A stretch of DNA of 64,000 bases from Bacteroidota bacterium (GTDB lineage Bacteria; Bacteroidota; Bacteroidia; 2-12-FULL-35-15), in contig JAOQAG010000014.1 in assembly GCA_025963715.1 (NCBI GenBank), forward strand, positions 30,065 through 94,064, given 5' to 3'. Position numbers and translations under genes: made by a program. The notes beneath the pieces were generated by a model. That model was not told the origin of the DNA. It did not search any database and saw only the letters and a list, made by a program, of their open reading frames with translations. This document shows, piece after piece, positions 1 to 64,000 of this stretch (position 1 is the stretch's first letter; each line of letters starts with the position of its first letter).

Positions 1-1638
1 TTTTGCATTGCTGATTGCCGCTGCTGTTGGTGTTCCCGTGCTCAGCATTTTCGCAATTTCCTGCACGCGCTCATCCGCGCTCAGCTTTTTAATATTGCTA
101 TAGGTTTTATTGTTTTTATCTTCTTTGTAAACAAATAAATGGGATCCGCCTTTGCTGGCGATCTGCGGTAAATGCGTGATCGTGATCACCTGCATTTTGT
201 GCGCCATCTGGTTCATGATAATTCCTACTTTGTCCGCCACGTCACCGGAAACGCCGGTGTCGATCTCATCAAAAATAATAGTAGGCAAGGCCGTCAGTTG
301 CGCGATCAGCGATTTAATGCTCAGCATCAAACGCGAAAGCTCACCGCCCGAAGCCACTTTGTTCAGCTCTTTAAAATCACTGCCTTTGTTAGCCGAGAAC
401 AGGAAATTTATTTTATCAATTCCGCTCCATGTAAATGTTTCCAATGCGTTTTGGCTTACCTGCAGCTGTGCATTGGGCATGGATAAAGAGGCGAGGAGGG
501 AAGCAATTTCTTTTTCAATTTTTGGGATCACTTTTTTACGGTTTTCCGAAATGGTTTTTGCCTGGGCCAAAAGTGTTTTGTTCAATTTTTCGATCCCCGC
601 TTTTGCTTTTTCAATGGCCGTTTCCAGCGAACTGAAATCAAGCAGCTTATTGCTGAGATCGTTTTTGATCGCTACTAATTCTTCAATTGTTTTTACCTGG
701 TGTTTTTGTTGCAGGCGGTAAATCGCATCCAGCTTGTCATTCAGCAGCTCTATCTGTTTTGGATCATATACAATGTCCTGCTCCAGCGTTTCCAATTCGT
801 TGGTAATGTCTTTGATCTCAATGTAAGTGCTGTTGATACGTCCGCTCAGTTCGGCAATTTCCGGTTTGAATTTCGCCATCGCGTTCAGCATTGTGCGGAT
901 CTCGTTCAGGGAGGAGAGTAAATTTTGTTCGCCTCCGTTTAATCCGAATGCAGCTTTCGATAAATTGGATTTAATATCTTCCGCATTGTTCAGCGTTTCC
1001 AGTTCCTGCTCCATTCCGGTTTGTTCACCGGTTTTCAATTGCGCATCTTCCAGCTCGTTGAACTGGAACTGAAAATAATCCAGTTCTTTTTTTGCTTGTG
1101 ATTCACGCTCAATCAAATTGTTCAATTCTTTTTCCAATGCTTTGTAAGCCGTGTAATCCGACTGGTATTCTTCCAGCGCTTTTTCATTTTTCGCGAAAGC
1201 ATCCACCACCGAAAGTTGAAAATCGGTTCCGTTCAACGATAAGGTCTGGTGCTGCGAATGAATATCGATCAGCCGTTCTCCCAGCTCTTTTAATTGATTG
1301 AGTGTAACCGGTGTATCATTGATAAAAGCGCGTGATTTCCCTTCCGGGTTGATTTCCCTGCGGATCGTGGTAATGGCTTCATAATCCAGTTCGTTTTCTT
1401 TAAAGAAGGATTTCAGCGCATATTCTTTGATGTTGAATGCCGCTTCGATAATGCATTTTTTTGTTTTGTCCTGCAATGCCTGCGTATCCGCACGCGAACC
1501 GGCAATCAGCCCCAGTGCACCCAGTAAAATGGATTTTCCGGCGCCGGTTTCCCCGGTAATAATGGTCAGTCCCTCCGAAAGATCAACTTCCAGCTTATCG
1601 ATCAGCGCGTAATTTTGTACAGATAAATGTTTGAGCAT
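1..1638 (-). CDS. recN: DNA repair protein RecN (3' end beyond window)
   Basis: SMC-like ATPase acting in recombinational repair of double-strand breaks. Translating the minus strand from the ATG at 1638 gives 546 open codons running off the left edge; RecN is usually about 550 residues, so only the last few are missing. The N-terminus has a Walker A motif GETGAGKS (residues 29-36), the middle is a long heptad-rich coiled coil, and the C-terminal half has the signature ASGGELSRLML and the Walker B stretch TIIFDEIDTG near residue 455. It is the last gene of a bamD-rpoZ-coaBC-DUF4835-recN series on the same strand, but a gap of about 510 bp with palindromes separates it from the DUF4835 gene, so it probably has its own promoter. 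Assignment is secure. Confidence 0.96.
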   Translation of the reverse strand, partial: MLKHLSVQNYALIDKLEVDLSEGLTIITGETGAGKSILLGALGLIAGSRADTQALQDKTKKCIIEAAFNIKEYALKSFFKENELDYEAITTIRREINPEGKSRAFINDTPVTLNQLKELGERLIDIHSQHQTLSLNGTDFQLSVVDAFAKNEKALEEYQSDYTAYKALEKELNNLIERESQAKKELDYFQFQFNELEDAQLKTGEQTGMEQELETLNNAEDIKSNLSKAAFGLNGGEQNLLSSLNEIRTMLNAMAKFKPEIAELSGRINSTYIEIKDITNELETLEQDIVYDPKQIELLNDKLDAIYRLQQKHQVKTIEELVAIKNDLSNKLLDFSSLETAIEKAKAGIEKLNKTLLAQAKTISENRKKVIPKIEKEIASLLASLSMPNAQLQVSQNALETFTWSGIDKINFLFSANKGSDFKELNKVASGGELSRLMLSIKSLIAQLTALPTIIFDEIDTGVSGDVADKVGIIMNQMAHKMQVITITHLPQIASKGGSHLFVYKEDKNNKTYSNIKKLSADERVQEIAKMLSTGTPTAAAISNAK

Positions 1639-2151
1639 AATACATAAGCACAATACCGTTTTAACGAAGGCATGTACTGATCGCTAAATTAAAATTTTTA
1701 GTTGCTGATTAGAACAGAAGAGTGGAAAAGAAATCAACAAAAGAGATGTTAGATATGAGATGTTAGATATTAGACTGTGTGTTGGAAAATTGATTACTGA
1801 TGTGCAGATTATTGATATGCAGATGGACGTACTGAGTGAAAAGAGTTGGTGTGTGGAAAACGGGTTTAGCTCAACCACAATTAAAAATTACAATCACTCG
1901 GGCGGACGCTTTTGATCTTGTGCAGTAATAGGGGGAATAATCGCCGGACGAATGTTGCAAAAGCAAAAAATATGTTTTTGCATGTATCAAATCAGTGCTG
2001 AGAATTGATTGGCGATTAATAACCGCGGTTCTTCTGAGCGCTAGCGGAAGAAGAAATTACATTACAAGATTATCCCGCACGTGCGGGATTGCTACTTTTT
2101 GGCCGCCAAAAAGTAGAGGAAAAAAATTTAACTACTTAACATTGCAGAATA
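1639..2151. other. Non-coding gap with two perfect palindromes
   Basis: No convincing gene. It contains a perfect 16-bp palindrome TCCCGCACGTGCGGGA (2073-2088) and a hairpin CTACTTTTTGGC...CCAAAAAGTAG (2092-2116) followed by an A-rich stretch. The second lies about 35 bp past the stop codon of the DUF4835 gene, but on that strand it is preceded rather than followed by the T-run, so it is only a possible terminator. Near 1742-1775 there is a short degenerate direct repeat of the type GATGTTAGATAT. Confidence 0.5.
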
Positions 2152-3048
2152 TCAATTCGTCGTCTGCAAGATCTTCTGGTACTTATTACTATTGGTAGGA
2201 TCTATCAAATTAAGTGTATTCACCACTTTGGCCTTTTCATCGGTAAAAGCACCCGAAAAAATATTGATCACTTCATCTGCTTTTGCATTAAAAAACACCT
2301 GCATGTTAAACGACAATGGTTTTGCATCGTGCACTTTCCTTAATGTTTCAATGCTTTCCGCAATCACAGCACGCCCTGCATCTTTATTCTCTACCATGGC
2401 ATCCAGCCCTTTGCGGTGATAATTATACATGCATTCGCGCAATGGTACAAACGATGCATCCATCATGTTGTTGATCAGCCAGTAACGGTTTTTATTGCTT
2501 TCAAAAGCTCTCCAGCCTTTATCTGCTGCGTCCTGCGCGGTATTTACAATTGCCAGTGCTTTTTGAAGATAAGGCGTTCCGCCGTTCAATGCATACGTAT
2601 CGTAATCCAGCCCTAAAATAATGTTTGCATAATACGCCAGTACAGACGTAAGATTGGAAGTATAAGAATTGTCGTTGTAATCCAGCGGCTGATTTTCCAG
2701 GTATTTGAAGGTGAAATCAGGATCGTTGTAATTCAGTAAAACAGATGTGTAGGAAGCTTTAAAAACCGGGCGGCGCGATTGGATCTGGATCGTGCCCGTA
2801 AATGCATCTGCATCACGCGAAGTAAGGTTGATCAGGATACTGCAGTCAATACGCTCTTCCAGGCGGAAGGCATCATTGGTCCATTTACGGTTGTTCATAA
2901 ATTCGTTGATCGCCGTTTGCAATACCTCGTAAATATGTTTGTCGCTACCTGAGATCTGCTGAGAAAGCACCTGCACCTGGCAGTTCAATTCCTGCGCGTT
3001 GATCCTTACAACTGAAAAAAATAAAGCTATGAATATAAATTTCCGCAC
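2152..3048 (-). CDS. DUF4835 family secreted protein (PorD-like)
   Basis: 298-residue exported protein: the first 18 residues are a hydrophobic signal peptide ending ...RINA before QELNCQVQV. The rest is a conserved DUF4835 sequence (YYANIILGLDYDTYAL and NNMMDASFVPLRECMYNYHRKG blocks). This family is nearly universal in Bacteroidota, sits beside coaBC and recN, and has been linked to the type IX secretion apparatus as PorD; that link comes from memory of the family and is not visible here. It starts 5 bp after the coaBC stop and is therefore probably translated from the same mRNA. Confidence 0.85.
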   Translation of the reverse strand: MRKFIFIALFFSVVRINAQELNCQVQVLSQQISGSDKHIYEVLQTAINEFMNNRKWTNDAFRLEERIDCSILINLTSRDADAFTGTIQIQSRRPVFKASYTSVLLNYNDPDFTFKYLENQPLDYNDNSYTSNLTSVLAYYANIILGLDYDTYALNGGTPYLQKALAIVNTAQDAADKGWRAFESNKNRYWLINNMMDASFVPLRECMYNYHRKGLDAMVENKDAGRAVIAESIETLRKVHDAKPLSFNMQVFFNAKADEVINIFSGAFTDEKAKVVNTLNLIDPTNSNKYQKILQTTN

Positions 3049-3053
3049 GGTGT

Positions 3054-4262
3054 TTAGTTTTTAATTTTCAATGTATGTTTCACTATTTCCTTCACAATAT
3101 CTTTCGCCACTTCCTGTTTACTTTTTAACTCAAATTTAATGGTTTTATTGTTCCTGTCAATGATGGTGATCTTGTTCGTATCGCCTTGAAATCCGGCACC
3201 CTTATCGTTTAACGAATTAAGAACGATCAGGTCCAGGTTTTTCTTTTTGATCTTTGCTTTTGCATTCTCCAGCTCATTGTTGGTTTCCAGTGCAAAGCCT
3301 ACCAAAAATTGTTTCTTTTTTATTTTTCCTAATTCCGCCAGTGTATCTTTTGTCGGGATCAGGTCGATGTGCAGCGGCTGATTTGTTTTTTTTATTTTTT
3401 GTTTGGCTGCTGCCGATGGTTTGAAATCAGCCACCGCTGCCGAAAGAATGGCAATATCAGCTGTTTTAAAAGCTTTTATGGAAGCATCGTACAATTCTTC
3501 TGCCGATGTGATGTTGATCCGTGTAATGTTTTTATTGTTCGTATTTAAATTCGTTGGTCCGCATACAAGCGTAACGCTGGCACCTTGTTCCGCCAGTTCT
3601 TCCGCAATGGCAAATCCCATTTTGCCGCTGGAATGATTCCCGATAAACCGAACCGGATCGATCGCTTCATACGTTGGCCCGGCGGTTACCAGTATTTTTT
3701 TTCCTTTTAAAAGTAAATTTTCAGAGAACACATTTTCTAAAAAATCACAGATCTCTTCCGGTTCTGCCATGCGGCCTTCGCCGTATAAGCCGCTTGCAAG
3801 CTCTCCGTTTCCAGGCTGGATTACCATGTTCCCGTATGATTGCAGACGTTTTAAATTGTCGATAGTTGCCTTGTGTTTGTACATATCCACATCCATAGCG
3901 GGTGCAACATATACATTGCAGCGCGCCGACAAATAAACAGCCAGCAGCAGATTGTCGCAAAGCCCGTTTGCCATTTTTGCCAGCGTATTGGCACTTGCAG
4001 GAGCAATCAGCATGGCATCGGCCCATAAGCCCAGTTCCACATGATTGTTCCATTCACCTTCTTTGTTTTTGGTGAAATCGATCATTACCGGATTTTTGGA
4101 AAGAGTGGAGAGGGTAAGCGGAGTAATAAATCCGGTAGCAGCGGTTGTCATCACCACTTTTACATTGGCACCGGCTTTTACCAGTAAACGGATCAGAACA
4201 GCCGATTTATAAGCAGCAATGCTGCCCGAAACGCCTACAATTATATTTTTGTTCTTCAACAT
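3054..4262 (-). CDS. coaBC: Bifunctional phosphopantothenoylcysteine decarboxylase / phosphopantothenate-cysteine ligase
   Basis: Carries out two steps of coenzyme A synthesis: joining cysteine to 4'-phosphopantothenate and decarboxylating the product. The N-terminal flavoprotein half (residues 1 to about 180) has the Rossmann-like start IIVGVSGSIAAYKS, the catalytic-His region NNHVELGLWADAMLIAPAS and PAMDVDMY, where the family usually has PAMNxxMW. The CoaB half begins near residue 188 with KILVTAGPTYEAIDPVR and GNHSSGKMG. The open frame extends 11 codons upstream to 4295, but the Met at 4262 directly precedes the conserved KNKNIIVGVSG strand and is preferred; this gives 402 residues, normal for the family. 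Confidence 0.95.
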   Translation of the reverse strand: MLKNKNIIVGVSGSIAAYKSAVLIRLLVKAGANVKVVMTTAATGFITPLTLSTLSKNPVMIDFTKNKEGEWNNHVELGLWADAMLIAPASANTLAKMANGLCDNLLLAVYLSARCNVYVAPAMDVDMYKHKATIDNLKRLQSYGNMVIQPGNGELASGLYGEGRMAEPEEICDFLENVFSENLLLKGKKILVTAGPTYEAIDPVRFIGNHSSGKMGFAIAEELAEQGASVTLVCGPTNLNTNNKNITRINITSAEELYDASIKAFKTADIAILSAAVADFKPSAAAKQKIKKTNQPLHIDLIPTKDTLAELGKIKKKQFLVGFALETNNELENAKAKIKKKNLDLIVLNSLNDKGAGFQGDTNKITIIDRNNKTIKFELKSKQEVAKDIVKEIVKHTLKIKN

Positions 4263-4352
4263 CGTTTGTATGTAAAAAAAATTGGCAGTTAACAATTTGT
4301 TTTTGCGAAACGCAAAGCTAATTGAACTGCCAATTTATGAAAAAGTATTGGA

Positions 4353-4688
4353 TTATTTTTGTGTATCCGTTGCTGCTTGTGGATTACGATAGTAAATTTT
4401 GTTTTCCAAAAATTCGTTGATCGCGATCAAAGAAGGTTTTGGTAAACGCTCGTAATATTTAGAGATCTCAATTTGCTCACGGTTTTCAAAAATCTCTTCC
4501 AGATTGTCTGTATGAGAAGCAAATTCCGCTAACTTATTGGTCAACTCTTCTTTCATTTCAGCACTGATCTGGTTGGCACGTTTAGAAACGATTGCAATAC
4601 TTTCGTACAGATTTCCGGTTTTACTGTCTAAATCGCGTAAATCACGTGTAGTCGTTGTTAAGTCGGCATTTGTTTTTTTGTAGTCCAT
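4353..4688 (-). CDS. rpoZ: DNA-directed RNA polymerase omega subunit (Bacteroidota type)
   Basis: 111 residues. The core NLYESIAIVSKRANQIS matches the Rpb6/omega helix pair that clamps the beta' C-terminus, and the C-terminal tail INEFLENKIYYRNP is typical of Bacteroidota omega. The subunit helps assemble and stabilise RNA polymerase. It lies 74 bp downstream of bamD and about 90 bp upstream of coaBC, the usual gene order in this phylum. Confidence 0.92.
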   Translation of the reverse strand: MDYKKTNADLTTTTRDLRDLDSKTGNLYESIAIVSKRANQISAEMKEELTNKLAEFASHTDNLEEIFENREQIEISKYYERLPKPSLIAINEFLENKIYYRNPQAATDTQK

Positions 4689-4762
4689 TATTGTCTGTTA
4701 TTTATGATGTTGTTACTGTTTTTTTAATTGTTCAACGGCACTTCGAGGCACCCAACTGTTAT

Positions 4763-5713
4763 TTATGATGATGATTTATTGTACTTTTCCAATGCTTTTT
4801 GTGCGCTGCTGTATACAAATTCAGCGTCCTTCAAATAAATGCTTTTCGGATAACTTTCTACAAATTTAGTATAAGAATCCATAGCAGCCTTATATCGTTC
4901 CTGTTTTTTTGCTTCAATACTGATCAGTGCCAGCGAATACCAGGCTCTGATAGTCAGGTAGCTCAATTGCTCGGCATGTTCCGTTCCCGGAAAATCCTTG
5001 ATATGATTGCCAAAAGACGTGACAGCCGCTTTGTAATCGGCCATATTGTAATACAGCATGGCATTTTCGTACGATTTCCGTTCCAGTTTGCCTCTCAGCT
5101 GATCGATCAGCTCATTGCACTTAGGGATACGCTCACTTTTAGGATAACGGGTTACAAAGCTCTGAAATTCTTTGATAGCAAGCTTTGTATCGATCTGGTC
5201 CAGGCTGTATTCCGGTGAATTAAGGTAAAAGCAATACGCATTCATATAAGCGCATTCTTCGGCATGTTTTCCGGAAGGAAATACCTTTACATAATTGCGG
5301 AATTGGTAACCGGCCACAAGGTAATCTTCGAGGTTGTAATTGCAATAAGCGTAATAATAATGTACTTCTTCGCCCCTGGCAGTACCGCGGTAAACAGCCA
5401 TTAATTCTTCAAACAGGCCAAGCGCTTTGGTGTAATCTTCGGCATCAAAATATTTGATGGCCGCTTCGTATTTCTGGTCAAGTGTTCCGTTTTTGGTCAG
5501 CTTGCTGTATTTCCCGAAGGATAAGCCCAATCCTCTTTCCTTGCGGTCGGGATTGCCTTTTTTGCCTAAGCGGTGGTGTACTTTTCCGGTGCTGTCGTTG
5601 TTCACTTTCGCTACGCCTCCGTCGGAGTAATAGATCTTACGGTTGCTGTTGCAGGAAACTGCTGTGATCAGCAAAACGACCAAAAAGGATATAAAAAGCT
5701 GTTTTTTTATCAT
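4763..5713 (-). CDS. bamD: Outer-membrane assembly lipoprotein BamD
   Basis: 316 residues. A lipoprotein signal peptide ends in TAVSC with the lipidated cysteine at residue 21. A series of TPR-like helix pairs follows (e.g. KYEAAIKYFDAEDYTKALGLFEEL, YYYAYCNYNLEDYLVAGYQFRNYV, and the NAMLYYNMADYKAAV block). BamD anchors the BAM complex that inserts beta-barrels in the outer membrane. It is longer than the enterobacterial protein (about 245 residues), as usual in Bacteroidota. It is the first gene of the rpoZ-coaBC operon. A promoter -7 element sits 11 bp upstream of the start, so the mRNA leader is very short. Confidence 0.92.
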   Translation of the reverse strand: MIKKQLFISFLVVLLITAVSCNSNRKIYYSDGGVAKVNNDSTGKVHHRLGKKGNPDRKERGLGLSFGKYSKLTKNGTLDQKYEAAIKYFDAEDYTKALGLFEELMAVYRGTARGEEVHYYYAYCNYNLEDYLVAGYQFRNYVKVFPSGKHAEECAYMNAYCFYLNSPEYSLDQIDTKLAIKEFQSFVTRYPKSERIPKCNELIDQLRGKLERKSYENAMLYYNMADYKAAVTSFGNHIKDFPGTEHAEQLSYLTIRAWYSLALISIEAKKQERYKAAMDSYTKFVESYPKSIYLKDAEFVYSSAQKALEKYNKSSS

Positions 5714-5723
5714 AAATGAGGCG

Positions 5724-5731
5724 CAAATATA
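5724..5731 (-). promoter_or_regulatory. Promoter -7 box for bamD operon
   Basis: On the minus strand this reads TATATTTG, an exact match to the Bacteroidota -7 consensus TAnnTTTG. Transcription would begin about 5-6 bp before the bamD ATG at 5713, implying a nearly leaderless message. Confidence 0.6.
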
Positions 5732-5804
5732 GTGTTTTTTCCGCAGATAATCCGGTGTTTAGTTTTTTTAACTTTTTCAAGAATCCCCTGTTAATTAAAA
5801 AGGC

Positions 5805-5835
5805 TTTGAATATCTCTGATAAAGCATTAATTTCG
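5805..5835 (+). promoter_or_regulatory. Probable promoter of the alpha-oxoamine synthase gene
   Basis: A TTTG at 5805-5808 and TAATTTCG at 5828-5835 resemble the Bacteroidota -33 (TTTG) and -7 (TAnnTTTG, one mismatch) elements with suitable spacing, about 85 bp upstream of the ATG at 5921. Confidence 0.35.
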
Positions 5836-5920
5836 CATCGCTAAACCTGAAAAACGACAATATCGATGCAAGTATGAAATTGATATTGCTTATAACCTCA
5901 AAAACACAATTATAGTATAT

Positions 5921-7168
5921 ATGAAAGATTTATTTGAAAAAATAAAAGCAAATCGTGGCCCGATCGGGATGCACGCAAAAGAATCACACGGTTATTTTAC
6001 ATTTCCGAAACTGGAAGGGGATATTTCCCCGAGAATGATTTTCAGGGGAAAAGAACGTCTGAACTGGAGTTTGAACAATTATTTAGGATTGGCAAATCAT
6101 CCGGAAGTTAGAAAAGCGGATGCGGAAGCTGCAGCAGAATTCGGTTTTGCAATGCCGATGGGTGCGCGTATGATGAGCGGAAATTCCAATAACCACGAAA
6201 AGCTGGAAGCTGGCTTATCTGCATTGGTGCAAAAACAGGATACCATTCTTTGTAACTTCGGTTACCAGGCAATGGTTTCGGCGATCGATTGTTTGGTGGA
6301 CCGTCACGATGTGATCGTGTACGATGCCGAATCACATGCTTGTATCCTTGATGGTGTACGTTTGCACATGGGGAAACGCTATGTGTTCAAACACAACGAC
6401 ATGGCGGATTTTGAAAAACAAATGGTTCGCGCAACCAAATTAGCGGAAACGCAAAATGGCTCTATCTTAGTGATCACCGAAGGTGTTTTCGGGATGCGCG
6501 GCGACCAGGGAAAACTGAAAGAGATCGTGGAGATGAAGAAAAAATTCAGCTTCCGTTTATTTGTGGATGATGCGCATGGGTTGGGTACATTGGGTAAAAC
6601 CGGTGCCGGAACAGGCGAAGAGCAAGGTTGCCAGGATGGGATCGATATTTATTTCGGAACATTTGCAAAATCATTTGCGCTGATCGGTGGCTTTATTTCC
6701 AGCGATGAGCACATTGTAGAATATTTACGTTACAACATGCGTTCGCAGATCTTCGCGAAAGCATTGCCAATGCCATTGGTAGTAGGCGCGTTGAAACGCC
6801 TGGAGCTGATCCGGACACAACCGCAGCTGAAAGAAAAATTGTGGGAAATTACGCATGCATTGCAAAACGGCTTGAAAAATGCCGGTTTCGAGATCGGGGA
6901 AACAAACTCATGTGTAACGCCTGTGTATATGAACGGCTCCATTCCGGAAGCAACCAACCTGATCCTGGATCTGCGCGAAAATTATAACATTTTTTGCTCC
7001 ATGGTGGTGTACCCGGTGGTGCCAAAAGGAATGATCATTTTACGGATCATTCCAACTGCGGTGCATACGTTGGAAGATGTAAGCTATACGATCGAATGTT
7101 TCTCTAAAATTGTAGGGAAATTAAAATCCGGACAGTATATCTCGGATAAGATCGCTGCGCACTCTTAA
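5921..7168 (+). CDS. Alpha-oxoamine synthase: serine palmitoyltransferase / cysteate acyltransferase-like PLP enzyme
   Basis: 415-residue PLP enzyme of fold type I. It shows the alpha-oxoamine synthase landmarks: NYLGLANHPEV, GARMMSGNSNNHEKLE, the His of ESHACILDG that stacks on PLP, the Asp of DDAHGLGTLG, and the Schiff-base Lys250 in FGTFAKSFALIGGF. Such enzymes condense an amino acid with an acyl-CoA. In Bacteroidota the close relatives make 3-ketosphinganine from serine (sphingolipids) or 3-ketocapnine from cysteate (sulfonolipids used by gliders); KBL and BioF are more distant alternatives. The sequence alone does not fix the amino-acid substrate. It stands alone, so context does not help. 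Confidence 0.85.
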   Translation: MKDLFEKIKANRGPIGMHAKESHGYFTFPKLEGDISPRMIFRGKERLNWSLNNYLGLANHPEVRKADAEAAAEFGFAMPMGARMMSGNSNNHEKLEAGLSALVQKQDTILCNFGYQAMVSAIDCLVDRHDVIVYDAESHACILDGVRLHMGKRYVFKHNDMADFEKQMVRATKLAETQNGSILVITEGVFGMRGDQGKLKEIVEMKKKFSFRLFVDDAHGLGTLGKTGAGTGEEQGCQDGIDIYFGTFAKSFALIGGFISSDEHIVEYLRYNMRSQIFAKALPMPLVVGALKRLELIRTQPQLKEKLWEITHALQNGLKNAGFEIGETNSCVTPVYMNGSIPEATNLILDLRENYNIFCSMVVYPVVPKGMIILRIIPTAVHTLEDVSYTIECFSKIVGKLKSGQYISDKIAAHS

Positions 7169-7200
7169 GTTGGCACGAGTGGGACACTCGCGCCTGCGTG
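7169..7200. repeat. Half copy of the CGGCACGTTGGGACACTCGC repeat
   Basis: The sequence GGCACGAGTGGGACACTCGCG just after the stop codon resembles one arm of the large inverted repeat at 16542-16662 (GGCACGTTGGGACACTCGCG). It is probably a decayed copy of the same dispersed element. Confidence 0.4.
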
Positions 7201-7265
7201 AGCATTCGTAATGCAATAATGGCGTAGTTTTTTAGTTTCTTTTATAGAATCAATACATTGAGAAA

Positions 7266-7394
7266 ATGAAAAAGCGCATTTTATTTATTGTGGCACTATT
7301 AACGGGAGTCCTTTTGTTCGGTTCGTGCCGTGGACATAAGGATTGCCAGGGCAGGAGACATACCGTGAAAACGGATATGGGTGGCTGGTTGTAA
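7266..7394 (+). CDS. Small lipoprotein, 42 residues
   Basis: Starts at the ATG 7266 and stops at TAA 7392-7394. Residues 1-20 are a charged-then-hydrophobic signal (KKRILFIVALLTGVLLFGS) with a lipobox cysteine at 21. The mature peptide is only 22 residues, rich in Arg, His and Lys, and ends TDMGGWL. The clean signal peptide and the position 31 bp before another secreted-protein gene support a real gene. I do not recognise a function. Confidence 0.6.
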   Translation: MKKRILFIVALLTGVLLFGSCRGHKDCQGRRHTVKTDMGGWL

Positions 7395-7425
7395 GGAAAA
7401 AATTAAACATTTATAAACCAAAAAC

Positions 7426-7902
7426 ATGAAAAAAACTCTGATTCTGGCGCTGGCATTGTTTGCAGGTGTAGCCGGTTTTGCACAGGCAAAAAAGAAAAGT
7501 CCGATCGACGGGCGTATTTATTCCATGACGCTTACTCCGCAGGGAGAGAAAAAAGCAGAACCGACGAAGGATGAAGCATCGCTTGCTACAAACAAATTCA
7601 AATCTACTTTTTTGCTGCAGGCCGGATTTCAGCCAACGGATTATGAGTATGAAATAGATTCAACATCGGGTACACCGGTGATCCATTTCACAGTGGAAGC
7701 AAAAAATGAGAACCAGGAACGTTTTTCATGGGATGCAACTGTGGATGGCGATGCGATCACCGGGACTGCTATTATCCGCAGAAAAGGAAAAATTGAACAT
7801 ACGTACGCGATCACCGGCACCTGGAAAAATAAAAAGAAACCAAAGCCGCAAGCCAAACCGGCACCCAAAGCAGCAGCGGCGGATTCTACCAAAACAAATT
7901 AA
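7426..7902 (+). CDS. Secreted protein of unknown function
   Basis: 158 residues with a signal peptide cleaved near GFAQ-AKKKS. The mature part has a beta-rich core (TDYEYEIDSTSGTPVIHFTVEA, ERFSWDATVDGDAITGTAIIRR) and a basic, Ala/Pro/Lys-rich tail (KKKPKPQAKPAPKAAAAD) that may be a disordered periplasmic tether. The core looks like lipocalin-like or other all-beta extracytoplasmic proteins, but I cannot assign a family. A strong terminator follows. Confidence 0.75.
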   Translation: MKKTLILALALFAGVAGFAQAKKKSPIDGRIYSMTLTPQGEKKAEPTKDEASLATNKFKSTFLLQAGFQPTDYEYEIDSTSGTPVIHFTVEAKNENQERFSWDATVDGDAITGTAIIRRKGKIEHTYAITGTWKNKKKPKPQAKPAPKAAAADSTKTN

Positions 7903-7918
7903 TTTAAAATAAGATCAA

Positions 7919-7957
7919 TAAAAAATCCCCTTCCGGTTTGGAAGGGGATTTTTTTAA
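7919..7957 (+). terminator. Bidirectional intrinsic terminator
   Basis: Stem ATCCCCTTCC / GGAAGGGGAT with a GGTTT loop, flanked by A- and T-runs, so it can end transcription from the plus-strand secreted-protein gene and from the convergent cold-shock gene. Confidence 0.85.
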
Positions 7958-7984
7958 AGGAATTTGAAGTAATCTATATTCAGA

Positions 7985-8173
7985 TTAAGCTTTTTTTACA
8001 TTCACTGCGTTTAAGCCTTTTTTACCTTCAGCTACTTCGAAAGTAACTGTGTCGTTTTCCTTAATTTTGTCAGTCAAGCCTGTAGCGTGAACAAAAATTT
8101 CCTGACCTGCGTCATCTTTAATAAAACCGAATCCTTTTGTTTCATTAAAAAATTTTACTGTACCTGTTTTCAT
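7985..8173 (-). CDS. Cold-shock domain protein (CspA family)
   Basis: 62 residues, a single cold-shock domain. RNP1 is KGFGFI (residues 13-18) and RNP2 is EIFVH (residues 25-29), with the preceding GTVKFFNETKG strand. It binds single-stranded RNA/DNA and destabilises mRNA secondary structure. It is monocistronic between a terminator and an exact -7 promoter box at 8213-8220. Confidence 0.95.
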   Translation of the reverse strand: MKTGTVKFFNETKGFGFIKDDAGQEIFVHATGLTDKIKENDTVTFEVAEGKKGLNAVNVKKA

Positions 8174-8212
8174 TTTAATTGGTGTTGATTAAATTAGTTT
8201 TAATTAGCAAGG

Positions 8213-8220
8213 CAAATTTA
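8213..8220 (-). promoter_or_regulatory. Promoter -7 box for cold-shock gene
   Basis: Minus strand reads TAAATTTG, matching TAnnTTTG, giving a leader of about 34 nt before the ATG at 8173. Confidence 0.55.
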
Positions 8221-8353
8221 TATCAATTATCTAAAAAAAACAAATTTTTAATTATTTTGATCGTTTTTTTATAAAATACCATCGATAGCAAAGCTTCATT
8301 CAGCGAAACTATGTTGACAATCAGGCGGTTTTAAGCCGGAAAATATCTGAAAA

Positions 8354-9016
8354 TCAGATTTTTTGATAATTACGCTCTCCAAAAATGGCGCTTCCCACTC
8401 GTACCATATTACTCCCGGCTTTTATAGCCAGTTGGTAATCGGAACTCATGCCCATGCTTAAAACGGAAAGTTGGAGGTTGGAAGCGTGCCGGTCGTAAAA
8501 TTGTTTTAAGGAATTAAACTCCGCGCTGATCTGCTGCTGATCATCAGTATTAGTAGCCATTCCCATAAATCCCACAATTTTTATATTTTGTAGATCGCGG
8601 AATGCTTCGGAATGGAGGAGTGTTTCGGCTTCGGTAAAGCTTAACCCGAATTTGGTGTCTTCATTGGCAATGTAAATTTGCAGAAGACAGTTAATGATCC
8701 GGTTATTTTTTAATGCTTGTTTGTTGATCTCTTCCAACAGTTTTAAACTGTCAACGGAATGAATGAGTGCAACAAACCGCGCAATGTATTTTATTTTGTT
8801 GGTTTGTAAATGCCCGATCAGGTGCCATTCGATGTTTTTTGGCAATTGTTCGTGTTTATCCGCCATTTCCTGCACTTTGTTTTCACCGAAAATGTGATGG
8901 CCTGCGTTATACACTTCCATGAGCTTTTCGGGCGGATGTGTTTTGGTAACGGCAATAAGTGTTACATTTTCCGGTAAGGCTGATTTTATATGGTGGAGGT
9001 TTTCTTTGATGGACAT
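8354..9016 (-). CDS. YggS/PLPBP family pyridoxal-phosphate-binding protein
   Basis: 220 residues. The PLP lysine lies in LIAVTKTHPPE near the N-terminus. Downstream are the family blocks FGENKVQEMADK, WHLIGHLQTNKIKY, HSVDSL, and the C-terminal LSMGMSSDYQLAIKAGSNMVRVGSAIFG. Members are not catalytic; they bind PLP in the cytoplasm and keep vitamin B6 and amino-acid pools balanced. The start lies at the edge of a 100-bp tandem duplication (9011-9217). Confidence 0.93.
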   Translation of the reverse strand: MSIKENLHHIKSALPENVTLIAVTKTHPPEKLMEVYNAGHHIFGENKVQEMADKHEQLPKNIEWHLIGHLQTNKIKYIARFVALIHSVDSLKLLEEINKQALKNNRIINCLLQIYIANEDTKFGLSFTEAETLLHSEAFRDLQNIKIVGFMGMATNTDDQQQISAEFNSLKQFYDRHASNLQLSVLSMGMSSDYQLAIKAGSNMVRVGSAIFGERNYQKI

Positions 9017-9217
9017 GGTGTGTGTCTTTGGTACGCAGATTTAAATGGAATTTTTATGCTGAAATTATGATCGCCTGCGGCGGATGATGATAAGGTTATG
9101 ATTGCTTTATGGACATGCTGTGTGTTTTGGTACGCGGATTTTAAATGGAGTTTTTATGCTCAGGTTATGATCGCCTTCGGCGGATGATGATTTGTTATGA
9201 TTGCTTTACGGACATGG
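9011..9217. repeat. Tandem duplication, about 100-bp period, two copies plus a stub
   Basis: Copies begin GGACATGGTG at 9011, GGACATGCTG at 9111 and GGACATGG at 9210 (spacing 100 and 99 bp). Each unit contains the segment GATCGCCTGCGGCGGATGATG followed by a GTTATGATTGCTTTA stretch. The first unit includes the yggS start codon. A related single copy occurs at about 54597-54630. Confidence 0.75.
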
Positions 9218-9507
9218 AATGACATTGTATTATTTAATTAACAGATCCCGGGTCAGGCCCGGGATGACAACATAAAGTAGAGATTGCTTTTTCAAAATTA
9301 ACATTCAACGTTCTTAAATTAGCCGATCCCGCAACAGGTGCGGGATGACAGTATAAAGGATCTTAGTACTCCGAATTAAACACAGCATCAGCGCACAGCT
9401 AACTTTAAACTTTGAACTTTAAACTTTGAACTACTTTTTACAAAGATTCGTAAAATTCGTTTCTGTTCCTGCCCGAATCGTTCAGGCGGGCGTTATCTGT
9501 ACCGTAT
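9218..9507. repeat. Non-coding gap filled with dispersed palindromic repeats
   Basis: No gene seen. It holds two half copies of the GATCCCGGGTCAGGCCCGGGATGAC palindrome family (9241-9268; a variant at 9321-9350), an AACTTTAAAC/TTTGAAC direct-repeat run (9401-9433), and a copy of the widespread degenerate segment AATTCGTTTCTGTTCC...GTTATCTGTACC (9450-9503). Confidence 0.6.
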
Positions 9508-10755
9508 TTACTCACTTAAGCTATAAATTACCAACCCGCTCCTCATCTTTGGTTCCACCCAGGTTGTTTTGGGCGGCATGATGTTGTTGGTGTCTGCAAT
9601 GTGTTTGAGCTGCTCCATTTCCACCGGGTACAGGCCAAACGCCACTTTAAAATTCCATTTATCCACCTGGTGTTTCAGCTCTTTCATTCCTTTAATGCCC
9701 GAAACAAAGCCAATGCGCTTATCGGTTTTCAGATCATGCACATTTAAAACCGGGGCAAGGATCTGTTCTGTAAGGATGGATGCGTCAAGACTTCCAACGG
9801 GTTGCTCGTTGTGAACAATTTCTTTTTTTGCATCCAGCGAATACCAATTGCCATCCAGGTACATGCTGAAATTATGCTTTTTTACCGGCCGGTAAATCTC
9901 TTCGCCTTTGTTGGTGATGATAAATTTTTCCGATAATTTTTCTAAAAATTCTTTTTCAGTAAGATTGTTCAAATCCCTTACCACACGATTGAAATCAAAG
10001 ATCTTTAATTGTGTTTCCGGAAAAAATACACCTAAATAATAATTGTAAGGTTCTTTTCCAGTATAGTTCGGATTTTTTGAGCGGCGTAATTTTCCAAGCA
10101 ATCCGGAGGATGCAGAGCGGTGATGGCCATCGGCAATATAAATTGCAGGAATATTTTCGAAACGTTCGCGAATGGTGCTTACTGTTTTTTTGTCGGTCAC
10201 CAACCATAATTTATGGCGTACCCGATCGGTGGTCGTAAAATCATATACCGGCTCTTTGGCAATTGTTTTTGCAGTAATGTCGTCGATCACAGCATCATTC
10301 GGGTAACTGAACAATACCGGCTCTGCATTAAAATCGCATACTTCCAGGTAATGCATTAATTTTTCTTCGCGGTCGGTAAGTGTTTGTTCATGAATTTTTA
10401 TTACGCCGTTAAAATAATCGTCGATGCTGCTGCAGCCAATGATGCCGGTGTAAATATTTCCTTCTTTTAATTGCTGATAAATGTAATAGGCCGGTTGTTC
10501 GTCCTTTATAAATACTTCCTCTTCTACAAATTTTAAATATTTTATTTTTGCTTTTTGCAAACGCTCCATCGAACCCGGCTTGGATTTTTTTCCATCGCTG
10601 AAATCGGGGCTGATCACATGTAAAAAAGAGTAGGGGTTACTGGCCAGTTTGCTGTGCAATTCGGCTGTATTATAGCCATCTACAGAGCGGGATGCTACCA
10701 GGTGAACTTTATCTTTTGCAGGACGAATGCCTTTGAACGGAATTATTGTTGCCAT
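9508..10755 (-). CDS. DUF1015 family protein
   Basis: 415 residues from the ATG at 10755. An open-frame GTG at 10767 lies inside an inverted repeat and is less likely. Conserved DUF1015 features include the N-terminal IIPFKGIRPAKDKVHLVASR, NPYSFLHVISPDF, the IADGHHRSASSGLL motif and a C-terminal MPPKTTWVEPKMRSGLVIY. The biochemical role is not established; the HHR motif and the habitual neighbour serA suggest a link to serine/phosphoserine metabolism. Located directly downstream of serA on the same strand. Confidence 0.88.
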   Translation of the reverse strand: MATIIPFKGIRPAKDKVHLVASRSVDGYNTAELHSKLASNPYSFLHVISPDFSDGKKSKPGSMERLQKAKIKYLKFVEEEVFIKDEQPAYYIYQQLKEGNIYTGIIGCSSIDDYFNGVIKIHEQTLTDREEKLMHYLEVCDFNAEPVLFSYPNDAVIDDITAKTIAKEPVYDFTTTDRVRHKLWLVTDKKTVSTIRERFENIPAIYIADGHHRSASSGLLGKLRRSKNPNYTGKEPYNYYLGVFFPETQLKIFDFNRVVRDLNNLTEKEFLEKLSEKFIITNKGEEIYRPVKKHNFSMYLDGNWYSLDAKKEIVHNEQPVGSLDASILTEQILAPVLNVHDLKTDKRIGFVSGIKGMKELKHQVDKWNFKVAFGLYPVEMEQLKHIADTNNIMPPKTTWVEPKMRSGLVIYSLSE

Positions 10756-10760
10756 TTTTT

Positions 10761-10901
10761 TTACCACGAAGGCACTAAGCTCACTAAGGCTGATCTCTCA
10801 ATGTCTGATGCTTTGTACTGAATTTTAAAAGCGTTTAAAATATTTTTATCAATCAAGTGCTAAGGCACAAGATCTTAGTGAACTTAGTGCCTTAGTGGTA
10901 A
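10761..10901. repeat. Inverted repeat between serA and DUF1015 gene
   Basis: Arms of 28 bp (10761-10788 and 10874-10901, 26/28 complementary, e.g. CTTAGTGCCTTAGTGGTAA) enclose about 85 bp. It begins 5 bp upstream of the DUF1015 start, so in an mRNA from serA it would form a long hairpin between the two cistrons. Confidence 0.7.
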
Positions 10902-10905
10902 ACTC

Positions 10906-11859
10906 CTAACCTAACTTCTCTATAATAAGATCCGAGAGTTCAATCCCAATGCGTTCCTGCGCTTCTTCCGTAGCTGCGCCGATATGCGGTGTCAGGGAAA
11001 TTTTCGGATGACTTAAAATTGCTTTGGAAGGTGTTGGTTCGTTTTCAAAAACATCTAATCCGGCGTGTGCAATTTTTCCGGAATTTAATCCTTCAATCAG
11101 ATCGTTCTCATCGATCACGCCACCGCGTGCAATGTTTACGAGGATCACACCGTTTTTCATTTTTGCGATCTCGTTTTTTGTGATCGATTTTCCACCCGGA
11201 ACGTGTACCGTGATCATATCGCTTTGCGTTAACAGATCTTCCATGGAAATGGTAGAAACAGCAATTCTCACTTTTTCTTTTGCACCCTGGATCTCCAGGT
11301 CCAGCAATGCTTCTTTCAGGAACGGATCGTGCGCAATTACCTTCATCCCGCAACCCAGTGCAATTTTTGCAACCGCCTGCCCGATGCGGCCAAAACCAAT
11401 AATGCCGATCGTTTTACCTTTTAACTCAATTCCTTTTGCGTATTTCTTTTTTAATGTTTCAAATTGTGTATCGCCGTTTACAGGCATCTGGCGGTTGCTG
11501 TCGTCTAAAAAACGAACGGAAGTAAACAAATGTGCAAATACCAGTTCGGCTACCGAATGTGAGGATGCAGCAGGTGTGTTTACAACTGTAATGCCTTTGC
11601 TGCGGGCATATTCCACATCAATGTTATCCATTCCCACGCCACCGCGGCCGATCAGCTTTAAGCCCGGACAGGCATCAATAACGTCTTTACGTACTTTGGT
11701 TGCACTGCGCACGGTTAGCCCGATGTAGTTGTGCTCGTTGATAGCTTGTGCTAAGTTTTCCTGTGCTACTTTTTCGGTGATCACTGTAAATCCGGCTTTT
11801 TCGAGCAGGGCTTTTCCCTGTGCATCGATGCCGTCGTTTGCTAATATTCTTTTGCTCAT
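10906..11859 (-). CDS. serA: D-3-phosphoglycerate dehydrogenase
   Basis: 317-residue NAD-dependent 2-hydroxyacid dehydrogenase, the first step from glycolysis to serine. It shows the substrate loop LTVRSATKVRKDVIDA, GRGGVGMDNIDV, the Rossmann motif GIIGFGRIGQAVAKIALG, the catalytic Arg in NIARGGVIDENDL, Glu in GLDVFENEPTP and His in LTPHIGAAT. It lacks the C-terminal ACT regulatory domain of long SerA, so serine feedback through ACT is not expected; such short forms are common in Bacteroidota. The DUF1015 neighbour supports SerA over other 2-hydroxyacid dehydrogenases. Confidence 0.9.
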   Translation of the reverse strand: MSKRILANDGIDAQGKALLEKAGFTVITEKVAQENLAQAINEHNYIGLTVRSATKVRKDVIDACPGLKLIGRGGVGMDNIDVEYARSKGITVVNTPAASSHSVAELVFAHLFTSVRFLDDSNRQMPVNGDTQFETLKKKYAKGIELKGKTIGIIGFGRIGQAVAKIALGCGMKVIAHDPFLKEALLDLEIQGAKEKVRIAVSTISMEDLLTQSDMITVHVPGGKSITKNEIAKMKNGVILVNIARGGVIDENDLIEGLNSGKIAHAGLDVFENEPTPSKAILSHPKISLTPHIGAATEEAQERIGIELSDLIIEKLG

Positions 11860-12040
11860 AAATTAAGTTTTGGAAGCTTTTGTAAAATCCCTGTAAAAAT
11901 AACAGAAATGTTGCCTTTAAGAAAAAAATTGATCATAAAATATCACATTCCATCCTGTTTTTTTAATCCTTTACAGAAGTTGCTGCGATCAGGTTTTCTT
12001 CTGTTTCAAATGTTGAAACAATTTACAGCCTTTCCTAAAA

Positions 12041-12072
12041 ACAGAAACAGCCTCCGAAGAGGCTGTTTCTGC
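12041..12072 (-). terminator. Intrinsic terminator of the PKD-domain protein gene
   Basis: Perfect stem CAGAAACAGCCTC / GAGGCTGTTTCTG with a short loop. On the minus strand it follows the stop codon at 12096 and is followed by a T-run. Confidence 0.85.
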
Positions 12073-12095
12073 AATCCAATTACAATTTAACTTAC

Positions 12096-14000
12096 TTAAT
12101 TCTTAACCATTCTTTTCGAAGCAATCACTTTACCATCAACGATAAGGCTGTACATGTACATGCCATTGGTAAGATTGTTTCCAAAAACAGTTAATTGTCC
12201 TTTCCCTTTTGTTGTAATGTTAAATGTTTTAACAACAGTACCATTCAGGTTCACAATGTTAACCATTGCTTTGCTGAACGATGCAGGAATATCATAATTG
12301 ATCACGGTGCTTTCTGCGAATGGGTTTGGTGCATTCTGATCCAGCACGATCATGTTTGGATTTGCCTGGTCTACTACTTTCGTAGGACTTGTTCCCACAT
12401 GATCTCCCAGCACTTTAGCTTTGCAATCCAATACCCTGATCTCTCTGCAGAATTTAGTAAAGCAGCATTGGTCGCCTTGTTGCGAGAACAATGTTAAGCA
12501 CACATTGTAAATGCCAGGATGTGCATACTGGTGAGTGGTTGTTGAACCCAAACCTGTTGTGCCATCGCCGTAATCCCATAACCAGCCGGTAATTGGTGAA
12601 CCTGCGTATGTAACATACGCATTAAATGTGTACATGCAGTTATCCGTATTGAAGGTAATGTTTTCTGTTGCTTCAAAATGACATCCCTGGTCACAGGCTC
12701 TCTCAATTTTGATTTCTTTGCAAACGGTTTTCGTACAGCATTGTTCACCGTTAAAGATCGTTACAGTTAAACATACAGTATATGTTCCCGGTGCGTTGTA
12801 ATAATGGATTCCGTATTGAGTGTTTCCACCGCTCCCGTCGCCATAAGTCCATGCATAGGATACAACCTGGTAACCCGCCGGAATTCCGGAAACGCCTGCC
12901 AGCATATTGATGCCGCAATTGACAACGCTGCCGTCAAAATCAAGCCTGAAACCGCACTCCGGTGGTTCGGGGTTGCTGCAGTTTCCAAATACCGCATGGC
13001 CCACATCGCCTGCATTTACTGTAATGGTATACGTACCTGCGCCTCCCGGAACGGTTTGTACCCAACCGGCTTGCGCTACTTCACTTACGGTATATGTGCC
13101 CGGATGTAAGCCTGTAAAGCAATAATCTCCAACACCGTCAGTTACGGCAGTACCAATCAAATGGCCAAGATTATCATATAAATTAATGGTCCAGCCTGGT
13201 AAACCCGGATCAACAGAGGGATTAACCGTTCCATCGCAATTTACATCCTGCAGTTTTGTTCCGCAAATGCTTGCATAAGGATTACAGCAGGAAGATGTAA
13301 GCAGGTCGGCGCCTGATATTGTTCCTTCCAGCGCAAAGCCCATCGCAACAGCGCCACTATTGTAAAGCTTTACGCTTAAGCAATGTCGCCCTGCCGTTAC
13401 ACTAAATGATTGGTTGAATGTAAGCCTGTTGGCCCACCAAAACTGGTAACCTGCAAAAGCAGAAGCAATAGGTACTCCGTCTAAAAGCACTTCTCCTCCG
13501 TCATCTACCAGCATATCGAAGCTGATGGTAACGGTAGTTGCTTTACAAACACAGAAACATTTTTCAAATTCCCATGCACCGGCAGTTATTGGCCAGTTGT
13601 TGGTAATGTATGCACTGTTTTGAAATGGCGATACCCATTGTGCATTCGGGCAGCTGTTCCATACCGGATAAGGAGTAATATCATAACAAGGCGCAGGTAA
13701 ATGTACCGGCGAAATCCATGGCGTATCTACCAGTGTCCAGTTACTTTCATAAGCAAGCGGTGTGTTGTACGTACCTGTTGTTTGATTGTAGCCGGTACTG
13801 ATGTTGAGCACATTCCCAAGGCAGGTGGCATCGCACTGGTCGGTTCCGTCGCCTCCGGGTTGTGCTTTTTCCTGCGCACTTAAATTCAAATTTGTAAAAA
13901 ATACAGCAAAAAATGTAAATACCAAAAGCATTGTTTTTTGCTTAACAAGGTCTGTGATCGCATGCACACGCCGTAGTTGTAAGGTTAGTTTTTTTTTCAT
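12096..14000 (-). CDS. Secreted multidomain protein with SdrD-like and PKD domains and T9SS sorting signal
   Basis: 634 residues. A long signal peptide (residues 1 to about 43, ending NLSA-QEKAQ) is followed by a Cys/Trp-rich N-terminal domain, an SdrD-type B domain near residues 245-345 (ICGTKLQDVNCDGTVNPSVD ... GLHPGTYTVSEV), and two PKD-like domains (AWTYGDGSGG, WLWDYGDGTTG), each followed by a Cys-Cys motif. The C-terminal 80 residues (NAPNPFAESTVINYDIP ... NGMYMYSLIVDGKVIASKRMVK) form a type A sorting domain, so the protein should pass the outer membrane by type IX secretion and be displayed or released. The many cysteines suggest disulfides. A long leader with repeated hairpins precedes it. 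Confidence 0.88.
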   Translation of the reverse strand: MKKKLTLQLRRVHAITDLVKQKTMLLVFTFFAVFFTNLNLSAQEKAQPGGDGTDQCDATCLGNVLNISTGYNQTTGTYNTPLAYESNWTLVDTPWISPVHLPAPCYDITPYPVWNSCPNAQWVSPFQNSAYITNNWPITAGAWEFEKCFCVCKATTVTISFDMLVDDGGEVLLDGVPIASAFAGYQFWWANRLTFNQSFSVTAGRHCLSVKLYNSGAVAMGFALEGTISGADLLTSSCCNPYASICGTKLQDVNCDGTVNPSVDPGLPGWTINLYDNLGHLIGTAVTDGVGDYCFTGLHPGTYTVSEVAQAGWVQTVPGGAGTYTITVNAGDVGHAVFGNCSNPEPPECGFRLDFDGSVVNCGINMLAGVSGIPAGYQVVSYAWTYGDGSGGNTQYGIHYYNAPGTYTVCLTVTIFNGEQCCTKTVCKEIKIERACDQGCHFEATENITFNTDNCMYTFNAYVTYAGSPITGWLWDYGDGTTGLGSTTTHQYAHPGIYNVCLTLFSQQGDQCCFTKFCREIRVLDCKAKVLGDHVGTSPTKVVDQANPNMIVLDQNAPNPFAESTVINYDIPASFSKAMVNIVNLNGTVVKTFNITTKGKGQLTVFGNNLTNGMYMYSLIVDGKVIASKRMVKN

Positions 14001-14488
14001 AACATGTAGTTTTTAGTTTTGCCTACTCTCTTGAAAGCTTTTCGGCACCCGCTTTATTATTTTACTGATACTGAATAAATAAAAGATCAAAAAAATAATA
14101 CATGCACGGAGAGAGCATAACATGAGCACGATCATACACGGAGAGAGTATAATCTCAAACAAAAAAACACTAAAAGAAAAAATAAACCGGGTAAAGGAGT
14201 AGGAGGTATACCCGCGGTAATAATTGTTTAAAAAAGTAAAACAGGTAGGAGAGAAGTGAAACCTGCAGCAAAAAATTATTTTATAAATAAAATAATTTAA
14301 AGTGCTCAGAGAGAATAAACACTTGTGAAATCAACTGTTTCGGAAGAAACAGAACAGGTAAAAAGAGAGAATGAATACCTGCAGCAATAATTTTATTTGG
14401 CTAACGTAGATCATTTTTTTCTTTTATGCAAATTTTCATTTTAAAAAAAAATGTCACTGGTCTGTTTTTCTATCTAACGGTCGTCTGC
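14001..14488 (-). promoter_or_regulatory. Long leader/intergenic region with six similar hairpins
   Basis: Non-coding, 488 bp. Six short stems with different but complementary arms surround loops sharing GGAGAGA/AGAGAGAA (plus strand) or CUCUCUCC (minus strand): 14102-14117 (ATGC/GCAT), 14134-14150 (ATAC/GTAT), 14188-14214 (CGGGTA/TACCCG), 14242-14265 (CAGGT/ACCTG), 14300-14324 (AAGTG/CACTT), 14355-14381 (CAGGTA/TACCTG). A seventh hairpin without the motif is at 14335-14352. In the minus-strand transcript they would form the 5' leader of the secreted protein. That leader also holds AAGAGAGUAGG, complementary to the loops, about 20 nt before the start, and a minimal ATG-TTA-TGA ORF overlapping the start codon. 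Confidence 0.6.
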
Positions 14489-15874
14489 TTATTTAGAGAT
14501 CACATGAAATTTCAGCTCATATCCCAGGCGCAATTCCTTGTTGGTGAAATGACTGGTATCGGTCTGTATTTCCGATGAATAAAGCATCCCGCTCCGTGGC
14601 AGCGGGTTTACAACAATGATTGTATCGTGCTTTAGTGTATTGTTGAGGCGGGTTAAGCTGGTAATACGTTCGTCATGCGCTTTTGCGTATACGCTTGCAA
14701 CCGGGTATTGGTTAATAATATGAAAGATCATGATCCCGCATCCTAAAAACAATCCGCCATACTTTAAAATGTTAATTTTCTGATCGTTGAAAAATCCGGT
14801 GTAACCGCAATAAAAACAAATGCAGCTGCTGTATACTGCCAGTAAAAAGGATACAATGAACCAGATGCGCGGCGGGCCGGTTTCCACCATCACATAGGCA
14901 ACGGTATAGAAAAAAATAAGCAGTAATCCCATCAGCAGGAGCGTTGCTTTTGTAAAAAACATTTTTAATGAAACATCCGGAGCTGTTGTTTTTGATAATG
15001 ATTGCCCGGCTACAATAAAAGGAATGGCGAAAATAACAATATAGATGAGCCTGAACGGCAGATACAATGCTGTAAATTTTACAATGGATTTTGCAGTGAT
15101 AAAAAACGAGTAGGCAAATTGATGTTTCGGAAATAATTCGTCACGCAGGTAATTGCCGGGAGCGATCAGAAAAATAATAAAGGAAATTCCTAAAATGCTG
15201 TAAACAATTAGTAAACGACGATTCAAAAAGTTCGATATAAATGCCTTGAAATTATTTGCCTGTTTGTATCTGTAAATAATAAAGATTAAAAATAAAATCC
15301 CGTAAAGCATAGAATATACTTCAGAGGAACCGCCGACATAAATAAAACAAAGCGAAGAAAATAAAATGGCTACAGCGTTGTTCCCCTTTGAAAATAAAAA
15401 TGCAAGTCCCCAAACAAACGCGATCACGCTCCACAGGTAGGAAGTGAGGCTGCAATACCAAAACCAGGTTTCGGCAATATCGATGCTTAAAAAATACAGC
15501 AGGGCCGTGAAGGATATCGATAAAAGAATAGTTTGCAAGCGGCTGATCTTTAAATCCAGCCGTACTGCAGCGTTAGTCATTAATTTATAAATACCTGCGA
15601 TCAATAACAGGAAAGAAACGAACGGGAATAAAATATATCCGGCCTGGTGTACATCCAATATTTTGTAGATCACATCCATTAAAAAAGTAGCGGCAAAGCG
15701 TCCGCACCATTCCATATATTGGGAAGTAACACCTGTAATAATTCCATGGTGGCGCACATCCCAGATAAAATAATAATCATCTGTCGCCAGCCGACTGTAA
15801 TAACAAAGCATACCGTACAGCGCAACAAATAAAATCAAAACGAAAGAGAGTAGGAGGGTGTAGCGCTTGCTCAT
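14489..15874 (-). CDS. Polytopic membrane protein, DUF6056-like
   Basis: About 461 residues from the Met at 15874 (MSKRYTLLL); an upstream Met at 15925 is possible. About 11-12 hydrophobic segments are visible. The first periplasmic loop carries RLATDDYYFIWD, an Asp-Asp motif at the position where GT-C type glycosyltransferases place their catalytic acid, followed by MEWCGRF. The C-terminal 70 residues after the last helix are soluble (NPLPRSGMLYSSEIQTDTSHF). I infer a GT-C-like or DUF6056 membrane enzyme for cell-surface glycans; function unproven. It is divergent from the lipoprotein gene at 15943. Confidence 0.7.
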   Translation of the reverse strand: MSKRYTLLLSFVLILFVALYGMLCYYSRLATDDYYFIWDVRHHGIITGVTSQYMEWCGRFAATFLMDVIYKILDVHQAGYILFPFVSFLLLIAGIYKLMTNAAVRLDLKISRLQTILLSISFTALLYFLSIDIAETWFWYCSLTSYLWSVIAFVWGLAFLFSKGNNAVAILFSSLCFIYVGGSSEVYSMLYGILFLIFIIYRYKQANNFKAFISNFLNRRLLIVYSILGISFIIFLIAPGNYLRDELFPKHQFAYSFFITAKSIVKFTALYLPFRLIYIVIFAIPFIVAGQSLSKTTAPDVSLKMFFTKATLLLMGLLLIFFYTVAYVMVETGPPRIWFIVSFLLAVYSSCICFYCGYTGFFNDQKINILKYGGLFLGCGIMIFHIINQYPVASVYAKAHDERITSLTRLNNTLKHDTIIVVNPLPRSGMLYSSEIQTDTSHFTNKELRLGYELKFHVISK

Positions 15875-15942
15875 AAAATCAAAACTACTGAAAAAAAATA
15901 GTATTTTTATCAAATTATAAATCATCCGTTATTTCTAAACAC

Positions 15943-16533
15943 ATGATCAGGTTAATTACATTTTCCTTTTTAATTGCAGCGGCCGTTTGTATGTATAGCT
16001 CCTGCAAAAACACTTCTTCCGGCAATGCGTTTACTGCTTGCGATACAGCTCATTTTAAGCAGAAAGAAAACCTGTCGGCGCACTATCATTTTTGTTATCC
16101 AAAAGAATGGAAAGGTTTGCCGCCGAATAAATTTTTTGACGAATTTTTAGGCGAATCTTTTGCAGACAGTGCCACTCAGTATAAAAAAATATTTTCAATA
16201 AGGTTGGAAAGCACTACAAATGGCCGCTCGGCATTGGGCGATTTTAAAGGATATATTGATTCTTCGCGGAAAATGATCAATCTGTATGTTCCAAATGTAA
16301 GGGTCCGCACGGATAAGGATACAACCTGGAACGACCTGAAAGCGCACGTTTTTGAATTTACCGGAACGATCTCCGACCGCCCGTTATGGACATCTCAATT
16401 GATCATTGACGGTGCCAGCCTCAATTATTTTTATGTATTGAATTTTCAGCAACGCTTGGATGATCCGCAAGGATCGGATTATGACCTGAAAAGGAGGAAT
16501 GATATTTTTAATTCATTTGTGCTGAAAAATTAA
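15943..16533 (+). CDS. Lipoprotein of unknown function
   Basis: 196 residues with a signal peptide and lipobox MYSSC (Cys21). The mature region starts with a Thr/Ser linker and a compact domain containing LSAHYHFCYPKEWKG and a C-terminal YFYVLNFQQRLDDPQGSDYDLKRRNDIFNSFVL, reminiscent of PsbP/MOG1-like folds that follow a Tyr-Pro-Trp-type entry, but this is only a resemblance. A hairpin element with flanking 15-bp direct repeats is inserted exactly at its stop codon. Confidence 0.75.
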   Translation: MIRLITFSFLIAAAVCMYSSCKNTSSGNAFTACDTAHFKQKENLSAHYHFCYPKEWKGLPPNKFFDEFLGESFADSATQYKKIFSIRLESTTNGRSALGDFKGYIDSSRKMINLYVPNVRVRTDKDTTWNDLKAHVFEFTGTISDRPLWTSQLIIDGASLNYFYVLNFQQRLDDPQGSDYDLKRRNDIFNSFVLKN

Positions 16534-16677
16534 GATATACAGGTTGCACTGGCGCGAGTATCCCAACGTGCCGTTTATTTATAGAGCGTCCCGCTCTTTG
16601 CTTAAAAGAGGGCGGGACGCCCTCAAATAGTTCGGCACGTTGGGACACTCGCGCTTGCCGGGAAATTAAGATATACA
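16527..16677. mobile_element. Hairpin element flanked by 15-bp direct repeats
   Basis: The 15-mer AAATTAAGATATACA occurs at 16527-16541 and again at 16663-16677. Between them lies a 121-bp palindromic insert: outer arms GGCGCGAGTATCCCAACGTG / CACGTTGGGACACTCGCGC, inner arms GAGCGTCCCGC / GCGGGACGCCCTC. The direct repeats look like a target-site duplication, which would make this a small non-autonomous (MITE-like) insertion. The first repeat contains the stop codon of the lipoprotein gene. Confidence 0.65.
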
Positions 16678-16733
16678 TGTATTGCAATTTTAGAAGATAT
16701 TCCGCATTTCTCTGCCGCCCTGGACGTTAGCAA

Positions 16734-16828
16734 GTCCCGAGTCTTCGGGAATCCCGGAATCTGCCAATTAAAAACTATAAAACACATGCTGCAAACATTT
16801 ATGAGATCCGGGTCAAGCCCGGGATGAC
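16734..16828 (-). repeat. Dispersed palindromic element, copy 1 (about 95 bp)
   Basis: Reads, on the minus strand, GTCATCCCGGGCTTGACCCG, then a GATCTCATAAATGTTTGCA segment, a TTTTATAGTTTTTAATTGG segment and a second palindrome. It is the same element as 28739-28831 and 49874-49966; here its far palindrome has diverged (TCCCGAGTCTTCGGGA). Confidence 0.75.
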
Positions 16829-16904
16829 ATTACAAAAAGAGATTCCGGTTTGATTTACACACAGCAAAACTTTGAACTTTCCAACTTTAAACTTATCATC
16901 TAAA

Positions 16905-16938
16905 ACAAAAAAGGTTTCGCAATCGCGAAACCTTTTTT
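16905..16938 (-). terminator. Intrinsic terminator of the thrS-infC-rpmI-rplT operon
   Basis: Stem AAGGTTTCGC / GCGAAACCTT with AATC loop, flanked by A- and T-runs; it lies 65 bp after the rplT stop codon. Confidence 0.85.
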
Positions 16939-17002
16939 GTCGTAGCATTAATTATTAATATTCTTCCTGATCTTTATTATAAAATCCGGGAGAGAGAATA
17001 TT

Positions 17003-17347
17003 CTATTTTACTGATTCAACCACCGCTTTGAAAGCATCCGGGTTGTTCATCGCTAAATCGGCCAACACCTTGCGGTTTAAGTCAATATTTTTAGCATGGA
17101 TTTTTCCCATAAATTGAGAGTAAGACATTCCATAAGGACGAACACCTGCATTGATACGTTGGATCCAGATTCCGCGGAAATTGCGTTTTTTCTGTTTTCT
17201 ATCGCGGTATGCGTATGTTAAACCTTTTTCTAAAACGTTTTTAGCAATTGTAAGAACGTTTTTGCGGGCGCCCCAATACCCTTTAGTTTGTTTAAGGACT
17301 TTTTTTCTTCTGGCTCTTGAGGCCACCGAGTTAACCGATCTAGGCAT
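17003..17347 (-). CDS. rplT: 50S ribosomal protein L20
   Basis: 114 residues of a typical very basic L20: [26 protein letters not shown] followed by [28 protein letters not shown]20 binds 23S rRNA early in assembly and in other bacteria represses its own operon. Last gene of thrS-infC-rpmI-rplT; 138 bp separate it from rpmI, enough for a regulatory RNA structure. Confidence 0.98.
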
Positions 17348-17485
17348 TTCTTTTGAGTTTTTTTGGTTTCAGCGCTCTTACAGTTAAAAGAGACTTAGTA
17401 CTGAGGACCTGGTTATTATTAGTTAAACTGTAATTAATTGTTTTTTGGTATTCTAATTATTGGTGGATTTATAAATCCCGGATAA

Positions 17486-17686
17486 TTATTTACCGATAGT
17501 CAACATTGCTTTTACGCGAGGCAAATCCGTTTTGTCAACCAAGCCAGTGTGAGTTAAAGCACGTTTAGCTTTTGTTGATTTTTTGGTCAGGATGTGGCTT
17601 TTGAAAGCATGCTTTCTTTTCACTTTTCCAGTTCCGGTCAAAGAAAATCTTTTCTTCGCACCAGACATTGTTTTCATTTTAGGCAT
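17486..17686 (-). CDS. rpmI: 50S ribosomal protein L35
   Basis: 66 residues with the L35 hallmarks [20 protein letters not shown] and [21 protein letters not shown] small basic large-subunit protein. Lies between infC and rplT in the classical order. Confidence 0.98.
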
Positions 17687-17797
17687 CTGATTAATTTTTG
17701 ATTTGTTGAATTCCTGAGTTGTTGAATCTCAAAAATGTTTTTAATTATTATTTAATTTACTCTTGTATTACTCTTCTGAAATTCAGAAATTCTGAAT

Positions 17798-18436
17798 TTA
17801 TTTTGTTTTTTTCGGCGCGATCACCATGATCATTTTTTTACCTTCCAGCAATGGTAATTGTTCTGCTTTGCCGTAATCTTCCAGTTCATTCACAAAGCGC
17901 AATAATAAGATCTCACCTTGTTCTTTAAATAAAATGGAACGTCCTTTAAAGAATACAAATGCTTTAACTTTTGAGCCTTCCTGCAAAAATTTAATGGCGT
18001 GATTTTTCTTGAAATTAAAATCGTGCTCATCAGTTTGCGGTCCAAAACGGATCTCTTTGATCACAGTTTTTTGCGCTTTTGCTTTCAGCTCTTTTTGTTT
18101 CTTTTTCTGATCGTATAAAAACTTTTTATAATCGACTACTTTACAAACGGGCGGTTCTGCATTCGGAGAGATCTCCACCAGGTCCAAACCGACTTCTTTT
18201 GCAATCTCCAATGCTCTTGCGATCGGGTACACGCCTTGTTCTATTCCTTCTCCCACAACACGTACTTCACGTGCCCTGATGCGATCATTGATGTTATGCA
18301 GGTCCTCTTTACGAACCCTTCCGCCTCTTCCAAAACGATTATCAGGACGTGGCCCTGCCGGTGTTGCCGGTTTGTTCGTTGTTGGCTTGTTAAATGGCGG
18401 TTTATTGTTACTGCTGTTGTTAAATGGTGCTGCTAT
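17798..18436 (-). CDS. infC: Translation initiation factor IF-3 (AUA start codon)
   Basis: 212 residues when read from AUA at 18436-18434. No in-frame ATG precedes the conserved domain, an in-frame TAG lies just upstream, and a perfect AGGAGG Shine-Dalgarno stands 8 nt before the AUA. The N-terminal tail is Asn/Pro-rich; the IF3-N domain follows ([41 protein letters not shown]), then the linker and IF3-C ([19 protein letters not shown]). IF-3 checks start codons and splits ribosomes; a rare start codon on its own gene is the known autoregulatory device (AUU in E. coli). It begins 38 bp after the thrS stop. A shorter reading from GTG 18256 would remove part of the IF3-N domain. Confidence 0.93.
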
Positions 18437-18474
18437 TGTTAATTCCTCCTAAAATTTGTTTATACTTTATTTTA

Positions 18475-20415
18475 TTAAAATGTGCTTACTCTGTTCTGAA
18501 TTTCAGTGTTAATGATCTTTGCAAAGTCTTCCAGGCTAAAACTACCCAAATCGCCATCGCCTTGTTTACGCACCGAAACCTGATTTTCCGCTTCTTCTTT
18601 CTCCCCAACGATCAGCATATACGGTACTTTCTGCAATTCAGTGTCACGTATTTTCTTACCGATTTTCTCATTACGGTCGTCAACGAGCCCGCGAATATCG
18701 TAATTTTTTAACAATTCTAAAACTTTTTTTGCGTAATCGTTATATTTTTCACTGATCGGCAGGATCGCAATTTGTTCCGGGGTAAGCCATAATGGAAATT
18801 TTCCAGCGCAATGTTCGATCAAAACGGCGATAAACCGCTCCAGTGAACCAAATGGTGCACGGTGGATCATTACCGGGCGGTGTTTCATATTATCGGCACC
18901 GGTATACTCCAGCTCAAAACGCTCCGGCAGGTTGTAATCCACCTGGATGGTTCCCAGCTGCCATTTTCGTCCCAATGCATCTTTTACCATAAAATCCAGC
19001 TTAGGGCCATAAAATGCTGCTTCGCCTAATTCTACCACAGTTTTTAAGCCTTTTTCAGCTGACGATTCCACGATGGCTTGTTCTGCCAGGGCCCAGTTTT
19101 CATCGCTTCCGATGTATTTGGTCTTGTTTTCCGGGTCACGCAGGGAAATCTGTGCTGTAAAGTCATTAAAATCAAGTGCTTTGAACACATAAAGCACCAG
19201 GTCAATTACTTTGCAAAATTCTTCTTTTACCTGGTCGGGGCGACAGAATAAATGTGCATCATCCTGTGTAAAGCCGCGTACGCGGGTCAATCCGTGTAAT
19301 TCGCCCGCCATTTCGTAACGGTAAACGGTACCAAATTCCGCAAAACGAAGCGGCAGGTCTTTGTAGGAGCGGGGCGATGTTTTATAAATTTCGCAGTGAT
19401 GCGGACAGTTCATCGGTTTCAGGAAAAATTCTTCTCCTTCATGCGGTGTTAAGATCGGCTGGAATGAATCTTTTCCGTATTTTTCATAATGTCCGGATGT
19501 AACGTATAATTTTTTATTCCCGATGTGCGGCGTTACCACTGGTAAATAACCGGCTTTCATCTGTGCTTTTTGCAGGAATTGTATCAAACGCTCCCGCAGC
19601 ATAGCGCCTTTCGGCAACCACAATGGCAAACCCATTCCAACGTTTTCGGAGAATGCGAACAATTCCAGCTCTTTTCCTAATTTACGGTGATCACGTTTTT
19701 TCGCTTCTTCCAGCAATACCAGGTAATCGGTCAGGTCTTTTTGTTTCGGAAATGTAACAGCGTAGACACGTGTCAGCTGTTTGTTTTTTTCATCGCCTCT
19801 CCAGTAGGCACCGGCAACATTCATCAGTTTTACTGCTTTTATAAAACCGGTATTCGGGATGTGTGGGCCGCGACATAAATCGGTAAAATTTCCTTGTTTG
19901 TAAAACGTAATGCTTCCGTCTTCCAAACCTTCGAGCAGGTCTAATTTATATTCGTCGTTTTTTTCTTTGAAATAGGCAATGGCATCCGCTTTCCCAACTT
20001 CCGTGCGGATGTATGGATTGCTTTGGCGTGCCAGCTCCAGCATTTTGTCTTCTACTTTTTTGAAATCTTCCTGTGAAAATGCTTTGCCGCCCAAATCGAT
20101 GTCGTAATAAAAACCATTTTCAACGGCCGGGCCAATTCCAAATTTTGTTCCCGGATACAGTGCTTCCAGCGCTTCTGCCATTAAATGGGCGGAAGAATGC
20201 CACATGGTTGCTTTTCCTTCGGGATCATTCCAGGTAAGCAGTACTAATTTTGCATCATCGTTGATAGGGCGCGTAGCATCCCATACTTCGCCGTTTACTT
20301 TGGCGGATAATACGTTTCTTGCTAAGCCTTCGGAGATGGATTGCGCTACTTGCAGCGCTGTGGTTCCTTTTTCGTATTCACGGATGGAACCATCGGGAAG
20401 TGTAATTTTAATCAT
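18475..20415 (-). CDS. thrS: Threonyl-tRNA synthetase
   Basis: 646 residues from the Met at 20415 ([10 protein letters not shown]); the 10 codons before it look untranslated. Domain order: TGS (residues 1-60), the editing domain with [11 protein letters not shown], the class II core with motif 2 FRxE-like region and [11 protein letters not shown] (zinc cysteine), [12 protein letters not shown], and the anticodon-binding C-terminus beginning near [15 protein letters not shown]. It charges tRNA-Thr with threonine and edits Ser-tRNA-Thr. First gene of the thrS-infC-rpmI-rplT operon. Confidence 0.97.
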
Positions 20416-20476
20416 AGTTGTTGTTTTATCCAAACACCCAAACAAACGGGCGCAGGTAGTTAATTTTATAAGTGTG

Positions 20477-20484
20477 CAAAGATA
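20477..20484 (-). promoter_or_regulatory. Promoter -7 box for thrS operon
   Basis: Minus strand reads TATCTTTG, an exact TAnnTTTG match, predicting a leader of roughly 55 nt before the thrS ATG at 20415. Confidence 0.6.
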
Positions 20485-20651
20485 AGATTATTAATTGATT
20501 TGCTGATTTCTGATGTACAGATTTCTGATCTACTAAATACCAATTGGTACTAATATACCAATCTGTGTGGTGCTGTGTGTGATGGAACGCGCATGAAGCA
20601 GATGGAGCGGATTAATCTAAGAACTAGCATCTAATTACTAAAGACTAGCTA

Positions 20652-21122
20652 CTAACGACTATTCTTATACGAGATCAGCATCACAATGCATTCGTTTTTT
20701 GTAACGCCGTATTCGGCATTTTCGCAGGTGGGGATGGCGTATTCTACTGTGTAAGTGCCAGCTTTGCTGACTTCAAACATGAGCGTCTGGCCATTGATGA
20801 TCCTGGTATCGAGGATGTTTTCGCGTTCCGGTTTTTCGGGTTTGGCGGCATTGAATACTGTTAGGCCAAGCGTATCTTCGGAAGTAGATGTACAAAAATA
20901 AAGTTTGTAAAGTTGTCCTTTTAACGCCGAGAATTGCGCCTGCATGGTTTTTGTTTTATTGTCCATGGTAAACTCGGTAAGTGCAAAACCATCGTAGAGA
21001 TAAGGCGCTTCAATTTTATTTTTGTTTGCATCGATCAGCTTTGAAACTGTTGATTGTGCATGTGAAGCTGCCGGGAAAAAAAAAGAGATCACAAAAAGAA
21101 AAGAAATGGAACGCAGGCTCAT
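20652..21122 (-). CDS. Secreted protein, member of a three-paralogue operon (third copy)
   Basis: 156 residues from the Met at 21122 (MSLRSISFLFVISFFF, signal peptide to SHA-QSTVSK); upstream Mets at 21140 and 21161 overlap the preceding gene. The mature domain has KNKIEAPYLYDGFALTEFTMD, KGQLYKLYFCTS and the C-terminal NECIVMLISYKNSR. The same pattern (PYxYDxxxxxxFTxD, F-x-G-x-x-Y, C-V-M-L-I-S-Y) occurs in the two genes upstream, so the three arose by duplication. Probably an all-beta periplasmic or surface protein; no function known. It starts 7 bp after the preceding stop. Confidence 0.78.
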   Translation of the reverse strand: MSLRSISFLFVISFFFPAASHAQSTVSKLIDANKNKIEAPYLYDGFALTEFTMDNKTKTMQAQFSALKGQLYKLYFCTSTSEDTLGLTVFNAAKPEKPERENILDTRIINGQTLMFEVSKAGTYTVEYAIPTCENAEYGVTKNECIVMLISYKNSR

Positions 21123-21129
21123 AAAAAAA

Positions 21130-21627
21130 TTATTTAGCATCGGGTGCGGGTGCCGATTCAATGTAACTGATAAGCATGATCACACATCCTGTTTTTACAA
21201 CACCCGGTGTAGAGCTGACAGGTACATCGTATTCGATGTAATAATTGCCGGATTTGGTAGGCTCGAATGACCAGAAGTTATTATCGATTCCCTGCGAATT
21301 GTCGAATACTTTGTGACGATTGTTTTTTACACGATAGCTTTTATCGTAAATGTTCATGGTCAGCGGCTCTTCAAAACCGGAGGAACAAAATACGATCTTG
21401 TATTTTTGTCCCTGGAAAGCGCAGAATTGCACTTCTACAGTTTTGGCTTTGGCATCGAATGTAAATTCGTTTACCACATAGCTGTCGTACTTGTAAGGTG
21501 GCTTGATATTGGGTTTGCAGGATTTCATAATCTGTTTTGCCTTGCATTGGGCAAAAGAATAATGATTGGTACAAACTAATGCACCAATCATTATCAGTAT
21601 GAGGTATATAACCCTGTTTTTTGTCAT
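21130..21627 (-). CDS. Secreted protein, member of a three-paralogue operon (second copy)
   Basis: 165 residues with a signal peptide (to YSFA-QCKAKQ). Shared blocks: SCKPNIKPPYKYDSYVVNEFTFD, FQGQKYKIVFCSSGF, NYYIEYDVP, and VKTGCVIMLISYIES. The C-terminal cysteine in GCVIMLISY and an N-terminal Cys-x-Pro region are conserved with the neighbours. The stop of the upstream paralogue is 6 bp before its start, indicating co-translation. Function unknown. Confidence 0.8.
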   Translation of the reverse strand: MTKNRVIYLILIMIGALVCTNHYSFAQCKAKQIMKSCKPNIKPPYKYDSYVVNEFTFDAKAKTVEVQFCAFQGQKYKIVFCSSGFEEPLTMNIYDKSYRVKNNRHKVFDNSQGIDNNFWSFEPTKSGNYYIEYDVPVSSTPGVVKTGCVIMLISYIESAPAPDAK

Positions 21628-21633
21628 TTTGGT

Positions 21634-22089
21634 TTATTTATATCCAACCATAAACACCATGCAGCCGCTGCCGCCTTTTTGTGCAAGAGTATCTGCAGGT
21701 ACATCATAATCTACAAATAATTTACGTGCTCTCGGAACATCAAATGTCATTTCGGTATCACCGGCTTTGCTGGTATAGATCGGCTCACGTTTTTTAGAAT
21801 CTTTATCTTTTGTATACACGTTGATCTGGATCGCTTTTGGCAATGCCGTTGTATTGAAGATCAGGCGATATTTTTCGCCGATAAATACAGGCACTTCCAC
21901 TTCCAGTTGCTGTGCTTTTTTTGTGAAGCTGATCTTTGTAAATTTCTGGCTGTCGTATTTGTACGGCTCCATTTTTTTCTTGCAGCTTGCGGTCAGTGCT
22001 TTTTTATCACAGTTGTCAGGGCTTTGTATGGTGGTAAATCCGAATACAAACACAAGACCAACCAAACCCGCATAAACTATTTTTTTCAT
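21634..22089 (-). CDS. Secreted protein, member of a three-paralogue operon (first copy)
   Basis: 151 residues, signal peptide to about residue 24. Shared blocks: SCKKKMEPYKYDSQKFTKISFT, FIGEKYRLIFNTTALP, KLFVDYDVPAD and GSGCMVFMVGYK. It is the most divergent of the three paralogues, with a shorter C-terminus. It lies 35 bp downstream of the lipoprotein gene at 22125-23006 on the same strand. Confidence 0.8.
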   Translation of the reverse strand: MKKIVYAGLVGLVFVFGFTTIQSPDNCDKKALTASCKKKMEPYKYDSQKFTKISFTKKAQQLEVEVPVFIGEKYRLIFNTTALPKAIQINVYTKDKDSKKREPIYTSKAGDTEMTFDVPRARKLFVDYDVPADTLAQKGGSGCMVFMVGYK

Positions 22090-22124
22090 AATCTTAAATT
22101 TTAATGTTAGTAATTCAGGTTTGA

Positions 22125-23006
22125 TTATCCGTTGATGAATTTGGTTCTTAATTCTTCAATTTTCTTCGTCAGCGTGCTTACTTCATCATCTGTTAAGGTC
22201 ATTTCTTTATCAGTATCGTCCGCTGCAGCAGGGTTGTTTTTTACAGATGGAAGCGCATCGTAAACTGTTTTTATGCTTTCCAGATCTGCTACCAAACCAC
22301 CAATGGTCGGGTCTTTTTTCTCTTGTGATTTTAAGGAATTGATGATGCTTCCCAAAATGGTCATTTGTTCTGCCAGTTTGCTGTTCAGCGATTTATCTTT
22401 TCCTTTTTCGTAAACTTTAGAACCTACATACATACTTTCTACCCATGCACCTGCAAATACGATGGAAGTAACCTGTTGCTGGTCGTTTTCATCAAGATAC
22501 ATATCGGTTACCATTTGCAATTCTGCAATGATGTAAGCCAGTGAATCTTCGTTGCCAATGTTTTTTTCGAAGCGTTTTGACAAATTACTTTGTTCAAAAA
22601 CAGAGCCCATTCCAAGGTTATCAGCCATAGAGCGGCAAAGTTTCATATAGTTCATTGCTTCCTGATTTTGTTTGTTCAAAACCGTGTAGGAAAGATCGGC
22701 GCTGTAAACACCAAGATTTAATGCTTTGCTTAAGTTGGTTGTGTATTTCGAAGGATCTTTTTGAGAGCTGGTTACGCCGTCTTTGTATTTTAATCCCGAT
22801 TTTTTGAATATAGATGCAATTTGCAAAGGAGAAGGAAGCGAGTAAGATACTTCTTCAGTTTCAGCGCTCGCAGTTTTTACCGTATCGGCCGGGGGAGTAA
22901 TTACAGTATCTTCTTTAGGAGTTTCGCTGCCACATGATGCCAATAGCATTCCAGCGGCAATAAGCATTGTACCTTTAAGCACGAATGATTTTTTGTTTAC
23001 AAGCAT
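22125..23006 (-). CDS. Helical lipoprotein heading the paralogue operon
   Basis: 293 residues with signal peptide and lipobox LLASCGSE (Cys25). A Thr/Pro/Glu-rich linker (about residues 26-55) precedes a mostly alpha-helical domain (LPSPLQIASIFKKSGLKY, LNLGVYSADLSYTVLNKQNQEAMNYMKLCRSMADNLG, SLAYIIAELQMVTDMYLDENDQQ, and a C-terminal Asp/Glu/Lys helix). The family is common in Bacteroidota without known function. First gene of a four-gene unit with three related secreted proteins, so all four may form one periplasmic or outer-membrane assembly. Confidence 0.8.
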   Translation of the reverse strand: MLVNKKSFVLKGTMLIAAGMLLASCGSETPKEDTVITPPADTVKTASAETEEVSYSLPSPLQIASIFKKSGLKYKDGVTSSQKDPSKYTTNLSKALNLGVYSADLSYTVLNKQNQEAMNYMKLCRSMADNLGMGSVFEQSNLSKRFEKNIGNEDSLAYIIAELQMVTDMYLDENDQQQVTSIVFAGAWVESMYVGSKVYEKGKDKSLNSKLAEQMTILGSIINSLKSQEKKDPTIGGLVADLESIKTVYDALPSVKNNPAAADDTDKEMTLTDDEVSTLTKKIEELRTKFING

Positions 23007-23106
23007 TTTTTTCGGTTAATAATTGGTTAATAACGATGTATTTGGAAAATTCAGGGCTAAACTACAAAAAAATATTAAAGTACAAAATTCCAAAGGGCTT
23101 AATATC

Positions 23107-24378
23107 TTAATATTTATTGAGCGTTATTTGTTTTTTATTGATGATCCCGATCACTTTTCCTTTGAAGGTGGTTCCGGTAAACGGTGTGTTTGCCGATTTG
23201 GATAAAATATGCTTTTTTTCAAGCGTATATTCCTGTTCCGGGTCAAACAAAGTGATGTTAGCCGGTTCGCCTTCCCTGATCAGCGGCTGTTTCAGCTTTA
23301 AAATGTTCCTGGGATTGCTGGTAAGCGTTTCAATGATGGTTTCCAGTTTTACTTTTCCTTTGTTGGAATTGATCAGCCCGAATGCGGTTTGCAGCCCGAT
23401 CATGCCATTGGAAGCGTGATCGAATTCCACTTCCTTGGATTCAATATCCTGCGGGCGGTGATCGCTGGTGATCGCGTCGATGGTGCCATCTGCAATCCCT
23501 TTGCGGATCGCTTCCAGGTCGGTTTTGGTGCGTAAAGGCGGACTCAGCTTATAATTGCTGTCGAAGCCGGTAAGTAAGCCATCGTGCAGCGCAATGTTAT
23601 AAGCAGTTACAGAGCTGGTTACTTTTAATCCTTTGGCTTTTGCCTGGCGGATCAGCTCTACTGATCGTTGTGTGGAAATATTTGAAATGTGGATGGGCGC
23701 ATCGGTATATTCTGCAAGGGAAATGTTCCGGGCTATCATCAGCTCTTCTGCCAGGGCGGGAATACCTTTGAGTCCAAGCCGTGTGGAGATCTCGCCTTCG
23801 TTCATTTTTCCGTCCTGCGAAATGCTTTTGTCATCGCAGTGCGTCATCACCAGTCCGTCGAAATTTTTTGAATAGAGGAGCGCGCGCATCAGTATGCCTG
23901 CATTGGCGATCGCGTTTTTATCGTCGGAAAATGCTACTGCGCCCGCCTGCTGCATGTCGTACATCTCCGATAATTCTTTTCCTTCGCGGTTTTGCGTGGT
24001 TGTGCCTACCGGGTATACATCCACAATGGCTCCGTCAGTATTGTTTTTAATGTACTGGATCTGTGCTTTTGAATGTACGGGCGGGTTGGTGCCAGATACT
24101 ACTGCAACGCCTGTAAAGCCGCCTGCTGCAGCTGCTTTCATTCCGCTCTGCAGATCTTCTTTGTGCTCAAAACCCGGATCGCAAAAATTAGCCTGCAGAT
24201 CCAGCCAGCCATTGGAAAGATGAAGATTGGCGGCTTCAATTGTTTTTACATTCTTATCGGCCGTGATCTTTGATTTGATGGAAGTGATGGTTCCATTCTC
24301 GATCAGTACATCCATTGTTTTGCCATGGTGCGGCGAATTGGGATCGATGATGTGCGCTTGTTTGATGAGTATATTCAT
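23107..24378 (-). CDS. Dihydroorotase homologue lacking metal ligands
   Basis: 423 residues of the amidohydrolase superfamily aligned along its length with class I dihydroorotases (GFxHKEDLQSGMKAAAAGGFTG, GTNPPVHSKAQ, the Asn-Tyr-Lys-Leu-Ser-Pro-Pro-Leu-Arg block, SDHRPQDIESKEVEFDHASNGMIGLQT). The metal-binding HxH that normally follows the first strand is QAN (residues 62-64, in DLQANFCDPG), and the VTPHHL motif reads VTAYNI, so at least three ligands are missing. It is therefore probably a non-catalytic pDHO-type partner of aspartate carbamoyltransferase, or has another role. Next to a BatA-domain gene. Confidence 0.82.
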   Translation of the reverse strand: MNILIKQAHIIDPNSPHHGKTMDVLIENGTITSIKSKITADKNVKTIEAANLHLSNGWLDLQANFCDPGFEHKEDLQSGMKAAAAGGFTGVAVVSGTNPPVHSKAQIQYIKNNTDGAIVDVYPVGTTTQNREGKELSEMYDMQQAGAVAFSDDKNAIANAGILMRALLYSKNFDGLVMTHCDDKSISQDGKMNEGEISTRLGLKGIPALAEELMIARNISLAEYTDAPIHISNISTQRSVELIRQAKAKGLKVTSSVTAYNIALHDGLLTGFDSNYKLSPPLRTKTDLEAIRKGIADGTIDAITSDHRPQDIESKEVEFDHASNGMIGLQTAFGLINSNKGKVKLETIIETLTSNPRNILKLKQPLIREGEPANITLFDPEQEYTLEKKHILSKSANTPFTGTTFKGKVIGIINKKQITLNKY

Positions 24379-24601
24379 GGATCTACTAAATACTAATGTT
24401 TACTAATTTACTAATCTGGGTACGGATAACGAACAGGAACGAAACTACGAATCTGTGTAAAGAAAGTTCAAAGTTCAAAGTTTAAAGTTCAAAGTTTGCT
24501 GTGCGCTGATGTTGTGTTTACCTTTTTGTTTTGTCTATTGTCTACTTTTTTGTTTGTTGTCTACTTTTCTTTTGCCATTACCTGTTTACTTTCTTCTTTC
24601 C
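24379..24601. repeat. Intergenic repeat mosaic
   Basis: No gene. It includes one copy of the 29-mer beginning GATAACGAACAGGAACG (24425-24453, identical to the arms at 28559 and 28880) and a run of AAAGTTCAAAGTT direct repeats ending GTTTGCTGTGCGCTGATG. Confidence 0.6.
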
Positions 24602-26662
24602 TTATTTCAATAATCTTAATAATGCAATCTCTATCGCTAAAAATAAGAGTGCGAGAACCAAACAAAGCTTCCACAATTTTTTTCCCTGGTCGATCTCCGC
24701 TAATGTGTTAGTGATGCTTCGTTCGCTGCTATTTAAGATGTTGAAATTCATGTAATTGTTTTTATCTACCTGTTCTTTTAACTGATCGGAAGTAAAGCAG
24801 GTTAAATCCGATTCGTTGCGGTTAAAATTATAGGAAATGCCCATGATCAGGTCTTTATCAGCATATACATTGTAATTGCCTGCTTCGGTAATTTGGTTGT
24901 GAACCATGATCTCCGTGCGGGAATCCAGTACTTTGTGCTCCGGGATGATGTCAAAATTAGGGTTGATGCCTTTGATGTGGTATACATTTTCTCCGGTAAG
25001 CACATTGTTGGTTTCAATGGCATCTTCATTGCCAATGGTATAAAACAAGGGCGCAGCGCTTAGGCTGTACATCCCGATCTTGTACATGGTTGGAACAAAA
25101 ATGGCATGTTTGGCAAAGTTGCTGAAATCATCGCCCAGAGCGGCCGTACTCAGGTACAGCTTGCCTTTTCCTACGGAATATTTGGCAAGGAACACATCGC
25201 CGTTCTGCAATTTCAATAAATATTCTTCGTTGCTGCGCGTTGCTTTTGAAATAACATAATGGGCGCTTACTTTTGGCAGATCGAGGTTGGTGGCGCTGAA
25301 TGTTTTTTTCTCGAACACATCTTTGTAGATCTCATTATCAAGATTGATCTTATCCACTTTGGTATTGGCCGTGTCCAGCTTTTCGAAATAATTGGCGCGG
25401 GCTGCGGTTAAAAATTCTTTATAGGAATTTAAATCGCTTTGCGCGGATGGAAAAACCAGCACGCTGCCGCCGTTTTCCATAAAGCGTTTGAGCTCTTGTG
25501 ACAAGCCGGAAGAAACTGTTTTTAATTCGTTGAGAATGATAAGTTTGTTAGTGGAAAGTGTGGAATAATCCAACTTGTCTTCCACTGCATTTTTGAAAAT
25601 GAACAGCGAATCGCCTCCGAATAATTTTTTTAAATACAAACTCTCGGTGGAAACCGCAGCTGCAGCATTAATGCAGAGTACCGGAATATTTTTTGCCACT
25701 TCAAAGCTGAAATAAAATTTGTCGTCGAATGTTACCGGGTAATCGTTCAGCTCGATGCGGCAGTGCTGGATGCCGGTTTCTTTGGATGCAAAAGAAAGGA
25801 TCACTTCGGTTTGTGATTCTTTATCGACATTAAAACTGGCAGGTGTTTTCTGAATGTTGTTAATGAACAATTTAATGGGATTGTTCTCGATCACTTTGTC
25901 GGAAACATTTTTAATGCGCACGTGCAGTTTTTCCACCTGGTTGAATTGCCTTACGGGTGTTTCAAACCAGCAGGTATCGATGTATACGTTGCTTTTTTCT
26001 GTCGCGGTAAGCGGAATTAAATTGACGCGGATGCTCGTGTCGTTTTTTACCTGCGGGAGGTTGGTATTGCTTTTTTGAAAATCGGAAAGGATGAAAGCGG
26101 TTTTGTTTTTATTGCCGCTTTGCTGCAGTACATCAAATGCACGGGAGGTGATCGCCGAAAGGCTGCGTGTAGCGGGCGTGATCTTTATTTCATCCAGCAA
26201 TTCAACAAATTCTTCTTTGTTGACCAGGCGCTGGTGTTTTCCTTCAAAATCGTTGCTGAGCAGCTGAAAGCGGTCGGTTGGCTTGTAGGCTGCCACAATT
26301 TCGATCGCGCGTTTTTTTGCTTCATCCAGCAAGGTGCCATTTTTATTGATGGCATCCATGCTAAAGGAATTATCGATAAAAATGCTGATGGCTTTATCGC
26401 CGGTAATAATTTTTTTATTCTCAACCGGAATAAAAGGTTGTGCAAATGCGAGAACGAGAAAGGTGATGAACAGGATGCGTGCTGCTAAAACGAGTAAATG
26501 TTTGAGCTTTGATTTGGCTTGTGTTTCCTGCTTTACTTCTTTCAAAAAACGAACGTTGCTGAAATAAACGGTCTTGAATTTCCTGAAATTAAATAAGTGA
26601 ATGATTATAGGAATGGCAATTGCCGAAAGTGCAAATAAAAATGCTGGATAGGTAAAGCTCAT
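24602..26662 (-). CDS. BatA/VWA-domain membrane protein
   Basis: 686 residues from the Met at 26662. It opens with the BatA N-terminal signature YPAFLFALSAIAIPIIIHLFNFRK, then a second transmembrane segment (residues about 55-75) and a VWA-like domain with the MIDAS-type ISIFIDNSFSMDA. A large periplasmic region of beta domains follows, and a C-terminal helix (WKLCLVLALLFLAIEIALLRLL). The Bat family is tied to AAA ATPase/VWA systems of stress tolerance; the specific role of this large Bacteroidota form is unknown. Genomic pairing with the dihydroorotase homologue is common in the phylum. Confidence 0.85.
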   Translation of the reverse strand: MSFTYPAFLFALSAIAIPIIIHLFNFRKFKTVYFSNVRFLKEVKQETQAKSKLKHLLVLAARILFITFLVLAFAQPFIPVENKKIITGDKAISIFIDNSFSMDAINKNGTLLDEAKKRAIEIVAAYKPTDRFQLLSNDFEGKHQRLVNKEEFVELLDEIKITPATRSLSAITSRAFDVLQQSGNKNKTAFILSDFQKSNTNLPQVKNDTSIRVNLIPLTATEKSNVYIDTCWFETPVRQFNQVEKLHVRIKNVSDKVIENNPIKLFINNIQKTPASFNVDKESQTEVILSFASKETGIQHCRIELNDYPVTFDDKFYFSFEVAKNIPVLCINAAAAVSTESLYLKKLFGGDSLFIFKNAVEDKLDYSTLSTNKLIILNELKTVSSGLSQELKRFMENGGSVLVFPSAQSDLNSYKEFLTAARANYFEKLDTANTKVDKINLDNEIYKDVFEKKTFSATNLDLPKVSAHYVISKATRSNEEYLLKLQNGDVFLAKYSVGKGKLYLSTAALGDDFSNFAKHAIFVPTMYKIGMYSLSAAPLFYTIGNEDAIETNNVLTGENVYHIKGINPNFDIIPEHKVLDSRTEIMVHNQITEAGNYNVYADKDLIMGISYNFNRNESDLTCFTSDQLKEQVDKNNYMNFNILNSSERSITNTLAEIDQGKKLWKLCLVLALLFLAIEIALLRLLK

Positions 26663-26799
26663 CAAAGCCCAAAGATAATAAATTTTGGCGGATGTAAAAT
26701 TTCTGCCGCGAAATGTTTTCAATGTTGAATTTAATTAAGGAAAATAGGCTGTTTTTTCTGTAAATTGTGTACAATTGTTCTTTCACAAACCACTATTCC

Positions 26800-27510
26800 A
26801 TGAAAACCACTACACGTTTCTTTATTGTCTTTGCCATTATTATTTCATCTATTTCTGCTAAAGCTCAGGATACTTTGTATTTAAAAAGCGGCTTAAAAGT
26901 GGCTTCCCAGATCACAGAAATAACGCCTTCGGAGGTGCGTTATAAAAAAGCAAGTAATCCCGACGGACCAACGTATGTGATCGATGCGGTGGATATTCAT
27001 TTTATTAAATACCGGAACGGAACAACAGATACGATCAATGCCAAAGCACCGGTTGTTGCAATAACTCCGGCCAACGAGCAAAAAGCTCCTGTATATGTTC
27101 AAGCACCTGTTCCGGCGGCACCGATTGATTTGCATCCGCCGATCTATACTGCAGGAATGTTTTATAGATATAATAACAGGCGCATGAAAACAAGGGAAAT
27201 GCAAGGGATATTGTTGAGTGTGCACGATCCTGAGATCGATTTGCATGTGAAAAAGGCAAAATTGGACAAGGGCCTGGAATATATAGGATTTGTGGGAGTT
27301 CCGGCTTTAGCGTTCGGATTAGGGTATACTGCTTATGCATTTTTTAATAACGATGGAATTGCTTACGATAATCGTGCTCCAACATCGTATGCACCGGGAG
27401 TGGCAGCTATAGCCTTAGCTGCGGCTGCGCTGGCAACATCCATTACGGTTAAGATCGTAGGGAAAAATCACAACAAAGCGGCGATCGAGATTTACAATCA
27501 GAAATATTAA
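26800..27510 (+). CDS. Secreted protein, paralogue of the one at 30342
   Basis: 236 residues from the Met at 26800 (signal peptide to SAKA-QDTLYLKSG). The first domain has DTLYLKSGLKVASQITEITPSEVRYKK and a NPDGPTYVIDAVDIHFIKYRNGTTD block, a beta-rich motif seen in many Bacteroidota exported proteins. Two hydrophobic stretches follow (VGVPALAFGLGYTAYAFF; GVAAIALAAAALATSITV), suggesting membrane association, and the end is NKAAIEIYNQKY. The gene at 30342 shows the same arrangement. Function unknown. Confidence 0.78.
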   Translation: MKTTTRFFIVFAIIISSISAKAQDTLYLKSGLKVASQITEITPSEVRYKKASNPDGPTYVIDAVDIHFIKYRNGTTDTINAKAPVVAITPANEQKAPVYVQAPVPAAPIDLHPPIYTAGMFYRYNNRRMKTREMQGILLSVHDPEIDLHVKKAKLDKGLEYIGFVGVPALAFGLGYTAYAFFNNDGIAYDNRAPTSYAPGVAAIALAAAALATSITVKIVGKNHNKAAIEIYNQKY

Positions 27511-27749
27511 GGTACAGATAGCGAACAGTACGGATAACGAATAAAAACGAAACTACGAATCTGTGTGTTTGCTGTGTGCTAAAAAGAACTACCCCCTTCA
27601 AGGGTTTCAATCCCTTGATGGGGTGATAGCAAACATTGGTATGTAATGTTGTGTGAAACGATATGCAAATCTGTGTTTTTGTTGTGTACTTTCCGCTCTT
27701 TGCGGCTTTGCGTGAAATCAATTCTGCGCTCCCTGCGTGAAAAACCAAG
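27511..27749. repeat. Intergenic repeats and a CCCCTTCAAGGG hairpin
   Basis: No gene. The hairpin CCCCTTCAAGGG / CCCTTGATGGGG (about 27594-27632) is an inverted copy of the palindrome in the tandem array at 43231-43495. Flanking it are degenerate GATAACGAATAAAAACG and CTCTTTGCGGCTTTGCG repeats. Confidence 0.6.
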
Positions 27750-28535
27750 CTAAAATTTTTCAAAAGCACCCAACCCAAACAATGCAAAATCATATTTAAC
27801 CGGGTCTGTTGCATCCAGCTTGCGTAGATTGGCGCTTAATTCTTCCACTGCTTTCCAGTCGTTTTGTGTACGTTTTAATAAGCCCAGCTTGCGTGCAACA
27901 TTACCGGAATGCACATCCAACGGGCACATTAAATGGCTGGCATCCAGGTTTTTATTTTTCCAGATCCCAAAATCCACACCTCGCTTATCCGAACGGACCA
28001 TCCAGCGCAGGTACATGCACAGGCGCTTTGCAGAAGAATTTTCCGAAGGATTGGAAACATGTTTTCCTGTACGTGCCGGATGCGGAATGGAAAAAAATAT
28101 TTCGCGAAAATGAGTAATGGAATGGAGAAGTACTTCATTTTTTGTTCCGCTTGCTGCCGGACTGAATGCCTGCTCGAGCCCTCCGTGTTTTTTATAAATA
28201 TTTTTTAAGGAAGCCATAAAAAAAGTGGCATCCACGCCGTTAAAAGTACGGTGTACAAAATCATCGAAACGGCTTATTTCCTTTTTGCCTGCGGATAAAA
28301 TAAACTCATGCGGACTGTTATCCATTAACCGCATCATTTTATTTGCATTGTTGATTATGGTAACGCGTTGCCCCCAGGCGATAGTGGCTGCTAAAAAACC
28401 GGCAATTTCAATGTCTTCTTTTTTTGTAAATAAATGCGGAATCGAGATCGGGTCGGTTTCAATAAAATCGAGCCGGTTGTATTTATCGTATTTTTCTTCG
28501 AGGAAAATTTTTAATTCTTTACTGTTCAGTTTCAT
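27750..28535 (-). CDS. TIGR02757 (DUF2400) family protein
   Basis: 261 residues. Recognised by FLEEKYDKYN at the N-terminus, IEIAGFLAATIAWGQR, DNSPHEFI, RTFNGVDATFF, KRLCMYLRWMVRSDKRGVDFGIWK, and LMCPLDVHSGNVARKLGLLKR. The helix-rich pattern with a conserved PLDVHSG and Trp-Met-Arg resembles DNA-glycosylase-like HhH folds, but the function of the family is not established. Confidence 0.85.
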   Translation of the reverse strand: MKLNSKELKIFLEEKYDKYNRLDFIETDPISIPHLFTKKEDIEIAGFLAATIAWGQRVTIINNANKMMRLMDNSPHEFILSAGKKEISRFDDFVHRTFNGVDATFFMASLKNIYKKHGGLEQAFSPAASGTKNEVLLHSITHFREIFFSIPHPARTGKHVSNPSENSSAKRLCMYLRWMVRSDKRGVDFGIWKNKNLDASHLMCPLDVHSGNVARKLGLLKRTQNDWKAVEELSANLRKLDATDPVKYDFALFGLGAFEKF

Positions 28536-28912
28536 TTTTTTGATTTATGATTTGTACAGATAACGAACAGGAACGAAACTACGAATCTGTGCATCTACTA
28601 AATACCAATTATTACTAATATACTAATCTGTGTGTATGCTGTGTGTTAAATTAGTTCAATGTTTAAAGTTCAAAAGTTTAAAGTTTGCTGTGCGCAGATG
28701 CTGCGTTTGCTGATCGGAGCTCAATCTCCCTTTATCGTGTCATCCCGGGCCTGACCCGGGATCTCATAAATGTTTGCAAGACGTGTTTTATAGTTTTTAA
28801 TTGGCAGATCCCGGGTCAGGCCCGGGATGACAACACGGAGGAAAAAATTGGACTTCGAAATAAACACAGTACGTGCTTCGATTCGTAGTTTCGTTCCTGT
28901 TCGTTATCCGTA
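28536..28912. repeat. Non-coding segment bounded by perfect 29-bp inverted repeats
   Basis: No gene. The 29-mer that starts GATAACGAACAGGAACG is at 28559-28587 and its exact reverse complement at 28880-28908. Between them are TACTAAATACCAATT/TACTAATATACTAATCTG repeats, an AAAGTTTAAAGTTTGCTGTG run and the 95-bp dispersed element (28739-28831). Confidence 0.7.
28739..28831 (+). repeat. Dispersed palindromic element, copy 2
   Basis: Starts GTCATCCCGGGCCTGACCCG, ends with a mirror copy closing CCCGGGATGAC, with the shared interior ATCTCATAAATGTTTGCA and TTTTATAGTTTTTAATTGG. The two ends are inverted copies, so the whole can fold as a double hairpin or one long stem. Confidence 0.8.
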
Positions 28913-29929
28913 TTATTCACTTTCTATCTTATCCCTCAGTTTTTTCATCAGGTCCTCGATCTTTTTAAAATAGCGGTAGCGCTGCTTTTCAGCTACGCCG
29001 CTGATCAGGTTGGATTTGCGGATCAGGTTTTTGAGCCACAGGTCGGTTTCCCCGCAAAATGCGGTGTTGGTGGTAAGGATCGTGTTAAACGTGTGGTAGG
29101 AAAGGTAGGTAGCCTTGAGTCCGGCAGTGGTTACCAGCACACAATTGTTTCCGATCATTACATCGCTGTGGTACAGTGCGTAATTATTTTCGGCAGAGGT
29201 CGGTTTGTCGTTTGCATCCAGCTTTATGTTCAGCTCCGCCTGGCGTTTGATCCTGTCAAGCATTTGCGATACATGGTCGCAGATGAGTAAAGCGTCCGCT
29301 TTTGATTTAAAGATCCCGGCTTCCCAGTAAAATTCAATCTGTTTGATGGTGCTGTTTGCGGTATCGTCGCTCCAGATCTCAATGGAAGGTACTTTTGAAT
29401 ACATTTCGTAGATCGCGGCAGCGGTTTCCTTTAGCTCGTCATCAATTAAAGTACTGTCGTATTTTTTATCTTCAAAATCCTTTGCATTCAGGATGGATTT
29501 ATTCCAGTAAAACATTTTAAAGGCGGTAAGCTCGGGGCTGACGAAGTGGTGAAATACTGGAATATCCTCGGCTGCAAAAATTACTTCTTTTTCATCAAAG
29601 TGCATGATCTTGCTGAGATCGTGGCGGATGGATTTAAAATAAGCTTTGAATCCATCAGGATGTCCGTCCATTTTATTGTATTTGAAATGGGCAGAACCAT
29701 CGTCGTTGCTGTTGATAAAGGAATCGAAGGAGAATTTAAAATGTTTGCAAATGGCGGAGATCTCTTCGATGCTCAATGCTGTTTCGCCGCGCATACGCCT
29801 GTAAGCACTGTCGTTGCTCACCTGCAGTAAATCTGCAAGAGCATCCACCAGGGAAATATTGGAAGGCAAAGCATCTTTTAAACGCTGCATCAAGATCAAT
29901 TGAGCAGATTCCGGTGTTTTTTTAGCCAT
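28913..29929 (-). CDS. BetR-like helix-turn-helix regulator
   Basis: 338 residues. An N-terminal HTH (about residues 14-65: LKDALPSNISLVDALADLLQ, NDSAYRRMRGETALSIEEIS) resembles the BetR/XRE class. The remaining 270 residues form a large sensor-like domain with no obvious signature (FHHFVSPELTAFKMFYWNKS, NNCVLVTTAGLKATYLSYHTFNTI). Likely a cytoplasmic transcription regulator; ligand unknown. It is divergent from the small membrane protein and secreted-protein genes at 30169-31010, which are its likely targets. The shared promoter region holds GCAATTATTCAT ... ATGAATTTGC (29970-30004), a possible operator. Confidence 0.75.
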   Translation of the reverse strand: MAKKTPESAQLILMQRLKDALPSNISLVDALADLLQVSNDSAYRRMRGETALSIEEISAICKHFKFSFDSFINSNDDGSAHFKYNKMDGHPDGFKAYFKSIRHDLSKIMHFDEKEVIFAAEDIPVFHHFVSPELTAFKMFYWNKSILNAKDFEDKKYDSTLIDDELKETAAAIYEMYSKVPSIEIWSDDTANSTIKQIEFYWEAGIFKSKADALLICDHVSQMLDRIKRQAELNIKLDANDKPTSAENNYALYHSDVMIGNNCVLVTTAGLKATYLSYHTFNTILTTNTAFCGETDLWLKNLIRKSNLISGVAEKQRYRYFKKIEDLMKKLRDKIESE

Positions 29930-30168
29930 AAAATTGTCGCATTAAGTGATAATGGAGTAAGGAATTATTTGCAATTATTCATAAAAATACGAAATGAATT
30001 TGCAAAAATCGCAAAAATTAACAATTGCCGGGAGTAAGCCCCACTGTTTTTTTGCAGGGAATGCTTCAAATCTGTGAACAGGAGCGGGATGCCGTTTCTG
30101 CAGCCCGGAAAGCCGGAGTAGTTTTGCTTCAGAAAATAACACAAATCAATTACCAAAATCTTAAAGCC

Positions 30169-30321
30169 ATGAAAACTCAAACCTTTCGCCTTTCAAAAAC
30201 AAAAGCCATTTTTCAATGCTGTGCGGTTGCATTTTGTATTGCCGCAGCTGTAAGCTTTATCGGACAAATAGATCTGCGTGAATTTGTAACTAACATTTTA
30301 ACCAGCTGGGATTCTATTTAA
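30169..30321 (+). CDS. Small single-pass membrane protein, 50 residues
   Basis: From ATG 30169. A basic N-terminus (KTQTFRLSKTK) precedes one hydrophobic helix (AIFQCCAVAFCIAAAVSFIG) and a short tail ending SWDSI. The frame is open further upstream, but this Met follows the expected positive-inside layout. It lies 20 bp before the next secreted-protein gene and opposite the regulator gene. No known family. Confidence 0.55.
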   Translation: MKTQTFRLSKTKAIFQCCAVAFCIAAAVSFIGQIDLREFVTNILTSWDSI

Positions 30322-30341
30322 TTTTTTTAAACCACACCATC

Positions 30342-31010
30342 ATGACTATCACCAAAAAACGCTTAATGAAGATCATCATCGGACTGATCCTAAATTCATT
30401 TTCACTGGCGGCTTTGTCGCAGGATACTATTGTAATGAATGATGGAACACAGCGGCTCGCGAAAGTGCTGGAAATTACAACGACGGAAGTAAAATTTAAA
30501 AAAGCCGATAATCTGTCCGGCCCGCTTTACATCGAGAACAAATCCAGTATTACCCGGATCAATTATGCAAACGGAATAAAAGATGAATTTACAGCATCGC
30601 CTGTAATAGTTGCGGCAGCTCCGGAACCTGTTTCTTATATCCGTAAATACCCGCGAATCTTCAAATCGGGCAACGTTTATTTATATGGCGATCAAACGCT
30701 GAGAGAAAATGAGATCCAGGCAAAATTGCAGAGCCTGAATAACCCGGAGATTGCGGAACATGTGCGGAATGCCAAATTGTACCGGGGGCTGCAGAATATC
30801 GGATTTGTGGCGCTTCCGCTAATGGCAGCAGCTAACTTAAGCTTTATACAAAATTACGATGTATATACTGACAGGCCTACTTCCCAGTTCAGGCAAGCGG
30901 AAACTCTCCTTGCATTAAGCGCCATTTGCGTGGTAGGCTCTGTTTATTTTAAGATCCAGCGCTCTCATCACAATGCTGCTGCCGTGAAATTATACAACGA
31001 ATCATACTAA
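30342..31010 (+). CDS. Secreted protein, paralogue of the one at 26800
   Basis: 222 residues with a signal peptide to AALS-QDTIVMNDG. It follows the 26800 protein in order: DTIVMNDGTQRLAKVLEITTTEVKFKKADN, LSGPLYIENKSSITRINYANGIKD, a middle segment with FKSGNVYLYGDQ, NPEIAEHVRNAKLYRGLQNIGFVALPL, and the tail NAAAVKLYNESY. The conserved sequence of events suggests the same role in both. Function unknown. Confidence 0.78.
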   Translation: MTITKKRLMKIIIGLILNSFSLAALSQDTIVMNDGTQRLAKVLEITTTEVKFKKADNLSGPLYIENKSSITRINYANGIKDEFTASPVIVAAAPEPVSYIRKYPRIFKSGNVYLYGDQTLRENEIQAKLQSLNNPEIAEHVRNAKLYRGLQNIGFVALPLMAAANLSFIQNYDVYTDRPTSQFRQAETLLALSAICVVGSVYFKIQRSHHNAAAVKLYNESY

Positions 31011-31244
31011 CATTTTGTACGGATAACGCCCGCCTGAACGATTCGGGCAGGAACAGAAACAAAATTGCGAATCTGTACATCTACTAAATACCAATCCCCG
31101 CACGCGCGGGACTAATATACTAATCTGTGTGTATGCTGTGTATCAAATATTCGATGAATGCTTACAATTCAAATAACATTTTACACATAGTCTGATTACT
31201 AAAGACTAACAACTCAATACTATTCACTCTTTAAATCTAAAACC

Positions 31245-32516
31245 ATGAAAACAACGGATAAAACATCTATTATTTCTTCTGAAAAAACAAAGAAACAAGA
31301 GGAAATCTCGACCGATAATTTATTATTGTTCCTGAACCTGAATGTGCTGGAAAAGTATTGCAAACAAACATTTGAGCTATATGCAAATGTGTTCAAGATC
31401 AAACGGTTTACTTTATTAATGGTTTTTATTGTAGCAGCATTTAGCATGAATGCACAGCAAACTACTTTGAAAAAAAGCGGGAGCCGCGCCAGTGTAACGG
31501 TATTGAATATTGATACAAAGGGCTTAATGCTGGATCCGGCACAAATGGGAAACATGGTGCGCCTGGAGCTGGAAAAGCTGGATACATTTGAGGTAATGGA
31601 CCGTTACGATGTATCGTACGTGGTGGAAAAAAATAAGCTGAACATCAATAATTGTTACGGAAAAATTTGTTTGGTGGAAGTGGGGAGTCTCATTAATTCC
31701 GATAAAATGTTTACCGGCAGCGTGGAGCTGATCGGGGAAACCGTGGTGGTAACGTTCCGGCTGATCGATGTAAAAACTGCAACCATTGAGCGAACACAGG
31801 TGAATGAATATTTGAATTTGCCGAGAGAAGTGCAATCGATGGTAAAAATTTCTGTCCGTGACCTGTTTCATTTAAAGAACGATGAGCCGCTGGTAACGTA
31901 CCTGACAAAGAAAAATAATTTTGAAAGCTCTACAAATAATAACAATCGTTCGAAAGTAAATTTATCGGGGCCACGCAGCGGGTTTACATATTTTACAGGC
32001 GAAACAGCGCGTTTGCTGCAGGCACCCCGCAGTCAGGGTGGTTACGGCTCATACCCGCTGATGTTCCAGTTCGGCTACCAGTTTGAAGCGCAATATTTAA
32101 ATGAAGGAAATTACCAGGCTTTGTTCGAATTTTTACCAACGGTTTCGGGCTTCAATCAAAATGTATTTATTCCGAGCATTACGATCATGAACGGTTTCCG
32201 GAACAACAAACACGGTTGGGAAATTGCGTTTGGGCCAACGTTTGGACTGATCAATAAGGCAAGCGGTTATTACGATGCCAACAACGACTGGCACCTGGCA
32301 AGCGAATGGAAGGATGATGTAAATCCCAATCCGTATAAAACGCAGCAGCGGATCGATAGTCGCGGTGGATACGAATTGCAGGCCGGTTTTATTATAGCGG
32401 CAGGCCGCACTTTTAAATCCGGTAAATTAAATATTCCGGTAAATGTATATGTGGTTCCGAGCAAGGACGGGATCAGGATGGGCGCTTCTTTTGGCTTTAA
32501 TGCTAAGAGGCGGTAA
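31245..32516 (+). CDS. CsgG/TolB-N-like protein with N-terminal cytoplasmic extension and porin-like C-terminus
   Basis: 423 residues. A 53-residue charged N-terminus precedes a hydrophobic signal/anchor (residues 54-70, FTLLMVFIVAAFSMNA). Residues about 75-205 look like a CsgG/TolB N-terminal domain (ASVTVLNIDTKGLMLDPAQ, EKLDTFEVMDRYDVSYVVEK, DKMFTGSVELIGETVVVTFRLIDVKT), which in relatives senses or binds outer-membrane partners. The rest is Gly/Tyr-rich with alternating beta strands ending SFGFNAKRR, like an outer-membrane barrel or its rim. If translation really starts here, the signal is internal; a later start is possible but no strong one exists. Confidence 0.6.
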   Translation: MKTTDKTSIISSEKTKKQEEISTDNLLLFLNLNVLEKYCKQTFELYANVFKIKRFTLLMVFIVAAFSMNAQQTTLKKSGSRASVTVLNIDTKGLMLDPAQMGNMVRLELEKLDTFEVMDRYDVSYVVEKNKLNINNCYGKICLVEVGSLINSDKMFTGSVELIGETVVVTFRLIDVKTATIERTQVNEYLNLPREVQSMVKISVRDLFHLKNDEPLVTYLTKKNNFESSTNNNNRSKVNLSGPRSGFTYFTGETARLLQAPRSQGGYGSYPLMFQFGYQFEAQYLNEGNYQALFEFLPTVSGFNQNVFIPSITIMNGFRNNKHGWEIAFGPTFGLINKASGYYDANNDWHLASEWKDDVNPNPYKTQQRIDSRGGYELQAGFIIAAGRTFKSGKLNIPVNVYVVPSKDGIRMGASFGFNAKRR

Positions 32517-32694
32517 AAAGTGATTTGCTTTTTAGGCTCCGGCTGCGGAATGTGGCCGGGGCTTTTTAGATACGAATTGTACGAATCTGAAAGACGAATT
32601 TTTACGAATCTGTATCTACTAAATACGAATAAATACTAATATACTAATCTGTGTGGTGCTATGTTTATTTGTATTAAAACTCTTAAAAAATACT

Positions 32695-32734
32695 GTCATC
32701 CCGCAATGTTGTGGGATCTCATAAATGTTTGCAG
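32695..32734 (+). repeat. Dispersed palindromic element, half copy
   Basis: GTCATCCCGCAATGTTGTGG followed by GATCTCATAAATGTTTGCAG, that is, only the left half of the 95-bp element; it is just upstream of the next gene. Confidence 0.7.
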
Positions 32735-32772
32735 TAAATTATACCAACCTGTCTGTCAAAATTATTATAAAA

Positions 32773-33489
32773 ATGAAACTATTATTTTTTTCTTTTCTGC
32801 TTGTTTGCTCAACATTGCAGGCGCAGCAACTGGATGATTTTGTTGCTGACGATTTGGGTAAAACCAATTTTTTTAATTACAAGTATTTCCCCTATAATTA
32901 TTCCTATAAATGGATTGCCGATAGCGGAAATGCCATCGTCGTTACTGTTGATACCCTGAATTACTGCCGTATTATCCGGAATAAAATTAAAAAAATACGC
33001 ATTTATGAATTTAAAAATGAGAATGATTCGGTATTGATACAAACAATAGATTATGCGAATTATCATTTGGATACAATTCAGCTGGATTGTCCCGGCAGTA
33101 GCCACCACCGCGTTGTAAAAAAGAAAAAAATAAAAGTGTACGATGATTTTTTCAGAAATAAAAAAGTGTATAAGTATGATCGCTATGGGTATTTAATTGA
33201 ATGCAGCACTTACAACCGCGGTATTTTATATAAGATCTGGAAACAGGCAATTGGCCTGGGAAACAACAGAGTCTATTATCAGTATGCTGAAAATTACACG
33301 GAAGTAACAGTATTTGTGAGCTTTTCGGAGCTGAACCTTTTTAAAAGTGATGTTAAAAAAGCGCCGGGTTATTCTGTGCATACAAAAAATGCAAACGGTG
33401 ATTTGCTTTCTGTGTTTGACTATTTAAAGTTGCCTTCCGGAGATTTTCAACTGGCAGGCGGATATAAATATGTTTATGAGTATGATTGA
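32773..33489 (+). CDS. Secreted protein of unknown function
   Basis: 238 residues from the Met at 32773 (signal peptide to TLQA-QQLDDF). The mature part is Tyr/Asn-rich with many short strands (NYSYKWIADSGNAIVVTVD, VYKYDRYGYLIECSTYNRG, GGYKYVYEYD), reminiscent of wall- or RHS-like YD-rich secreted proteins, but with no repeat register. The upstream open frame begins in the dispersed element and is rejected. Confidence 0.72.
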   Translation: MKLLFFSFLLVCSTLQAQQLDDFVADDLGKTNFFNYKYFPYNYSYKWIADSGNAIVVTVDTLNYCRIIRNKIKKIRIYEFKNENDSVLIQTIDYANYHLDTIQLDCPGSSHHRVVKKKKIKVYDDFFRNKKVYKYDRYGYLIECSTYNRGILYKIWKQAIGLGNNRVYYQYAENYTEVTVFVSFSELNLFKSDVKKAPGYSVHTKNANGDLLSVFDYLKLPSGDFQLAGGYKYVYEYD

Positions 33490-33671
33490 TTTTCTCGCAA
33501 AGGCGCAAAGTTCGCAAAGCTCTCAAATTATAGAGGCTGTATATCAAGCTTCGCCTTATGTTTTCTTTGTGCCTTATGTGGTAGAAAAAAATGCGCTTGT
33601 AAAAGCAGCACGAAACATGGAGCCATTTCCATAAAATTGTTTTAGAAATTGCTTTAAAGGGAAAAATTTAT

Positions 33672-34928
33672 TTATTCAATGTTTTTCAGGTTGAGCTTGC
33701 GTAGTTTCGGCGCAAATTTGGCCGTTCCGCTCACGATCAGCACCGTCATAATGCCGCCAAAAACTACGGAGCGCACCAATCCCATTGCTTTTGCGGTTAC
33801 GCCGGATTCGAGCGCACCGATCTCATTAGAGGAACCTATAAAAATACTGTTGACTGCTGAAACCCTTCCGCGCATTTCATTGGGTGTTGAAAGCTGTAAT
33901 ACGGTATGCCGGATCACTACGCTGACATTATCGAATGCACCGGTTAAAAACAAACAGAACAGCGATAAATAATAATTATGTGAAAGTCCGAAGAAGATCG
34001 TGGCAACGCCAAACAAACCAACATTGATAAATAAATTGCGGCCTGCATTTTTTTTCAGTGGTTTGTATGCAATAATAATGGCTGTAAAAATAGCACCAAG
34101 GGCAGGAGCGGAGCGAAGGAAGCCTAATTCCACCGGTCCGACGAATAAAATTTTATCGGCGTACGCAGGCAGCATCGCCACAGCGCCGCCAAATAAAACG
34201 GCAAACAGATCCAGCGAAAGCGCACCTAAGATCAATTGATTGCTGAATACAAATTTGATCCCGGCTGATAAACTTTCGGTAAGCGTTTCTTTTTGTTCTT
34301 TTTCAGGAAGCGGTTTTGCCGCGATCATGAAAAAAGAGGTAATGGAAATGAGAATAAAAATAATGTTGACGGTGTAAGCCGTGCTAAAACTAATGGCACA
34401 AATAAATCCGGCAATGGTGGGCCCGACCACTGCACCCACATGCCACACGCTGCTGTTCCAGGTGGCGGCATTGATGTACATTTCGCGCGGTACGATCTGC
34501 GACATGAACGCAGGAAATGCTGCGGAGATAAATCCGCGGACAATGCCAATGAAACAAAACACAAGATAGATCGGCAATGTGCCGAAATGTTGAATAACGG
34601 TGGAAGTACTGAGCGAAAAATAGAGCAGGGTGGAAGTCGAGAGGATCAGCAATGAAATGGATACCAATATAATACGCTTACGGCTGATGGTATCGGCTAC
34701 GTGTCCCGAAAAAAAGGAAACAATAATAAAGGGAATAACTTCAGCCAAACCGATCATTCCCAATGCCAGCTCATCTTTGGTGATCTTGTAGATCTGCCAG
34801 CTTACGATGAGGCTTTGCATTTGAATGGCCAGCGTAAGAAAAAAACGGGTGTTTAAAAAGTATAAAAATTCTTTGACCCTCAGCGCTTCGTATGGATCGT
34901 GCTTGATGATGGTAGGCTCTTCATTCAT
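33672..34928 (-). CDS. Major facilitator superfamily exporter (EntS/MFS_3 type)
   Basis: 418 residues, about 12 transmembrane helices. MFS motif A-like loop GHVADTISRKRIILVS lies after helix 2; QMQSLIVSWQIYKITKDELALGMIGLAEVIPFI is the usual start of MFS_3 carriers such as EntS. A mirrored GMRGRV-type loop (NEMRGRVSAVNSIF) is in the second half. Probably a proton-driven efflux carrier; substrate not evident. The C-terminal tail is short and basic. Confidence 0.85.
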   Translation of the reverse strand: MNEEPTIIKHDPYEALRVKEFLYFLNTRFFLTLAIQMQSLIVSWQIYKITKDELALGMIGLAEVIPFIIVSFFSGHVADTISRKRIILVSISLLILSTSTLLYFSLSTSTVIQHFGTLPIYLVFCFIGIVRGFISAAFPAFMSQIVPREMYINAATWNSSVWHVGAVVGPTIAGFICAISFSTAYTVNIIFILISITSFFMIAAKPLPEKEQKETLTESLSAGIKFVFSNQLILGALSLDLFAVLFGGAVAMLPAYADKILFVGPVELGFLRSAPALGAIFTAIIIAYKPLKKNAGRNLFINVGLFGVATIFFGLSHNYYLSLFCLFLTGAFDNVSVVIRHTVLQLSTPNEMRGRVSAVNSIFIGSSNEIGALESGVTAKAMGLVRSVVFGGIMTVLIVSGTAKFAPKLRKLNLKNIE

Positions 34929-35116
34929 AAATGATTTGTTAACTGCTATTTTCTAAACTGTTCGAACTTGCAAACATTATTTCAGTTCAGAGATGCTGAT
35001 CTTGCATGTCATTCCGAGTCCGCCAGGGTGGAAGAAACAGACATTCTTCATTCTTTCAATTTATAATACAGGCAACAAATTTACAGTTTATATGATGATT
35101 GTTTTAATAATTATTT

Positions 35117-35124
35117 TAAATTTG
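35117..35124 (+). promoter_or_regulatory. Promoter -7 box for the PepSY-like gene
   Basis: TAAATTTG, an exact TAnnTTTG match, 23 bp before the ATG at 35148, with a TTG upstream in the expected region. Confidence 0.5.
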
Positions 35125-35147
35125 AGTTGAATTAAACATCTTTTAAC

Positions 35148-35609
35148 ATGAAAAGACTGATACTCTTCGTGGCATGCGCTGCCATTATTTCCACTTCGGC
35201 TATTGCTCAAAAAGTAGAACAAAGCAATGTTCCGCCAGCTGTTTTGACTAAATTCAGCGCTACTTTTTCTACTACCGAACCGGTAAACTGGGAGATGGAT
35301 TATGATAATTACGTTGCAAAATTTAAAAATAATAAAGTACAGATCGAAGTGACGTTCAACAAGGATGGCAAATGGATCAAAACGGAAACACCTATTGCAC
35401 ACTCGGCATTACCGGCCAGCGTAAAATCCTGCCTGACGCGGCAATTTGACATTTACAAAGAAAACGACATCGAGAAAGTGGACAGTCCGCAGGGAACTAC
35501 GTATAACATTGATGTGGAATGCAAACAGCTGAATTACGAAGTGGTGATCTCCGACCAGGGCGACCTGGTTTCGAAAGATGAGGTAAAAGAATACAAACGC
35601 GACGAATAG
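35148..35609 (+). CDS. Secreted PepSY-like protein
   Basis: 153 residues, signal peptide to AIA-QKVEQS. The mature part reads like a tandem of BLIP/PepSY-like half domains: VPPAVLTKFSATFSTTEPVNWEMD, YVAKFKNNKVQIEVTFNKDGKWIKTETPI, LPASVKSCLTRQFDIYKENDIEKVDSP, YNIDVECKQLNYEVVISDQGDLV. This family is frequent in Bacteroidota periplasm and outer surface; a role in binding or inhibiting other proteins is suggested only by fold similarity. Confidence 0.8.
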   Translation: MKRLILFVACAAIISTSAIAQKVEQSNVPPAVLTKFSATFSTTEPVNWEMDYDNYVAKFKNNKVQIEVTFNKDGKWIKTETPIAHSALPASVKSCLTRQFDIYKENDIEKVDSPQGTTYNIDVECKQLNYEVVISDQGDLVSKDEVKEYKRDE

Positions 35610-35713
35610 TTACGAATAACGAATTTTCCCGAATAGCGAATCTGTGTGTGATGGAACGCGGATGACGCGGATAAAACGGATTAAAAAATAAAAGAAGTAT
35701 TGTGTATAAGTAA

Positions 35714-35749
35714 TAAAAAAATCCCCTTCGGGTTAAGAAGGGGATTTTT
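35714..35749 (+). terminator. Intrinsic terminator
   Basis: Stem AATCCCCTTC / GAAGGGGATT with a GGGTTAA loop and flanking A/T runs, about 105 bp after the PepSY-like gene and before the convergent gap gene. Confidence 0.75.
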
Positions 35750-35870
35750 GTTGTTTATTACACATACGTTGTTTATACTCAGTTGGGTATAGCCCCCTCT
35801 CTTGTGGAGAGGGGATGAAGGGGAGAGGTTTACACGCAAATTCGTAAAAATTCGTTTTAGATTCGTACGA

Positions 35871-37349
35871 TTAGTAATACACCATGCGTCTCACTTCCGA
35901 AATGTGTTTCGAAAAGCGGATCACCTGGCGGGTATAACCGTACTCGTTATCATACCATACATATAATACAATGTTTTTCTTATCCGGACCTACAATGGTT
36001 GCCTGGCTATCGAATACCGACGGGCAGGGATTTCCGATCACATCGGTGGAAACCAGCTCATTGGAGTTCATGTATTGGATCTGCTCAACCAATGCACCGT
36101 TTAAAGCGGCATCTTTGATCGCATTGTTCACATCCTCACGGGTTACTTCCTTATCAATGGTCATGCTTAAAATAGCCAGGGACACATTTGGGGTGGGTAC
36201 ACGTACGGAGTTTGCTGTGAATTTACCTGATAATTGCGGTAATACTTTTTTCAATGCGCTTTCCGCACCGGTTTCGGTAATTACCATGTTGAGTGCAGCA
36301 GAACGGCCACGGCGGTATTTTTTGTGATAATTGTCCAGTAAATTCTGGTCGTTGGTATAGGAGTGAACCGTTTCAATATGTCCGCGTACAATTCCTAATT
36401 TGCTGTGGATCACCTGCAGGATCGGCATGATCGCGTTGGTGGTGCAGGATGCTGCAGAAAGAATGGTATCTGTTTTTACATCAATGGTGTGGTGGTTTAC
36501 ACCGTGTACCACGTTAGGGATATCTTTTGCAGGAGCAGTCAATAATACTTTTGAAATTCCTTTTGCATTTAAGTGGCGGCTCAGTTCTGCTTTATCGCGG
36601 AACACACCGGTATTGTCAATTAATAAAGCGTTATCAATTCCGTAAGCGGTATAATCCACATCTTCCGGATTCTTCGCATCGATCATGTGCACCGTATGTC
36701 CGTTGATGATCAGCGCTTTTCCTTCAAAATCTTCAATAATGGTTCCCGGGAACGGCCCGTGTACGGAATCTGTACGTAATAAATCGGCACGTTTGGTAAT
36801 TTCTTCGTTGCTGGCGCCGCGGGTAACGATCGCACGTAAGCGCAATTGCTCGCCTTTACCAGCCTGTGCGATGAGCTCGCGTGCTGCAAGGCGGCCGATC
36901 CGGCCAAAACCGAATAATACCACATCTTTAGGAGTGATGGTTTGTTTGGTGCTGATAAAATCAACCAGCTTATTTTTAAGAAAATCGGTTACGGTTTTAA
37001 AATCGGCGCTCTCTTGTTGAAACTCAAAAGCAAGCTTTCCGATATCGATACGGGAAGGGCAAACATCCAGCTTCGAAATTTCGGAAGCAATGGCAAGTGT
37101 ATCTTCCACAGAAATGGTTTTACCTACTACATTTTTTGCATAATGGTGCAAATTAATGATCTCGCTGGCGCTGCGATCCACCAGCTGGTTCCGGAAAAGG
37201 ATCAGTTCAATTGATTTTTCAAACCACAGTTTGCCAATAAAGTTAATAAGGTCGATCGCCGCTTTTTCATGCCCGATCCATTCATTCAATTCTGCTTCAT
37301 ACGAGCCTTTTACTTTCCCTTTTGTAGGTTCCATCGTTTCAGATTTCAT
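35871..37349 (-). CDS. gap: Glyceraldehyde-3-phosphate dehydrogenase, long form
   Basis: 492 residues: a helical N-terminal extension of about 120 residues precedes the Rossmann motif VVLFGFGRIGRLAARELI and the catalytic domain, with nucleophile Cys302 in SAASCTTNAI, then VHSYTNDQNLLD, RRGRSAALNMV and VWYDNEYGYT. It interconverts glyceraldehyde-3-phosphate and 1,3-bisphosphoglycerate. The long form is known in Bacteroidota and some Proteobacteria, often beside a short glycolytic GAPDH; a gluconeogenic bias has been proposed for such forms. Confidence 0.93.
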   Translation of the reverse strand: MKSETMEPTKGKVKGSYEAELNEWIGHEKAAIDLINFIGKLWFEKSIELILFRNQLVDRSASEIINLHHYAKNVVGKTISVEDTLAIASEISKLDVCPSRIDIGKLAFEFQQESADFKTVTDFLKNKLVDFISTKQTITPKDVVLFGFGRIGRLAARELIAQAGKGEQLRLRAIVTRGASNEEITKRADLLRTDSVHGPFPGTIIEDFEGKALIINGHTVHMIDAKNPEDVDYTAYGIDNALLIDNTGVFRDKAELSRHLNAKGISKVLLTAPAKDIPNVVHGVNHHTIDVKTDTILSAASCTTNAIMPILQVIHSKLGIVRGHIETVHSYTNDQNLLDNYHKKYRRGRSAALNMVITETGAESALKKVLPQLSGKFTANSVRVPTPNVSLAILSMTIDKEVTREDVNNAIKDAALNGALVEQIQYMNSNELVSTDVIGNPCPSVFDSQATIVGPDKKNIVLYVWYDNEYGYTRQVIRFSKHISEVRRMVYY

Positions 37350-37487
37350 ATTAAGATTTAGTTAAAATTTGGTTATGTTTCCGGATTAAATGTAAAAAAA
37401 TTAACCGCACAAACTGTTTCCTTTTTTTAATTAGTTTTAAAGAAACTGTTTATGCGGTTAACATATAAATTGCGGTTTTTTACCTGA

Positions 37488-38351
37488 TTATCCTAAGTAG
37501 GTTTTTAGTAATTTACTGCGTGAATTGTGTCGTAATCTGCGGATCGCTTTTTCTTTGATCTGGCGAACACGTTCGCGGGTAAGGTCAAATTTTGCACCGA
37601 TCTCTTCCAGCGTTAAACCGTGGTTGATACCGATCCCGAAAAATAATTTTACCACATCGCGTTCTCTTTCCGTCAAAGTAGAAAGGGAGCGTTCGATCTC
37701 CCGCTGTAATGATTCGTTTAACAAACCGTTATCTGCACGTGGCGAATCGTGGTTTACCAATACATCCAGCAAGCTGTTTTCTTCACCGTTCACAAACGGC
37801 GCATCCATGGATACGTGACGGCCGGAAACACGCATGGTGTCGGCAACTTTATCCTGTGGCAATTCCAGTAATTCGGATAATTCTTCTGCGCTTGGTTCGC
37901 GCTCAAATTCCTGCTCTAATTTGGAAAATGCTTTGTTGATCTTGTTCAGTGAACCAACCTGGTTCAAAGGTAAACGTACGATACGTGATTGTTCTGCTAA
38001 AGCCTGGAGGATGGATTGACGGATCCACCATACTGCGTAAGAAATAAATTTAAAACCACGGGTCTCATCAAAACGTTTTGCTGCTTTGATCAAACCTAAA
38101 TTTCCTTCGTTGATAAGGTCGGGCAAACTCAATCCCTGATTTTGATATTGTTTTGCTACGGATACTACGAAACGTAAATTGGATTTTGTCAATTTCTCTA
38201 ATGCCGCCTGATCTCCCTCTCTGATCTTTTTTGCAAGGATCACTTCTTCATCAGCGTTGATCAATTCTTCCCGTCCGATTTCCTGAAGATATTTATCCAA
38301 AGAAGCACTTTCGCGGTTGGTGATCGATTTGGTTATTTTGAGTTGTCTCAT
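37488..38351 (-). CDS. rpoD: RNA polymerase primary sigma factor (sigma-70/RpoD, Bacteroidota type)
   Basis: 287 residues, without the long region 1.1 and NCR of proteobacterial RpoD. Region 1.2 ([21 protein letters not shown]), 2.2-2.4 ([39 protein letters not shown]), region 3 and region 4.2 ([29 protein letters not shown]) are clear. It recognises the TTTG/TAnnTTTG promoters seen in this window. Own promoter -7 box at 38391-38398. Confidence 0.95.
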
Positions 38352-38390
38352 TTTATTTAGGAGTATTTAAGGTGATATACTAATCTAGTA

Positions 38391-38398
38391 CAAAGGTA
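38391..38398 (-). promoter_or_regulatory. Promoter -7 box for rpoD
   Basis: Minus strand reads TACCTTTG, an exact TAnnTTTG, with TTG about 21 bp upstream as a -33 element; leader about 33 nt. Confidence 0.6.
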
Positions 38399-38493
38399 CT
38401 TTAAAACTACGTTATGTTACAATTATTTTATGTTAAAAAATATCATGTAACTTATTGACTGTTAGTAACTTATAATATATTAGACCGAGATGT

Positions 38494-38521
38494 AAAAAGC
38501 CTCTGCCAAGAGGCTTTTTTC
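38494..38521 (-). terminator. Intrinsic terminator of degP
   Basis: Stem AAGCCTCT / AGAGGCTT with GCCA loop followed on the minus strand by T-run, 50 bp past the degP stop. Confidence 0.8.
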
Positions 38522-38570
38522 GTCGATCAAACAAAAATAAGCGGGTGATAAATAATTTATGGGGAAAAAA

Positions 38571-40031
38571 TTACATGCCGAAACCGTAGTAAGCCCGCAT
38601 TCCGTTCGGGTATACTCCCTCGATCAGAACGCCGCCTTTTTTGGTTTCCAGAGCTGCTTTAATATCATCCACGGTAGTGATCCGTTTTTTGTCCACGCTG
38701 GTAATGATAAACCCTTCTTTGATGCCTGCGCTCAGCAATTTACCTGCAGTTAATTTATTGACACGCAGCCCGTTCTCGATCCCCAGCTTTTTCATATCGT
38801 CCTGGTTAATGCCTTCAAAAGTGGCACCCAAAGTGGAAACAACTTCCACTTTGGCTTTTTCCACCACATCGGTATTACCGTTCTTGTTTTTAAGGGTTAC
38901 GGCTAATGTTTTTTCCTGGTTGTTGCGTTTTAAGGTCACGTTTACTTTGTTACCCGGACGGAAACGGCTGATCTGTTCCTGTAATTCGGGTACATTGTTC
39001 ACATCCACTTCGCCGATTTTGGTAATCACGTCGCCTTCCTGGATCCCTGCTTCCTCACCTGATCCTCCCGGAGTTAAACCGTTTACATACACCCCTTTGA
39101 TCTCATTGATGTTTTTGTCTTTTGCCAGTTTTGCATCCAAATCGCTGATGCTTACGCCGATGTAGGCACGCTGCACTACGCCAAACTCCAGCAGGTCGGC
39201 CACTACTTTACGCGCCATGTTTACCGGGATCGCAAATGAATATCCGGTATACGAGCCTGTATTGGAGGCAATTGCAGAGTTGATCCCGATCAGCTCGCCT
39301 TTGGTATTTACCAGGGCGCCACCGCTGTTACCGGGATTTACGGCTGCATCCGTTTGTAAATAAGATTCGATCGGGGAAATGCCTTTCGACTGATCATCTC
39401 CTAAAATACCAATGTTACGGGCTTTTGCGCTGATAATTCCGGCTGTAACGGTAGAAGTAAGGTTAAACGGATTTCCGACAGCCAGCACCCATTCGCCTAC
39501 TTTTACATCATCGGAATTACCGTAGGCCATAAAAGGCAGGTTGGTTTCTTTGATTTTCAACAATGCTAAATCAGTGGTAGGGTCTTTCCCGATCACATCG
39601 GCTTCATAGCTGCGTTTGTCATTCAGGGTTACTTCCACTTTGTTGGCGCCATCCACCACGTGATTGTTGGTCACAATGTAACCGTCCTGCGAAATGATCA
39701 CACCAGAACCGGTTGCCATTGGCGCTTCCTGGCGCTGAGGGGAACGCTGTCCGAAAAAATCGCGGAAAGGGTCGTACAAATACTGGTTTTGGCTTTCCAT
39801 CGGGTACGTGGTTTTTACGTGTACCACCGCATGCACGGAAAGGTCGGCGGCAGTAGTAAAATCAATAGCATTTTCCGTGCTGGTGCCCGGCATGTTCACA
39901 TATTTTACCGGGGCATGGTAGCCCAGCATTTCGGCAGATGTTGATTGTTTTTCTTCCAGCAAATGACTAACTCCCAGTGAAGTTAATCCGCCGATACTAG
40001 CAATTGCGAATACACTTAATATCTTTTTCAT
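38571..40031 (-). CDS. degP: Periplasmic serine endoprotease DegP/HtrA (Do family)
   Basis: 486 residues. N-terminal signal or anchor (residues 1-22), then the trypsin-like domain with His124 (NNHVVDGA), Asp154 (TTDLALLKI) and Ser236 (NPGNSGGAL). Two PDZ-like regions follow (YIGVSISDLDAKLAKDKNI ... GGSGEEAGIQEGDVITKIG; ATFEGINQDDMKKLGI ... AGIKEGFIITSVDKKRIT). It degrades or refolds misfolded envelope proteins. Solitary gene with its own terminator. Confidence 0.93.
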   Translation of the reverse strand: MKKILSVFAIASIGGLTSLGVSHLLEEKQSTSAEMLGYHAPVKYVNMPGTSTENAIDFTTAADLSVHAVVHVKTTYPMESQNQYLYDPFRDFFGQRSPQRQEAPMATGSGVIISQDGYIVTNNHVVDGANKVEVTLNDKRSYEADVIGKDPTTDLALLKIKETNLPFMAYGNSDDVKVGEWVLAVGNPFNLTSTVTAGIISAKARNIGILGDDQSKGISPIESYLQTDAAVNPGNSGGALVNTKGELIGINSAIASNTGSYTGYSFAIPVNMARKVVADLLEFGVVQRAYIGVSISDLDAKLAKDKNINEIKGVYVNGLTPGGSGEEAGIQEGDVITKIGEVDVNNVPELQEQISRFRPGNKVNVTLKRNNQEKTLAVTLKNKNGNTDVVEKAKVEVVSTLGATFEGINQDDMKKLGIENGLRVNKLTAGKLLSAGIKEGFIITSVDKKRITTVDDIKAALETKKGGVLIEGVYPNGMRAYYGFGM

Positions 40032-40202
40032 ATTGAATAGTATTTAAATTTTTATTGAATTTTTTAAGGTGCTTATTTAACACAAATTTTATTCCTCTTA
40101 TTGTTGTTAAAACTTTTATTAACAATAATTAACAGCGGTTTGCAAAGGTTGTTTAACTTTACATCCGATTTAATAAAAGTACTAAAATTTTCCAGATTTC
40201 CG

Positions 40203-40913
40203 ATGAGTAATTTTAAAGACAAAGCGCAGGTTTTTGTGATTGGTTTATCAATAGGTTTATTGATTGCCGGCGCTTTTTTTATTCTTAAGCTCGACGATTA
40301 TTTTAAAGAATTAAGCATCTATAAAAAAGTATCCCAAACTTTTTCTTCCCACCCGGATTCGGTTGTTACCGTTATGGAAAAGCCCGATGCAGGAAAGGAA
40401 GTAAAAACGAAAAAAAATAAATCCACGGAGCCGGAACAAAAAGAGGAGATGCAAACAACATCTGCGCAAGCCATGGATGCCGATACGCTGAGCGGCGCCA
40501 AACCTGACTCGCTGTTGCCGTTAATGGCAGGCGGCGACGACTTTGTGGTGCGGAAGGATGAGTTGCTGTCCACAAAAACAATCGAGGTTTTTAATTTAAA
40601 TCCTACCGTAAAATCAACTGCCAAAGATTCATTACTGCAAAAAGTAAGCGGGATAAAAGATGACAAAACTACCGATAAGCAATTTTTTAATGTGGAATTC
40701 TGGGAATCGCCATTACATTATAAAGGATACAAGCTCAGCAAGTACAAAATGGTATTGTACGGTTATGCTTCTGCAGATAATTTAAAACTTTACCGCCTCG
40801 ACGATGTTATATACCTGAAAACGGGAACATTTGTATACCGCTTGGATTATGTAAGTGATTTTAAGCCTTACGAGCGCATTACGGATGAGCAGATCATCAG
40901 CAAACTGAAATAA
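40203..40913 (+). CDS. Single-pass membrane protein upstream of dapF
   Basis: 236 residues from the Met at 40203; the open frame upstream is not protein-like. One transmembrane helix (FVIGLSIGLLIAGAFFILKL) is followed by an extracytoplasmic part with a Lys/Glu-rich linker (KKNKSTEPEQKEEMQTTSAQ), an IEVFNLNPTVKSTAKDSLLQ region and a C-terminal strand-rich domain (FFNVEFWESPLHYKGYKLSKYKM, KLYRLDDVIYLKTGTFVYRLDYVSDFKPYE). Unknown family; 22 bp before dapF, so probably co-transcribed. Confidence 0.7.
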   Translation: MSNFKDKAQVFVIGLSIGLLIAGAFFILKLDDYFKELSIYKKVSQTFSSHPDSVVTVMEKPDAGKEVKTKKNKSTEPEQKEEMQTTSAQAMDADTLSGAKPDSLLPLMAGGDDFVVRKDELLSTKTIEVFNLNPTVKSTAKDSLLQKVSGIKDDKTTDKQFFNVEFWESPLHYKGYKLSKYKMVLYGYASADNLKLYRLDDVIYLKTGTFVYRLDYVSDFKPYERITDEQIISKLK

Positions 40914-40935
40914 TCCCGCATTAATTTAACCACAC

Positions 40936-41718
40936 ATGACTATTTTATTTTCCAAATACGAGGGTACAGGCAATGATTTTATCATTATTGATAACCGCGA
41001 TCTGAAATTTGACCGCAAAAAAAACGAGCTGGTAAAAAAGCTGTGCGACCGCAGGTTTGGAATTGGTGCTGATGGATTAATGCTGTTGCAGAATGTACAG
41101 GGCTATGATTTTGAAATGGTGTATTACAATTCGGATGGAAATGAAAGCAGCATGTGCGGTAATGGCGGCCGTTGCATTGTGGAATTTGCGCGGGCACTGG
41201 GTTTGGTAAAGAAAACTGCTTTTTTCCTGGCATCGGATGGCGAGCATGAAGCGGTTGTGAATACTGGTTTTATAAGCTTAAAAATGAACAACGTGAGCAA
41301 AGTGGAGCTGGGTGCCGATTATTCGTTTTTAAATACGGGATCACCGCATTATGTGGCCTTTGTAAATAACGTGGAAAATTTTGATGTGGCAGGAAAAGGA
41401 AGAGCGATCCGTAATAACGACCGTTTTAAAGCGGAAGGCACGAATGTGAATTTTGTTGAAAAAAAATACAACGATTTGTTTGTCCGTACTTATGAGCGCG
41501 GTGTGGAAGGAGAAACATTTTCCTGCGGAACCGGCGTAACGGCTGCGGCATTGGTGGCAGCGTTAAAAAGTGTTTCGACTACCGAAAGCTTTTGCGATAT
41601 TAAAACACTGGGTGGAAATTTAAAAGTAAAATTTACGAAACATCCTGACAACTCATTTACTGATATCTGGCTGGAAGGCCCGGCAACCTTTGTTTTTAAA
41701 GGAGAGATCACTATTTAA
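40936..41718 (+). CDS. dapF: Diaminopimelate epimerase
   Basis: 260 residues. It interconverts LL- and meso-diaminopimelate for lysine and peptidoglycan. The two catalytic cysteines lie in [16 protein letters not shown] and [30 protein letters not shown] and [12 protein letters not shown] are also family blocks. Followed by two small genes on the same strand. Confidence 0.96.
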
Positions 41719-41814
41719 ATCAAAGCCACAGCCCCGATAGCTATCGGGACACAGATTTTAAAATATGAAATTTTTATTTCACAGATTAAAACATGATGTG
41801 AATATTATTTATAA

Positions 41815-42390
41815 ATGCAATCGATATCACCATATACTATAACTATCAATGAACCGTTCGGTGAAGAAAAACTGCTGGACGGAATGTACATTGTTATTGT
41901 TCATGCATCCCGGATTCCCCCGCACATTGGGATCATTGCGGATCAGGCGTATCATTCGCTGAGTATAAAAGGGCAGGAGCTGAATGTGCCGGTGGCTGCA
42001 TTTATAAGGAATACAACATTGCGGAAGATCCCGTGCTTGTTTATCAGGATAAACGCTCACCCGGTGTATGACGCTGCACATTTAAAAGCGCATTTTATTT
42101 CCAGCGTGCAGCAATTTTCAAAAGTAGCTGTAGGTAGCGCCACTTGCCTGAGCCCTGTGAAATTATTTTTTGAGGAAACGTACAAGCTGAACTTACAGGA
42201 GGTGCATTCTATTTTTGAATTAATCCCCAAACTGGAAGCGGAAGGATTGATAGGCGCAACGTCGTCGTTATTCATTCCCGGCGAACGGTTTCAGCTGCCA
42301 ACATACAGTATGGAGGAGATCAACAAAGGCATCGCGCAAGCGGAGAAGGAAGCAAAAGCCATTACCAAAGCCACAACGAAATTAAATTAG
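41815..42390 (+). CDS. Conserved protein of unknown function
   Basis: 191 residues, no signal peptide or membrane segment. Blocks such as GMYIVIVHASRIPPHIGIIAD, YHSLSIKGQELNVPVAAFIRNT, IPCLFIRINAHPVYDA and VGSATCLSPVKLFFEETYKL suggest a small cytoplasmic enzyme; the conserved Cys in TCLSPVK and the His in RIPPHIG may be active-site residues, though this is a guess. The end is Lys/Glu-rich helical. Followed 23 bp later by a GNAT gene. Confidence 0.72.
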   Translation: MQSISPYTITINEPFGEEKLLDGMYIVIVHASRIPPHIGIIADQAYHSLSIKGQELNVPVAAFIRNTTLRKIPCLFIRINAHPVYDAAHLKAHFISSVQQFSKVAVGSATCLSPVKLFFEETYKLNLQEVHSIFELIPKLEAEGLIGATSSLFIPGERFQLPTYSMEEINKGIAQAEKEAKAITKATTKLN

Positions 42391-42413
42391 TTGGGTAAAT
42401 CAATACATACATC

Positions 42414-42947
42414 ATGAAGCTAAAAAGTGAATTTATTACGCTCAGGGCGATCGAACCTGCGGATATCGATGTGCTGTATAACTGGGAAAATGATACGGAC
42501 AACTGGAAAGTGAGCAGCACGCAAACGCCGTTTTCGCGCTTTGTGCTGGAGCAATACATTACCAGTGCACATGAAGATCTTTATACGGCCAAACAATTAC
42601 GGCTGATGATCGATACAATTGTTCCGGCAGGAGAAGAAGTTCGCGCTGTAGGAAGTATTGATTTATTTGATTTTGACCCCAACCATTTGCGGGTTGGTAT
42701 TGGTATTTTGATCGCGGATAAAAGCGACCGTAAAAAAGGATATGCTTCGGAAACTTTGAAATTACTGGTGGAATATTGTTTTACTTCCCTGAATTTAAAA
42801 CAGGTCTATTGTAATATTACCATTGATAATGAACCGAGTATTTTGTTGTTCCAGAAACATGGTTTCCAGATCACGGGGATTAAAAAGCAATGGATCCGGG
42901 ATGGCGCTGTGTTTAAGGATGAGTTGCTGTTGCAAAGGATCCGGTAA
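42414..42947 (+). CDS. GNAT family N-acetyltransferase (RimJ/RimL/SpeG-like)
   Basis: 177 residues. ITLRAIEPADIDVLYNWENDTDNW is the typical RimJ/RimL entry; the acetyl-CoA site is RVGIGILIADKSDRKKGYASETLKLLVEYCF (the motif A R/Q-x-x-G-x-G/A in the KKGYAS part), and ITIDNEPSILLFQKHGFQITG is motif B. Probably acetylates a protein amino terminus, amino sugar or polyamine; substrate unknown. Confidence 0.85.
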   Translation: MKLKSEFITLRAIEPADIDVLYNWENDTDNWKVSSTQTPFSRFVLEQYITSAHEDLYTAKQLRLMIDTIVPAGEEVRAVGSIDLFDFDPNHLRVGIGILIADKSDRKKGYASETLKLLVEYCFTSLNLKQVYCNITIDNEPSILLFQKHGFQITGIKKQWIRDGAVFKDELLLQRIR

Positions 42948-42996
42948 AAATAGTTCAAAGTTTAAAGTTTGAAAGTTTAAAGTTTGCTGTGTATAT

Positions 42997-43057
42997 GCAG
43001 GCGTTAGGCTCTGCCTGGTGACATTATGTTTGTCACCAGGCAGAGCCTAGCGCCTGC
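42997..43057. repeat. 27-bp inverted repeat (GCAGGCG...CGCCTGC)
   Basis: Arms 42997-43023 and 43031-43057 pair with one mismatch (GCAGGCGTTAGGCTCTGCCT and its complement) around a TTATGTT loop. A related single arm is at about 55679-55705 (GGAGCCTAGCGCC). Confidence 0.75.
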
Positions 43058-43230
43058 GATCACTTAGTTTAAAGTTTACTGTGTGTCAGGCATTCATTTG
43101 AGATTTCGTGCAAGCGAAATATAACCTTTGCGTTCTCCAATACACAGCAATCACCCAACCTCTGCGAACTCTGCGCCTCTGCGAGAAATAAATACAGTGG
43201 CTTTTATTTATGGTGTTTTGATTTTCTATT

Positions 43231-43495
43231 AAGCCGACTTACTAACCGCTGATCTACCCCATCAAGGGACAAAAGAGCCCTTGAAGGGGATGCTCCGAAT
43301 GTTGATTTCGTTTTGATTTTACTTAATCAAGCCGACGTTCTCACCGCTGATCTACCCCTGTCAGGGACAAAAAAGCCCTTGAAAGGGGGCGCTCCAAAAT
43401 TTTAATCCGTTGTAACTTTATTTATTAAAGCCGACGTGCTAACCGCTGATCTACCCCTGTCAGGGACAAAAAGCCCTGACAGGAGCGCCCCGGTT
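43231..43495 (+). repeat. Tandem array, 98-99 bp period, 2.7 copies
   Basis: Units start AAGCCGAC at 43231, 43329 and 43428. Each has about 62 conserved bases: the common core ACCGCTGATCTACCCC, a palindrome (TGTCAGGGACAAAAAAGCCC or ATCAAGGGA...CCCTTGA), GCGCTCC, and then a less conserved AT-rich linker of about 35 bp. The last unit is cut short after its palindrome. Confidence 0.75.
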
Positions 43496-43572
43496 TTTTA
43501 TTCCACACAGATTAGTTATTCGTTAAAATTCGTTATTCGTTGTTACCGTTATCTGTACCCGATTTTTTCTGT

Positions 43573-43580
43573 TAAATTTG
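43573..43580 (+). promoter_or_regulatory. Promoter -7 box for multihaem cytochrome
   Basis: TAAATTTG, exact TAnnTTTG, 18 bp before the ATG at 43598. Confidence 0.5.
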
Positions 43581-43597
43581 TATTCCTGTACTTGAAT

Positions 43598-45622
43598 ATG
43601 AAATTTTCCATCCGCACATTTATTTTGTTTTTTGCATTTTCAGTGATCGTACTGTTGATGACTTTTTGCGGACCGGATCAAACACCGCCGCCGGTGGCTG
43701 TAAAACCCGCTGATCCTTACCTTAATCATAGTGATACTGCTCATTACGTGGGAATGCACCAATGCATGCTTTGCCACCAGAATATTTACAACACCTTTAT
43801 TGAAACAGGCATGGGTAAAAGTTTTGACCTGGCAACAAAACACAAAAGCTCTGCAAAGTTTGACAAGAATACGGTGATCTACGATAAATATTCTGATTTT
43901 TATTATCATCCGTTCTGGGACAAAGACAGTCTGAAATTTATGGAATTCCGGATGAAAGGAAAAGATACTATTTTCAAACGCATTGAAAAGGTTGATTATA
44001 TTGTAGGTTCCGGGCAGCATACCAATTCGCACATACAAAGTGTGAACGGCTATTTGAACCAGATGCCGATGACTTTTTACACGCAAAAACAACAATGGGA
44101 TTTACCGCCTGGATTTGAACATGGCTTTAATACACGCTTTGCGCGGAAGATAGGATTGGAGTGCATGAGCTGCCACAATACATTACCCGGATTTGTGGAA
44201 GGATCTGAAAATAAATTTACAAGCGTACCCGAAGGTGTGAGCTGTGAGCGTTGTCACGGACCGGGTAGTGTTCACGTGCAGCAGCGCTCCACGGGATCAA
44301 AAATTGATACCTCCAAATACATTGATTACTCGATCGTGAATCCGGGTAAGTTGCCGATCGACCTGCAGTTTGATGTTTGTCAGCGCTGCCATTTGCAGGG
44401 AAATACAGTATTGAAAGAAGGAAAATCATTTTTTGATTTCCGTCCGGGTATGAAATTATCGGATTACATGACCACGTTTTTGCCGCGTTATAAAAATGCG
44501 GACGATCAGTTCATCATGGCTTCGCACGCTGATCGTTTGAAACAAAGTAAATGCTTTATCAATAGTTTTAAACCCGAAACGGATTCGACTTCATTGCGTC
44601 CGTATAAAAATTCACTGACCTGCGTTACCTGTCACAATCCTCACGTAAGTGTGCGTGTAACGGGCAAGGAAGTGTTTAACAACGCCTGCAAAAATTGTCA
44701 TAATACTACTACGCACAACGAGTTGTGTTCCGAGAAAGAAAGTGTACGCGCTGCAGTGCAGGATAATTGCGTGGGTTGCCACATGCCGCGTTCGGGCTCT
44801 ATTGATATCCCGCACGTGACGGTACATGACCATTTCATCCGCAAACCGATGAAAAAAGAGGAAGTACAAAAAGTGAAAGAATTTATCGGTTTGGCAGCGA
44901 TCAATGAAAAACATCCGGACAATAAAATTATGGCACGGGCGTACATTCAGCAATACGATAAGTTTGAGTATAACCCTGTGTTCCTTGATTCTGCTAAGAA
45001 ATACCTGGGCGATAAAACGGCGGATGACGTAAAAGAAAATTTAGAAGACCTGGTGCATTTGTATTTTATAAAACAGGATTATGCACGGATCCTGAGTTAT
45101 GTAAATCAAACCGGGAAGGATGAATTACTGAACCGTGTGCTGATAAAAAAATCGTGGAGTAATGATAATGCATGGACGCTATACCGCATTGGGGAAGCGT
45201 ATTACAACACACAAGACATTGCGGATGCTTATTTATTTTATAAAAAAGCGGACGAACTGGCGCCGTATAATCCCGAATTTAAAAACAAGCTGGGCGCATC
45301 CTTAATGGCGCAAAATAAAGTTACGGAAGCCATGGCGGTTTTTGAAGCGACTTTAAATGAGAACCCTAAATTTGTTCCTGCACTTACTAATTTAGGATAT
45401 GCGTATTTAGTTTCCGGTAATCCTGATCAGGCGAACGTATTTTATAAACGTGGATTGGCCTTGGATCCGGATTATGAGCCATTGCTGATGAATGTAGCGG
45501 GATTGTATGCGTATCAGAAAAACTATGCAGCAGCGCGTGAAATGATCGGCAGGGTTTTGAAAAAAAATCCGAAGAATGAGCAGGCGAAGCAGGCGTTTGA
45601 GCAATTAAAAGGACTGAATTAA
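43598..45622 (+). CDS. Multihaem c-type cytochrome lipoprotein with C-terminal TPRs
   Basis: 674 residues from the Met at 43598; 54 codons of open frame before it are repeat DNA. Signal peptide with lipobox LMTFCGPD. Seven CxxCH haem sites occur: HQCMLCH, LECMSCH, VSCERCH, DVCQRCH, LTCVTCH, NACKNCH, DNCVGCH. The last 200 residues are tetratricopeptide repeats (TLYRIGEAYYNTQDIADAYLFYKKADELAPYN, and following blocks). The combination resembles c554/NrfA-like doubled-CXXCH proteins with TPRs in Bacteroidota; it likely passes electrons outside the inner membrane, with TPRs binding a partner. No other redox genes flank it. Confidence 0.88.
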   Translation: MKFSIRTFILFFAFSVIVLLMTFCGPDQTPPPVAVKPADPYLNHSDTAHYVGMHQCMLCHQNIYNTFIETGMGKSFDLATKHKSSAKFDKNTVIYDKYSDFYYHPFWDKDSLKFMEFRMKGKDTIFKRIEKVDYIVGSGQHTNSHIQSVNGYLNQMPMTFYTQKQQWDLPPGFEHGFNTRFARKIGLECMSCHNTLPGFVEGSENKFTSVPEGVSCERCHGPGSVHVQQRSTGSKIDTSKYIDYSIVNPGKLPIDLQFDVCQRCHLQGNTVLKEGKSFFDFRPGMKLSDYMTTFLPRYKNADDQFIMASHADRLKQSKCFINSFKPETDSTSLRPYKNSLTCVTCHNPHVSVRVTGKEVFNNACKNCHNTTTHNELCSEKESVRAAVQDNCVGCHMPRSGSIDIPHVTVHDHFIRKPMKKEEVQKVKEFIGLAAINEKHPDNKIMARAYIQQYDKFEYNPVFLDSAKKYLGDKTADDVKENLEDLVHLYFIKQDYARILSYVNQTGKDELLNRVLIKKSWSNDNAWTLYRIGEAYYNTQDIADAYLFYKKADELAPYNPEFKNKLGASLMAQNKVTEAMAVFEATLNENPKFVPALTNLGYAYLVSGNPDQANVFYKRGLALDPDYEPLLMNVAGLYAYQKNYAAAREMIGRVLKKNPKNEQAKQAFEQLKGLN

Positions 45623-45653
45623 TGATTGCTGAATAAACAGCACAAAATCAATT

Positions 45654-46712
45654 ATGGCAAAAAAACAGAAATCTTCTTTATTAAAAAAAATCATCGTTGC
45701 GCTATTGATCATTATTGTTATAGTTGGCGGCGCTGGCGGATACTGGGCATATAAAAATCTGTACCAGTCGAACGTGGACCTGGGCGATAAAAAATCACAG
45801 ATGATCTACATTCCCACCGGTTCGAAATTTGAAGATGTGCTGCGTATTTTAGGGGAAAATAATTTGTTGAAAGACCGTACATCGTTTGAATGGCTTTCTG
45901 AAAAGAAAAAATATAAAGGCGCTGTAAAGCCTGGAAAATACCGGATCCTGGCAAACATGAGCAACAATGCGCTGGTGAATTTATTGCGTGCCGGGATCCA
46001 GGAACCGGTAGAAATTAATTTCAACGGGCTGCATTCGCTGGATCAGCTGATGCTGCGCGTGGGAAGAAGAATTGAAGCGGATTCTACCGATCTGCTGAAT
46101 GCCGTTCATGACAATGCATACATGAGCAAATATGGTTTTAACGAAGACAATATTCAGGCCTTGTTTATTCCGGATACCTATGAGTTTTACTGGAACACTT
46201 CCGTAGATGAGTTTTTTGACCGGATGGCAAAAGAGTACAAAACATATTGGACGGATGCACGCAAACAAAAAGCGAAAGCGATCGGTTATTCACAAACGGA
46301 TGTAACCATTTTAGCATCCATTGTGCAAGGCGAGCAATGCTGTGATAATGAGGAGAAAAAAACAATTGCGGGATTATACATTAATCGTTTAAAACAGGAA
46401 ATGCCGCTGCAATCGGATCCGACAGTGATCTTTGCCATCGGCGATTTTACGATCCAGCGGGTTTCACTGGAGCAAACGAGAGTTCAGTCGCCGTACAATA
46501 CCTATATGAAAAAAGGATTGCCTCCCGGACCGATCGGTTTTGCACAGCAATCTTCCATTGATGCGGTATTGAATTATCAGAAAAGCGATTACATCTACAT
46601 GTGTGCAAAGGAAGATCTTTCGGGAAAACATTATTTTGCAAAAACGTACGAGCAGCACCAGGTGTATGCGAAGAAATACAGGGATGCGCTGAACGCGCGG
46701 AATATCCATTAA
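45654..46712 (+). CDS. mltG: Endolytic murein transglycosylase MltG
   Basis: 352 residues. N-terminal transmembrane helix (IIVALLIIIVIVGGAGGYWAY), then a LysM-like region (IYIPTGSKFEDVLRILGENNLLKD) and the YceG catalytic domain: FIPDTYEFYWNTSVDEFFDRM, VTILASIVQGEQ (catalytic Glu), IAGLYINRLKQEMPLQSDPTVIFAIGD, SPYNTYMKKGLPPGPIGFA. It cuts nascent glycan strands at the membrane. It follows the cytochrome by 31 bp on the same strand. Confidence 0.95.
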   Translation: MAKKQKSSLLKKIIVALLIIIVIVGGAGGYWAYKNLYQSNVDLGDKKSQMIYIPTGSKFEDVLRILGENNLLKDRTSFEWLSEKKKYKGAVKPGKYRILANMSNNALVNLLRAGIQEPVEINFNGLHSLDQLMLRVGRRIEADSTDLLNAVHDNAYMSKYGFNEDNIQALFIPDTYEFYWNTSVDEFFDRMAKEYKTYWTDARKQKAKAIGYSQTDVTILASIVQGEQCCDNEEKKTIAGLYINRLKQEMPLQSDPTVIFAIGDFTIQRVSLEQTRVQSPYNTYMKKGLPPGPIGFAQQSSIDAVLNYQKSDYIYMCAKEDLSGKHYFAKTYEQHQVYAKKYRDALNARNIH

Positions 46713-46947
46713 ATACGGATAACGAACAGGAACGAATATTACGAATCTGTGTGATACGGATAACGTTCACCTGAACGATTCGGGCAGGAACAGGAACATT
46801 CTTCGACAAGCTCAGGATAACGCAGATCTGTGTTTTCTTCTTTTTCGTACTCCCTGCGGATCGGGAGATCATTATTTAAAAATATTCGTACAAGATTTTA
46901 CAGCTTAAAATGCTAATTTTATAAAAAATCCATATCTTATATAGTAC

Positions 46948-47403
46948 ATGCTTTCCAAAAAAACGAAATACGCTATCAAAGCACTGGTGCACCTTGCCAA
47001 AAATTACGGCAAAGGCCCTATATTGATCAGCCGCCTTTCGGAAGAGGAAAAGATCCCGAAAAAATTTTTAGAAGCGATCCTGCTTGATCTGCGGAAGCAG
47101 GGAATCTTAGGCAGCAAGATTGGAGTAGGGGGCGGGTATTACCTGATCAAAAAGCCGGGTGAAGTGGTGTTGAGCCAGGTGTTGCGCTCCATCGACGGGC
47201 CGATCGCACTGATCCCCTGTGTGAGCATGAATTTTTATGAACGCTGTGACGATTGCCCGGATGAAACTATTTGCGGCATCCGCGATGTGGTGATGCAGGT
47301 GCGGGATGCTTCCTTAAAGATCCTTTCGGAAACCACGCTCGGCGATATTTTAAAAAGAGAAACACTCTTAAAAGCAAAGAAAAAAAAAGCTGTTAAAAAA
47401 TAA
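46948..47403 (+). CDS. Rrf2 family transcriptional regulator
   Basis: 151 residues. Winged-helix start MLSKKTKYAIKALVHLAKNYGKGP, recognition segment IPKKFLEAILLDLRKQGIL, wing GVGGGYYLIKKP. The C-terminal part has four cysteines (Cys91, Cys100, Cys103, Cys109, in PCVSMNFYERCDDCPDETICG) that could bind an Fe-S cluster or sense thiols; relatives such as IscR, NsrR and CymR/CysR regulate iron-sulfur, NO or cysteine genes. It lies immediately upstream of a palindrome-bearing promoter and a Cys-rich leader peptide in front of the porin and ABC transporter, and most likely controls them. Confidence 0.88.
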   Translation: MLSKKTKYAIKALVHLAKNYGKGPILISRLSEEEKIPKKFLEAILLDLRKQGILGSKIGVGGGYYLIKKPGEVVLSQVLRSIDGPIALIPCVSMNFYERCDDCPDETICGIRDVVMQVRDASLKILSETTLGDILKRETLLKAKKKKAVKK

Positions 47404-47422
47404 GTTCATTTTTTTTATTTTA

Positions 47423-47447
47423 AATATCTACTAAATTGATAGATATT
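47423..47447. promoter_or_regulatory. AT-rich palindromic operator
   Basis: Perfect 8-bp arms AATATCTA and TAGATATT separated by nine bases. It sits just before the -7 box (47451-47458), where a repressor would block RNA polymerase. The adjacent Rrf2 protein is the obvious candidate binder. Confidence 0.6.
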
Positions 47448-47450
47448 ATA

Positions 47451-47458
47451 TATATTTG
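47451..47458 (+). promoter_or_regulatory. Promoter -7 box for leader peptide/porin/pst-like operon
   Basis: TATATTTG, exact TAnnTTTG, 38 bp before the leader-peptide ATG and about 215 bp before the porin gene. Confidence 0.6.
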
Positions 47459-47495
47459 TCCCGCATTCAAAAAAAATGAATGATTGATAATTAAC

Positions 47496-47570
47496 ATGAG
47501 CAACAGCAAATACATACTCAAAAGGGTTTTCAGGGCTATCCGGTCCATGTGCTGTTATATGTGCCTTTAG
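47496..47570 (+). CDS. Putative 24-residue leader peptide with Cys-Cys-Tyr-Met-Cys end
   Basis: ATG 47496 to TAG 47568. Reads MSNSKYILKRVFRAIRSM followed by CCYMCL: basic residues then three cysteines among the last six codons. It sits in the long untranslated leader between the promoter and the porin gene. Small size, position and codon content suggest an attenuation-type peptide sensing cysteinyl-tRNA rather than a functional protein. Homologues upstream of other sulfur-related operons would settle this. Confidence 0.6.
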   Translation: MSNSKYILKRVFRAIRSMCCYMCL

Positions 47571-47585
47571 GCATATTCTGTTTTT
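47559..47585 (+). promoter_or_regulatory. Terminator-like hairpin over the end of the leader peptide
   Basis: ATGTGCC-TTTA-GGCATAT can form a 7-bp stem (one G-U pair) spanning the last Met, Cys and Leu codons and the stop, followed after four bases by a T5 run (47581-47585). A ribosome paused at the Cys codons would cover the 5' arm, allowing read-through into the transporter genes. Confidence 0.45.
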
Positions 47586-47672
47586 ACTGAAGAGCATTGT
47601 TTCAGAAACAACCTTCGGATTCCCAAAAAAGCGAGATCATTTAATTATTTCAAAATCATTTATATCTATTTT

Positions 47673-48809
47673 ATGAAAACAAAATCCTTACTTATTTTAT
47701 TTATACTATTTTCTTTCAGCGCGAAAAATTTTGCACAGAATTCCGACGATGTGCTCAATTTACTGATCCAGAAAAAGCTCATCACGGAAACGGAAGCCGA
47801 TTCGCTGCGTGCTGATAACGCATTGAAACAACAGGAGCAAAAAGAAAAGCAAAAATTTTTCCAGATCCTTGCCAACAAACAAATTCAGATCGGCGGTTAC
47901 ACACAATTGCGTTATCAGTCGTTCCAGGAAGCCGGTAAGCCGGATGGTTTTGATGTGCGCCTGGCGCGGCTCGACATCAAAGGAAACATCAACCCGTATT
48001 GGGAATACCGCCTGCAAACGGATTTTGCCGGTTCCCCGAAAATTGTGGATGCATATGCTGCTTACAAACCATTTGATTTTTTGAAAATCACAGTCGGACA
48101 ATTAAAAGTGCCATTGTCGCCGGAAAATATTGCGGAATCTTCCAAGCTGGAAAGCATTGACCGCGCACAGGTGGTGGAAGCGCTCGCCGCGAGAAGCAAA
48201 GATGTGATCGGGAACCAGAACGGCCACGACATTGGCATACAGGCAAGTGGGAGTGTGGTAAAAATCAGGGAGCGTTACCTGCTGGATTATTACATCGCGT
48301 ACCTGAACGGTGCGGGTGTGAATGTGAGCGATAACAACGAATCGAAAGATGTGGCGGGACGTTTGGTGTTTCATCCCTTTGCCGGATTTGATATTGGCGG
48401 CGCGTATTACAACGGGCTCGACAAATTCGGGACACCGGCAAAAGACCAGCAGCGCTTGCGCTACGCAGGCGAGATCGCATTCACATATAAAGGCGCGAAC
48501 ATCAAAGCGGAATGGATCCACGGTCAGGATGGAATTATCCAGCGGGAAGGCTGGTTTGCACAAGCTACTTATTTTGTGTGGAAGCGCAAAGTGCAGCTGC
48601 TGGCCAAATACGACACGTATGATCCGAATGTGATCCACCTGCCGGACACATCGCCAACGCAGCACGACATCAGCACGTATTATATTTTCGGCGCTAATTA
48701 TTATTTCAATGATTGGACAAAGCTGCAGGTGAATTATTCTTACAGGCAGGAGCAAACAAAGCAGATCAACAACGATTTAATTTCTGCACAAGTACAAATC
48801 AGTTTTTAA
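47673..48809 (+). CDS. Outer-membrane porin of the OprO/OprP (phosphate-selective) family
   Basis: 378 residues, signal peptide to NFA-QNSDDV. An N-terminal coiled coil (LLIQKKLITETEADSLRADNALKQQEQKEKQKF) precedes a 16- to 18-strand beta barrel, with GGYTQLRYQSFQEAGKPDGFDVRLARLDIKGNINPYWEYRLQTDF typical of the family and a C-terminal aromatic residue (QVQISF). First full-length gene of the operon with the PstSCAB-like transporter. By homology it passes phosphate or another oxyanion across the outer membrane. Confidence 0.88.
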   Translation: MKTKSLLILFILFSFSAKNFAQNSDDVLNLLIQKKLITETEADSLRADNALKQQEQKEKQKFFQILANKQIQIGGYTQLRYQSFQEAGKPDGFDVRLARLDIKGNINPYWEYRLQTDFAGSPKIVDAYAAYKPFDFLKITVGQLKVPLSPENIAESSKLESIDRAQVVEALAARSKDVIGNQNGHDIGIQASGSVVKIRERYLLDYYIAYLNGAGVNVSDNNESKDVAGRLVFHPFAGFDIGGAYYNGLDKFGTPAKDQQRLRYAGEIAFTYKGANIKAEWIHGQDGIIQREGWFAQATYFVWKRKVQLLAKYDTYDPNVIHLPDTSPTQHDISTYYIFGANYYFNDWTKLQVNYSYRQEQTKQINNDLISAQVQISF

Positions 48810-48836
48810 TTCACATCATTTTATAAATACATAATC

Positions 48837-49814
48837 ATGAAAAAAATAATTTTAATTGTTGCGATCACCGGCTTCGCATGGTTCACATTCAATTCCAATA
48901 AAAAAATAGATCCGCCAAAAGTCGCAACTACGGCACTTACCGGGAACATAACTATTACAGGTGCATTTGCTTTGTACCCGGTTGCGGTAAAATGGGCGGA
49001 TGAATTCAAAAAAATAAATCCGGGTGTAACCATCGATATTTCTGCAGGTGGTGCCGGTAAAGGAATTACGGATGTGCTTTCGAAAGTATCAGACATTGGT
49101 TTGGTATCGCGGAACCTGAACCCGGAAGAGATTAAAAAAGGCGCGTATCCTTTTGCCGTTACCAAAGATGCGGTAGTGCCTACAGTAAGCGCCACCAATC
49201 CGATCTTAAAAGATTTGCTTGCAAAAGGAATAAAAAAAGAAGCACTGAACAATATTTTTATCACCGGAAAATACAAAACCTGGGGCGAAGCGGTAAACAT
49301 AAAAAGCGCTGTACCGATCCATGTATATACCCGTTCGGATGCAGCCGGTGCCGCAGAAACCTGGGCGAATTATTTTGGTAAAAAGCAGGAAGACCTGCAG
49401 GGCGTTGCCGTGTATGGCGATCCGGGATTGGCGCAGGCTGTGAAACGCGATCCTACCGGGATTGGCTTTAATAACATTGTGTATGTGTACGATTCAAAAA
49501 CAAAAAAACAAACCAACGGTGTGATCATTCTGCCACTCGATTTAAACAACAACGGTAAAATTGATCCGGAAGAAAACTTTTACGACACCATGGATCAGAT
49601 CATTGCAGCCATTGCGGATGGAAAATATCCGGCGCCGCCTGCACGCGATCTGTATTTTGTAACGGTGGGGAAACCGCAGAACAAAGCCGTTAGCGCCTTT
49701 ATTCGTTTTGTGCTTACAGAAGGGCAGAAATATGTACATGATGCGGGTTATATTAAATTAAGCGATGCGAAAATAAAAGGAGAATTGGCGAAATTATCAA
49801 CGGTGGATTTGTAA
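48837..49814 (+). CDS. PstS-like substrate-binding protein
   Basis: 325 residues, signal peptide (MKKIILIVAITGFAWFTF). Mature domain: ITITGAFALYPVAVKWADEFKKINPGVTIDISAGGAGKGITDVLSKVSDIGLVSR, followed by TKDAVVPTVSATNP, a YTRSDAAGAAETWANYF segment and a C-terminal helix-rich region. The fold and anion-loop layout (GAF...SAGGAGKG) match the PstS/periplasmic-binding superfamily, but the loop differs from canonical PstS (STFxxP, SxGSGxG), so phosphate specificity is not assured. Confidence 0.85.
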   Translation: MKKIILIVAITGFAWFTFNSNKKIDPPKVATTALTGNITITGAFALYPVAVKWADEFKKINPGVTIDISAGGAGKGITDVLSKVSDIGLVSRNLNPEEIKKGAYPFAVTKDAVVPTVSATNPILKDLLAKGIKKEALNNIFITGKYKTWGEAVNIKSAVPIHVYTRSDAAGAAETWANYFGKKQEDLQGVAVYGDPGLAQAVKRDPTGIGFNNIVYVYDSKTKKQTNGVIILPLDLNNNGKIDPEENFYDTMDQIIAAIADGKYPAPPARDLYFVTVGKPQNKAVSAFIRFVLTEGQKYVHDAGYIKLSDAKIKGELAKLSTVDL

Positions 49815-49873
49815 AAAGAAAAGATTCTGTTGCAGGAAAATGTTTCTTTTACCTGATATTTTACATCGAAGTT

Positions 49874-49966
49874 GTCATCCCGGGCTTGACCCGGGATCTC
49901 ATAAATGTTTGCAGTATGTTGTTATTAGTTCTTAAATAACAGATCCCGGGTCAAGCCCGGGATGAC
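49874..49966 (+). repeat. Dispersed palindromic element, copy 3, between pstS- and pstC-like genes
   Basis: GTCATCCCGGGCTTGACCCG at the left, mirrored GGGTCAAGCCCGGGATGAC at the right, with ATCTCATAAATGTTTGCA inside. In the mRNA it would form strong hairpins between the binding-protein and permease cistrons. Confidence 0.8.
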
Positions 49967-50032
49967 AGATCTGGAGAGTATTTCTGTTTCCATAGCAACA
50001 TTGTTCTACAACATAATCAAAGAAAATAAAAC

Positions 50033-50923
50033 ATGAACATCCGCATTGTAAAAGACAAAGCCGTTAAAAATATTTTTCTACTGCTCACTGTTAGTTCAGT
50101 GTTGCTGGTGGTACTTATTTTTATTGGCTTGTATTACAAATCCGTACCCATTTTGCATTCTACGTCCTTGTCGCATTTATTATTTTCAAGCGAATGGAAA
50201 CCTTCGAAAGCGCAATTTGGATTTGCCGCTTTTATTGCGGGAACATTGTGGGTAACGCTCATTGCCATTGTCATTGCATTGCCTTTATCCTTGCTTTGCG
50301 CGATCTATTTATCGCAATATGCACCGCGCCGGTTAACGCGTTTTCTCAATCCGCTTATTGATTTATTGTCAGGTATTCCGCCGGTGGTATATGGTGTGTG
50401 GGGAGTATTGGTGGTAGTGCCGTTCATCCAGGAACATGTTGCGCCGCATTTTGTGGAATATTCATCCGGCTACAGCGTACTGGCCGGTGGAGTAGTGCTG
50501 GCGATCATGATCTTCCCGCTGATCATTAATATCCTGGGAGAAGTGTTTGCCAACGTGCCAAAGGAATTAAGTGAAGCATCGCTTTCCATCGGGGCAACCC
50601 AATGGCAAACGATCAAATATGTGCTGCTGAAAAAATCGCGGCCCGGAATTGTAGCAGCCGTTGTACTTGCTATTTCCCGGGCATTTGGCGAAACCATTGC
50701 CGTGTTGATGGTTTGCGGAAATATCCCGGAATCGCCACACTCGGTGTTTGATTCCTGCTATCCCTTACCGGCGCTGATCGCCAACAATTACGGCGAAATG
50801 ATGTCGGTGCCGCTCTACGATTCGGCATTGATGTTTGCTGCGCTTATTTTATTTGTGATCATCTTTTTATTTAACGCCGGGTCACGCATTATTTTAAACC
50901 GCCTGGAAAGGAGAATGAATTAA
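50033..50923 (+). CDS. pstC: PstC-like ABC transporter permease
   Basis: 296 residues, six transmembrane helices. The EAA-type loop near residues 176-196 (VPKELSEASLSIGATQWQTIKYVLLKKSRPGI) contacts the ATPase. SGIPPVVYGVWGV and the SRAFGETIAVLMVCGN segment are PstC marks. Part of the operon; its stop overlaps the start of the next gene (TAATG). Confidence 0.9.
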   Translation: MNIRIVKDKAVKNIFLLLTVSSVLLVVLIFIGLYYKSVPILHSTSLSHLLFSSEWKPSKAQFGFAAFIAGTLWVTLIAIVIALPLSLLCAIYLSQYAPRRLTRFLNPLIDLLSGIPPVVYGVWGVLVVVPFIQEHVAPHFVEYSSGYSVLAGGVVLAIMIFPLIINILGEVFANVPKELSEASLSIGATQWQTIKYVLLKKSRPGIVAAVVLAISRAFGETIAVLMVCGNIPESPHSVFDSCYPLPALIANNYGEMMSVPLYDSALMFAALILFVIIFLFNAGSRIILNRLERRMN

Positions 50924-51768
50924 TGAACAAACGGAAAATAGAAGAAACATTTTTTAAAGGATTGATGCATGCCGCTACAATTGTGATCGTCGGTTCGTTG
51001 TTTTTAATTCTCTGGACGGTGGTCTCGAAAGGCTTTCATGCATTCAATTGGGACATGGTCAGCAAAGTGCCCGAAGGCGGTTTTTACATCGGCAAAGGCG
51101 GTGGGATTTTAAATGCCATCATCGGATCGGTTTATATTACCGTTGGTTCCGCTTTGCTGGGCCTGGTGATCAGCATTCCGGTTGTTTTGTATCTCAATGT
51201 GTATTCAAAAAAAGGTTCGCGTTTTGCTTCCGCGACAAGGCTTGCGTTTGATGTATTGTTTGGCATTCCTTCCATTGTTTACGGTGCATTTGGCTTTACG
51301 ATCATGGTATTCTTCGGGTTAAAAACATCCTTGCTGGCCGGAATTATCACGGTAACGTTATTGATCATTCCCATTCTTGTGCGTGCCATGGATGAAGTAG
51401 TACGCGTGATCCCCTTCGAATTATCGGATGCAGCTTATTCGCTGGGTGCCACCCGTTGGGAAACCGCAAAAGTATTGTTGCGTCAATCGGTGCCCGGGAT
51501 CATCACCGCCTTGTTACTCTCCTTTGGGCGTGCCATCGGCGATGCTGCCTGTGTGCTGTTCACTGCCGGTTATACCGATAACATTCCCACATCGCTCCAT
51601 CAGCCAACGGCAACATTGCCGCTTGCTATTTTCTTTCAGCTCAGCAGCCCGATCCCCGAAGTGCAGGAACGGGCGTATGCAGCAGCGTTGATCCTTACGG
51701 TGATCGTGTTGATCATCAGCATTGCGGCAAAATATTTTAGTAAAAAATTCTCAAAAAATAAGATATGA
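50923..51768 (+). CDS. pstA: PstA-like ABC transporter permease
   Basis: 281 residues. Begins in the stop of pstC. VSKVPEGGFYIGKGGGILNAIIGSVYIT and GIPSIVYGAFGFTIMV are PstA family features; EAA loop IPFELSDAAYSLGATRWETAKVLLRQSVPGI; FGRAIGDAACVLFTAG lies in the fifth helix. Pairs with PstC to form the channel; the 4-bp overlap with pstB indicates translational coupling. Confidence 0.9.
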   Translation: MNKRKIEETFFKGLMHAATIVIVGSLFLILWTVVSKGFHAFNWDMVSKVPEGGFYIGKGGGILNAIIGSVYITVGSALLGLVISIPVVLYLNVYSKKGSRFASATRLAFDVLFGIPSIVYGAFGFTIMVFFGLKTSLLAGIITVTLLIIPILVRAMDEVVRVIPFELSDAAYSLGATRWETAKVLLRQSVPGIITALLLSFGRAIGDAACVLFTAGYTDNIPTSLHQPTATLPLAIFFQLSSPIPEVQERAYAAALILTVIVLIISIAAKYFSKKFSKNKI

Positions 51769-52529
51769 TAAACCTTGCTCCGCACATCAGTGTGAAAAAT
51801 CTGAATGTATACATCGGTGATGCGCACATTTTAAAAAATATTTCCATTGATATTCCCGATAAAAAAGTTACCTCATTCATCGGGCCATCCGGCTGCGGAA
51901 AAACCACACTGCTCAAAACATTTAACCGTTTGCTCGATCGTCAGAATGATGTACGCATAGAAGGACAGGTGCTGGTGGATGGCGAGGATCTGTATGGAAA
52001 AGATACGGAAGTAACACATATCAGAAAAAAAATGGGATTATTGTCGCAGCGCCCTTTCCCTTTGCCAATGAGCATTTACGACAATATTGCTTACGGCCCG
52101 CGCATTCACGGAATTAAAAATAAAAAGAAATTAAATGAGCTGGTAGAACATCATTTACGTTCCACCGCTTTGTGGGACGAAGTGAAAGACCGTTTGCATT
52201 CGCCTGCCACACGCTTGTCGATAGGGCAGCAGCAGCGCTTGTGCCTGGCACGCGGGCTGGCGGTGGAACCCGAAATTATTTTGGGTGATGAGCCTACTTC
52301 GGCACTGGATCCGGTATCGACGCAGCGCATTGAAGAATTATTTTTGCAGCTGAAAGATAAATATACATTGGTATTGGTTACGCACATTCTGCGCCAGGCA
52401 AGGCGTGTGTCGGATTACATTGCATTTATCTACATGGGCGAGATCATCGAATTCGGCCTGACGGAAGAATTATTACTGAACCCAAAAGAGCAGCTGACAA
52501 AGGATTATATTAAAGGATTTATTAGTTGA
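51765..52529 (+). CDS. pstB: PstB-like ABC transporter ATPase
   Basis: 254 residues. Walker A GPSGCGKT (residues 40-47), Q-loop GLLSQRPFPLPMSIYDNIAYG, signature LSIGQQQRLCLARGLA (usual LSGGQQQR with Ile for Gly), Walker B IILGDEPTSALDP and H-loop VLVTHIL. Energises uptake through PstCA. In canonical Pho operons phoU follows; here the operon ends and a terminator follows. Confidence 0.92.
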   Translation: MINLAPHISVKNLNVYIGDAHILKNISIDIPDKKVTSFIGPSGCGKTTLLKTFNRLLDRQNDVRIEGQVLVDGEDLYGKDTEVTHIRKKMGLLSQRPFPLPMSIYDNIAYGPRIHGIKNKKKLNELVEHHLRSTALWDEVKDRLHSPATRLSIGQQQRLCLARGLAVEPEIILGDEPTSALDPVSTQRIEELFLQLKDKYTLVLVTHILRQARRVSDYIAFIYMGEIIEFGLTEELLLNPKEQLTKDYIKGFIS

Positions 52530-52571
52530 TGATGTGTTTTAAGCCACAGATTCACAGATTAAAAATCAGAT

Positions 52572-52608
52572 GGCTATCGAAAAGTTTATAACAAGCGATA
52601 GCTTTTTT
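52572..52608 (+). terminator. Intrinsic terminator of the pst-like operon
   Basis: Stem GGCTATCG / CGATAGC(T) with a 16-nt loop followed by TTTTTT, 43 bp past the pstB stop. Confidence 0.7.
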
Positions 52609-52632
52609 ATTGAAAAAAAAATTTAATCAACG

Positions 52633-52724
52633 CGTCATTGCAAGGGCTTTTCGCCTGAAGCAATCTCATTCTAGATTATATACTGGTGTGAGATTGCTTC
52701 AGGCGAAAAGCCCTCGCAATGACG
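52633..52724. repeat. 36-bp inverted repeat (CGTCATTGC ... GCAATGACG)
   Basis: Arms 52633-52668 and 52689-52724 (35/36 pairs; CGTCATTGCAAGGGCTTTTC and its mirror) around a 20-bp loop, followed by T8. The CGTCATTGCGAGG...GAAGCAATCTC type is known as a dispersed repeat in Bacteroidota. It is either a MITE-like element or a very strong terminator. Confidence 0.75.
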
Positions 52725-52820
52725 TTTTTTTTAAGTAATTTTTCTATGATTCAAAGTTCCTGATACTCAATTAATATTTTATTGGTAATTTAAACACATC
52801 AAATTTGTGTATCGATAAAA

Positions 52821-53351
52821 ATGAGATCTGTTAAAACTGAATTTTCCTGCTGCATTATTTTCCTGGCATTTTTTATTTCTGCGGCATCTGCAAAAAACAA
52901 TTGTAACATGCCTGTTGAAAAAACAGATTCCTGCCAGGACCTGATCTGTTATGCAAAGCAAAAACTCCCTGTTCCGCTTAGCGTTATAAAAAGCAAAACG
53001 GTGATCGATTCCACTTACCTGCATAAAAATGTGTTTTTTACCGGGGACACTATTTATACGCTTAATGAAAATTATTCTGCGCTGATCCTGAATTACAACG
53101 ATGGATTGGTATGTTCTTACCAGTTTATCCTGATAATGGACCTGAAAAATAATGCCAACACGGATTATGTGGTTGGTAAAACCGATTGTGACCGGGATGG
53201 GGAGAATGAATATTACAGCTATTCCTTTGTGATCAAAAACGGGATCATAAAAATTACACAAAAACATGCAGAAGAAGGGGAGGATGAGTTGAAAATTGGG
53301 CGTGCAACCAGTTATGTGGTAACGGATAAAGGGAAATTGAAAACGAAATAA
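52821..53351 (+). CDS. Secreted protein of unknown function
   Basis: 176 residues, signal peptide to about residue 24 (ASA-KNNC). Four further cysteines lie near the N-terminus (NNCNMPVEKTDSCQDLICY) and in VGKTDCDRDGENEYYSY; the latter DCDRDGENEYY resembles a calcium-binding DxDxDG loop. Beta-rich. No family recognised; first of a run of small lineage-specific genes. Confidence 0.7.
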   Translation: MRSVKTEFSCCIIFLAFFISAASAKNNCNMPVEKTDSCQDLICYAKQKLPVPLSVIKSKTVIDSTYLHKNVFFTGDTIYTLNENYSALILNYNDGLVCSYQFILIMDLKNNANTDYVVGKTDCDRDGENEYYSYSFVIKNGIIKITQKHAEEGEDELKIGRATSYVVTDKGKLKTK

Positions 53352-53374
53352 TGTTTGCCTGAAACAACTATAAT

Positions 53375-53674
53375 ATGCCACTGATATTACTATTTTTAAT
53401 TGCCTGGCTGATCTGTCTGTATATCTACGCAGGGCAATTATCTGCCAGCATTCTTAAAACAAAACAAAAAGAAGTAAGCCGGAATAAGATCTTATTTATT
53501 TCTCTTTTGATCACACCCGTTCTTTCGTATGCCCTGGGATTCCTGTTTTTATTTTTAGTGTACACTACTTCAATCCCTTTTCCCGATTGGGTGTTTATTT
53601 TTGTAATGATCGTTTGTTGCATTATTATCCCGTTTATGGTGCCGAAAATGGTTGCCGTTTTTTTAAGTAAATGA
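53375..53674 (+). CDS. Small three-helix membrane protein
   Basis: 99 residues, mostly hydrophobic: helices near 1-22, 33-57 and 66-95, separated by a basic loop (KTKQKEVSRNK). No family recognised. Starts 23 bp after the previous gene. Confidence 0.65.
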   Translation: MPLILLFLIAWLICLYIYAGQLSASILKTKQKEVSRNKILFISLLITPVLSYALGFLFLFLVYTTSIPFPDWVFIFVMIVCCIIIPFMVPKMVAVFLSK

Positions 53675-53743
53675 GGGTTTAAAAAATAGTTGTATCTATT
53701 TTAACGTTGACCGTTATAGTTGAAAACTATAAACTTACACGCC

Positions 53744-54337
53744 ATGACAAAAAACATTTTAAAAAGCGCCTTTATTATCTCAGCAGCATTTGTATTCTTT
53801 TCGTTTGATCTGCCGGAAGGCTGGTTTAAAGCGGGAGACAAGCCCCAAAGTTACGATATGGGAATTGACAAAGGAGCGGGACAGGACGGGAAAAATACAG
53901 CAACGATCAAATCCATTGAACCGAAAATTAAGGGTTTTGGCACGTTAATGCAAAATTGCTTACCGGATAAATATATTGGCAAAAGAGTGCGCATGAGCGG
54001 TTTTCTTAAAACGAAAGATGTATCCGGTTGGTCGGGTTTCTGGCTGCGTGTAGATCAGTCCAATACCACCGAAATTCTAAGTTTTGACAACATGCACGAC
54101 GGTGCAAAAGACCGTTCTGTAAAAGGAACAACAGACTGGACAAAATACGAGATCGTGCTGGATATTCCGGCCGCTGCATCCAATTTGGCATACGGCGCCT
54201 TGTTATCGGGAACCGGGCAGGTCTGGTTCGATAATATTAAGTTTGAGATCGTGGATAATACGGTTCCTGTAACCGGTAAGGAGTGGGATACGAAGATCCC
54301 GCAAAACGAACCTGCAAATCTTGATTTTGAGAAGTAA
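53744..54337 (+). CDS. Secreted carbohydrate-binding-like protein
   Basis: 197 residues from the ATG at 53744; the TTG at 53720 is less likely. Signal peptide to FVFFSF-DLPEG. The domain GWFKAGDKPQSYDMGIDKGA, FGTLMQNCLPDKYIGKRVRMSGFLKTKDVSGWSGFWLRVD, DRSVKGTTDWTKYEIVLDIP, GTGQVWFDNIKFEIV is a galactose-binding/CBM-like jelly roll seen attached to many Bacteroidota proteins. The protein ends with a short acidic tail. Probably binds a ligand at the cell surface or in periplasm. Confidence 0.72.
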   Translation: MTKNILKSAFIISAAFVFFSFDLPEGWFKAGDKPQSYDMGIDKGAGQDGKNTATIKSIEPKIKGFGTLMQNCLPDKYIGKRVRMSGFLKTKDVSGWSGFWLRVDQSNTTEILSFDNMHDGAKDRSVKGTTDWTKYEIVLDIPAAASNLAYGALLSGTGQVWFDNIKFEIVDNTVPVTGKEWDTKIPQNEPANLDFEK

Positions 54338-54748
54338 GACATTGGAAAAAGATGCCAATTAAAAAACTCATAATAAAATTTTTTGTTTGCCGCTATTCTT
54401 CTCAAGGGATCTGCTGTAACCGGTTTTCGATTAGCGATGGATTGTATTAGTCCGCTTGATTCCAAAATGAAAAGAAGAAGAGTGAAATAAAATTTAATGA
54501 TTTTGTGAGCAATAACATTTTGTGTCAGATTTTATATTCCTGAAGTACTGTGTATCGGAACGCAGATCAAAAATGATTTTTAAGATTTACAAAAAGATCG
54601 CCTGTGGCGGATTATGATTTTTTTATGATCTAATTGGTTCCAAATATATCAAACAGGTAATTAATGATAATTCAGCCTGTCTATTGATCGCACAGCAAAC
54701 ACATAGCAACCAATGAACAAGTAAACAAATGAACCGGTAAACTAATTT
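54338..54748. other. 411-bp non-coding gap
   Basis: No gene. It contains one copy of GATCGCCTGTGGCGGATTATG (about 54597), the motif of the tandem repeat at 9011-9217, and AACAAGTAAACAAATGAAC direct repeats at 54716-54745. Confidence 0.5.
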
Positions 54749-55135
54749 CTATTTCGTTAATTGATACAGATCTTTATATTCAATATAGGAATTTCTGCTC
54801 ATCGTGTAAACCGGTTCACTGTTTTCAAACATTATTATTGCTTTGCTTGTATCGTTCGCAAATGGAAAAAATATGTTATAAACCCTTCCATCACTCAGGT
54901 GTATCCCGTATGTTCTTACTGAATTTTCGATTTTTATAGAATTTTGCGTGTATTCGTGTGTTACTGTTTTTCCATCCATATCTTTAATTTTAAAGCTCTT
55001 CGCTTCAAATTCAATATCAAATTTATTTCCATTCGCATCTGTTGCTTTCCAATTCCCATGGTAAAGGTCAGATCCGCTGCAGCTTGCCATAAATAGTACA
55101 AGAGTTACTAAAAATGCATGAATGTATTTTTTCAT
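54749..55135 (-). CDS. Small lipoprotein
   Basis: 128 residues. Lipobox FMASCSGS (Cys19). The mature domain is a short beta protein (YHGNWKATDANGNKFDIEFEAKSFKIKDMDGKTVTHEYTQNSIKI ... GRVYNIFFPFANDTSKAIIMFENSEPVYTMSR) that resembles lipocalin-like Bacteroidota lipoproteins with an opening G-x-W. Function unknown. Confidence 0.75.
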   Translation of the reverse strand: MKKYIHAFLVTLVLFMASCSGSDLYHGNWKATDANGNKFDIEFEAKSFKIKDMDGKTVTHEYTQNSIKIENSVRTYGIHLSDGRVYNIFFPFANDTSKAIIMFENSEPVYTMSRNSYIEYKDLYQLTK

Positions 55136-55189
55136 AGCTAAAATGTTTAATTTATTTTTGATCGTTTATCTGTTCTGTGGAAAGGTTAC

Positions 55190-55390
55190 TTATTGAAGCG
55201 TGCAGGTTTTGGTACTTGTTTCCTGGTCAGAACAAAATGATTTAGCTTTTTTCTTAGTCGTTTTAATTTCCGAATTATAAGTATAGCCGGAAGTGGTTTT
55301 ACAAACACAGGTATAGTCTTTTTTACAAGACGGCAATCCTGTTAAAGTGATTGTGCCAATGATCAGTAGGCAAGTTGTAAATTTATACAT
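55190..55390 (-). CDS. Small cysteine-rich lipoprotein
   Basis: 66 residues: signal with lipobox GLPSC (Cys22), then KKDYTCVCKTTSGYTYNSEIKTTKKKAKSFCSDQETSTKTC. Four cysteines in a C-x-C...C...C pattern suggest two disulfides. Similar KDYTCxC small lipoproteins are common and unassigned in Bacteroidota. Confidence 0.7.
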   Translation of the reverse strand: MYKFTTCLLIIGTITLTGLPSCKKDYTCVCKTTSGYTYNSEIKTTKKKAKSFCSDQETSTKTCTLQ

Positions 55391-55447
55391 AGTTTTAATT
55401 TTTTAATGTTTATAAAGTAAAGATATGTGTTTTTAAATAACTTGTTG

Positions 55448-55563
55448 ATGCCAGTCCTAATCTGAATCCTACAGGCCCGGAAACACGTCAGTATTATGTA
55501 ACAATGATCCTGAACGATGTGGAAGTGGGGATTCCTTCTTTGCCGATAACAATTAATATTTAA
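55448..55563 (+). pseudogene. C-terminal remnant of a lost gene
   Basis: An open stretch of 37 codons after an in-frame stop has no start but reads like a protein end (DASPNLNPTGPETRQYY ... NDVEVGIPSLPITINI), and is followed 20 bp later by a strong terminator. Probably the 3' end of a deleted gene at the border of the accessory region. Confidence 0.4.
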
Positions 55564-55582
55564 GTTTAGTTTTTAATAATAA

Positions 55583-55615
55583 AAAAAGAAGCTCCGTGAT
55601 TGGAGCTTCTTTTTT
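55583..55615 (+). terminator. Intrinsic terminator
   Basis: Stem AAGAAGCTCC / GGAGCTTCTT with GTGATT loop between A-run and T-run. Confidence 0.8.
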
Positions 55616-55738
55616 GTTGATCTTTTTGTAAAAAAACAGATTGCTTTTTTCTGGGTCGTTCGTACCTTCATACCATTTCGTCACCAGGTTGGAGCCTAGC
55701 GCCTACAAATGCTATAATATCTTTGAAAGCATTTTCTT

Positions 55739-56379
55739 CTATTTAATAATTATATGGCTAGCATGTTTCAATTTATTATAATCATAAATTTGACCTACAT
55801 AATTATCTATTTCGTCCTTATTAGTTTCATAATTGAAATAACTAAAATACATACCCAATATACCTTTTTGTTTATCAACATAACAAACCAAATCCTTGCC
55901 ATGTTTATTCCTAGTGACATCATAATATTTAAATTTAAAAATAGAATCGTTACTATTAATAAATATGTCCTCTAATTCAAATGAATAATTTATTTTACTT
56001 GAGTCAATCTCATTTATATACTTAGCTCCAATATTCATATCAAAATTAAATAGCAAAAATTTATTGGTATCTTTTTCGTCAATATTTGTTTTGAAATATA
56101 TTTTATTTTTTTCTAAAAAAATATACCCTTTTAAATGATCCATATTCGCAATAAATTTATCATTTACTTCTATCCCTTGCCAACTAGTAAATTCAAATTT
56201 GTATGCAGGATTCTTTTGATAATAAAAGAGAGAATCAATTGTTAATATTTGTCGTTTTTCCGGGTTAAGACCCAAATTTGATTTGTATTCCGAAAAAAAT
56301 GGTTCATTTTTTATTGAAGTATTTTTACAGCCTAATACCAAACTAATTACAATTATTATATATATATATAACCTTTCAT
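55739..56379 (-). CDS. Lipoprotein behind an orphan RHS C-terminus; signal peptide interrupted by (TA)7
   Basis: The main frame encodes 200 residues from a TTG at 56341 (VLGCKNTSIKNEPFF...IYDYNKLKHASHIIIK). An ATG at 56379 overlaps the stop of the upstream RHS fragment (TAATG) and reads MKGYIYI before stopping in a (TA)7 tract (56357-56370). Removing one TA unit joins them into a perfect lipoprotein signal, MKGYIYIIIVISLVLGC. So in the present state the full signal is out of frame; slippage could switch it. By position it is the likely immunity or partner protein of the RHS C-terminal toxin. AT-rich compared with housekeeping genes, consistent with acquisition. Confidence 0.6.
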
Positions 56380-57155
56380 TATTTATTTTTTTGTTTAATG
56401 TTTTCTATTGTTTTTTCAATTTTTTTACCTGCATTTTCAATCTGCTTTTTTCCAACACTTGCTGGATTATCACCGTTAATGTCAATATCTTCATCTCTTG
56501 GAGAATAAACACCTACCAGTTTAACTTTATCTCCAAAAAATTTCTGATGATCTTCTAGAGTGGAATGTTTATTTCCTAACATATCATCTAATACGTGAGC
56601 TTTTGCTTCATGCCATATCGAATTTGCGCCTACTTTCATAGCATTCACAGCAGCTTTTGTATTTGTAAAAATATTTTTTGTTATAAACTTAAATATATCA
56701 TTATTAATTACCATTACAATGGCTTTTTGATTTTCGCCAATATTCCATATACCATAATCAAGAGCATTTGCTTCAGTTACAAAATCTGTCTGACCTTCAA
56801 GGCCCTCATCTACTGTACCATCAGGATTAATCTTTAAAGGAGAATATTTATTATTAGCATCAACTGGTCTAAATGAAGCAATATAAACATCCATTTTTTG
56901 AGGATTAATTTGAGGGTCTTTTATATCCTTTTGAAATTGCCGCCATATGTCAGTACAATTCAATATCCATAAAGCCATTCTTAGACCAAAATTTGCTTTA
57001 TCTTGATCAACAATTTTTACTTTTTCCAGCCCATCCATATCAATACACCTTATTACATCATTTTCTGCAAATGCATATGGTGTAAGCATTGGATATTTAC
57101 CCATTAAAGGATCAACACTTAAAAATTTCCCTAGCCGTGGATCATAAATCCGCAT
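56379..57155 (-). CDS. Orphan RHS C-terminal fragment with putative toxin domain
   Basis: 258 residues from the ATG; the frame is open upstream to 57266 and encodes the RHS core YRYGFNGKENDNEVKG directly before it. It contains the end of the RHS core (MRIYDPRLGKFLSVDPLMGKYPMLTPYAFAENDVIRCIDMDG), then a variable C-terminus. That part includes ANSIWHEAKAHVLDDMLG and TLEDHQKFFGDKVKLVG, a His-Glu-x-x-x-His pattern suggesting a metal-binding hydrolase (tentative). No RHS shell or signal is present, so it is a displaced C-terminal cassette like those left by RHS/CDI tip switching. Confidence 0.7.
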   Translation of the reverse strand: MRIYDPRLGKFLSVDPLMGKYPMLTPYAFAENDVIRCIDMDGLEKVKIVDQDKANFGLRMALWILNCTDIWRQFQKDIKDPQINPQKMDVYIASFRPVDANNKYSPLKINPDGTVDEGLEGQTDFVTEANALDYGIWNIGENQKAIVMVINNDIFKFITKNIFTNTKAAVNAMKVGANSIWHEAKAHVLDDMLGNKHSTLEDHQKFFGDKVKLVGVYSPRDEDIDINGDNPASVGKKQIENAGKKIEKTIENIKQKNK

Positions 57156-57336
57156 CCCATAATCCTGTTGATTACCAGCGCCTTTTACTTCGTTGTCATT
57201 CTCTTTCCCATTAAATCCGTATCTGTATTGCTTTGTACGCCTACAAATAAAACTATTATTTGTGTATCAGGAAATATTCAAAGAACATTTACTTTAATAA
57301 AAGTAGGAAAAAAATGGGAATGTTATAAATAAAAAA

Positions 57337-57361
57337 AGCTCTGAGTTATCAGAGCTTTTAA
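57337..57361 (-). terminator. Intrinsic terminator
   Basis: Stem AAAGCTCTGA / TCAGAGCTTT with GTTA loop, flanked by A- and T-runs; it lies 22 bp past the stop of the DUF2442-HTH gene on the minus strand. Confidence 0.75.
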
Positions 57362-57382
57362 AGAATACTTGAGTAAATTTAA

Positions 57383-57913
57383 TTAATCTATTGAGATTGA
57401 TAAATGTTTATTTAAGCCAGCTTCAACGATCTTTTTTAAAGTCATAATTTCCATATCATGTCCGTTTTCTAATTTTGTAATGTACGTTCTTGACGTACCT
57501 GATAGTTCAGCAACTTGATTTTGAGAAAGATTTGCTGATAACCTTGCTGTTTTGAAAAGCTGTCCGATCTTTAAACTTAATCTATCATCTGCTGTACTTA
57601 AATTGTATAATGTATCAGCACCCACCTCAAATGGAACTTTTATTTTTTTTCCATTCATCCCTGTCATAAATACATCCACATTATCCCACGATAATGTATG
57701 GTTTGCCACTTTTACTTTAGCAAATTCACTTGGAATTAATAGCTTATAATCCGGTTCGGACTTGGTTACTTTCCAATTATTTTTTAAAATCTCATTAAAA
57801 TCAAGAATCCTATCTTCTCCATTGCTAAATAATACAGAGAGTTTTAATTTGTTTTTTTCAATGCGATTGATCTTTAAGATTTTAACTAATCGCTTATACG
57901 TTTTATTTTCCAT
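57383..57913 (-). CDS. DUF2442 domain fused to XRE-type helix-turn-helix (antitoxin-like)
   Basis: 176 residues. N-terminal DUF2442 (LKLSVLFSNGEDRILDFNEILKNN ... FAKVKVANHTLSWDNVDVFMTG), then an XRE HTH at about residues 118-170 (IGQLFKTARLSANLSQNQVAELSGTSRTYITKLENGHDMEIMTLKKIVEA). It overlaps the DUF4160 gene by 11 bp. DUF2442 and DUF4160 are often neighbours; the fused DNA-binding domain and the palindrome at their promoter suggest an autorepressing toxin-antitoxin-like pair, although activity has not been shown to my knowledge. Confidence 0.82.
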   Translation of the reverse strand: MENKTYKRLVKILKINRIEKNKLKLSVLFSNGEDRILDFNEILKNNWKVTKSEPDYKLLIPSEFAKVKVANHTLSWDNVDVFMTGMNGKKIKVPFEVGADTLYNLSTADDRLSLKIGQLFKTARLSANLSQNQVAELSGTSRTYITKLENGHDMEIMTLKKIVEAGLNKHLSISID

Positions 57914-58223
57914 TTTTTTTGCCCCCTTTCTTTGTCGTTTTCTTTTTTACAGGTACTTTTTTAGTTGGTTCTTTTTTTTCGGGTAACCTTAACCTGGGAT
58001 TTAATTCATAAAAATTCTCTTCAACTATGGCTCTATTTTCAGATAGCCATTCTTGTACAATTTTTAATTTTTTACCTGAAATATATCCTTCAACTATTTC
58101 CCCGGTTCTGATATTAACTAAAGCCACATCGTCACCTGAAAATGCGTGTATGTGAGGAGGGAGATGCTCCCTGCTTCGCACATATATACTTACTCCGTCT
58201 TTGTCAATTAATAATGGTGCCAT
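57903..58223 (-). CDS. DUF4160 family protein (toxin-like partner)
   Basis: 106 residues. DUF4160 hallmark: VSIYVRSREHLPPHIHAFSGDDVALVNIRTGEIVEG, with EHxPPHxH, a conserved His motif. Ends in a Lys-rich tail (KKVPVKKKTTKKGGKKNGK). First gene of the pair with DUF2442-HTH, leader about 8 nt from the promoter box. Possible nuclease or other effector; function not known. Confidence 0.82.
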   Translation of the reverse strand: MAPLLIDKDGVSIYVRSREHLPPHIHAFSGDDVALVNIRTGEIVEGYISGKKLKIVQEWLSENRAIVEENFYELNPRLRLPEKKEPTKKVPVKKKTTKKGGKKNGK

Positions 58224-58237
58224 ATCTTCTTATACTA

Positions 58238-58259
58238 CAAATGTACCTAATTAGATACA
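58238..58259. promoter_or_regulatory. Promoter and overlapping palindromic operator of the DUF4160/DUF2442-HTH pair
   Basis: The minus strand contains TACATTTG (58238-58245, exact -7 consensus). Overlapping it is TGTACCTAATTAGATACA (58242-58259), a nearly perfect 18-bp palindrome. The HTH protein of the operon probably binds here. Confidence 0.65.
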
Positions 58260-58289
58260 TAAAAACAAAAAAAATAATTTTTTTACGTG

Positions 58290-58926
58290 TTAATCTATCG
58301 GAAACCATTTATTCATCAATTCCCTTTGCTCTTCCACATTCGTCTGGCGGTACTTAATAGTAGAAGAAATCCATTTATGCCCCGCCATCAATTGTACCTG
58401 CTCCAGGGGTAGTTTTTTCTCATTCATCCAGTTCGAGATCACGCTCTGCCGGATCGTCTGGGGATTTAGGTTCCGATCCGGGAATAAGCCTTTATACGTG
58501 GAAACCAGGTAATGAATATCGTCCTTTGATAATACCGTTCCCAGCTTTCCAATAGCCAGGCAATCCGTTTCGGACTTCAATAGCTTTTTGCGGCTTTCGT
58601 GGATGTACCTGTCAAGGATACGGTATTGCCGGGGCATGATCTCCAAATGCCTGGATGCGTTTTTCCGGCTGTTCTTTATGAAGATAATGCCTTTGTCCAG
58701 GTCAATGTGATCTACTTTTAAACGGCTTATTTCACCAACGGTCAAACCCTGGTAGATCAACAGGGAAATAACCGCCTGGTTGCGCAATTTTAAATCCTGG
58801 TAACGTTCTTCCCGCTCCAGGAGCAATTCCAGTTCGGTACTGCTGAACAAATCGTGTAAAGTAATGTTCCGGCTCTTTCTTATTTTGATTTGAAGCGCCC
58901 GGCAGGGATGGTCATCTCTTTGCTGT
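58290..58926 (-). pseudogene. Truncated, degenerate tyrosine recombinase
   Basis: The catalytic half of a phage-type integrase: 186 residues from a TTG at 58850, with open frame upstream reading YYDYLVATQQRDDHPCRALQIKIRK before homology stops near 58960. The N-terminal core-binding half is missing. Catalytic residues are changed: the first Arg position reads GLTVGEI (Thr), the box II His/Arg region reads QTIRQS, while AGHKWIS (His) and IKYRQ (Tyr) remain. It is probably inactive. The break point coincides with the plus-strand zinc-ribbon gene. Confidence 0.7.
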
Positions 58927-58963
58927 GTTGCAACCAGGTAATCATAGTATTTTTTTATTCCCG

Positions 58964-59329
58964 GTGGAAGAAAAAGCGACGAAAGATTGTCCTGTGTGCG
59001 GTAAAACCGTTAAGGGACGAATTGATAAAAAATTCTGTTCCGAATTATGCCGGAATGCTTCCAATAACGAACGGGGATTTAAGGAATATAAAAAAACGAA
59101 TGTTATCAACGGGATTCTGAGAAAGAACAGACAAGTACTTGAAAAGCTAATTTCCCAGCGGATTAAAAAAGTGAGCAAAGAACATTTGTTGCAAATGGAT
59201 TTTAACTTTTATTATTTTACACACATCCACACTGCCGGTAAAGGAGTGTGCTGTTTCTTTTGTTATGATTATGGGTATTATTCTGCGGAAAACGATTGTT
59301 ATAAGCTGGTAAAGCGCGATTGTTTTTAA
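58964..59329 (+). CDS. Zinc-ribbon protein of Bacteroidota islands (5' end uncertain)
   Basis: 121 residues from a GTG at 58964; the frame stays open to GTG 58925, but that part reads opposite the integrase and is unlikely. CPVCGKTVKGRIDKKFCSELCRNASNN is a Cys4 zinc ribbon; then RGFKEYKKTNVINGILRKNRQVLEKL and a C-terminal YYFTHIHTAGKGVCCFFCYDYGYYSAENDCYKLV. Small single-domain proteins of this type are common in Bacteroidota, function unknown. No ATG start: its original 5' end may have been lost at the junction. Confidence 0.65.
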   Translation: MEEKATKDCPVCGKTVKGRIDKKFCSELCRNASNNERGFKEYKKTNVINGILRKNRQVLEKLISQRIKKVSKEHLLQMDFNFYYFTHIHTAGKGVCCFFCYDYGYYSAENDCYKLVKRDCF

Positions 59330-59437
59330 ATTTATTTGATTAAAAAAGGTTTTTCGCCGAATATTTGAATGAGATCAAGGATTGCGGGAAAGAGGCAAAA
59401 GATAAATGCATTTTAAAACACTCTTTAATTTTATTGT

Positions 59438-60721
59438 ATGGATGCAGTTGCGATCACTAAAAGAAGTTACCATCCGCTAGTGCTGTTTTTTTATTACTCT
59501 AAACTATTAACGAATGATCAATTAGCGCAAATACCTGATACGACTATTGCTTATTGGGATAAAAACAAACTGGAATTCATGTTTGGTTCTGATTGGGTAA
59601 AGGGTGTTTCTGCGGATTATGAAAATTTTTCAAAAACACAAAAACGTAAAATTGTTGCCAAAGCGGCTAAATTATGCCTCAAAACGCTGGCTTGTATATC
59701 TTCTGTATTGGATAAGACAGGAAACATCCAGGGAATAATGAAGAAAAATGCGAAGAAGGTAATTGATACCATTGATTATCTGGTAACGGAAATGCCGGTA
59801 AAAAAGGCTTGCCGGATTTTTAAGATTTCAACAAATCAATATTTTCGCTGGAAGAATAAAATATACTGTACCGCTTCCGTTTTAAATCTTTGTTTTAAAA
59901 CCCATCCGCATCAATTAACGATTGCTGAAGCAACTTGCATCAAGGAGGCAATCAATAATCCTGAATATAAATACCTCCCGGGAGTAAGCATTTATTATTC
60001 GCTTTTAAATGCAGGAAAACTGTTTTGTTCCATCACTACCTTTTACAAATATGCACAATTGCTTTTTGTGGGTGAAAAGTTAAAACGCCCGAAAGAACCC
60101 AAGGTTAGGCTGTTTGCATCACGTCCTTTTGAATACCTTCACATTGACACGACTTTAATCCCAACACTAAAAGGCGGAACAAAACGGGTGGTATTTGTGA
60201 AGGATAACTTTTCAAAGGCATTACTGCATAAAGTGATTGTTCCGGATGGAAAATCGGTATGGATTGCCGATGTTTTAAAAGAAACGTTTATACAACATCA
60301 TTTAATGAATTACAAAGAACCTATTCACATCATATCGGATAAAGGCTCGGAAAACAGGGGAGAGGTTTTAAAATGGATCGATCAGTTTGAGCAGCCAAAC
60401 ATGGTGATTAAAAAAACGGTGGGCGAAGATCATTTTAAATACTATAATAATGAGGTGGAAAGCGCCTTTCATATTTTTAAAAATGAATTCTCCCGTGATA
60501 AGATATACAATGATACCGCTGATTTACAAAATGGGATTGATGAATTTTATATTTATTTCAATGAAAAGCGCTACCCGAAAGAATTATACGGATTAACGCC
60601 TCAGCAGGTTTTGAATGGTGAAATTCCTGATAAGAACAGGTTTAAAGAACAAATTAAAGCTCAAAAGGGAGTACGCTATCAGAAAAACAAGTCCGCAAAA
60701 TTCTGTGATGTGTGTTCTTAA
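59438..60721 (+). mobile_element. DDE (rve-type) transposase of an insertion sequence
   Basis: 427 residues. An N-terminal helical DNA-binding part (LTNDQLAQIPDTTIAYW; MPVKKACRIFKISTNQYFRWKNK, an HTH) leads to the integrase core: FEYLHIDTTLIPT (first Asp), HIISDKGSENRGEVLKW (second Asp) and NNEVESAFHIFKNEF (Glu), with a final YPKELYGLTPQQVLNG. It resembles single-frame IS3/IS481-like transposases of Bacteroidota. Full-length and uninterrupted, so possibly active. I could not find its terminal inverted repeats. It lies between the two RHS modules. Confidence 0.82.
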
Positions 60722-60756
60722 ACTGAAAATCAAATAAAAAAATCATTTTAGAAATT

Positions 60757-60816
60757 GAAAATTTGTAATCCGGATTGCTGCCAGAAAAATAATCCGGAAT
60801 AAAATACAAATTTTTC
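60757..60816. repeat. Nested inverted repeat after the transposase gene
   Basis: Outer arms GAAAATTTGTA / TACAAATTTTTC and inner arms ATCCGGATT / AATCCGGA. Possibly a terminator or part of the element's end. Confidence 0.5.
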
Positions 60817-60924
60817 AACTAAAAAATGCCTGCAGATTTTAAAACGGATATTCGTAGGTTTTGAAGCGTTTTTCCGTGGACAACAATCGTTGAAGGCTAC
60901 TCCTTTTCCAAAATTGGAAATTAC

Positions 60925-62079
60925 TTAAAAAAGAGGAATAACATCTTCAATTCCAGTCTTAGGCAAATCTTCACGTTGCTGTCCTATGATATAACCTTTA
61001 GAAGTTGGTTCGCAAAACGTATAAGAATTCATTTTATAAGAAATGTGGTCAAATTTTTTCGAATTATAATTAATAGCAATATTTAAATGGTCTTTATCTG
61101 CATAATTTAAAGCAACTGATTTTAGTCCGTATATTTCTTTAATTAAATAAGAAAATAACAATACCCTGTCTTCACAATCAGAAAAATCACTAGATATTGT
61201 TTGCTCTGGATTAAATATTCGATCTTGCCCCCATATTTCTCTATCATCCTTATAAGGTAATGATTGGCAAAATGTGAGAAGTATATTTAGATTGGTTGTT
61301 GTGTCATTCTTTTGAAATAGAACCTTAAATTGGTTAATAATACTTGTTTTAAATTCATTGGAGATAAAAGCAGATAAATAAGATTTTCCTACGGACATGG
61401 CAGGAATACGATCGGAATATAATTTTAGCTGCTCATTGATTTTAATTGTTACATTCATCGTTTTTTCTTTATAAATAAAACTGATAGTTTTATTTATAAT
61501 TTTCGATTTGAAATTTGGCTTTTTATTAGGTTCTAGCTTAAAAGAATTACTGCCATTTAAGTTTAAGTCCCTAAATCTAGACATATCTTTTACTTCTTTA
61601 TTTTTATCAAATGATATTTCGCAATAATAATCTCCATTATAAAAAAAACCTAATGAATGCAAAAATTGATAATTTACCTTGTCATATACAGCAGTCTCAT
61701 GTATTAAATATAATAGTTGAACATTGTAACCAGATTTTTTCAAGAGACAATAATTAATAATATTCTTGTAGTTTTCATCAATTGACAATGAGGATGTAAA
61801 ATCTTGTAGTAAAAATGAATAACCAATGTCGTCCAAATTTAATTTTTGAGATAGCGCTTTTAATTGTTTAATTATACTCTCACAATCATACCTATATATA
61901 TAGTTACTTAAATCGTTAATAGTAGCGGAATTAACTTCTTTCAAGTAATCGGAATTATAATTAACTAAGCTATCATTAAATGAGATTTCTATTTTTTCTC
62001 CATAAAAATTATATGAATTTACCTTTCCGAATAAGTAGCATGGAAAAATCAAAAAAATCAAAAAAATATTTTTTTTCAT
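60925..62079 (-). CDS. Secreted transglutaminase-like protein, partner gene of the RHS protein
   Basis: 384 residues, signal peptide to about residue 22 (LIFLIFPCYLFGKVNS). The C-terminal third looks like a transglutaminase/cysteine-protease-like core: SDFSDCEDRVLLFSYLIKEIYG (Cys302), DHLNIAI (His331) and SYTFCEPT (Glu357 where Asp is usual), followed by GYIIGQQREDLP. It begins 2 bp after the RHS stop codon, so it is co-translated with it; by analogy with RHS/immunity pairs it may be the immunity or an accessory protein, but the enzyme-like triad also allows a second effector. AT-rich. Confidence 0.68.
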   Translation of the reverse strand: MKKNIFLIFLIFPCYLFGKVNSYNFYGEKIEISFNDSLVNYNSDYLKEVNSATINDLSNYIYRYDCESIIKQLKALSQKLNLDDIGYSFLLQDFTSSLSIDENYKNIINYCLLKKSGYNVQLLYLIHETAVYDKVNYQFLHSLGFFYNGDYYCEISFDKNKEVKDMSRFRDLNLNGSNSFKLEPNKKPNFKSKIINKTISFIYKEKTMNVTIKINEQLKLYSDRIPAMSVGKSYLSAFISNEFKTSIINQFKVLFQKNDTTTNLNILLTFCQSLPYKDDREIWGQDRIFNPEQTISSDFSDCEDRVLLFSYLIKEIYGLKSVALNYADKDHLNIAINYNSKKFDHISYKMNSYTFCEPTSKGYIIGQQREDLPKTGIEDVIPLF

Positions 62080-62081
62080 AT

Positions 62082-64000
62082 TTAGCTTTTAGGAGTTACA
62101 CTTACACCAGTAGGTGTGTCGGCTTTAATTTCCTCCGGTCGTACTACACCATGTGTTTCGTTTATTTGAATATTAGGTAAATTTGTCTTTAAATATTTTT
62201 TAATATTATAGCCCAAATTTTCAGCAGCCATTCTGTAACCAAGTGCAGGGCCTCCTGTATCGTTAATTATTATAACGCTTATGTCAATTTGTTTAGGCGG
62301 ATTTGTGGACGTTTGAATTTCTTTGACCATTTTTCCCAAACGTTGTTCTAGATCCGATCCTATGTCCCCCTGATTTGCAGGCTTACCATTGTGTGTCTCG
62401 CCTGGAATCCAAGATTGATCAGCAGCACTCATATATACTGACTCATCCCCTGCTGGCATAGAAATTTTATTAATTCTAGCCGCCGTGTTACTACTAGGTT
62501 TTTTAATTTTTACAATATCATCAGGAATAGTTGCCGGTTTTAATTGGTCAGGAAGATTGGTTTGAACCAAATTAGATACTAAAGGTGATGGTGTTAACGG
62601 AACTAATGGTTCGCCTAAAGGGGCTTCAGAACCAAGTTGCTGCGTTCTTCCTGATTTAAAAACTTTATCTGTGCTATAATCTTCTGTACGTAACATTATT
62701 TGTGTATTAAGATCAGCGTTTCCTGGCGTTATTTCAACGGTTCTCTCAAAAACTTTACCGTTCATATACTTTTCTACAAAGGTTTTAACTGTCGCTTTTT
62801 TTTGTTCAAGTCCATCTAAATCAACAGCCCATATTGGCATATTTGCAGCAAATTGATAAGGTGTAAACCATGGATATGATTGGAATAATGGATCTACAGA
62901 TAAAAACTTCCCTAACCTCACATCATAAATCCTAAATCCATAATCATAACTAGCACCGCCACCCTTCACCTCATCATCCTTTTCTTTCCCATTAAAGCCG
63001 TATCTGTACTTATTACTACTAAACGTCCTACCATCCATCGGGCTTCCAAACGCATAATAATCATTACTTGCAATTACCTCGGGTTGAAAATAATCAATTA
63101 TTCCATCCGCATCATCATCCCTCGGGTATTTTTTATCTGTAAATACGACGAGCACATTCCCTAAATGGTTGCTTGCTTCATATTGTTTATTTCCCAATGT
63201 CCGTACAAAAGGCGATGGAGTAGCAGGGATAGGCGGTGTTAATTCGATCTCCGTTTTTTCTATCCCCAGTCTTGCACTTCCAAAAATATTCCTTTCTGTT
63301 ACTTTAAAACTGGTGGCCAAACTTACCGGCGCCAGTTTGTAGGTGGTCATAATATTACCTTGCGCATCCCGTGCATAATACGTGGTAATCCAGTCGCTGG
63401 AAGAAGATGGCGTGCCGCCCGGCCGTGGCTTTTCTATTTTAGAAATGCGGTTTCCGTTTGCATCATAATTAAATTCCAGATCGGATTTGGTACTGCCGGA
63501 AGCACGTGTAATGCTCTTGATTTTTCCGTACACCGTCCAGGTAATATTATCAATCTCTTCCTGCTGGTCTTTCACTAAATTACCGATCTCATCGTACTGG
63601 TAATTGTTAGCGGTATTGGCGTTTGCATTATCGTACGCGTGCCCTACACCAATCGGTGTGCTTTGGTCCTGGTCGTCAATATCATCCGTTGCATCGCTGT
63701 TGGAAGCAGCATCCTGCACCTGGTACAGCCTGTTCTGATATTTATTACCCAGTCCATCCGTCCGGTAATTATAGGTCAATTGGTCAAAGCTCAATCCGCT
63801 GGCATCGGCCCTTTCCTGTGTCAGAATGTTACCGTTTGCATCGTAGCTGAACACATTGTGATACCTGTTGGCGTAGGTAGAGCCAGCGTCCCATGAATTG
63901 CTGAAAATGGACAAGTTCGTATATGCCTGTTCTTCCAGGATCCTGTTCAGCTGATCGTATTTATAGGCCGTTCCCTGCGGTAAAATGTTCGGCACTTCAT
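62082..64000 (-). CDS. RHS-repeat protein with variable C-terminal domain (5' part beyond window)
   Basis: At least 639 residues; the frame is open at the right edge. YD-type repeats (YKYDQLNRILEEQAY, FSYDANGNILTQERAD, NYQYDEIGNLVKD, FNYDANGNRISKIE) fold as a shell. The RHS core follows (YRYGFNGKEKDDEVKG, DYGFRIYDVRLGKFLSVDPLFQSYPWFTPYQFAANMPIWAVDLDG). After it comes a 240-residue unique C-terminus (VKTFVEKYMNGKVFERTVEITPG ... ALGYRMAAENLGYNIKKYLKTNLPNIQINETHG), which is likely the toxin; its end is faintly OmpA-C-like. Such proteins are polymorphic toxins of contact-dependent competition. Confidence 0.85.
   Translation of the reverse strand, partial: EVPNILPQGTAYKYDQLNRILEEQAYTNLSIFSNSWDAGSTYANRYHNVFSYDANGNILTQERADASGLSFDQLTYNYRTDGLGNKYQNRLYQVQDAASNSDATDDIDDQDQSTPIGVGHAYDNANANTANNYQYDEIGNLVKDQQEEIDNITWTVYGKIKSITRASGSTKSDLEFNYDANGNRISKIEKPRPGGTPSSSSDWITTYYARDAQGNIMTTYKLAPVSLATSFKVTERNIFGSARLGIEKTEIELTPPIPATPSPFVRTLGNKQYEASNHLGNVLVVFTDKKYPRDDDADGIIDYFQPEVIASNDYYAFGSPMDGRTFSSNKYRYGFNGKEKDDEVKGGGASYDYGFRIYDVRLGKFLSVDPLFQSYPWFTPYQFAANMPIWAVDLDGLEQKKATVKTFVEKYMNGKVFERTVEITPGNADLNTQIMLRTEDYSTDKVFKSGRTQQLGSEAPLGEPLVPLTPSPLVSNLVQTNLPDQLKPATIPDDIVKIKKPSSNTAARINKISMPAGDESVYMSAADQSWIPGETHNGKPANQGDIGSDLEQRLGKMVKEIQTSTNPPKQIDISVIIINDTGGPALGYRMAAENLGYNIKKYLKTNLPNIQINETHGVVRPEEIKADTPTGVSVTPKS

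Follow-up and report, generated by a model that had tools for sequence, protein, structure and literature searches.

Two ABC importers, PstSCAB and SulT (CysTWA with Sbp/CysP), are the transport systems closest to the operon considered here, and its control region recalls the Rrf2 proteins CymR and IscR and the trp-type attenuators, which combine a leader peptide with a terminator and a competing antiterminator. Actinobacterial cys operons are preceded by short ORFs whose Cys codons run together close to the stop codon, and clear terminators were reported lacking in Mycobacterium (PMC1262725). Leader-peptide attenuation is described ahead of amino-acid operons of a flavobacterium, with a supplement that may include cys (PMC9723704), and a TauE-family protein is described as a sulfate transporter (PMC11535334). 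Among the papers, mostly open-access, that our literature search listed, none described a sulfate importer of the PstS type or Cys/Met attenuators in Bacteroidota.

Here we describe an operon at positions 46948-52529 of a 64,000-nucleotide stretch of Bacteroidota DNA (the window), with all of its genes on the forward strand. We consider it likely that this operon encodes a sulfate importer of the ABC type that descends from PstSCAB, and we predict that it is switched on in cysteine shortage by release of an Rrf2 repressor and by a Cys-rich leader peptide.

A Pst-like transporter with altered anion loops

The transporter genes encode an OprP-type porin (47673-48809; Porin_O_P PF07396, 67.5 bits), a PstS-fold binding protein (48837-49814; PBP_like_2 PF12849, 126.5 bits) that is predicted to bind sulfate, PstC-like (50033-50923; TIGR02138) and PstA-like (50923-51768; TIGR00974) permeases and a PstB-like ATPase (51765-52529; TIGR00972). 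PstC, PstA and PstB exceeded the NCBIfam equivalog cut-offs of these phosphate-family models (289.8 versus 196.45, 217.4 versus 193.45 and 349.2 versus 343.2 bits, respectively), which were also their best matches, a result that counts against the sulfate reading. Their scores with the SulT models were far lower (54.2 and 35.7 versus 240 bits for the permeases, 115.8 versus 342.75 bits for the ATPase). One explanation for these matches, which would also accommodate the PstS fold and the OprP-type porin, is that the operon encodes a second, high-affinity phosphate importer and that sulfur genes lie near some of its relatives by chance.

The binding protein itself fits this explanation poorly. 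It fell below the cut-offs of both PstS models (TIGR02136, 125.7 versus 206.6 bits; TIGR00975, 74.3 versus 205 bits), although PstS proteins headed both fold lists obtained with it as query. No sulfate-binding protein was among the 50 matches listed in either; ModA-type binding proteins appeared further down both. We then compared it across 64 homologous loci, comprising the window, 4 contigs and 59 genome stretches and including 44 of the 47 matches in family f39 (G446, G467 and G574 were left out). At five anion-loop positions (43, 45, 73, 170 and 172), Ser or Thr was present in 16 of 16 ordinary PstS proteins, which we assumed to be phosphate carriers. Of these proteins, 14 came from the set of 24 loci with weak matches, L014-L037, from which a filter on ORF starts had removed the other 10, and two came from L043. 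The relatives of the window's protein instead carry Ala at these positions in 63, 64, 64, 56 and 64 of 64 cases, respectively, together with new loop residues, Lys75 in 63 of 64 and Asp168 in all 64. The first-pass annotation had called the anion loop of this PstS-like protein non-canonical, and the five Ser/Thr-to-Ala replacements bear this out; loops matching those of PstS are absent.

The annotation had also remarked on a missing phoU gene. A blastp search with the genome's own PhoU and with DUF47 found no relative among the ORFs of the window or of the other homologous loci, some of which are short, and thus no phoU-flanked homologue among the 64. The window's genome has a second, ordinary Pst system that is linked to PhoU and whose operon also has an OprP-type porin. 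The missed PstS cut-off, the replaced loop Ser/Thr residues and the lack of PhoU nearby led us to reject an ordinary Pst operon, and these points, together with the PhoU-linked Pst system elsewhere in the genome, also argue against a second, high-affinity phosphate importer.

Linkage to sulfate-reduction genes

Linkage to sulfur genes, seen in four arrangements, also speaks against a phosphate importer with chance neighbours, which we regard as very improbable. At 34 of the 64 loci, all from family f39 and hence non-independent, a complete sulfite reductase-cobA-cysG-cysH-cysD-cysN operon runs divergently from the transporter; neighbours were named with protein models in one representative f39 locus and by blastp clusters or by eye elsewhere. 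Sulfur genes also accompany the transporter, differently arranged, at three more loci (L072, L084 and L039). A point against the sulfate reading is that in the window's genome the cys genes are on contigs other than that of the window. Within the class, CysD was present in 16 of 17 genomes with the binding protein compared with 219 of 379 genomes without it (p = 0.0015), and a PAPS-reductase-family gene was found in all 19 further genomes tested. CysD was rejected as a perfect marker, since none was found at E 1e-60 in G270, where the binding protein is present twice; this genome, which also counts against the sulfate reading, still has a PAPS-reductase-family gene. The co-occurrence with cysD/N/H that the first-pass annotation had proposed to look for was thus found, and family f39 adds adjacency to these genes and to sulfite reductase.

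A different possibility is that the importer takes up thiosulfate, molybdate or some further oxyanion. Its ligand is assigned indirectly, the sulfur setting of the cluster would fit thiosulfate as well, and the ModA-type proteins lower in the fold lists point the same way. However, the linked genes form the set of sulfate adenylyltransferase, APS/PAPS reductase and sulfite reductase, the whole of which thiosulfate use would not need, and none of the neighbour clusters listed was recognised as a molybdenum gene. Another oxyanion is, in our judgment, improbable, and among the sulfur oxyanions we favour sulfate, since the neighbouring genes encode enzymes of sulfate activation.

Comparison thus gives the sulfate reading good support, and the earlier suggestion of an importer for sulfate or another sulfur oxyanion is strengthened, at the level of sequence, by the sulfur-gene linkage, the altered loops and the absent phoU. 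In the mechanism that we propose, the porin would allow sulfate to pass the outer membrane, the PstS-like protein would capture it and PstCAB would pump it inward, where it would feed sulfate adenylyltransferase, APS/PAPS reductase and sulfite reductase. We infer the ligand, as we do the binding and signal of Rrf2 and the mode of action of the window's leader.

Rrf2, Cys-rich leaders and attenuators

The operon begins with an Rrf2-family regulator (46948-47403; PF02082, 113.5 bits) with four cysteines, whose spacing, C-x8-C-x2-C-x5-C, is shared by all 12 Rrf2 proteins that we aligned. CymR and IscR are its nearest named models, but it falls below their equivalog cut-offs (69.1 versus 195 and 64 versus 207.55 bits, respectively); relatives are also found in or near the cys operons of G008, G110, G167 and G494. 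A perfect palindrome, ATATCTA-N9-TAGATAT (47424-47446), lies just 5′ of a candidate −7 promoter element, TATATTTG (47451-47458), named on the basis of TAnnTTTG, which we take to be the Bacteroidota −7 element. Sites resembling the palindrome occurred in 25 of the 64 promoter regions of the transporter compared with 16 of 3420 control tiles, and at 2 mismatches the site was missing from the other 39. In family f39 the site lies between sulfite reductase and PstS, and these divergent loci had no part in deriving the consensus, which came from porin-type loci. As judged from these sequence patterns, Rrf2 is a likely repressor of the transporter operon and the palindrome its predicted operator. 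We rejected the definition of a genome-wide regulon from the operator pattern alone, as counts in 8 genomes were not clearly above those of the reversed control (G000: 6 versus 17).

Downstream of the promoter element is a leader peptide, MSNSKYILKRVFRAIRSMCCYMCL (47496-47570), of 24 codons ending in CCYMCL. The four-Cys Rrf2 gene, the palindrome at the promoter and this leader had all been pointed out in the first-pass annotation, along with the porin and the Pst-like genes, and each was recovered in our analysis. Leaders with Cys runs precede 9 of 15 porin-type operons, whereas of the remaining genes at these loci 3 of 515 have one (Fisher's test, 1.3e-13). For this count, the leader criterion was fixed after the first leaders had been seen, PhyH genes stayed among the controls, and 3 of 18 porin-type loci (L068, L069 and L075) were dropped by script filters. 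No Cys leader was found before the remaining 6 of the 15, nor before most divergent-type loci. A search for known RNA elements gave one weak SraG match (21.1 bits versus a cut-off of 50) at 46850-46955, off the leader, so that a known RNA element at the leader was rejected; in seven cys loci the search gave a tRNA alone.

If the importer reading is correct, the window's leader could still be a bystander, with control exerted by Rrf2 alone. Consistent with this idea, no terminator, stem with a T tract or unusual fold (z −0.51) follows the leader, and divergent-type relatives have the operator-like site mostly without a leader. In contrast, the Cys run is kept while the remaining peptide sequence varies, its enrichment before porin-type operons is that given above, and complete Cys/Met attenuators occur in the same genome: its cysC-cysD-cysN and sulfite-reductase operons carry MCCMMC leaders with a terminator and an antiterminator. 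The same layout is found on sulfate-reduction operons of related genomes, and the full anatomy is present at 16 of 16 MCCMMC sites, all within one genus and two of them in the window's genome. A bystander leader therefore seems unlikely to us, and we predict that the window's Cys-rich leader reads sulfur supply. Under cysteine shortage, release of the Rrf2 repressor would turn the operon on, as would the leader peptide.

More broadly, part of the Pst family is probably a class of sulfate importers found across Bacteroidota under phosphate labels, within a sulfur regulon that has two locks, Rrf2 and leaders reading Cys and Met, the latter acting as trp-type attenuators on sulfate-reduction operons. 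Many close relatives are named phosphate transporters in their source annotations. If this proposal holds, a group so labelled carries sulfate, and the interpretation of sulfur and phosphorus uptake in Bacteroidota genomes and metagenomes would change. Nature would then have remodelled a phosphate receptor to take an anion almost identical to phosphate, which bears on the classic question of anion discrimination, and Bacteroidota would offer a Cys/Met attenuator regulon that is open to direct testing.

Comparison with described systems

The operon resembles PstSCAB in the fold and order of its binding protein, two permeases and ATPase and in the OprP-type porin. It differs in the loss of loop Ser/Thr and the gain of Lys75 and Asp168, and loci of its type have Rrf2, a Cys leader and sulfur genes in place of PhoU. 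With SulT it shares the predicted task and the setting, ABC sulfate import beside or with cys genes, but its permeases and ATPase are of another kind and its binding protein is of the PstS type. The window's Rrf2 protein has the fold family and the Cys-bearing C-terminal part in common with CymR and IscR, whereas its cysteine spacing, its operator-like sequence and its sub-cut-off scores set it apart. The leaders resemble those of actinobacteria (PMC1262725) in their short length, in the run of Cys codons close to the stop and in their place ahead of cys operons. They differ in occurring in Bacteroidota, in bringing Met and Cys codons together (MCCMMC), in the clear terminators on reduction operons, which were reported lacking in Mycobacterium, and in the transporter operon having a leader of its own. 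With trp-type attenuators, the sulfate-reduction operons share both the terminator and the competing antiterminator.

Composition and distribution of the transporter operon

The first-pass annotation had described a Pst-like transporter with an Rrf2 regulator and a Cys-rich leader, proposed to import sulfate or another sulfur oxyanion, and every element it listed proved correct when compared with the window sequence and family searches. In the sequence, an Rrf2 regulator gene (46948–47403, +) is followed by the palindrome ATATCTA-N9-TAGATAT (47424–47446) directly 5′ of a TATATTTG box (47451–47458, +), and by a 24-codon leader (47496–47570, +) with the C-terminal end SMCCYMCL. The family searches identified genes for an OprP-type porin, a PstS-like binding protein, PstC, PstA and PstB, in that order on the + strand with the last ending at 52529; they bore out the names of the window genes and placed both permeases and the ATPase above the phosphate-family cut-offs and the binding protein below. 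Two long inverted repeats, one in the pstS-like/pstC gap (49873–49967, 27-nt perfect arms) and one 3′ of pstB (52614–52743, 55-nt arms, 85%), look like dispersed repeat elements. On the 5′ side of the region, a gene at 43436–45622 encodes a multihaem-cytochrome-like protein that contains TPR repeats.

The same genome encodes a second PstB on contig C16 (405.1 bits vs 348.7 bits for the window's PstB), neighboured by an OprP-type porin, two PstS genes, PhoU, a DUF47 protein and a PHO4 transporter. Identity between the window's binding protein and these two PstS proteins is 28–29%. Among relatives, a sharp gap separated its close relatives (E≤1.2e-109) from other PstS proteins (E≥3.6e-14), and its distribution was patchy, at 5 places (4 of 58 other relatives). 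It was found in 17 of 396 genomes of the class, the window's own included, and in 47 of 201 genomes of the bacterial family f39. A protein search scored 7192 matches, the best 120 of which include several from Flavobacterium and many that carry the source name phosphate transport protein.

Sulfur genes near the transporter

We compared 64 loci, comprising the window, 4 named contigs and 59 further genome stretches. At 34 loci, all from f39, the transporter is transcribed divergently from genes for sulfite reductase, cobA, cysG, cysH, cysD and cysN, as identified by models in one representative f39 locus. Sulfur genes occur in other arrangements at 3 more loci: on one strand of L072 (1.2 Mb genome), sulfite reductase lies 5′ of pstS-like, pstC and pstA, with cysD, cysN, cysH and cysG 3′; in L084, sulfite reductase lies 3′ of pstB; and in L039, a CysG-type siroheme-synthase domain fused to a TauE/SafE membrane domain is encoded immediately 3′ of pstB (12558–14075, +). 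A search of the ORFs at the 64 loci yielded neither a PhoU nor a DUF47 relative. The window's own genome carries its cys genes on contigs other than the transporter's.

Of the 17 genomes of the class that encode the binding protein, 16 have CysD, compared with 219 of the 379 that lack it (p = 0.0015). In G270, the sole exception, a PAPS-reductase-family gene is present, as it was in each of the 19 tested genomes that encode the binding protein.

In the small genome G268 (L072), the transporter, haem/siroheme, ThiF-type and sulfate-reduction genes form one same-strand run, in which a search for a close Rrf2 relative found none. An AhpC-type 1-Cys peroxiredoxin lies within the transporter cluster of some relatives (L066 8982–9614, −; L048 6102–6734, −, the latter recognised by eye), and the window's genome has one in its sulfite-reductase operon (L135 7704–8339, +).

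Operator-like sites and leader peptides

Of the 64 transporter promoter regions, 25 contain operator-like sites, defined as at most 2 mismatches to CTACTAAATWGRTAG, vs 16 of 3420 control tiles. By class, they occurred at 9 of 16 porin-type loci (those with the OprP-type porin), 14 of 34 divergent loci and 2 of 14 others. At the divergent loci, the best operator match directly adjoins CAAATAT, a −7-like box oriented to PstS, in 32 of the 34 promoter regions. Genome G008 carries such a site at the cysH-cysD-cysN operon as well as at the transporter; the window's genome has the exact site solely at the transporter. Scans of whole genomes gave no clear enrichment of the pattern. Rrf2 relatives that share the Cys spacing of the window's regulator are encoded near transporter operons in 11 loci and inside the G008 cys operon, and in three genomes (G110, G167, G494) Rrf2 is encoded ∼6–9 kb 5′ of cysD on the same strand. 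Because Rrf2 relatives were also present in all 14 tested f39 genomes lacking the transporter, the regulator likely serves sulfur genes beyond it.

Cys-run leaders (ORFs that have 3 or more Cys within 7 residues and lie just 5′ of a gene or operon) preceded 9 of 15 porin-type operons, being absent from 6, vs 3 of 515 other genes at the same loci; the divergent-type loci inspected mostly had none. The Cys runs are similar across loci (SMCCYMCL, CTYCCICL, KNCCNCL, LYMCCC, MHSCCC, SYCCCC, IYCCCSC), with the remaining peptide mostly divergent. Two of the 3 control genes, both close to the transporter, encode PhyH-type dioxygenases (L112 5128–5934, −; L119 10976–11782, −), perhaps sulfur-scavenging enzymes, and also have an operator-like site 5′, which may place them in the same regulon. 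In the window, G008 and G031, the last Cys codon is overlapped or followed by a small TGCC-TTNN-GGCA hairpin.

Cys/Met leaders also precede sulfate-reduction operons. In the window's genome, the cysC-cysD-cysN leader ends MMCCMMCCI, and the sulfite-reductase operon (L135 on contig C10) opens with two tandem leaders (2670–3026), each with its own terminator, one ending NMMCCMMCI and the other containing TMCMCCMM. A search of 59 genomes for MCCMMC gave 16 sites in 11 genomes, all from a single genus and hence non-independent; the reversed pattern, used as a control, gave none. Fifteen sites lie 5′, on the same strand, of cysC, an aldo-keto/sulfite-reductase operon, sulfite reductase or cysH, and the remaining one lies at the end of a contig. 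An intrinsic terminator follows every one of the 16, its T tract beginning 64–74 nt past the stop codon, and a stretch 3–6 nt past the stop codon can pair with the terminator 5′ arm over 8–11 bases, a pairing reached by ≤0.026 of 500 shuffles. At the sequence level, this arrangement of leader ORF, intrinsic terminator and competing antiterminator is that of trp-type attenuation. On reaching the leader stop codon, a ribosome would mask the antiterminator strand, allowing the terminator to form, whereas one stalled at the Cys/Met codons would leave that strand free. After the window's leader, a search for such a terminator, and for an unusual fold, found neither.

Relation to known transport systems

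The most likely reading is that the cluster belongs to a sulfur regulon and encodes a sulfate importer descended from Pst. Two candidates were rejected: a phosphate-importing Pst system, which fails at the anion loops, PstS models and PhoU, and a SulT system, whose permease and ATPase models were not matched. We predict a transporter that functions like SulT, with which it would share its mode of working but not its permease and ATPase models, and that descends from a phosphate-importing Pst system, from which it differs in anion loops, PstS-model match and PhoU linkage.
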